Source: Arcobacter nitrofigilis
Lineage (GTDB): Bacteria > Campylobacterota > Campylobacteria > Campylobacterales > Arcobacteraceae
NCBI GenBank assembly: GCA_020723015.1
Contig: DYJR01000007.1
Coordinates: forward strand, 1-32,708
Length of the DNA: 32,708 nt
Direction: 5' to 3'
Part shown: piece after piece, positions 1 to 32,708 of the stretch
Layout of the letters: every line of letters starts with the position of its first letter
Numbering within the stretch: the first letter of the stretch is position 1
Made by a program: the position numbers and the translations under genes
Notes under the pieces: generated by a model
The model's database searches: none
The model's input: the letters and a program-made list of their open reading frames with translations, nothing else
Told to the model about the DNA's origin: nothing

Positions 1-1237
1 GATTAGAAAATCCAAAGACTCCGTTTATAAATACACTATCACTCAAAAACTGCTTTGTTTGTGACGAAATCGTAGAGTTATTTTTATGTGACTCTTTTAC
101 GCTAATTTCTCCTGCAATTCTTCCGAAAACAACCCCTTCTAAGAGTGAATTTCCTCCTAGTCTATTCGCACCGTGAACCAATGCATCGGCACATTCACCG
201 CAAGCAAAAAGATTTTTGATATTTGTTTTGCACTCTTCATCTATTTTGATACCACCCATACTATAATGAGCTGCAGGATTTATAGGTATAGGCTCTTTTG
301 TAATATCAATACTAGCAAAGTTACTAGCGATGGCTACCTCTTGCGGTAAAAGTTCATTTATTTTGTGGCTACCCAAATGTCTAACATCAAGATAGACATC
401 ACCCTCTTTTAGCTTCTCAAATACTGCACGAGCTACAACACCCCTACTTTGGAGCTCATCCACAAATCTCTCACCTTTAGCATCTAGCAAATATCCACCC
501 TCTGCCCTTGCACTTTCGCTAAGAAGGATATTTTTCTCTTTGAGTGCCGTAGGGTGAAATTGTACAAACTCCATATTTGTTAGTCTTGCTCCAGCCCTAA
601 AAGCTGCAGCTATCCCATCGCCCGTAACGGCATAGGAATTGGTAGTAAACCCTTCAAACAAACCGCTATATCCACCCGTAGCCAAAACGGTACTTTTTGC
701 CAAAATCTCTTTAACCGTAGTTGTTTTTATATCTAGTAAGGTCGCACCGTAACAACATCTATCTTCTACAATCATATTTAAAAGCATATATTCGCTCAAA
801 AATTCAACGCCCGAACTCACCGCTTTATCATATAACGTGTGTACTATTTTGAGTCCCGTATAATCACTTGCATAACAAGCTCTTTTTTTGCTACTTCCTC
901 CAAGCCTTCTTTGAGCAAAATTTCCATCTTCTAGCTTACTAAATACTACGCCCATATTATCAAGCCACGACAATGAATCCAAAGAGAGTTTACATAGTTT
1001 TTCTATATGCTCTTTTTTCCCTAGCCCTTGAGAAGATTTCAAAGTATCTTTCATATGAAGTTCTACCTCATCTTCACTATCTATAGCAAAATTGATACCC
1101 CCTTGGGCTTGAGAACTTCCACATGCGGTAATAGCGGTTTTTGATACTACCAAAACATTTGCACCGTTTTGCTTGGCTTCTATAGCTGCACTAAGACCCG
1201 CTACGCCGCTACCTATTATTAATACATCATACATCAT
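1..1237 (-). CDS. FAD-dependent flavoprotein of the fumarate reductase/succinate dehydrogenase/L-aspartate oxidase family (partial, runs off the left edge)
   Basis: Reverse-strand translation from 1237: MMYDVLIIGSGVAGLSAAIEAKQNGANVLVVSKTAITACGSSQAQGGINFAID..., with later motifs TGDGIAAAFRAGARLTNMEFVQFHPTAL and LFACGECADALVHGANRLGGNSLLEGVVFGRIAGE. Absent from the ORF track because no stop codon lies in the window. Confidence 0.9.
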   Translation of the reverse strand, partial: MMYDVLIIGSGVAGLSAAIEAKQNGANVLVVSKTAITACGSSQAQGGINFAIDSEDEVELHMKDTLKSSQGLGKKEHIEKLCKLSLDSLSWLDNMGVVFSKLEDGNFAQRRLGGSSKKRACYASDYTGLKIVHTLYDKAVSSGVEFLSEYMLLNMIVEDRCCYGATLLDIKTTTVKEILAKSTVLATGGYSGLFEGFTTNSYAVTGDGIAAAFRAGARLTNMEFVQFHPTALKEKNILLSESARAEGGYLLDAKGERFVDELQSRGVVARAVFEKLKEGDVYLDVRHLGSHKINELLPQEVAIASNFASIDITKEPIPINPAAHYSMGGIKIDEECKTNIKNLFACGECADALVHGANRLGGNSLLEGVVFGRIAGEISVKESHKNNSTISSQTKQFLSDSVFINGVFGFSN

Positions 1238-1764
1238 TTTTCCCAAAAATCTTTCAACGGTTGTTCTTTTGAAGTTTGTATTTCAACTTCAACATCATCG
1301 ATATCTTCATCTTCGTAGTCTTCTACTTCTTCGTCATCAAATTCATCAAGGCTTTTTACCTCTTTTTCATCTTCTTCAAAATCCATATCATCAAGAGCTT
1401 TTAGAGTTTTTAGAAGTTCTGCTTCTTCATCATCTTGAGATACCGATTCTTCAACTTCCACTTTTGTTACTTGTTTTGGAACTTGACGAACAACCTCTTT
1501 TTTCGGTGATTCCACTTGCACCTTTTGTTCCTCTACTATTCTCTTTTGAGGTATTATCGGTTCACCGTTTTTAAGAACCATATATTCTTTCATCATCTCT
1601 TCATACATATCAAAATCAAGCATAATAAATGCCGGCTTCCCGTCCCTTAGTATTATAGCTTTGTTGATTTCACCGTTTCCGACCTTATCAAAAATCATCT
1701 TGCTTTTTCTTATCAAGTCGGTGGAAGAGAACATCTCTTTAGATGAGTACAGTAAATAATCCAT
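1234..1764 (-). CDS. Phd/YefM antitoxin-like N-terminal domain fused to a long acidic low-complexity C-terminal tail
   Basis: 176-aa ORF. N-terminus FSSTDLIRKSKMIFDKVGNGEINKAIILRDGKPAFIMLDFDMYEEM resembles the Phd/YefM fold; residues after about 90 are Glu/Asp-rich. Stop codon overlaps the start of the downstream flavoprotein. Confidence 0.75.
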   Translation of the reverse strand: MDYLLYSSKEMFSSTDLIRKSKMIFDKVGNGEINKAIILRDGKPAFIMLDFDMYEEMMKEYMVLKNGEPIIPQKRIVEEQKVQVESPKKEVVRQVPKQVTKVEVEESVSQDDEEAELLKTLKALDDMDFEEDEKEVKSLDEFDDEEVEDYEDEDIDDVEVEIQTSKEQPLKDFWEK

Positions 1765-1810
1765 AAACTCTCCTTATTTCTTTTAATTTAAAAACATACT
1801 ATATTTTGTA

Positions 1811-2749
1811 TTATAACACAAATTCTTTAATATTGTTAAAAATAGCATCAATCAATCTTTTTCTTGATTCTATACTAGCCCATCCTATATGCGGCGTAAT
1901 AAGTAGTTGATTCTTATTTCGTATATTAAGTAGCGGATGGTTTTGTATCATAGGTTCACGTTCAAGTACGTCTATCCCGAAATATACCTCTTTTTCATCT
2001 ATTAGCTTTGCCATATCTACTTCGTTAATTATACCGCCCCTACCCATATTTACCACTATTGCACCGTTTTTTAACAAATTCATATTTGTATAATTGAGCA
2101 AATTTCTAGTCATATCATTAAGTGGTGAATGGATTGAGATTATATCGCTTGTTTTTAATAACTCTTCAAGGTCTAGCATATTGTAGTTTGTATTATAATT
2201 CATACCTGATGTAGAGTAATAATTCACTTCACAATCAAAAGCCTTAGCAATACTAGCAACCTTTTGCCCTATCTCTCCAAGCCCTACTATACCCCACTTT
2301 TTGCCTTGTAGCTCGTAAAAAGGTACGTCAAGATTTGCAAATATTTCACTTTCACACCATTTACCGCTTTTTGTATAATCTGAATAATACTCTAGTTTTT
2401 GAACAAAATACAAAGCAATAGAAAAGGTAAGTTGAACAACGGAAGGAGTTGAATACCCTTTTACGTTTTTTACTACTATATTTTTTGATTTAGCATATTC
2501 TAAATCTATATTGTTCATGCCTGTTGCAGCAACGCATATAAGCTTTAAACTCGTATTATCTATTATATTAGAGTCTATTACCACCTTATTGGTAATAACC
2601 ACATCTGCATCTTTTAGTCTTTGTGCCGTTTGGTCATATTTGGTAGTTCCATATACTTCAACCTCACCGAAACTCTTAAACTCATCTATATTTATATCAC
2701 ATCCAAGTGTATCAAAATCCAAAAATACAATCTTCATTACATACTCCAA
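1811..2749 (-). CDS. D-2-hydroxyacid dehydrogenase (glycerate dehydrogenase-like); start probably at 2737
   Basis: NAD-binding motif GKKWGIVGLGEIGQKVA, catalytic-region motifs NMGRGGIINEVDM and LLITPHIGWAS. Confidence 0.9.
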   Translation of the reverse strand: MEYVMKIVFLDFDTLGCDINIDEFKSFGEVEVYGTTKYDQTAQRLKDADVVITNKVVIDSNIIDNTSLKLICVAATGMNNIDLEYAKSKNIVVKNVKGYSTPSVVQLTFSIALYFVQKLEYYSDYTKSGKWCESEIFANLDVPFYELQGKKWGIVGLGEIGQKVASIAKAFDCEVNYYSTSGMNYNTNYNMLDLEELLKTSDIISIHSPLNDMTRNLLNYTNMNLLKNGAIVVNMGRGGIINEVDMAKLIDEKEVYFGIDVLEREPMIQNHPLLNIRNKNQLLITPHIGWASIESRKRLIDAIFNNIKEFVL

Positions 2750-2783
2750 TATGTTTTATAATACATATTGTAGCATAAAAGGT

Positions 2784-3173
2784 TTAATTTAACTCTATTG
2801 TTTCGCTAGTCACACCTGAATTTTCTATTTTCTCACATACCTTACCGGCACTTTTATTTACAGTCAATTTTATAGTTTGATTTACAATTTCTAATGTAAT
2901 ACAATCTTTATCGTTTTCTTTAAATACCGTTTTTTTATCTTCTATTGACCATATTTTAGAGTTTAGAGAAACGACATCTGATATTTTGTCTATTTTCTGA
3001 TTTACCATATAGTAGCTTTGGAGATTTGATTTAAGGGTATAAATATCTTGTTTGATAGTATTTGCTTTTGCATCGCTACTTATTGAGCCAAGTTTCGGCA
3101 TAGCCAACATCGCAATTATACCTATTATAACTACTACAAAAATGATTTCAAGTACACTAAAGGCTTTTTTCAT
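2784..3173 (-). CDS. Type II secretion / type IV pilin-like pseudopilin with prepilin N-methylation motif
   Basis: MKKAFSVLEIIFVVVIIGIIAMLAMPKLG N-terminal prepilin-like hydrophobic helix with Glu+5. Confidence 0.88.
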   Translation of the reverse strand: MKKAFSVLEIIFVVVIIGIIAMLAMPKLGSISSDAKANTIKQDIYTLKSNLQSYYMVNQKIDKISDVVSLNSKIWSIEDKKTVFKENDKDCITLEIVNQTIKLTVNKSAGKVCEKIENSGVTSETIELN

Positions 3174-3232
3174 AACAACCCCTCAAATATAATGAATATG
3201 TTTATTATATTATCTAGTTGAGGCTTAATCTT

Positions 3233-4651
3233 TTATTTAGCCGAAAAAATATCCTCAGCCCATTGGGTTATGGTACCACGGAGAACTTTTTTGAGTTTAA
3301 TTGCAAAAATATTTACAAGTTCTTGTTTTTTCTTTGTGGATTTAAGAAGTGTCGTAAGTGCATTTGTATATTTATTTACATAAAAATTGTCAATTTGTAG
3401 ATTACTTCCAAGAACGATAACCTTACAACTATTATCAATACGAGATAAAACCATTTGCATTGTTTTATTTGACATATTTTGTGCTTCATCTACTATAATA
3501 AAAGAGTTGCTAAGAGTTCTACCTCTCATTTCCCCTACCCACATGGTTTCTATACCGTACGCCTTAATAAGCATATCCACCCTAGCGGTTATCTCACTCT
3601 CTTCAAGTTCTTCATAAAAAGGTTTTGCACTTTTTTTCTTTTTGTGTTCACTTCTTACGATATAGTTCAAACTATCCATCAAAGGGTGATTATATATCCT
3701 AAATTTCTCTTCAAGTCCCGGTAAATACCCTACATCTTCCCCTTTATCAAGAGATTCTATCGAGTTTCTAATATAAATGATTTTTTGGAACTCTTTTTTC
3801 TTTACTAACTTCAATGCTGCACTAAGAGCAAGTAGTGTTTTACCGCTTCCTGCTATTGCTTCTATTATAAGTACGTTATAAAACTGATTTAGCAAAGCAT
3901 GGGAAAAGAACAACTGCTCTTTATTAAGTGGGACAATAACTTGTTCACGCAAATCATCTTCATCAAGTATTACTATTTTTTCATTTGCAATACTTGCCAA
4001 TATCATTTGATCGGAATATTTTACTTTAAAGCAATAGCAAAAATTATAAGGTTTATATTCAGCATCAAAATCATATATGGAAGCATTTGATAAAAACTCT
4101 ATATTTTCAAAGTCAATTTCAATAATTTTTACAAACTCTAAATCAAACTCGCTTTTGTCGTTTCCTAGCAATGATTTAGCCTCTATATCAAGCGAAATAG
4201 CCCTTATTCTTGCCATAACATCCATACTAAGGAAAATTACCTCTTTTGGATAATACTGCTTTGAAAACTCGCTAAGTTCCAAAATTTTTCTATCGTTGTA
4301 TATATTTAGAGCTATATTTTTTGATTCACTTGCATAATGCTCTTTGGAGATTATATCAATAAGAGCTTCAGTTTGACCGTCTTTTATAAACACTCTTACA
4401 ATTTTAACGTCATTGATTAACTTGGTATTTATAATCTCACAACCTTCAAGAAGTCTTGCAAATTCTCTAGCTTGAAAATTTATCTCTTCAAAACCGCTTT
4501 TTTTACTATCTATTTCATCCAAAACAGTTTCGGGGAGTATTATAAGGTTTGAAGAGTTTTGAGAGATTTTGAGTATGTTTTTTGCATCGCTTAGGATGAT
4601 ATTCGTATCAAGTACGAAATATTTTTCAAAGTTATCTATAGTTTTCATCAA
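3233..4651 (-). CDS. PIN domain-PhoH family ATPase (PhoH2-like)
   Basis: N-terminal PIN domain (YFVLDTNIILSDAKNIL...LPETVLDEID) and C-terminal PhoH ATPase (IEAIAGSGKTLLALSAAL, NSFIIVDEAQNMS). Confidence 0.92.
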   Translation of the reverse strand: MMKTIDNFEKYFVLDTNIILSDAKNILKISQNSSNLIILPETVLDEIDSKKSGFEEINFQAREFARLLEGCEIINTKLINDVKIVRVFIKDGQTEALIDIISKEHYASESKNIALNIYNDRKILELSEFSKQYYPKEVIFLSMDVMARIRAISLDIEAKSLLGNDKSEFDLEFVKIIEIDFENIEFLSNASIYDFDAEYKPYNFCYCFKVKYSDQMILASIANEKIVILDEDDLREQVIVPLNKEQLFFSHALLNQFYNVLIIEAIAGSGKTLLALSAALKLVKKKEFQKIIYIRNSIESLDKGEDVGYLPGLEEKFRIYNHPLMDSLNYIVRSEHKKKKSAKPFYEELEESEITARVDMLIKAYGIETMWVGEMRGRTLSNSFIIVDEAQNMSNKTMQMVLSRIDNSCKVIVLGSNLQIDNFYVNKYTNALTTLLKSTKKKQELVNIFAIKLKKVLRGTITQWAEDIFSAK

Positions 4652-5082
4652 AACGGCTTTACAACTACAAAGATTACTATAAATATGGCTAGTATAGTAG
4701 GAACTTCATTATATGCCCTAAAGAACTTACCGCTTTTTTCACAACTATCAGCTTCAAGTTGTTTTCTATAAAAATCCAAACTATACGAATATGCGATAAG
4801 CAAAATTACAACTGTAATCTTTGCATGCATCCATCCGCCGCCGCTAAGGATTGACGGATTTAAAAGAAGCATACTTATACCGCTTATTACGGTTGCCCAC
4901 ATGGCAGGAACACCTATATATTTATAGAGTTTATACTCTTGAATCTTTGCAACTTCAACAAACTCTTTTTTCTCTTTGTGCTCACTATGATATACAAAAA
5001 GTCTAGGAAGATAAAAAAGCATCGCCATCCATGATATAAACGATAATACGTGAAATGCCAGTATCCAAGTGTAATATTCCAT
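4648..5082 (-). CDS. hemJ: Protoporphyrinogen oxidase HemJ (UPF0093) membrane protein
   Basis: MEYYTWILAFHVLSFISWMAMLFYLPRLFVYH and GGWMHAKITVVILLIAY are HemJ-typical; overlaps the phoH start. Confidence 0.88.
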   Translation of the reverse strand: MEYYTWILAFHVLSFISWMAMLFYLPRLFVYHSEHKEKKEFVEVAKIQEYKLYKYIGVPAMWATVISGISMLLLNPSILSGGGWMHAKITVVILLIAYSYSLDFYRKQLEADSCEKSGKFFRAYNEVPTILAIFIVIFVVVKPF

Positions 5083-5113
5083 AAGAATTTCCTTTTTAAT
5101 TAACAGATAATAA

Positions 5114-6304
5114 TTAATTATTCGTTGTTAGTTTTACTTTCTCGTTCCACTCTTTAAGAGTTTTTTCAAATCCAATATCTTTGGATTCATAAAGTCTTAA
5201 CTCCCGTGCAAGATATTTTTGTTTTACCCATCCACCAAAATCATGGGGATAAAGATACCCTACGTTGTCTTGCTTGATATTTTTTGGAATATCAAGTAAA
5301 GTTCCTTGCTTAATTATATCAAGAGTTTTATTAATAGCTAAATAAGAGCTGTTTGATTTTGGAGATGATGCAAGATAAACAACACATTGAGAAAGTATTA
5401 TCCTAGCTTCAGGGTATCCTATCTCTTTTACTGCGGTTAATGTACTTGTTGCAATATTTAGTGCATTTGGATTTGCATTTCCTATATCTTCACTAGCAAA
5501 TATTACGAGTCGTCTAGCTATAAAAGATGCCTCTTCTGCCCCTGCTATCAAAAGCCCTAGATAGTAGATAGAGGCATCTATATCACTCCCTCTCATAGAC
5601 TTTATCAAGGCACTCGTTATATCATAATGACTATCTTTTGAGCTACTTCCATACCCTTGAGGTACATTTCTAAACTCTTTTAAATCTTCTAGTTTTATTT
5701 CACCGCTTGCACTAAAAGCAAAGTCAAGTAGATTTAGTATGGCTCTACCGTCACCGGCAGATACCCTTATAACAAACTCTTTAGCCTCATCATCTATGGC
5801 AGTTTCCAAAGCCTTGATGGCTCGTTGTACCAAAATATCAGATTCTTCGTAATTCAATGCTTTAAATTCAAACAAAAACGACCTAGATCTAAAAGCATTA
5901 GTAAGGGTATAAAAAGGGTTTTCCGTACTAGCTCCAATCAAAATAAAATCATAGCTTTCCATAAAAGGCAATAAAACTTCTTGTTGATTTTTGCTAAGTC
6001 TATGTATCTCATCGATAAAAACCAACGGTTTTTCAAAACTATTTTTGTACCGTTTTAGAATATCTCTAAATTCATCTATTTTGATTGTCGTAGCATTTAG
6101 ATAATAATAAGGCATATCAGAATTTTTTGCTATAAGTTTCGCCAAAGTAGTTTTTCCGCTTCCAGGTTTACCGAAAAAAATGAGATGGGGAATCTCTTTT
6201 TTTTCTATAAGTTTATATAATGGACTCGTACTATTTAATATATGAGTCTGCCCAATAAACTCCGATATATTATTCGGCTTCAGTAAGTTTGCTAGTCTTT
6301 GCAT
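5114..6304 (-). CDS. rarA: Replication-associated recombination protein RarA (MgsA) AAA+ ATPase
   Basis: MQRLANLLKPNNISEFIGQTHIL, Walker A FGKPGSGKTTLAK, Walker B LVFIDEIHRLSKNQQ, GASTENPFYTLTNAFRSRS. Confidence 0.95.
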   Translation of the reverse strand: MQRLANLLKPNNISEFIGQTHILNSTSPLYKLIEKKEIPHLIFFGKPGSGKTTLAKLIAKNSDMPYYYLNATTIKIDEFRDILKRYKNSFEKPLVFIDEIHRLSKNQQEVLLPFMESYDFILIGASTENPFYTLTNAFRSRSFLFEFKALNYEESDILVQRAIKALETAIDDEAKEFVIRVSAGDGRAILNLLDFAFSASGEIKLEDLKEFRNVPQGYGSSSKDSHYDITSALIKSMRGSDIDASIYYLGLLIAGAEEASFIARRLVIFASEDIGNANPNALNIATSTLTAVKEIGYPEARIILSQCVVYLASSPKSNSSYLAINKTLDIIKQGTLLDIPKNIKQDNVGYLYPHDFGGWVKQKYLARELRLYESKDIGFEKTLKEWNEKVKLTTNN

Positions 6305-7196
6305 TATCTTTTAAAAATACTCTTAGATTTTTGTATTCATCTTTTTTTAGGTATCTTGTTTTTCCAGTCGGAAGATTATTCAAAGATATACCGCCGAACT
6401 CTACCCTTTTTAGATCTACCACGTCAGCATTAAAAGCTCCGAAAAATCTTCTAAGCTCCCTATTCTTACCTTCACTTATAACAACTTTGAGTTTTGAGAA
6501 GCTTTTATCGTTTTTTTGTATTTGATAAGCATTAAAGGGGGGGAAAGTCATAGATGTAATCTCACTGTTTTTGTGAGCGCCTTTTGTTGCATCATCTATC
6601 GTAGTACCCTCTTCCATTGCTTTTATCATTGAAGGGGTCACATACCCTTTTATTTTAAGTTTATATACCCTCTCTAAGTTTGAGTGCATCAAAGCATTTA
6701 CTACATCAACACTGTCACTCAGAAGCAAAACTCCCTCACTGGCAAAGTCTAGCCTTCCGATAGGCAAGAAATGCTTAAATTTAACCCCTAGCGAGTCATA
6801 TATTGTTTTTCTACCTTGTGGGTCGCTTTTTGTTACAAGCTCACCCTTTGGCTTATTATACACTATTACGGTATACATCTTATTTTCTTCAAACTTCACA
6901 AGCTTACCGTTTACTTCAACCCTATCTTCAGTAGTCACTTTTTGACTTAAGTCAGTCACAATAGTACCGTTGATAGATACTTTACCCTCAGCTATAAGAG
7001 TATCTGCTTCACGTCTTGAGTATTTTGAGTTGTGTGAGATGAATTTATTTAGTCTTATCTCTTCAGAATCTACCTTTTTTGTCTCTTCAAATCTTTTTTT
7101 CTGAGGAGCTTTTTTAACAGGCTTTTTTTTCTCGACTTTTGTTTGTTTTTGCAGATTTTTTTCAAACTCTGCTTTTCTTTCTTTATAATTTTTCAC
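6270..7196 (-). CDS. rluB: Pseudouridine synthase (RluB/RsuA family)
   Basis: S4 domain (IRLNKFISHNSKYSRREADTLIAEGKVSING) and catalytic GRLDFASEGVLLLSD; Lys-rich N-terminus. Confidence 0.9.
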   Translation of the reverse strand: MKNYKERKAEFEKNLQKQTKVEKKKPVKKAPQKKRFEETKKVDSEEIRLNKFISHNSKYSRREADTLIAEGKVSINGTIVTDLSQKVTTEDRVEVNGKLVKFEENKMYTVIVYNKPKGELVTKSDPQGRKTIYDSLGVKFKHFLPIGRLDFASEGVLLLSDSVDVVNALMHSNLERVYKLKIKGYVTPSMIKAMEEGTTIDDATKGAHKNSEITSMTFPPFNAYQIQKNDKSFSKLKVVISEGKNRELRRFFGAFNADVVDLKRVEFGGISLNNLPTGKTRYLKKDEYKNLRVFLKDNAKTSKLTEAE

Positions 7197-8154
7197 TTTG
7201 TATTCCAGCTTCTATTAAGTCGTGTATATGTAATACACCCTCTAATGTGTCATTTTCATCAACCACGAGTAACAGTTGAATCTTATGACTTTCTATGATG
7301 GCTAATGCATCACTTGCCAAGATATTCTTATCGCTTATTGTTTTTGGATTTTTTGTAGCTATTGACATTACACTATGACTCAAATTAAAGTCATCATTCA
7401 TCAAAGCACGTCTTAAATCCCCATCACTTACTACTCCGTAAACCTTACCTTCCTCGGCAATTATCACGTTTCCTATTCTTCCTTCACTGATTTTAATTAT
7501 AGCATCTTTTATAGATGTTTCACGTGAAACAATAGGTAAATTTTGTTTTCTTAGAAGGTTTTCTACCTTTACAAAAAGTTTCTTACCTAGACTCCCGCCT
7601 GGGTGAAAAGATGCAAAATCCTCTTTCCTGAAGTCTCTTTTTTTCATCAAAGCGACAGCCAAAGCATCACCTAATGCCATTGTTAAAGTTGTTGATGATG
7701 TTGGTGCAGCGTTGAGTGGACAAGCTTCCTTTTCAACCTTTACGGATAAGAAAACATCACTAAATTGCCCTAATGTAGAATTAGCATCTTTTGCCATTGC
7801 AATAAGAGGAATATCAAATCTTTTTAGGTGTGGCAATATATTGATAAGTTCTTCGCTCTCTCCGCTGTAGCTTATTGCTAGTACGGAGTCACCTTTACTT
7901 ATCATTCCTAGATCTCCGTGCATAGCCTCCGTAGGGTGTAGGAAAAAAGAACTAGTTCCGGTGCTTGCAAGAGTAGCAGCTATCTTAGCCCCAACTAAGC
8001 CGGACTTACCCACTCCGGTAACTATTAGTTTACCTTGAGTATTATAAATCAAGTCTATTGCCTTGTCAAAACTACTATCTATCACTTTTGAAGCCTCTAT
8101 CAGTTGCTGTGCTTCAATCTCAAGTACCTCTTTTGCAATATCACTATACTTCAT
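7183..8154 (-). CDS. kdsD: Arabinose-5-phosphate isomerase (KdsD/KpsF/GutQ family): SIS domain plus CBS pair
   Basis: TGVGKSGLVGAKIAATLASTGTSSFFLHPTEAMHGDLGM, ASFHPGGSLGKKL, C-terminal CBS repeats. Confidence 0.93.
   Translation of the reverse strand: MKYSDIAKEVLEIEAQQLIEASKVIDSSFDKAIDLIYNTQGKLIVTGVGKSGLVGAKIAATLASTGTSSFFLHPTEAMHGDLGMISKGDSVLAISYSGESEELINILPHLKRFDIPLIAMAKDANSTLGQFSDVFLSVKVEKEACPLNAAPTSSTTLTMALGDALAVALMKKRDFRKEDFASFHPGGSLGKKLFVKVENLLRKQNLPIVSRETSIKDAIIKISEGRIGNVIIAEEGKVYGVVSDGDLRRALMNDDFNLSHSVMSIATKNPKTISDKNILASDALAIIESHKIQLLLVVDENDTLEGVLHIHDLIEAGIQSEKL
7516..7531. promoter_or_regulatory. parS: parS-like ParB (Spo0J) binding site, perfect 16-bp palindrome, inside kdsD
   Basis: TGTTTCACGTGAAACA, identical to the widely conserved bacterial parS consensus TGTTNCACGTGAAACA; encodes V-S-R-E-T of KdsD. 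Confidence 0.85.
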
Positions 8155-8205
8155 ATCTTTTCCCTTTCTTAACTACAACCTACACTCTACCATCTATTAC
8201 CTATA

Positions 8206-10140
8206 TTATTGTACAAAAAGCGTAGGTACTATCATAGGATATTTTTTGAATTTTCTTATACAATGTTTTCTAACTACTTTTCTAATCTCTTCTTCCAATA
8301 CTTTATTGTTTTGTAAAATACTCGGCTTTACGTTTGAAAGAAAAGTTACAAGTAGTTCTTCTATTTCATCAGAGAATTTTCTATCTTCCTTATCAGACAC
8401 AAGACCAAAAGACATAACTCTAGGTTTATCAACAATCTTTCTATCGTTTTCGTTGATTTGTGCTACTATCATAATAACACCCTCATTTGCCATAGTTTGT
8501 CTATCAATTACTATATCATCCGATATTTTGTGGTTTAGTTGATTATCCACATAAACTTTACCCGTTTTAACTGCTTTTACTTTTTTGATATATTTTGGAG
8601 TTACTTCCACCTGCTCTCCGTCACTAAGAACATATACATTTCTCTCTAAAACTCCACAATCTATACCTGTTTGTTTGTGTTTTAATACGTGGTTATATTC
8701 ACCGTGAATAGGCATAAAAAATTTTGGTTTTACAAGTCTAAGCATAAGTTTTTGCTCTTCTTGAGCCGCGTGACCACTTACGTGTATTTCGCTGAAATCT
8801 TGATATGCTACGACAGCACCTGCTTTTAGAAGATGGTTTATAATCTCACTTACACTACCTTCATTACCTGGAATTGCCTTTGCAGATAGTATAACTTGAT
8901 CGCCTTCTTTGATTTTGATATGTCTATGTTCATGGATAGCCATTCTATAAAGAGCACTCATAGATTCCCCTTGACTTCCCGTAGTAACAATCAAAAGTTC
9001 TTTATCATCATATTTATGAACTTCATGTGCATCGACAAATTTATCTTTAGGAAATTTGATATATCCAAGACTCATACAAAGCTCGATATTTTTCTCCATA
9101 GATCTGCCTATAACACATATTTTTCTATCATATTTTAGTCCATGTTCGATAGCTTGTGCAACCCTATGGATATTTGAACTAAAGGTTGACATTATCACCC
9201 TACCCTTTGCTTTTGAAAAAATATTATCAAAAGTAGGTCCTACGGTTTTCTCACTCTTTGTAAAGCCTGGAGAATGAGAGTTTGTAGAGTCACTAAGTAG
9301 CAACAATACCCCTTCTTCACCATAATGTGCAAGTCTATGTAAATCGGTAGGGTAGCCGTCAATAGGAGTATGGTCTATTTTAAAGTCACCTGAGTGGATA
9401 ATAGTACCTGCCGCCGTTTTAATTGCAAGAGCAGAAGAATCTATAATAGAGTGAGTGATGTGCATCCACTCCACTTCAAAGTCACCTATTTGAATAGGAA
9501 CTCTTTTTGTAATAGCACGGAAATAGCTTCTGTGATGTTTCATCTTATGCTCGTCAAACTTCGCACCTATCATCTCAAGAGGTAACGGTGTACCATACAC
9601 TGGAAATTGCATCTCTTTAAAAAGATAAGGCATAGCACCTATATGGTCTTCATGACCGTGAGTTATCACTATACCCGCTATTTTGTTTTTGATTTCTCTA
9701 AGATAAGAAAAATCAGGTATCAATATATCTACACCGTGCATTGTTTCATCAGGGAAACTCATCCCAACATCTACGATAATAGCAGATTTTTCTGTTTCTA
9801 CCACCATCATATTACCGCCTATCTCGCCCAAACCGCCAAGTGGAGTAATTCTCACTTTTGCATTTGTAGAAAGATTCAATTTATAATGTGGATTTAATCT
9901 ATTTTTGTGAGATTTTTCATTTGATTCAAATGATTTTTTCATATCACTAAACCATCCTGAACCCTCTTCGTTAGAATCCGTAGATTGTGGATTACCTACT
10001 TTATCTTTATTAAAATTAAAGTTTTTATTTTTTTTGAAATTTGGATTTTTATATCTTTTCGGTCTTGGATTGTTTTGGTTATTCTCGTTAGAATTTTGCT
10101 CTACAATCTCTTTATTTTCAGTTTCGTAACTCGTTTCCAT
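8206..10140 (-). CDS. rnj: Ribonuclease J with Asn/Lys-rich N-terminal extension
   Basis: Metallo-beta-lactamase motif GIVITHGHEDHIGAMPYL, beta-CASP region, HVSGHAAQEEQKLMLRLVKPKFFMPIHGEYNH. Confidence 0.95.
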   Translation of the reverse strand: METSYETENKEIVEQNSNENNQNNPRPKRYKNPNFKKNKNFNFNKDKVGNPQSTDSNEEGSGWFSDMKKSFESNEKSHKNRLNPHYKLNLSTNAKVRITPLGGLGEIGGNMMVVETEKSAIIVDVGMSFPDETMHGVDILIPDFSYLREIKNKIAGIVITHGHEDHIGAMPYLFKEMQFPVYGTPLPLEMIGAKFDEHKMKHHRSYFRAITKRVPIQIGDFEVEWMHITHSIIDSSALAIKTAAGTIIHSGDFKIDHTPIDGYPTDLHRLAHYGEEGVLLLLSDSTNSHSPGFTKSEKTVGPTFDNIFSKAKGRVIMSTFSSNIHRVAQAIEHGLKYDRKICVIGRSMEKNIELCMSLGYIKFPKDKFVDAHEVHKYDDKELLIVTTGSQGESMSALYRMAIHEHRHIKIKEGDQVILSAKAIPGNEGSVSEIINHLLKAGAVVAYQDFSEIHVSGHAAQEEQKLMLRLVKPKFFMPIHGEYNHVLKHKQTGIDCGVLERNVYVLSDGEQVEVTPKYIKKVKAVKTGKVYVDNQLNHKISDDIVIDRQTMANEGVIMIVAQINENDRKIVDKPRVMSFGLVSDKEDRKFSDEIEELLVTFLSNVKPSILQNNKVLEEEIRKVVRKHCIRKFKKYPMIVPTLFVQ

Positions 10141-10927
10141 TCTTTATCACCTTTTCATATATTTGGCGATACAAGGAAGCGGAAAGTTCGTGTGGACGGA
10201 TGTCGTCTTTTATATCAAGTTCTTTATATATACTATCAAGTCCTGCTTTTGAAACCACTGCCGTCAAGTTTTTTGACAGCTTCTTTCTTGGTGATGCAAA
10301 AGCCGATTTTAGAAAATCTTTAAATCTTTTTTCCAAAGAAACACTAAGATTTTTCTTGATATAAATCACTGCTGAATCAACTTTGGGTGCCGGTTCAAAA
10401 GATTCAGGAGGTACGACTACAACAATTTTAGATTGAGTAGAAATCGTATTAGTCAACACTCCCAGAGCAGAAAACTCTCTATCGCCCACTTCGGCGATGA
10501 ATTTATCTGCAACCTCTTTTTGAACCATTACCATTATATTTTCACAGTTAATGTCATCAAATGCTTTCAGTATAATATTCGTTGCGATATAATAAGGTAA
10601 ATTTGCAATCAAATCATATTTACCTTCACCATAAAGAGTCTTATTTTTTTCCCAAAACTCCAAAACATCACCAAAATTGATGGTAAGTTTAGAGTTTTGT
10701 ATCTCTTTATCAAACTTCTCTTTAAGTAACCCTATTAAGTCAGCATCTACTTCATAGGCAATCACTTCCTTGTACTTGACTAATTCTTTAGTCAAATCAC
10801 CTAAGCCAGGCCCAATCTCAACGACTTTATTATCGTTCTTGGGCATCGCTTCGATGATCTTTTGTAAAACCGTATTGTCTTTTAGAAAGTTCTGTCCGAA
10901 CTTCTTCTTTGCTATCACTTTTTCCAT
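10118..10927 (-). CDS. rsmA: 16S rRNA dimethyladenosine transferase RsmA (KsgA)
   Basis: KKKFGQNFLKDNTVLQKI, VVEIGPGLGDLT, NLPYYIATNIILK. Confidence 0.95.
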   Translation of the reverse strand: MEKVIAKKKFGQNFLKDNTVLQKIIEAMPKNDNKVVEIGPGLGDLTKELVKYKEVIAYEVDADLIGLLKEKFDKEIQNSKLTINFGDVLEFWEKNKTLYGEGKYDLIANLPYYIATNIILKAFDDINCENIMVMVQKEVADKFIAEVGDREFSALGVLTNTISTQSKIVVVVPPESFEPAPKVDSAVIYIKKNLSVSLEKRFKDFLKSAFASPRKKLSKNLTAVVSKAGLDSIYKELDIKDDIRPHELSASLYRQIYEKVIKNGNELRN

Positions 10928-10989
10928 TATGGGAAAAATTATAGCTGTTTTTAACTTAGTTTTAGATAAAATTTATCAATAGTATATTT

Positions 10990-11075
10990 GTAATTAGTCT
11001 ATTAGTATATTGGAAAAAAGAATTATGCTTCTTAACCAATTACTAATATACCAATAACCAATAACCAATTACTAA
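10990..11075. repeat. Intergenic repeat cluster upstream of hisF: 14-bp direct repeat plus imperfect inverted repeat
   Basis: TAACCAATTACTAA at 11033-11046 and again at 11062-11075, with CCAATAACCAATAACC between; GTAATTAGTCTATTAGTATATTGG (10990-11013) roughly matches the reverse complement of 11051-11072 (GTAATTGGTTATTGGTTATTGG). Confidence 0.7.
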
Positions 11076-11084
11076 AGGGTTAAA

Positions 11085-11846
11085 ATGTCATATTTTGCAA
11101 AAAGAATTATACCTTGCTTAGATGTTAAAGATGGAAGAGTAGTAAAAGGTGTAAACTTTGTGGGTCTTATAGATGCGGGAAATCCCGTAGAAGTAGCAAA
11201 AAGATACAATGAAGAGGGAGCCGATGAAATCACTTTTTTGGATATCACGGCGAGTCATGAAAATCGTGATACTATAGTTGATGTGGTAAAAGAGGTAGCC
11301 AAAGAGGTTTTTATACCACTAACCGTCGGTGGAGGAATTAGAAAATTAGAGGATATTTATAAACTATTAAATGTAGGTTGCGATAAAGTAAGCATCAACT
11401 CTTCTGCTATAAAAAACCTTGATTTTATCAATGAAGGGGCTAAAAGATTCGGTAGTCAATGTATAGTTGTAGCAATAGACGTAAAAAAAGTTGCACCTAA
11501 TAAATACAATGTTTTTATCAACGGCGGAAGACAAGATACCGGGCTTGATGCCTTAGAGTGGGCAAAAGAGGCTTATGATAGAGGTGCAGGTGAAATACTA
11601 CTTACTTCTATGGATACAGACGGTACAAAAGCCGGTTTTGAGCTAAATATCACAAAACAAATATCCTCTTTAGTAGATATTCCTGTAATTGCGAGTGGCG
11701 GTGCAGGAACTATGGAGCATATTAAAGACGCTTTCTTAAACGGTGCAGAAGCTGCCCTTGCCGCATCTATATTTCACTTTAAAGAGATAGATATTATGGA
11801 TTTGAAAAGATACCTATCTCAAAACAATATACCGGTGAGGCTGTAA
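11085..11846 (+). CDS. hisF: Imidazole glycerol phosphate synthase subunit HisF
   Basis: [70 protein letters not shown]. Confidence 0.97.
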
Positions 11847-12392
11847 ATGATAATAAGTGCAGGTCGTCAAGAAACTTTTCCTTTTGCTACCCCGGTAGGT
11901 GTAGGTCTTATTGAAAGTGCTATAAACGTAACAAGAGTCGCTCTTTTTGACAAACCTGATTTTCTGGTTTTTATAGGGAGTGCAGGAAGCTACGGAAACT
12001 ATAAAATATTTGATGTGGTTGAGTCTGTAACGGCATCCAATATAGAACTTAGCCTTTGGAGAAACGACTCATATACCCCCATAGATAACGTACTAAAAAT
12101 AGACAATATAAAGGTTGAATCAAGTGTTATAGTTAACTCGTCAAACTATATATCTACAAATCAAGAACTTTGTTCAAACTTTATCAAGAATGGTATAGAC
12201 ATCGAGAATATGGAGTTTTACTCTGTATTACAAGTTGCTAAAGAATTTAATATACCTTGTATGGGAATATTTGTAGTTACAAACTATTGCAATCAGTTTG
12301 CACATAAAGACTTTATAGCAAACCATCGTGAAGCAATGGATAAATTGATGCAATATTTAATAGACAAAAAACTATTACTTGAGAAGCCCTAA
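11847..12392 (+). CDS. Nucleoside phosphorylase/MTAN superfamily protein, short, non-canonical active site
   Basis: FPFATPVGVGLIESAINVTRVALFDKPDFLVFIGSAGSYG and IDIENMEFYSVLQVAKEFNIPCMGIFVVTNYCN match the PNP_UDP_1 fold; start codon directly follows the hisF stop. Confidence 0.75.
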   Translation: MIISAGRQETFPFATPVGVGLIESAINVTRVALFDKPDFLVFIGSAGSYGNYKIFDVVESVTASNIELSLWRNDSYTPIDNVLKIDNIKVESSVIVNSSNYISTNQELCSNFIKNGIDIENMEFYSVLQVAKEFNIPCMGIFVVTNYCNQFAHKDFIANHREAMDKLMQYLIDKKLLLEKP

Positions 12393-12417
12393 ATGGTGCA
12401 AAGCACATCATTTAGGG
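12387..12417 (+). terminator. Hairpin overlapping the stop codon of the nucleosidase-like gene
   Basis: CCCTAAATG-GTG-caaag-CAC-at-CATTTAGGG: perfect 9-bp outer stem plus a 3-bp inner stem with a 2-nt bulge; only a weak T tract follows. Confidence 0.55.
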
Positions 12418-12421
12418 TTCC

Positions 12422-12463
12422 GAGCCTACAGATGATAAGCAGTTATTATCTGCTAAACGGCTC
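12422..12463 (+). other. Structured intergenic element (nested stems) between the nucleosidase-like gene and rlmN
   Basis: GAGCC-ta-CAGATGATAA-gcag-TTATTATCTG-ctaaac-GGCTC: outer 5-bp stem, inner 10-bp stem with one G-U pair. Confidence 0.55.
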
Positions 12464-12466
12464 TCA

Positions 12467-12482
12467 TGTTTCACGTGAAACA
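12467..12482. promoter_or_regulatory. parS: parS-like ParB (Spo0J) binding site, perfect 16-bp palindrome, intergenic
   Basis: TGTTTCACGTGAAACA, identical to the site at 7516-7531. Confidence 0.88.
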
Positions 12483-12513
12483 TTGAAACGAATAATTAAC
12501 TTTAAGGAAATAA

Positions 12514-13587
12514 ATGCAAGAAAGTTTAAAAACTTTATATGATTACACTCTTGATGAACTAAAGCAAATCATATCGCCCTCTTTTAGAGCAAAACAAATA
12601 TATAACTGGATATACAAAAAATATATTCAAGATTTTGAACAAATGTCAAATCTACCGAAAGATATGATTAAATCTCTAAAAGAAAACTATACTTTGGATT
12701 TGGCAAATATCAAAGCTTCTGAAACAAGTATAGACGGAAGTATAAAGTACCTTTTTGAATTTGCAGACGGTCATAGCGTAGAGTCCGTATTTCTTTTGAT
12801 GAAAGACAAACAGTATGATGATGAAGGCAATATCATAAAAAGTGAGAAATATACTTTTTGTATCTCCACACAAGTGGGATGTAAAGTTGGATGTAGTTTT
12901 TGCCTAACTGCCAAAGGTGGGTTTGTAAGAAACCTAAGTGCAGCAGAAATAGTATATCAAGTCTTGATGCTCAAAAAACTAAACAATATAGAAGAAAACA
13001 AGGCGGCAAATATAGTCTATATGGGTATGGGTGAACCTTTAGATAACTTTGACAACCTTATAAAAGCTATCAAGATAATATCAGAGCTTGACGGTCTAGC
13101 AATAAGTACAAAAAGACAAACCATATCCACAAGCGGTATAAGCTCCAAAATAGAAAAACTAGGCAAAGAAGATTTGGGAGTACAACTTGCTATTTCACTA
13201 CATGCCGTTGATGATGACCTTAGAACTGAACTAATCCCTATGAATAAAGCATACAATATAGAGTCTATTATCAATGCAGTCAGAGGATTTCCGGTCGATA
13301 CAAGAAAAAGGGTAATGTTTGAATACCTTGTAATAAAAAACAAAAACGATGATTTGACAAGTGCAAAAAAACTAGTCAAACTGCTAAATGGAATAAAAGC
13401 CAAAGTAAACCTTATATACTTCAATCCTTATCCTAATTCTCCCTATGAAAGACCTTCTAAGGAAAATATGGTAAAATTCCAAGATTATTTGATTTCTAAA
13501 GGGCTTTTATGCACTATTAGAGAATCCAAAGGGTTTGATATAAGTGCCGCATGTGGACAACTTAAAGAAAAAGATAAAGGTAAATAA
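12514..13587 (+). CDS. rlmN: Dual-specificity 23S rRNA/tRNA adenine-C2 methyltransferase RlmN
   Basis: Radical SAM motif [45 protein letters not shown]-terminal [15 protein letters not shown]. Confidence 0.96.
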
Positions 13588-13588
13588 T

Positions 13589-13690
13589 ATGGGATTTGAA
13601 GATATATTTTTGATTGTTTTTTTGGTAGCGGTTGTTGTTGTATCAGCTGTAGGGTTTTATTTGCACAATAAAAATGAGGAGAAGAAATAA
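13589..13690 (+). CDS. 33-aa small single-pass membrane protein
   Basis: MGFEDIFLIVFLVAVVVVSAVGFYLHNKNEEKK: one hydrophobic helix with a charged C-tail, exactly filling the gap between rlmN and gltX (stop directly abuts the gltX ATG). Confidence 0.65.
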   Translation: MGFEDIFLIVFLVAVVVVSAVGFYLHNKNEEKK

Positions 13691-15082
13691 ATGGCAATAA
13701 CAAGATTTGCACCTAGTCCAACGGGTTATTTACATATCGGAGGGCTTAGAACGGCTCTATACAATTACCTGTGGGCAAGAAAAACAGGCGGTAAATTTCG
13801 CCTTAGAATAGAAGACACCGATATGGCAAGAAACTCGGAAGATGCTCTAAAAGCTATACTTCAAGCATTTGAATGGGTTGGACTTGAATACGACGACACG
13901 GTAGAGTATCAATCAAAAAGAATGGATATATACAAAGGTTATATCCAAAAGCTTCTGGATGAAGGTAAAGCTTATTATTGTTATATGTCAAAAGAAGAGT
14001 TAGATGCATTAAGAGAATCTCAAATTGCAGCAGGACTTACTCCTAGATATGACGGGAGATATAGAGATTTCACCGGAACACCACCTGAGGGGATAGACCC
14101 AGTAGTGAGAATAAAATCACCTAAAGAGGGTAAAATCTGCTTTATTGACGGTGTAAAGTCAGAGATGGTATTTGACTGTGCAGAAGTTGATGATTTTATC
14201 ATAGCTAGAAGTGACGGAACTCCTATCTATAACTTTGTTGTTGTTATAGATGATGCTTTGATGGGTATAACGGAAGTTTTAAGAGGTGATGACCACCTTA
14301 CAAATACTGCAAAACAAATAGTTATCTATGAAGCTTTAGGGTTTAACGTACCTAAGTTTTACCATATTCCTATGATAAACAATCCTGAAGGTAAAAAACT
14401 ATCAAAAAGAGACGGTGCTACGGATGTAATGGAGTACAAAAATTTAGGATATTTACCGGAAGCACTTTTGAACTTCCTAGTAAGACTTGGATGGAGTCAT
14501 GGAGACCAAGAGATATTTAGTATGGAAGAGATGCTTACACTTTTTGATCCAAACAATATCAATAAATCTTCTTCAAGTTACAATGCGGAAAAACTTTTGT
14601 GGCTAAATGCTCACTATATCAAAAACAAATCAAATCAAGAACTAGCAGAAATTTTGAAGTTTTATGGATGTGAAATACATGGACACGATAAAGTAGAGAT
14701 GCTACTTGATTTGTGTAAAGAAAGAGCAGGAACTATGCTAGAACTCAAAAACTCTATAGAACTAATAGTAAACACTCCATCAAGCTATGATGAAGCCGGT
14801 GTAAAGAAATTTATCACCGATGATATAGTAAATATCCTTGAAATTTATGCAAAAATGATTATGGATTATGAGGGTGATTTACATCTTGCGTGTGACTATG
14901 AATCTATAACAAAACCATTTTTGCAAAACTACAACCTAAAAATGCCACAACTTTTCCAACCGATAAGACTAGCTCTTACGGGAAGTACACAAGCACCATC
15001 GGTGTATGATATTATGGCAATTTTAGGAAAAAATGAAGTGCTAAAAAGAATCTATGCTGCTATAGAGAAGAAATTTAGCTAA
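13691..15082 (+). CDS. gltX: Glutamyl-tRNA synthetase
   Basis: TRFAPSPTGYLHIGGLRTALYNYLWARKTGGKFRLRIEDTD and KKLSKRDGATDVMEYK. Confidence 0.96.
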   Translation: MAITRFAPSPTGYLHIGGLRTALYNYLWARKTGGKFRLRIEDTDMARNSEDALKAILQAFEWVGLEYDDTVEYQSKRMDIYKGYIQKLLDEGKAYYCYMSKEELDALRESQIAAGLTPRYDGRYRDFTGTPPEGIDPVVRIKSPKEGKICFIDGVKSEMVFDCAEVDDFIIARSDGTPIYNFVVVIDDALMGITEVLRGDDHLTNTAKQIVIYEALGFNVPKFYHIPMINNPEGKKLSKRDGATDVMEYKNLGYLPEALLNFLVRLGWSHGDQEIFSMEEMLTLFDPNNINKSSSSYNAEKLLWLNAHYIKNKSNQELAEILKFYGCEIHGHDKVEMLLDLCKERAGTMLELKNSIELIVNTPSSYDEAGVKKFITDDIVNILEIYAKMIMDYEGDLHLACDYESITKPFLQNYNLKMPQLFQPIRLALTGSTQAPSVYDIMAILGKNEVLKRIYAAIEKKFS

Positions 15083-15095
15083 ATAGCTATATTTA

Positions 15096-15713
15096 ATGGG
15101 TGTATGCATGAAGTATTTATTGTATCTTAGCTTGGCATTTATCCTTACGGGATGTTCTATAAAAACACCGAGCATAGATACAAGTACTACACCACCCTCA
15201 TCTTCTTATAAAACCGAGGTAAAGATTACTGATATTCTTAACTCATATATAGATCAAAACATCGGCAAAGATTGCTCTGATTTCGTATCAATAGTAAATC
15301 AAGAGCTGAACAATATCTATTTTGATGAAAAAGAACTAAACTTTGCATCAGCCGCTACCAAATCCGAAGCCATATACAACCTATACGAAAAACAAGGAAA
15401 AATATCTACACAAGAGTTACCGAATATCGGCGATTTGATATTTTTTAAAGATACGGTAAAACCTACTAAAACAAAATCACGAATAAGCCATATAGGGATA
15501 GTTTCCGATATTCACGATGATAATACTATCATCTTCGTACATCAAATAAACGGCAAAGTCACTCAAGGGTATATAAACCTAAATAATATGGATAGCCACA
15601 ATATAAACGGCAAAGTAGTAAATAGCTTTATAGTAAGATGTACTACAAAAAATACACCAAACTACAAATGCCTAAGCTCTAAGTTTTTGGCTGGGTATGG
15701 AAGGGTTAATTAA
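15096..15713 (+). CDS. Lipoprotein with NlpC/P60-like (papain-like amidase) domain; start may be at 15108
   Basis: Lipobox LAFILTGCS; putative catalytic Cys in GKDCSDFVSIV and His in KSRISHIGIVSDI; NIGDLIFFK motif. Confidence 0.75.
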   Translation: MGVCMKYLLYLSLAFILTGCSIKTPSIDTSTTPPSSSYKTEVKITDILNSYIDQNIGKDCSDFVSIVNQELNNIYFDEKELNFASAATKSEAIYNLYEKQGKISTQELPNIGDLIFFKDTVKPTKTKSRISHIGIVSDIHDDNTIIFVHQINGKVTQGYINLNNMDSHNINGKVVNSFIVRCTTKNTPNYKCLSSKFLAGYGRVN

Positions 15714-15737
15714 AGTCCAAATTTCATTTAATTAACC
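15704..15737. terminator. Inverted repeat overlapping the lipoprotein stop codon, possible bidirectional terminator
   Basis: GGTTAATTAAA (15704-15714) and TTTAATTAACC (15727-15737), 12-nt loop; AT-rich stem, so weak. Confidence 0.45.
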
Positions 15738-15775
15738 TTTGGAATAATATATCCTCTAAATTCCTACTTGAGTTT

Positions 15776-15940
15776 TTAGCAAAACAACCGTTTTTCTAGA
15801 CTATCAAACATTTCATATTGATTTATAAGATTATTGCTTTCTATATCATTCTCACTCTGAACAATCAATTTTAATAAATTTAAAGAATTTTGTAAATTCT
15901 CATAACTCTTAATATCTTGAATAATAGCTTTTTGCTTCAC
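15776..15940 (-). pseudogene. Remnant of a RelB/Phd-type antitoxin C-terminus
   Basis: Reverse strand reads (GTG)KQKAIIQDIKSYENLQNSLNLLKLIVQSENDIESNNLINQYEMFDSLEKRLFC*; an in-frame TAA lies a few codons upstream, so the N-terminal domain is missing. Confidence 0.5.
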
Positions 15941-15992
15941 CGTTTTGGGCTTTTAAATAGCTAATCTATTTTATATCTTGACTCAAATACAT

Positions 15993-16523
15993 TTATATCG
16001 CTCCCTCAAGCCTGAGTAGAAACTCTTTTTTTTCTATCCCAGCACCATAGCCGTTTAGTTTACCGTCATGCCCTATTACTCTATGGCAAGGGACTAGAAT
16101 ATGTATCATATTTTGACCATTTGCATTTGCTACGGCTCTATAGGCTTTGGGCATATTTATGGCTATTGCTTGGATTTTGTAGCTTATAGTTTGTCCGTAG
16201 GGAATTTTTAGTAGTTCTTTCCAAACAGATACTTGAAAAGGTGTGCCTACTAGCTTAAGCGGCAGAGTGAAATCTTTTCTTTTGCACTCAAAATACTCTT
16301 TTAGTTGCTCTCTTAAGGTCACAAAATACTGATTCTCACCTGCTATCACCTCTGCATCGAATACATCTTTTAGTTTTGCAAGGTGAGCATCTATATGCAA
16401 AGGGTGAATAAATGCTAGCATACATATACCCTCTTTTATTGCACCGGCTACCATATCCCCAAGAGGGGTATTTATGATACTGGTTTGGATGATATTTTTT
16501 GTTTCAAATCTATTGTGTCTCAT
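15993..16523 (-). CDS. ogt: Methylated-DNA--protein-cysteine methyltransferase
   Basis: Active-site motif VPCHRVIGHDGKLNGYGAG; TPFQVSVWKELLKIPYGQTISY. Confidence 0.95.
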   Translation of the reverse strand: MRHNRFETKNIIQTSIINTPLGDMVAGAIKEGICMLAFIHPLHIDAHLAKLKDVFDAEVIAGENQYFVTLREQLKEYFECKRKDFTLPLKLVGTPFQVSVWKELLKIPYGQTISYKIQAIAINMPKAYRAVANANGQNMIHILVPCHRVIGHDGKLNGYGAGIEKKEFLLRLEGAI

Positions 16524-16561
16524 ATTTTTTATACTAGCTAAAGTTGGTATGCCAATATATG

Positions 16562-17794
16562 TTAGCGAATTTGCCCATTACCATAAACTTTGTATTTATA
16601 TGTTGTAAGATCATTTATCCCCATAGGTCCACGAGAATGTAGTTTATTTGTACTTATTCCTACTTCTGCCCCAAATCCAAAACATCCACCGTCTGTAAAT
16701 CTTGTACTTGCATTTGCATATACACATGCACTATCTACATTGTTTAAGAAGTATTCTATTGAGCGGTAATCTTCACTAATTATTGCATCACTATGTCCGC
16801 TTCCGAATTTTGCTATATGAGCTACTGCTTCTTTTATATCGTGTACTACTTTGATAGATAGTATATTCGCAAGATATTCCGTATCATAGTCCTCTTCCGT
16901 TGCACACTCTATAGGGATAACCTTTCTTGTCCAATCACACCCACGAAGTTCTGTTTGATTTTCCATGAACGCCTCATACAAAGCAGGTAATATAAACGGT
17001 GCTATTTGCTTATGTATTAGCAATGTTTCCATAGAGTTACACACACCTGGTCGTTGGCATTTTGCATTGATAGATATTTCGATAGCCATTTTTGCATTTG
17101 CATTTGCGTCTATATAAGTATGACAAAGCCCTTTATCATGTTTTACCACAGGAACAGTAGAGTTTTCATTTACAAACCTTATAAGCCCTTCTCCGCCCCT
17201 TGGAATTACCAAATCCACATATTTATCTTGGCGTATAAGCTCTTTAACACCATCTCTTGAACTATCAGGGATTAGAGATATTGCTTGTGTAGGAAGGTGG
17301 TTTTTTGCTAGTACTTCTTGCAATACTTTTGCTATTGCATTATTTGAGTGTTCTGCTTCTTTTCCACCTTTTAGTACGCATACATTTCCGCTTTTAAAAC
17401 AAAGTGCTGCCGTATCACTTGTAACATTCGGACGACTTTCGTAAATAATCCCTATTACGCCTATTGGAACGCTTACTTTTTGGATATTAAGACCATTTTC
17501 CGTTACCCATCCATCAAGAACCCTTCCTACAGGCTCTCTAAGCTTTGCTATGTCACGAATAGACTGAGCCATAGCCTTGACCCTATCTCCGTTTAAAAAG
17601 AGCCTATCAAGCATTGCTGAGCTTAGATTGCCTAGTTTACCTGCTGACATATCAAGATTGTTTTTTGAAACTATATAATCGCAATGAGCCATCAAAGCAT
17701 CTGCCATATCGTTTAATACTTTTGTTTTTACTTCACCGCTTAATGTTGTTAAAACAGAACTTGTCGCTTTTGCTTCTTTTAAAAATTGTATCAT
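16562..17794 (-). CDS. proA: Gamma-glutamyl phosphate reductase
   Basis: PIGVIGIIYESRPNVTSDTAALCFKSGN, KCQRPGVCNSMETLLIH, FGFGAEVGISTNKLHSRGPMG. Confidence 0.97.
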   Translation of the reverse strand: MIQFLKEAKATSSVLTTLSGEVKTKVLNDMADALMAHCDYIVSKNNLDMSAGKLGNLSSAMLDRLFLNGDRVKAMAQSIRDIAKLREPVGRVLDGWVTENGLNIQKVSVPIGVIGIIYESRPNVTSDTAALCFKSGNVCVLKGGKEAEHSNNAIAKVLQEVLAKNHLPTQAISLIPDSSRDGVKELIRQDKYVDLVIPRGGEGLIRFVNENSTVPVVKHDKGLCHTYIDANANAKMAIEISINAKCQRPGVCNSMETLLIHKQIAPFILPALYEAFMENQTELRGCDWTRKVIPIECATEEDYDTEYLANILSIKVVHDIKEAVAHIAKFGSGHSDAIISEDYRSIEYFLNNVDSACVYANASTRFTDGGCFGFGAEVGISTNKLHSRGPMGINDLTTYKYKVYGNGQIR

Positions 17795-17857
17795 GTTTTT
17801 TCTCCCTTAAGGTACTGAGTACTAAAATCTTACTTTTTAGATTTTAGATATTAGATT

Positions 17858-18751
17858 TTACCTATTAAGCAGGTCTTTAAGACTCTGTTTTGGGTTTTTA
17901 CCCTCTATTATAAATTTAACCTCATTTGCAATAGGTGTATAGATATTCTTTTCACTTGATATTTTGTATATTGCTTCGGCTGTTTTGACACCCTCTGCTA
18001 CTTCACCAAGCTCTTGTACTATCACCTCTATATTTTTGCCCTCTGCAAGTCCAAGCCCTACTCTGTAGTTTCTACTCATAGTGCTACTTGCACTAAGGAA
18101 TAAATCTCCTGCCCCGCTTAGTCCAAAAAACGTATCATCTTTTGCACCGAAATATTCACCGAATCTGTGCATTTCCACAAGTCCACGGGATATTAGACTA
18201 GCTCTTGCGTTGTTTCCCAACTTTAAGCCGTCACAAATACCGCTAGCTATTGCCAGTACGTTTTTATATGCACCTGCTATTTCAGAGCCTATTACGTCAT
18301 AGCTATAGTATGTCTTGATAAAACTAGGGAAAAACCGACTAAACTCATCATAAAACTCTTTTGAAGATGAGTTTATGACCAAAGCAGTAGGTAACCCCAT
18401 CTTAACTTCAGAGGCAAAAGAAGGACCGGAAATAAAACCTAGATTTTTTTCATCCACGTATTTAGAGTATATTTCATTTAAAAACCGTCCGGAACTTGCC
18501 TCTATCCCTTTACTTGCAACAAGAACCTTTTGCCCATAGTTTACAAAGTTTTTTTCAAGCCACGAAGCTATCTCTTGAGTAGATATGGATATAACAAGAT
18601 ATTCACATTTCAAAGCCTCATCAAGAGATACAAAACCTTTTATATCTCTAGGCGTTCTTGAAGTTATAAGAACATCGCTATATACATGGGAAAAAGCATT
18701 GAATAATGCTTCCCCCCACTTCCCTGCTCCGATAACCGCTAATTTTGACAT
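17858..18751 (-). CDS. gpsA: Glycerol-3-phosphate dehydrogenase [NAD(P)+]
   Basis: KLAVIGAGKWGEALF, LGFISGPSFASEV, GSEIAGAYKNVLAIASGICDGLKLGNNARASLISRG. Confidence 0.96.
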   Translation of the reverse strand: MSKLAVIGAGKWGEALFNAFSHVYSDVLITSRTPRDIKGFVSLDEALKCEYLVISISTQEIASWLEKNFVNYGQKVLVASKGIEASSGRFLNEIYSKYVDEKNLGFISGPSFASEVKMGLPTALVINSSSKEFYDEFSRFFPSFIKTYYSYDVIGSEIAGAYKNVLAIASGICDGLKLGNNARASLISRGLVEMHRFGEYFGAKDDTFFGLSGAGDLFLSASSTMSRNYRVGLGLAEGKNIEVIVQELGEVAEGVKTAEAIYKISSEKNIYTPIANEVKFIIEGKNPKQSLKDLLNR

Positions 18752-20262
18752 TAGCTAAGTTTCTCTTTTAGTAAGTCGTTTACTTTATTTGGGTTTGCAC
18801 TACCTTTACTTAGCTTCATAACCTGTCCTACAAAGAATCCAAACATCTTATCCTTACCTGATTTATATTCTGCAACTTTGTTTTGATTTGCATTTAAAAC
18901 TTCGTCTATGATAGCTATAATAGCTCCATCATCACTTACTTGTTTAAGACCTAGACAATCTATTAATTTATCAACATCTTGGTTGTCTATTGCGTTCACA
19001 AGGTCTGCCATACTATTCACATTATCTGGAACTGTAATTACTGGTTCTTTAGTCATCAAATAATCAAGTACGTCTTTTGCAGCTTTACCGCTTATCGTAC
19101 CGTCTTCTATTCTTTTTACCACCGTAGCTAAAGTTTTTGCACTAATACCGCAGTTTTCTATAGTAGCACCCTCTTTTAGTCTTCCTTGAAGCTCAACACT
19201 TAGCCAAGTAACGGCATTTTTACCGCTAATACCCTCTTTCATCATCTCTTCAAAGAAAAGTGCCATTTCTAGTGATGATGTCAAAACAGCAGCATCATAC
19301 TCTTTTATACCAAATTCACTTACAAATCTATTCTTCTTCTCATCCGGAAGTTCAGGGATTTTTGAATACTCCGCCAACATCTCATCGCTGATAATAACAG
19401 GTCTCAAATCAGGGTCAGGGAAATATCTATAGTCTGCACTATCTTCTTTACCTCTCATACTTCTCGTCTCACCCGTATTTACATCAAAAAGCCTTGTTTC
19501 TTGAACGATTACCTTATCATATACACCGTCTTCCCAAGCATCTATATGTCTATTTACTTCAAACTCTATAGCACGTGCTATAAATCTAAATGAGTTCATA
19601 TTTTTGATTTCACATCTAGTATAAAGCTTCGTGTCACCTTTTGGTCTGATAGAAACGTTTACGTCACATCTAAAACTTCCCTCTTGCATATTTGCATCGC
19701 TAATACCAAGGTATCTTACTATAGAGTGGAGTTTTTTGAGGTATCTTACCGCTTCATCCGCATTACGCATATCAGGTTCGCTTACTATCTCAAGTAACGG
19801 TGTCCCTGCCCTATTCAAATCTACCCATGAAGCGTTGCCGTGATGTGTATTTTTACCTGCATCGTTTTCTAAGTGTGCTCTAGCAATCCCTACCCTTTTT
19901 GTACTACCGTCTTCTTTGTGCTTGTCACTCTCTGTGAGAAAATCAATAAAAAGCTCACCCTCGCCTACTATAGGTATCTCAAATTGAGATATTTGGTAAC
20001 CGCTGGGTAAGTCTGGATAAAAATAGTTTTTTCTGTTAAATATTGATGTTTGGTTAATTTTTGCATTTACCGCTTTACCAAACATTATCGCCTTGTGAAC
20101 TGCCTCTTTATTAAGTACGGGCAATGCACCCGGCAATCCTATACAAGTGGGACAAATATTCGTATTCGGTGCTTCTCCGAAACTTGTTGCACATCCACAA
20201 AAAAGCTTTGTATTTGTATTTAATTGTACGTGAACTTCTAAACCTATTACTACTTCAAACAT
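18751..20262 (-). CDS. gatB: Asp-tRNA(Asn)/Glu-tRNA(Gln) amidotransferase subunit B
   Basis: [60 protein letters not shown]; overlaps the gpsA start by 1 bp (TAATG). Confidence 0.97.
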
Positions 20263-20271
20263 TCTTTTCCT

Positions 20272-21096
20272 TTATCTTAATACTAATATTTCTGCCGAGA
20301 TTTTTAATTTATCAAAATACTCTTTTAGATAGCTTTGCTCTCTTTTCATCATTATCTCTTGAAAAATAGCCTCTTTTACACTTTCAAAAGGTAAAACTTC
20401 GATATTATTTCTTTTTCTTACTTCAAGTCTTACAAATCCGTTATTTGCATTTAATATTGGGCTTAACTCACCCTCTTTCATACTTATAAGCATATATCTA
20501 AGCTCAGGTGCTATAGAAGCCATATCAAAAGTTATGTCCTTTTTGCTTACCCTTTTATCGTTAGATATTGAGCTTTTATTCTGCATTAAAGTTTTTTGAT
20601 CCATTGCCGAATACTCAACTACTTCTACACTTCTTGGCATACTAAATTTGTGTGAATTTGTTTCATAATATAACTTTACATCATTTTCCGTTGCTATCGT
20701 AAGGTTACCTTTTGCTATTTGAGCTACTAATTTAGAGTGTAAAATCTTCTTTTTTATCTCTTCCGAATAAGCTTCATAACTCTCATACTGTGATAAAACC
20801 GCTTTTTTAAAGGTTGGCATATCCATATTATTTGAAGATGCAACTTGTTTGATTTGATCTTCAACTTCTAAGATACTCACACCTATACCAAGCTTCTTTA
20901 ACTCTTCTTCGTATAGCTTTTCTTCAACCAAAAGACCTATTGCTATCTCTTTTGATACTTTCAGTTTATCCATTTTTGCTTGTAATTCATTTAATGTTAT
21001 GGGTTTTTCATTCACTATAACAGCCACACCGTTTATCAGTCCGGCATTTAATATCGTCGAAGTAATAAATATAAATAATATCGCTAACAGTTTCAT
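20272..21096 (-). CDS. SurA-like periplasmic chaperone/peptidyl-prolyl isomerase-type protein (start moved inward from 21204)
   Basis: Signal peptide MKLLAILFIFITSTILNAG then LINGVAVIVNEKPITLNELQAKMDKL (SurA N-domain-like); the 36 residues upstream in the track look like spurious extension before the signal peptide. Confidence 0.75.
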   Translation of the reverse strand: MKLLAILFIFITSTILNAGLINGVAVIVNEKPITLNELQAKMDKLKVSKEIAIGLLVEEKLYEEELKKLGIGVSILEVEDQIKQVASSNNMDMPTFKKAVLSQYESYEAYSEEIKKKILHSKLVAQIAKGNLTIATENDVKLYYETNSHKFSMPRSVEVVEYSAMDQKTLMQNKSSISNDKRVSKKDITFDMASIAPELRYMLISMKEGELSPILNANNGFVRLEVRKRNNIEVLPFESVKEAIFQEIMMKREQSYLKEYFDKLKISAEILVLR

Positions 21097-21157
21097 TTTG
21101 ATTTTTCCTATTTTAAAATTAAAGTAAATTTTACCATAAATTAGGTAAAAATTTGAT

Positions 21158-21172
21158 ATTGATACGATCAAT
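21158..21172. promoter_or_regulatory. Palindrome ATTGAT-ACG-ATCAAT upstream of nnrS; Crp/Fnr-type half-sites with non-standard spacing
   Basis: Inverted TTGAT/ATCAA half-sites with a 3-bp spacer (FNR consensus uses 4), about 47 bp before the nnrS ATG. Confidence 0.4.
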
Positions 21173-21218
21173 GATTTAATTTGCATAATTTTATACAATT
21201 TCAAAACAAGGAGTCAAC

Positions 21219-22359
21219 ATGCAATGGAACCCACAACAAGTAAAACAAAAAACATGGTTTGAGAGATTTAGCGAACAACCTCATCAACTTTTTTACTTCT
21301 GCACTATTTTTGCCGTATTTTTTATGGTCGGTACTTTTTTATCACTTGTAGGAGGAAATATCGACTTTCATAAAATACATATTTTTGGACTCATTTACGG
21401 TGTATTCGTTAATGCAATACTTGGATTTTTACTCACGGTAATACCTAGATATACCAAATCAATAATGGTAAAAAAACAAGATTATATGACCGTATGGATA
21501 CTGTTTCTTGCAGGTATATTTTTGATGTTGATTGGATTTGAGAACATATCAAAAGTATTTATAGGCTCTACTTTGGTTTATTGTTCTATCGTTTTTATAG
21601 AGACTATTTTGCAAGGGATGGACAAAAAACAAATAGAATCATGGTATTTATCTATTTTAGTGGGAATAGGCGGTTTGATAACCCTAGCAAGTATATTTAT
21701 AAAATTTGATTTTACATCTATTGTACTTTGGTGGTTTTTATTTCCCTTGGTATTTGTCGTAGCCCAAAGGATGCTACCTGCATTTTACGGAGTTTATTTC
21801 AATACAGAAGTGAAAACAAAGCATTTTTCGTTTTTACCGCTGTCTATTTTAGGATTTTATACTATAGGTTTGTCGATATATTTTAAACTATCAATCATAA
21901 CTGTTTTAGTATCTTTTGCTATGGGGGTTTTAATACTAAGTTTTATAATCCAAAATCACCTATACCGCAAAGCACCGGCAATATTATCTATCTTTTTTAT
22001 AGGTATATCTTGGCTTAGTATAGGATTTTTTTTCTTTGGCTATCGAGTCTATTTTGTTGGAGTATTCATTTAGCTTGAGTCTTCATATATTTACTTTGGG
22101 GTTTTTGTCTACCCTTTTGATAGGATTTGGATATAGGGTAGTTTTAGGACATTCAAGGAACAAAATAGATGCAGACAAAACTGCTATGGTTATATTTTCT
22201 ATAATTCAATTTGTTTTAATAAGCAGAGTCGTAGCTTCCATCTTATTTATAAACGATTCAAAAGCTTGGATTGGATTTATACACATTGGTTTGATGTTTT
22301 GGATTGTTTTATTTGTTTTGTGGATTATAAAACAAGGAAAATTACTTATCAGATTTTAG
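21219..22359 (+). pseudogene. nnrS: NnrS family heme/NO-response membrane protein, split into two frames at a T8 tract (frameshifted, phase-variable or sequencing error)
   Basis: 21219-22073 (frame 0 mod 3) gives the N-terminal part ending SIGFFFFGYRVYFVGVFI*; 22036-22359 (frame 1 mod 3) continues with SLAIESILLEYSFSLSLHIFTLGFLSTLLIGFGYRVVLGHSR. Removing one T from 22026-22033 joins both. Confidence 0.8.
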
Positions 22360-22914
22360 AAAAAACGATATATCATTTTCAAGATAACCGTCTTTGATGG
22401 TTACCGAATCACAAAAACGGGAGCAATACTCCACGACATCGTCAATTTTTAGTGAATTATAGGTTTTGTCTTTTAAAAGATTAAAAGCAAACCCTTTTTT
22501 GGAGTGTTCAAAACACCGCTTGATGAAAACCAAAGCATCAAAACTACTTAAGGTATTCATAGCACCGCTACATACGTAATAGTCAGCCTCCATAAGTTCA
22601 TCTTTTAGAATATCTTTTCGTTTGAACTCAACATCAAAAAATCTTTTTTTTGATATGGCAATCATCTCATCAAGCATATCATACCCTACGTATCTATACG
22701 GTACCGATAAATTTTCACACAAATAGGTATAATAATCACCAAAGCCACACCCGGCATCAACTACAATGGACTCTTTGATATCATCTTTTATAAACTCGCT
22801 CAATACTTCAAAACGCAAAAATTGAGTCTCTTTGGAGTGCCATCGCACCCCTTTTGCCGATACACCGTGTTCTTTTATCGCTTTTGTATAAAATTTATGA
22901 TTGTCGATTTTCAC
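22342..22914 (-). CDS. Class I SAM-dependent methyltransferase
   Basis: Motif I ESIVVDAGCGFGDYYTYL and VGYDMLDEMIAISKKRF. Confidence 0.85.
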   Translation of the reverse strand: MKIDNHKFYTKAIKEHGVSAKGVRWHSKETQFLRFEVLSEFIKDDIKESIVVDAGCGFGDYYTYLCENLSVPYRYVGYDMLDEMIAISKKRFFDVEFKRKDILKDELMEADYYVCSGAMNTLSSFDALVFIKRCFEHSKKGFAFNLLKDKTYNSLKIDDVVEYCSRFCDSVTIKDGYLENDISFFLKSDK

Positions 22915-23348
22915 TACTGTATTTGCTCTATAATTACGCCGTTATCTTTTAAAAACTGAGAAATAATCGAAGAATCGTTGTGTTCATAATATTTTTCGTA
23001 AACTATTCTTTTAATACCGCTTTGGATAATATTTTTAGAGCAATCCGCACACGGTTCAAGTGTAACGTATATGGTAGCACCTTCTATAGATATACCTTTT
23101 CTTGCAGCCCATATAATAGCATTCATCTCTGCGTGTATTTCATAGGTTTTTGACCAGTTATGATGCTCTGAAGTGTATTGACCGTCCCAATGGTCACAAC
23201 AGTTTTTATAACCTGCCGGCGTACCGTTGTATCCGGTAGAAAGGATTCTTCCGTCTTTTACTATAACGGCACCTACTTGCTTTGACACACACTTACTAGC
23301 ACTTGCTATCTCTTTTGCTATATTTATAAAATTTCTATCGTTTAACAC
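22914..23348 (-). CDS. dCMP deaminase family protein (cytidine/deoxycytidylate deaminase)
   Basis: Zinc motifs EIHAEMNAIIWAARKG and VTLEPCADCSKNIIQSGIKRIVYEK. Confidence 0.93.
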   Translation of the reverse strand: MLNDRNFINIAKEIASASKCVSKQVGAVIVKDGRILSTGYNGTPAGYKNCCDHWDGQYTSEHHNWSKTYEIHAEMNAIIWAARKGISIEGATIYVTLEPCADCSKNIIQSGIKRIVYEKYYEHNDSSIISQFLKDNGVIIEQIQ

Positions 23349-23362
23349 TATCTTTTCCTATT

Positions 23363-23391
23363 AAAAAAGCAGAGTCACGCGTACCCTGCTT
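23363..23391 (-). terminator. Rho-independent terminator-like hairpin downstream of the dCMP deaminase start region / after tpx
   Basis: Minus strand AAGCAGGGTACGCGTGACTCTGCTTTTTT: AAGCAG/CTGCTT stem followed by a T run, in the gap after the tpx stop (23414). Confidence 0.6.
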
Positions 23392-23413
23392 GAAAACCAA
23401 ACTTATCTAAAGT

Positions 23414-23923
23414 TTATCTAGCTAGTTTTATAGCTTCCAAAACTTCTGCATAATTCGGCTCTGCAGTCACTTCATCAACTATTTCTTTATATACTACTTT
23501 ACCACTTCTATCCACTACGAAAACAGCTCTTGCACAAAGTCCTTTTAGCTTATTTTCACCCATAAGAACACCGTAACTAGTAGCAAAATCTTTATCCACG
23601 TAATCACTTGCAACCGTAATATTGTCTATACCTTCGGTAGAACAAAATCTTTCGCTTGCAAAAGGTAAGTCCATACTTATAACATACGTATCTACTATAT
23701 CAAGTGCTGCAACTTCTTGGTTAAACTTTCTAGTTTCAGCTGCACACACTTTTGTTTCAAGTGACGGAACAGAAATAATAAGCTGTATTTTATCGCTTTT
23801 ACCGCCTATTTCTACATCATTAAGTTTTGTATCCACAAGAGTAACCACAGGTGCATTATCACCTACGTTTACATCATCGCCTATTAGTTCAACAACTTCA
23901 CCTTTAAACTTTGTAGTAGCCAT
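23414..23923 (-). CDS. tpx: Thiol peroxidase (atypical 2-Cys peroxiredoxin); track start 23932
   Basis: MATTKFKGEVVELIGDDVNVGDNAPVVTLV, peroxidatic Cys SLETKVCAAETRKFN, resolving Cys ERFCSTEGI. Confidence 0.94.
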   Translation of the reverse strand: MATTKFKGEVVELIGDDVNVGDNAPVVTLVDTKLNDVEIGGKSDKIQLIISVPSLETKVCAAETRKFNQEVAALDIVDTYVISMDLPFASERFCSTEGIDNITVASDYVDKDFATSYGVLMGENKLKGLCARAVFVVDRSGKVVYKEIVDEVTAEPNYAEVLEAIKLAR

Positions 23924-23938
23924 AAAGAACACTCCTTG

Positions 23939-25870
23939 TTATAAATTTTCTTTTATTTTACCTATAACCGAATCGATTGTAAAGCCAAAATGCTTAAATA
24001 AGTCACTATCTTTTCCACTTGCTCCGAAACTATCCATTCCTATAACGACATCCGCAAATTTGTACCACTCCATAGATCTACTTGCTTCTAGAGAGAATAC
24101 TTTTGTTTTAGGGTCTATGATAGTATCTATATACTCTTTGCTTTGTTCACATAAAAGATCAAAACAAGGAACACTTACTACATTTGCATTTATTCCTTGC
24201 TCTTCTAAATGACACCCTGCTTTAAGAGCTAACATTACTTCACTACCGCTTGCTAGTATCGTAACGGTAGCGTTTTCTCTTTTTTTCAATAAATATCCAC
24301 CGTTTGATACTTCACCGTACTCTTTTGTAGGTTTAAGAACGTCAAGTTTTTGTCTGCTTAGTACAAATCCGCTCGGTGCTTTAAGAGATAGGGCAACTTT
24401 CCATGATTCTACGTTTTCCGTTGCATCTGCAGGTCTGAAAAGATAGAAATTAGGCATAGCTCTAAATTGGCTAATTTGTTCTATCGGTTGATGTGTCGGT
24501 CCATCTTCACCTACACCTATACTATCATGCGTCCAGATAAAATGATGAGGTATATTTGATAATGCGGCTATTCTAACGGACGGTTTTAAATAATCACTAA
24601 ATACAAAGAATGTTGCACTATAAACTCTAAATAATCCATATAAATTCATAGCGTTTACAATTGCAGCCATTGAGTGTTCTTTGATACCGAAGTGGATATT
24701 TTTACCGTTTGGAAAATCATCGAATCCACTAAGTTCCGTTTTGTTTGAAGGTGCTAAGTCTGCACTTCCTCCCAAAAATCCCGGAATTGCTTTTGCAAGA
24801 GCGTTTAATATCTTACCGTTACTATCCCTTGTAGCTACACTTGACTCACTACTAAAGTCTGGCCATTGTACTTTTGAGTAATCAGGGTTTAAAAGTGCTT
24901 CTAAAGTAACATTTTGTTCACTCAAAGGAAGGTCTTTTTTCACCATTTTTTCCCAAGCTTTTTGAGCTAGTTCACCTCTAGCAGTTTTATCCATCCTAGC
25001 TTTTACTACGTCACTTACATAAAATGTCTCATTAGGGAAACCTGCTTTTTCTTTTGATACTTTTATATCGTCATTTCCAAGAGGTGCACCGTGTGAATGG
25101 TGGCTACCTTCCATAGTAGCACTACCTTTTGCTATTTTTGTTTTTGCTATGATTAGTACAGGTTTTTTACTAGATTTAGCCATTTTCAAAGTCATATCAA
25201 TCTCATCATAATCATGACCGTCTATTTCAAAAACTTTGAAATTTATTGCTTTAAATCTTTTTTTGACATTTTCGCTCCATGCCAAACCCGTATCACCCTC
25301 TATTGTGATATTGTTTGAATCATAAATGATTACAAGATTGTTAAGTTTCATATGCCCAGCCGTCGCACAAGCTTCATAGCTAATACCCTCTTGTAAATCT
25401 CCGTCACCGCATAAACAATATACTTTATGGTCTATTACCTCTGCCGTTTCACTGTTTAGAAGTTTTGCAGCATATTTTCCGGCCATTGCAAAACCTACCG
25501 CATTTGCTATACCTTGCCCAAGTGGTCCGGTAGTTATCTCTATTCCATCTGTATGACCGTATTCAGGATGTCCCGGAGTTTTTGAGCCTAGTTGTCTAAA
25601 GTTTTTTAAATCATCGATACTTAAATCAAATCCCCAAAGATGTAATAAAGAGTAGATAAGTCCCGTTGCGTGTCCACCACTAAATACGATTCTATCACGA
25701 TTTAACCATTTTGAGTCTTTTGGGTTTAATACTATATGTTCACTCAAAACCGTAGCAATATCAGCTAGTCCCATAGGTGCACCCGGGTGTCCGCTATTTG
25801 CACGTTGTACCATATCAGCCGCTAAAAATCTTATCGTATTAGCACATTGTTGTCTTAATTTATTTGGCAT
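23939..25870 (-). CDS. tkt: Transketolase
   Basis: RANSGHPGAPMGLADIA, GDGDLQEGISYEA, FGIKEHSMAAIVNAM, THDSIGVGEDGPTHQPIEQ. Confidence 0.97.
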   Translation of the reverse strand: MPNKLRQQCANTIRFLAADMVQRANSGHPGAPMGLADIATVLSEHIVLNPKDSKWLNRDRIVFSGGHATGLIYSLLHLWGFDLSIDDLKNFRQLGSKTPGHPEYGHTDGIEITTGPLGQGIANAVGFAMAGKYAAKLLNSETAEVIDHKVYCLCGDGDLQEGISYEACATAGHMKLNNLVIIYDSNNITIEGDTGLAWSENVKKRFKAINFKVFEIDGHDYDEIDMTLKMAKSSKKPVLIIAKTKIAKGSATMEGSHHSHGAPLGNDDIKVSKEKAGFPNETFYVSDVVKARMDKTARGELAQKAWEKMVKKDLPLSEQNVTLEALLNPDYSKVQWPDFSSESSVATRDSNGKILNALAKAIPGFLGGSADLAPSNKTELSGFDDFPNGKNIHFGIKEHSMAAIVNAMNLYGLFRVYSATFFVFSDYLKPSVRIAALSNIPHHFIWTHDSIGVGEDGPTHQPIEQISQFRAMPNFYLFRPADATENVESWKVALSLKAPSGFVLSRQKLDVLKPTKEYGEVSNGGYLLKKRENATVTILASGSEVMLALKAGCHLEEQGINANVVSVPCFDLLCEQSKEYIDTIIDPKTKVFSLEASRSMEWYKFADVVIGMDSFGASGKDSDLFKHFGFTIDSVIGKIKENL

Positions 25871-26025
25871 TTTATTCCTTAAACTATTTTAATTTAACTT
25901 TTGTTTCACTTATTATACCCTTTTTGCCCTTTAAAAAAAGTGAATAAGAAAATACAATTTATTTAGGATTAATCCAAATTAGCCTACAATTTCAAATCTA
26001 AAAAACACTCATCAAAAGGTCTAAA

Positions 26026-28287
26026 GTGCAAAATCTAGTTATCGTGGAATCTCCGGCAAAAGCAAAAACCATATCAAAATTCTTAGGAACTGAATATAAA
26101 GTTCTCGCTTCTATGGGGCATGTAAGAGATTTACCGAAGACCACTTTGGGTTTTGACCCTGCTGATAATTTCAAACCCCAATACCAAATAAGTGCCGATA
26201 AAAAAAAGGTAATAGCCGAACTGAAGAAAAATATAAACAAAGATACAATCATATATCTAGCATCGGATGAGGATAGGGAAGGGGAGGCTATCTCTTGGCA
26301 TTTAATAGATGCACTAAAAATCCACAAAAATCCGCTTAAGAGAATAGTTTTTCACGAAATTACAAAAGATGCTATTATCCACGCTATGGAAAATCCAAGG
26401 GAAGTTGACCAAAATCTAGTAGATGCCCAACAAGCAAGAAGAATCCTAGATAGAGCCGTGGGTTACAAACTATCGCCGCTACTATGGAAAAAAATAAGAA
26501 AAGGGCTTAGTGCAGGGCGTGTTCAAAGTGTTGCGGTAAGAATAATAGTAGATAGAGAAAGAGAAATTAGAGCGTTTACCCCTACTGAATTTTGGAAAGT
26601 AAAAGCAAATTTCATAGACCCGAAATTCGGTGCAGAACTTGTAAAAACAAACGGTAAAGCGGCAAAAATACCTGATGAAAAAAGTGCAAAACTTATAGAA
26701 AGTTCTTTACTAAAGGGTGAATTTTTATTAAAAGATATAGAAGAAAAAGAGAGTACAAGAATGCCCTCAGCTCCTTTTACCACTTCTACGTTACAACAAG
26801 AAGCTAGTAGAAAACTAGGATTTAGCGTAGCCCAAACTATGATGGTAGCTCAACAACTATATGAGGGAAATTTTGACAAAAATATCCCAAATCATACGGG
26901 TGGTTTGATTACATATATGAGAACGGACTCAGTAAATTTATCAAATGTAGCTACAAAAATGGCAAAAGAGGTGATAGACGCTGAATACGGCTCGGAATAC
27001 TCCCTAAAATCACCGAGAGTTTATAAATCAAGTGCAAAAGGTGCACAAGAAGCACATGAGGCTATAAGACCGGTTGATTTAAGACTTAAACCGTCACAAA
27101 TCAAACCTTATGTTGATGCAAAACAATTTAGACTTTATGAACTTATTTGGAAAAGAACACTTGCAACACAAATGGCAAATGCGAAATTGGGTAATACCAC
27201 ATATATCATAGAAGCCGGTGAAAACAAAGAGCATGAGCTTCAAGCAAAAGGGCAAAGAATCATATTTGCCGGATTTATGAAAGCTTATACCGAAGGTAGT
27301 GACGATCCTGAAGCTGCACTTGACGGGACGGAAAAAATACTTCCTAGCATAAAAAAGGGAACTACTCTTTCAAAAGAGGAGATTATCCTAGAACAACACT
27401 ATACAAAGCCACCTGCTAGATATACTGAGGCTAGTTTGGTTAAAAAACTAGAAAGTGAAGGAATAGGGCGTCCATCGACTTATGCACCGACTATTTCAAC
27501 TATCCAAACAAGAGAATACGTAATCAAAACGGAAGATAAAAAACTAGCCCCTACGGATATAGGTGGGCTTGTAAACGACTTTTTGGTTGAGCATTTCCCT
27601 CAAATCGTTGACCTTGGATTTACCGCAAAAGCCGAAGAGGAATTCGACCTTATTGCTGAAGGTAAAATAGCTTGGACTGATGTTATGAGAGAGTTTTATA
27701 CAAAATTCGTAGCAAACATAGAAGAGAAAGAAAAAACAGCCGATAGGGTAAGCACCCCTGCAAGAGTAATAGGAATAGATCCGCAAAGCGGCAAAGAGGT
27801 ATTGGCAAAAGTGGGAAGGTTTGGTCCTTATGTACAAATAGGTGAAGCAACAGAAGAAGAAAAACCGAAATTCGTATCAATCCCAAAAGGTAAAAGCGTA
27901 GATACTATTACCTTAGAAGAGGCATTATCGTTATTTTCACTCCCTAGAGTGGTAGGACAAGATAAAGATGGCAACGAAATAGTAGCGAATATAGGAAGAT
28001 ACGGCCCATATTTACAAGTAAATAAGAAATTCATATCAATCAAAAAAGATGACCCATATACTATAGAACTTGATAGAGCGTTGGAGATTATCGACGAAGA
28101 AGCCAACAAAAAACAAAACGAGCCTATAAAAGAGTTCACAAAAGAGGGTATTTCGGTACTTGACGGCAGATATGGACCTTATATCAAAAAAGGTAAGAAA
28201 AACTACAAAATACCAAAAGGCAAAACGGCTTCTGAACTAACGTTAGAAGAAGTTTTGGAGATAATAGCTAAAACAGATAAAAAATGA
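26026..28287 (+). CDS. topA: DNA topoisomerase I (GTG start), with GRYGPY C-terminal repeats and no zinc fingers
   Basis: LVIVESPAKAKTISKFLG, YLASDEDREGEAISWHL, active-site GGLITYMRTDSV, three C-terminal GR[FY]GPY repeats. Confidence 0.96.
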   Translation: MQNLVIVESPAKAKTISKFLGTEYKVLASMGHVRDLPKTTLGFDPADNFKPQYQISADKKKVIAELKKNINKDTIIYLASDEDREGEAISWHLIDALKIHKNPLKRIVFHEITKDAIIHAMENPREVDQNLVDAQQARRILDRAVGYKLSPLLWKKIRKGLSAGRVQSVAVRIIVDREREIRAFTPTEFWKVKANFIDPKFGAELVKTNGKAAKIPDEKSAKLIESSLLKGEFLLKDIEEKESTRMPSAPFTTSTLQQEASRKLGFSVAQTMMVAQQLYEGNFDKNIPNHTGGLITYMRTDSVNLSNVATKMAKEVIDAEYGSEYSLKSPRVYKSSAKGAQEAHEAIRPVDLRLKPSQIKPYVDAKQFRLYELIWKRTLATQMANAKLGNTTYIIEAGENKEHELQAKGQRIIFAGFMKAYTEGSDDPEAALDGTEKILPSIKKGTTLSKEEIILEQHYTKPPARYTEASLVKKLESEGIGRPSTYAPTISTIQTREYVIKTEDKKLAPTDIGGLVNDFLVEHFPQIVDLGFTAKAEEEFDLIAEGKIAWTDVMREFYTKFVANIEEKEKTADRVSTPARVIGIDPQSGKEVLAKVGRFGPYVQIGEATEEEKPKFVSIPKGKSVDTITLEEALSLFSLPRVVGQDKDGNEIVANIGRYGPYLQVNKKFISIKKDDPYTIELDRALEIIDEEANKKQNEPIKEFTKEGISVLDGRYGPYIKKGKKNYKIPKGKTASELTLEEVLEIIAKTDKK

Positions 28288-28802
28288 GTATAAAAATAGG
28301 GATATTATCCGATAGCCATACAAGACTAGATTATTTGAAACTTGTTTTAAAGCAAATGCAAGAAGAGGGGATAAACTATCTTCTTCATGCGGGTGATTTA
28401 TGTAAACAAGAGTCCTTAGAGATGATTAGTTCCTTAAATATCCCATATACTTGCGTATTTGGAAATAATGATTACGGTTTGATAGAGTTTGCAAATGTTT
28501 ATAATATCAAAAAAGAACCTAGCTATTTTAAAATACAAAATACTACTTTTAAGATGATGCACTTACCGTTTTATATGACTCAGGATAGTGACGTGGTGGT
28601 ATATGGGCATACCCATATTTTTGAACATAATTTCAACGGCAAAACACTATTTATAAACCCCGGTGAAGTGTATGCAAGAGAAAAACCTAGGATTGAGTTT
28701 GTTATACTCCAAATCGAAGAAGAATCCTATAAACTAGAATATAATTATTTCAAAAAAGAGGACTTATCTTTACACAAAGAGGAATACATATATGAAAAAT
28801 AA
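28284..28802 (+). CDS. YfcE/MJ0936-like metallophosphoesterase
   Basis: KIGILSDSHTRLDYL, LLHAGDLCKQE, VFGNNDY, VYGHTHIFEHNFNGKTLFINPGEV. Confidence 0.92.
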   Translation: MSIKIGILSDSHTRLDYLKLVLKQMQEEGINYLLHAGDLCKQESLEMISSLNIPYTCVFGNNDYGLIEFANVYNIKKEPSYFKIQNTTFKMMHLPFYMTQDSDVVVYGHTHIFEHNFNGKTLFINPGEVYAREKPRIEFVILQIEEESYKLEYNYFKKEDLSLHKEEYIYEK

Positions 28803-29649
28803 GATATTTTTATGTGCAATATCAAATATAGAAAGCGGTACGTGTAATGAAGACTGTAAGTTTTGTACCCAAAGTGTAAAGTATAAAGCAGATATACAAA
28901 GATATAAACAAAAAGATATAGATACGATAGTACAAGAGGCTATTAGAGCAAGAGAAAATAAAGCTGTTGGATTTTGTCTAGTTACCGCCGGTAAAGGGCT
29001 TGATGATAAAAGAGTTGATTTTGTATGCAAGGCTGCATCTGAGGTAAAAAAACTTAACCTTGGAATGAAAATAATAGCATGTAACGGAACTGCCACAAAA
29101 GAACAACTACTTGAGCTAAAAAAAGCAGGTGTCGAGAACTACAACCACAATCTTGAAACATCTAGGGAGTTTTATAAAGAGATATGTACGACTCACACTT
29201 GGGATGAGAGATATGAAACATGTCAAAACGTAAAAGAAGTAGGGTTAAATCTTGTTTGCGGAGGGATATTTGGACTAGGGGAGAGTAGGGAAGATAGAAT
29301 CTCTATGCTAAAGTCTATCGCATCTTTAAGTCCTATGAACGTCCCTATTAACTTCTTTCATCCAAATAAAGCACTACCTTTTACGCACAACCCTCTATCA
29401 AGGCAAGAGGCGTTTGAGCTTATCAAGCTAACAAGGGAAATGGTGCCTAATGCTCATAAAATAATGGTTGCAGGGGGACGTGAAGTAATGTTTAAAGAAG
29501 ACGAATACAAAATCTTTGAACACGGTGCTAACTCTTTTGTTATAGGGGATTACCTAACAACCAAAGGCAAAAGTCCAAAAGAAGATATAGAAAACTTAGA
29601 AGCTCTTGGATATGAGATAGCTATAGTTTGCGATAAAAAACAAAACTAA
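28792..29649 (+). CDS. bioB: Biotin synthase (Campylobacterota type)
   Basis: Radical SAM SGTCNEDCKFCTQSVKYKADIQRYK, AGVENYNHNLETSREFYKEICTTHTWDERYET, LVCGGIFGLGES, VAGGREVMF. Confidence 0.94.
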   Translation: MKNKIFLCAISNIESGTCNEDCKFCTQSVKYKADIQRYKQKDIDTIVQEAIRARENKAVGFCLVTAGKGLDDKRVDFVCKAASEVKKLNLGMKIIACNGTATKEQLLELKKAGVENYNHNLETSREFYKEICTTHTWDERYETCQNVKEVGLNLVCGGIFGLGESREDRISMLKSIASLSPMNVPINFFHPNKALPFTHNPLSRQEAFELIKLTREMVPNAHKIMVAGGREVMFKEDEYKIFEHGANSFVIGDYLTTKGKSPKEDIENLEALGYEIAIVCDKKQN

Positions 29650-30426
29650 TCATTTGTACTTAACGGTGACATTTGCATCGCTGTAGGTACTTTCAAACTT
29701 ATTTATAGGCTCTTTTAGCTCCACAACTACCCTGAAGAAACCTTCACTTTCATGATTTCCTACGGCTATTTGCTTAAAATATTTATGGTCTAAATCAAAC
29801 CTTCTAGTTTTAAAATTGGTATTAGCTCTAAAATCAAATACAATTTTGTTTTCATCCTCTATATCTAATTTTTTGAATACTTTGTATTTTGATGATATAA
29901 CATCTATTTTATTATCCGTATATGATATACTCAAGAATTTCAAGCCTGTTTTTATACTTTTTGAGGCTACCTTAGCCTCTTTTTGAGTTTTTGCATCATC
30001 CTTTAGAGGAATGACTTCTTTCGCCGTTTTTGACATATTACTCGGTTTTACAAGTGCTATTTTTTCAGACTCAGGCTCTTTTGGAAGAGGTTTTTCTTCT
30101 ACGACTACACTCTTTGCTTCTTCTGTTTTTTGGATATTTTGACCTATCTTAGGTTGAACTTTCTTTGGTTCTTCTTTCGCACTCTCGACCTTTTTGGTAT
30201 GAGTAGATGGGGCAACAATCGCAGGAACTTTTGTCTCTTCTTTTTTACTTATGGATTCATCAATATATACATTTGAGTCATTTTTTATTATATCTAAGTC
30301 TTGTTTATCTAGAAACTTCTCAAATAATCTACTTTTCTCTTCCTCAAACTCCCTAGTAGGAACAAAAGGATTTTCTCTTGCATAAGACATAACGATGAAA
30401 ATAAACAATAAAAATAGACTTTTCAT
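29650..30426 (-). CDS. AMIN domain-like periplasmic/secreted protein
   Basis: Signal-like N-terminus MKSLFLLFIFIVMSYA; C-terminal FLSISYTDNKIDVISSKYKVFKKLDIEDENKIVFDFRANTNFKTRRFDLDHKYFKQIAVGNHESEGFFRVVVEL resembles AMIN; Lys/Glu/Pro-rich linker. Confidence 0.7.
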   Translation of the reverse strand: MKSLFLLFIFIVMSYARENPFVPTREFEEEKSRLFEKFLDKQDLDIIKNDSNVYIDESISKKEETKVPAIVAPSTHTKKVESAKEEPKKVQPKIGQNIQKTEEAKSVVVEEKPLPKEPESEKIALVKPSNMSKTAKEVIPLKDDAKTQKEAKVASKSIKTGLKFLSISYTDNKIDVISSKYKVFKKLDIEDENKIVFDFRANTNFKTRRFDLDHKYFKQIAVGNHESEGFFRVVVELKEPINKFESTYSDANVTVKYK

Positions 30427-30698
30427 TCCTTCGGCTCCAGATTTTTTAGTTCAAAATACTCTTTTTGTAACCTAGCATTGTCCGCTTGTAACCGTATAAT
30501 CTCATTTTGAAGATGTGCTTCTTTTTGTTTCAAAGCATTATAAACTTCAATAGAGTTATCTCCAAAAAATATATCTGCAATATGTTGTGCTAGAAATACC
30601 GTCATAAAAACCAAAAATAATACGAAAAAAACAAATCTAATCCCATTTTGTCTAATATCAAATCTTTTTGCCCGTATATTTTTGGCTATATTCTTCAT
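30423..30698 (-). CDS. FtsB/DivIC-like septum formation initiator family protein
   Basis: One TM helix (FVFFVLFLVFMTVFLAQHI) followed by a coiled coil (KQKEAHLQNEIIRLQADNARLQKEYFELKNLEPKE). Confidence 0.75.
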   Translation of the reverse strand: MKNIAKNIRAKRFDIRQNGIRFVFFVLFLVFMTVFLAQHIADIFFGDNSIEVYNALKQKEAHLQNEIIRLQADNARLQKEYFELKNLEPKE

Positions 30699-30701
30699 CT
30701 A

Positions 30702-31982
<1,281 letters not shown>

Positions 31983-32051
31983 CTAAAAATATTTTCATAT
32001 ATTTTACTATAATTTTCATTGAAAAGTGCTTTAAAAGCAATAAGCTAAATT

Positions 32052-32654
32052 TTACTTGTTTAACGAAAGCCTTAATTCTTTATCAATTCTTGATATGGTT
32101 TGGGCTTTTATATCTAATTCTTTTGCCTTAGTTCTAAAATACGAAAATATTTCTATAATTTGCTCTAAGTACTCTTTTGCAACATTTTCTTTTATGGAGT
32201 GTTGTTTTGCTAATTGTAAAATATCTTTTACCGTAAAATCATTTGTTTTGCCATTTAATGACAACTGATGATTTTTTGTATATCCTGTCCCATTTGAATA
32301 TGTAATGTCATAAGCAGGACTTAATCTCCAGTTACCATTTTTATTCATTGTAAATGCGAAATTCTTTGCATGATCATCTTGATTTCTTCCAACTATATTG
32401 AAAATCATCCTTTTAAACTGCTCGTTTACAGCTTGTTGGCTTCCTGTTAAGTATCTTGTAAGCCTTAAAAGTTCATCATAAGAATAATGCATTGGAATAT
32501 TAAAGTTTGTATGAGTAATACCGGATACTGAGTGCAAATGTAAAGCTTAACCACCAATTCTATCAAATCTTTTTATGAGATAATGAGCTAAATTTCCATG
32601 AGCTAAAAGCTCTATTTTTGGCACATCTATACCTACATCATTTGCCATACTCAT
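32052..32654 (-). pseudogene. hipA: Decayed HipA-family serine/threonine kinase toxin (C-terminal part with in-frame stop)
   Basis: Reading 32654 to 32052: MSMANDVGIDVPKIELLAHGNLAHYLIKRFDRIGG-stop(32547-32549)-ALHLHSVSGITHTNFNIPMHYSYDELLRLTRYLTGS...QFKRMIFNIVGRNQDDHAKNFAF...WRLSPAYDITYS; a second in-frame TAG at 32673-32675. Confidence 0.85.
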
Positions 32655-32685
32655 ATAACGGACATTCCCGAACTAAACACCAAGA

Positions 32686-32701
32686 TTCCCTTATTTAAGG
32701 G
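32686..32701. repeat. Short inverted repeat at the right edge
   Basis: TCCCTTA-TT-TAAGGGA followed by TTTT. Confidence 0.4.
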
Positions 32702-32708
32702 ATTTTAG

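Follow-up and report, generated by a model that had tools for sequence, protein, structure and literature searches.

A predicted origin-proximal parS centromere in Arcobacteraceae with one site embedded in the coding sequence of kdsD

Two identical palindromes lying about 5 kb apart among housekeeping genes are predicted, with high confidence, to be the chromosomal parS sites of a bacterium of the family Arcobacteraceae (order Campylobacterales), and would constitute an origin-proximal ParABS centromere made up of one coding and one intergenic site. The window, that is, the whole stretch of 32,708 nucleotides that was analysed, is a series of housekeeping genes in which a pattern search located TGTTTCACGTGAAACA, a perfect 16-bp palindrome, at positions 7516-7531 and 12467-12482, with a start-to-start spacing of 4,951 bp. 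Both copies match the consensus TGTTNCACGTGAAACA exactly. A previous sequence-only reading of this DNA had described the first site as a full 16-bp palindrome of the parS consensus, had pointed to a second identical copy 4,951 bp away and had considered such a 16-mer very unlikely by chance in 33 kb, and all three statements held: from base composition, the window is expected to hold approximately 1e-5 exact copies and the whole genome 3e-4 to 6e-4. The first predicted site, to which no strand is assigned, as is also the case for the second, lies inside kdsD (7183-8154, minus strand). The second is located in the intergenic gap between an mtnN-like nucleosidase gene (11847-12392, plus strand), which itself bears a parS in Sulfurospirillum and other families, and rlmN (12514-13587, plus strand), encoding a dual-specificity RNA methyltransferase, 31 bp before the start codon of the latter.

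At the genome level, the source of the window is a draft assembly (G000) of 1,502,422 bp in 103 contigs that is about 87% complete. Among named genomes, those nearest to it belong to Arcobacteraceae or to relatives without classification. When up to two mismatches were allowed, no TGTTTCACGTGAAACA-type site was found in it beyond these two, and a reversed-pattern control gave 0 matches. At three mismatches the forward pattern produced 6 matches against 12 for the control, which indicates that the weaker sites are noise. The copies are therefore not scattered but restricted, at up to two mismatches, to a single pair 5 kb apart. The fragmentation of the draft could invite the suspicion that the pair is the product of chance or of an assembly artefact, a proposal to which we give next to no credence because only about 5e-4 copies are expected per genome by chance and the arrangement recurs across the genera of the family, single-contig genomes included. 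It is also very improbable that a transcription factor recognizing a CACGTG-type palindrome uses the sites as operators to regulate rlmN together with genes near kdsD. The position of the second site just upstream of rlmN would suit such a role, but the first lies more than 600 nt into kdsD, the genome contains only this pair, and other copies in relatives are found in the mtnN-like gene, in intergenic gaps, in mgsA and in other places. Furthermore, the sites reproduce the parS consensus exactly and the genome encodes a ParB, which favors the assignment of the pair as parS.

The gene hosting the first site encodes an arabinose-5-phosphate isomerase of the KpsF/GutQ family (above the NCBIfam cut-off) with one SIS and two CBS domains. 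In the kdsD frame, on the minus strand, the site is read as ATT GTT TCA CGT GAA ACA, the palindrome starting at the last base of the first of these codons, which corresponds to I-V-S-R-E-T at residues 208-213. This agrees with the in-frame Val-Ser-Arg-Glu-Thr reported earlier for this gene. The segment had been placed in the linker preceding the CBS domains. With a Pfam CBS match that already begins at residue 204, however, VSRET (residues 209-213) falls in the initial part of the first CBS domain. The conservation of the site was analysed in 57 distinct Arcobacteraceae kdsD orthologues picked by taxonomy and not by motif presence. GTTYCAYRTGRAAC is found at identical codons in 56 of them, the sole non-carrier (L200) having lost the motif and reading GTA GCT TCT GGT ACA. 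In this family sample the third positions are frozen: their entropy over codons 209-212 is 0.38, the minimum among four-codon windows of kdsD, for which the median is 4.65, and the 14-nt core ranks first of 950 windows in nucleotide conservation. The five residues of the VSRET segment, in turn, rank only 129 of 317 for amino-acid conservation. Within the segment, no variation was seen at Val209 or Thr213 across the family sample. Carriers have Ser or Pro at residue 210 (YCA), Glu or Gly at residue 212 (GRA), and Arg, Cys, His or Tyr at residue 211; this last set comprises exactly the amino acids of the four YRT codons, a restriction showing that the DNA motif outranks the protein. Arginine at the site is encoded by CGT, and elsewhere in kdsD the arginine codons are 444 AGA versus 21 CGT, as counted in sequences selected by motif presence, a set that serves for codon counts only. 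Strict compensation between the two halves of the kdsD palindrome is seen only in part, with many mixes of T and G half-sites, and it is consequently left out of the evidence.

In most other families kdsD lacks the motif and the segment is unconstrained, reading for example KND, DEE, SED or TED. Taking together the frozen third positions, the restriction of residue 211 to the YRT set and the freedom of the segment in most other families, the sequence comparison indicates that the protein segment follows the DNA motif and not the reverse. The opposite explanation, in which the enzyme needs V-S-R-E-T and the likeness to parS is a side effect, can draw on the in-frame position of the motif and on the invariance of Val209 and Thr213. 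It is nevertheless scarcely credible given that third positions are frozen, that residue 211 varies between Arg, Cys, His and Tyr, that orthologues of other families have KND, DEE, SED, TED and more at this place, and that the identical second copy is intergenic. The previous proposal that kdsD is constrained for both protein and centromere function thus stands in one half: the site is kept beyond amino-acid need, but VSRET carries no independent protein constraint, since the peptide tracks the DNA motif and varies freely where a family lacks the site.

Among the sampled genomes, the kdsD-embedded copy is confined to Arcobacteraceae and two further lineages. In members of Campylobacterales such as Sulfurospirillum and Nitratiruptor, kdsD is free of the motif, but its neighbourhood has a parS inside the mtnN-like gene at a near-fixed position, where it encodes V-[S/P]-[R/H]-[E/G]-T (loci L162-L216), and another one lies beyond rlmN. 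A further site is present in mgsA of three genomes of genus g14 (L051, L067, L076). All the coding copies seen share one reading phase, V-[SP]-[RHC]-[EG]-T, a coincidence that is suggestive only because one of the two other phases contains a stop (TGA). In a KdsD tree built without the site codons, the site label needs at least four changes, at least two of them forced by strongly supported branches. The likely history, we infer, is that of an ancient centromere neighbourhood where sites have come and gone, and in which the kdsD site became fixed at the base of Arcobacteraceae and in one or two further lineages. A broader scenario, whose chances we put at about even, extends this to the whole order: in Campylobacterales a small group of housekeeping genes around rlmN would have been the place where the centromere settled, with parS being gained and lost in kdsD, the mtnN-like gene and mgsA, always in the same phase, and each event rewriting the local peptide to V-[S/P]-[R/C/H/Y]-[E/G]-T. 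Drift in ParB tolerance (from CACGTG to CATATG) would thereby have been written into metabolic enzymes, and segregation would proceed without SMC-ScpAB.

The location of the sites relative to the replication origin was examined in ten near-complete Arcobacteraceae genomes, assembled in one or two contigs. The clustered sites lie approximately 38-145 kb from dnaA, equivalent to 1.5-4.6% of the chromosome. In the complete genome of a member of the same genus (G002), the only one in which GC skew was followed, the skew changes sign at dnaA and the two sites are 38 and 43 kb away from it, near the skew switch. G020 has an extra one-mismatch site at 1.51 Mb, far from dnaA, which may be due to chance. 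As dnaA was not found in the source draft, about 87% complete, the distance of its own sites to the origin is inferred from these relatives. The parAB genes of the ten genomes are far from the parS cluster, at 21-29% of the chromosome from dnaA. The source genome carries its parA-parB operon on another contig (G000:C22), with parB directly downstream of parA and in the company of birA-like, fmt-like and ATP-synthase genes (neighbour names read from translations). Its one ParB scores above the TIGR00180 cut-off, and its nearest solved structure is the Spo0J of Helicobacter pylori (4umk, E 3e-69). The two clustered copies, the parAB operon, the conservation beyond protein need and the origin proximity in relatives together uphold, as a prediction, the earlier suggestion that this housekeeping region is a chromosome segregation (centromere) locus.

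ParB loading at parS, its spreading and movement by ParA are established for ParABS systems in general. In the genome studied here, each 16-bp site would be a loading point for ParB as a CTP-dependent clamp, from which the protein would spread across the kdsD-rnj-ksgA-hisF-rlmN neighbourhood, and ParA would then move apart this ParB-covered region close to the origin. The kdsD codons would be fixed by selection for recognition by ParB, making the peptide V-[S/P]-[R/C/H/Y]-[E/G]-T a by-product of GTTYCAYRTGRAAC. SMC-ScpAB is the usual second client of ParB-parS, and its loading occurs in many, not all, bacteria and is not a defining property. In 60 of 60 Campylobacterales relatives no ScpA was found, and in none of the 60 did full-length SMC give a match above the family cut-off, the positive controls having worked in both searches. 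Part of the textbook mechanism may consequently be missing, and SMC loading may not apply at these sites. Chromosome segregation in Campylobacterales seems to take place without SMC-ScpAB, as far as a sample of 60 genomes and a search directed to SMC and ScpA, with MukB/MksB-type condensins outside it, can indicate.

With the chromosomal ParABS systems of B. subtilis, P. aeruginosa and V. cholerae chromosome I, the present one shares the type of 16-bp palindrome, a small origin-near cluster, parAB and the presence of sites in genes. In P. aeruginosa, 9 of 10 parS are predicted within coding sequences (PMC4368675), and the parS of V. cholerae chromosome I lie 63-69 kb from oriC (PMC5098823). 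Unlike those systems, the Arcobacteraceae relatives have parAB distant from dnaA, and ScpA and full-length SMC were not detected in the Campylobacterales sample. The Soj/Spo0J-parS system of H. pylori belongs to the same order and provides the closest solved ParB; two putative parS sites have been reported for it (PMC9178275). A similar palindrome is recognized by a paralogous protein at the Noc binding sites (NBS) of nucleoid occlusion, which deviate from the parS sequence at two positions of the half-site (PMC7383237). The discriminating residues of the protein are R173, T179, A184 and G201 in Caulobacter ParB and Q, K, K and R in Noc (PMC7383237). Aligned to Noc 6y93 (Q/K/K/R), the ParB of the source genome has R/T/T/G, of the parS type. 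An identity as NBS was rejected because positions 1 and 6 of the half-site carry parS bases and the ParB carries the parS-type residues R173, T179 and G201.

Sites of parS within genes are already known, and the kdsD case is a clean new example and not a new type of system. No report of a chromosomal parS in Arcobacter or Arcobacteraceae was found in a literature search that did not cover the parS survey of Livny et al. 2007. The analysis locates the predicted centromere region of Arcobacteraceae, and the kdsD site provides an unusually clear, measured example of a gene in which a signal at the DNA level takes precedence over the protein sequence. The sites also offer ready markers for chromosome segregation, through parS-ParB foci and synonymous knock-outs, in a group where parAB is origin-distant and SMC-ScpAB was not detected.

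Some variation in the sites was observed elsewhere in the sample. In genera g6, g7 and g11, the sites have CATGTG or CATATG centres and CC/GG half-sites, in kdsD and non-kdsD copies alike, and these variants give hints of a shifted ParB preference. No clear switch was seen among helix-turn-helix changes of ParB that would match the CATATG-type sites in these three genera. In four genomes of genera g11 and g13 (G013, G029, G031 and G062; loci L048, L064 and L066), the best kdsD match is 47-50% identical. In the first three of them this match does not contain the motif, a pattern that would fit replacement or loss of the native gene. Sites resembling parS persist elsewhere in all four genomes, on the same contig within approximately 12 kb in G013 and G029.
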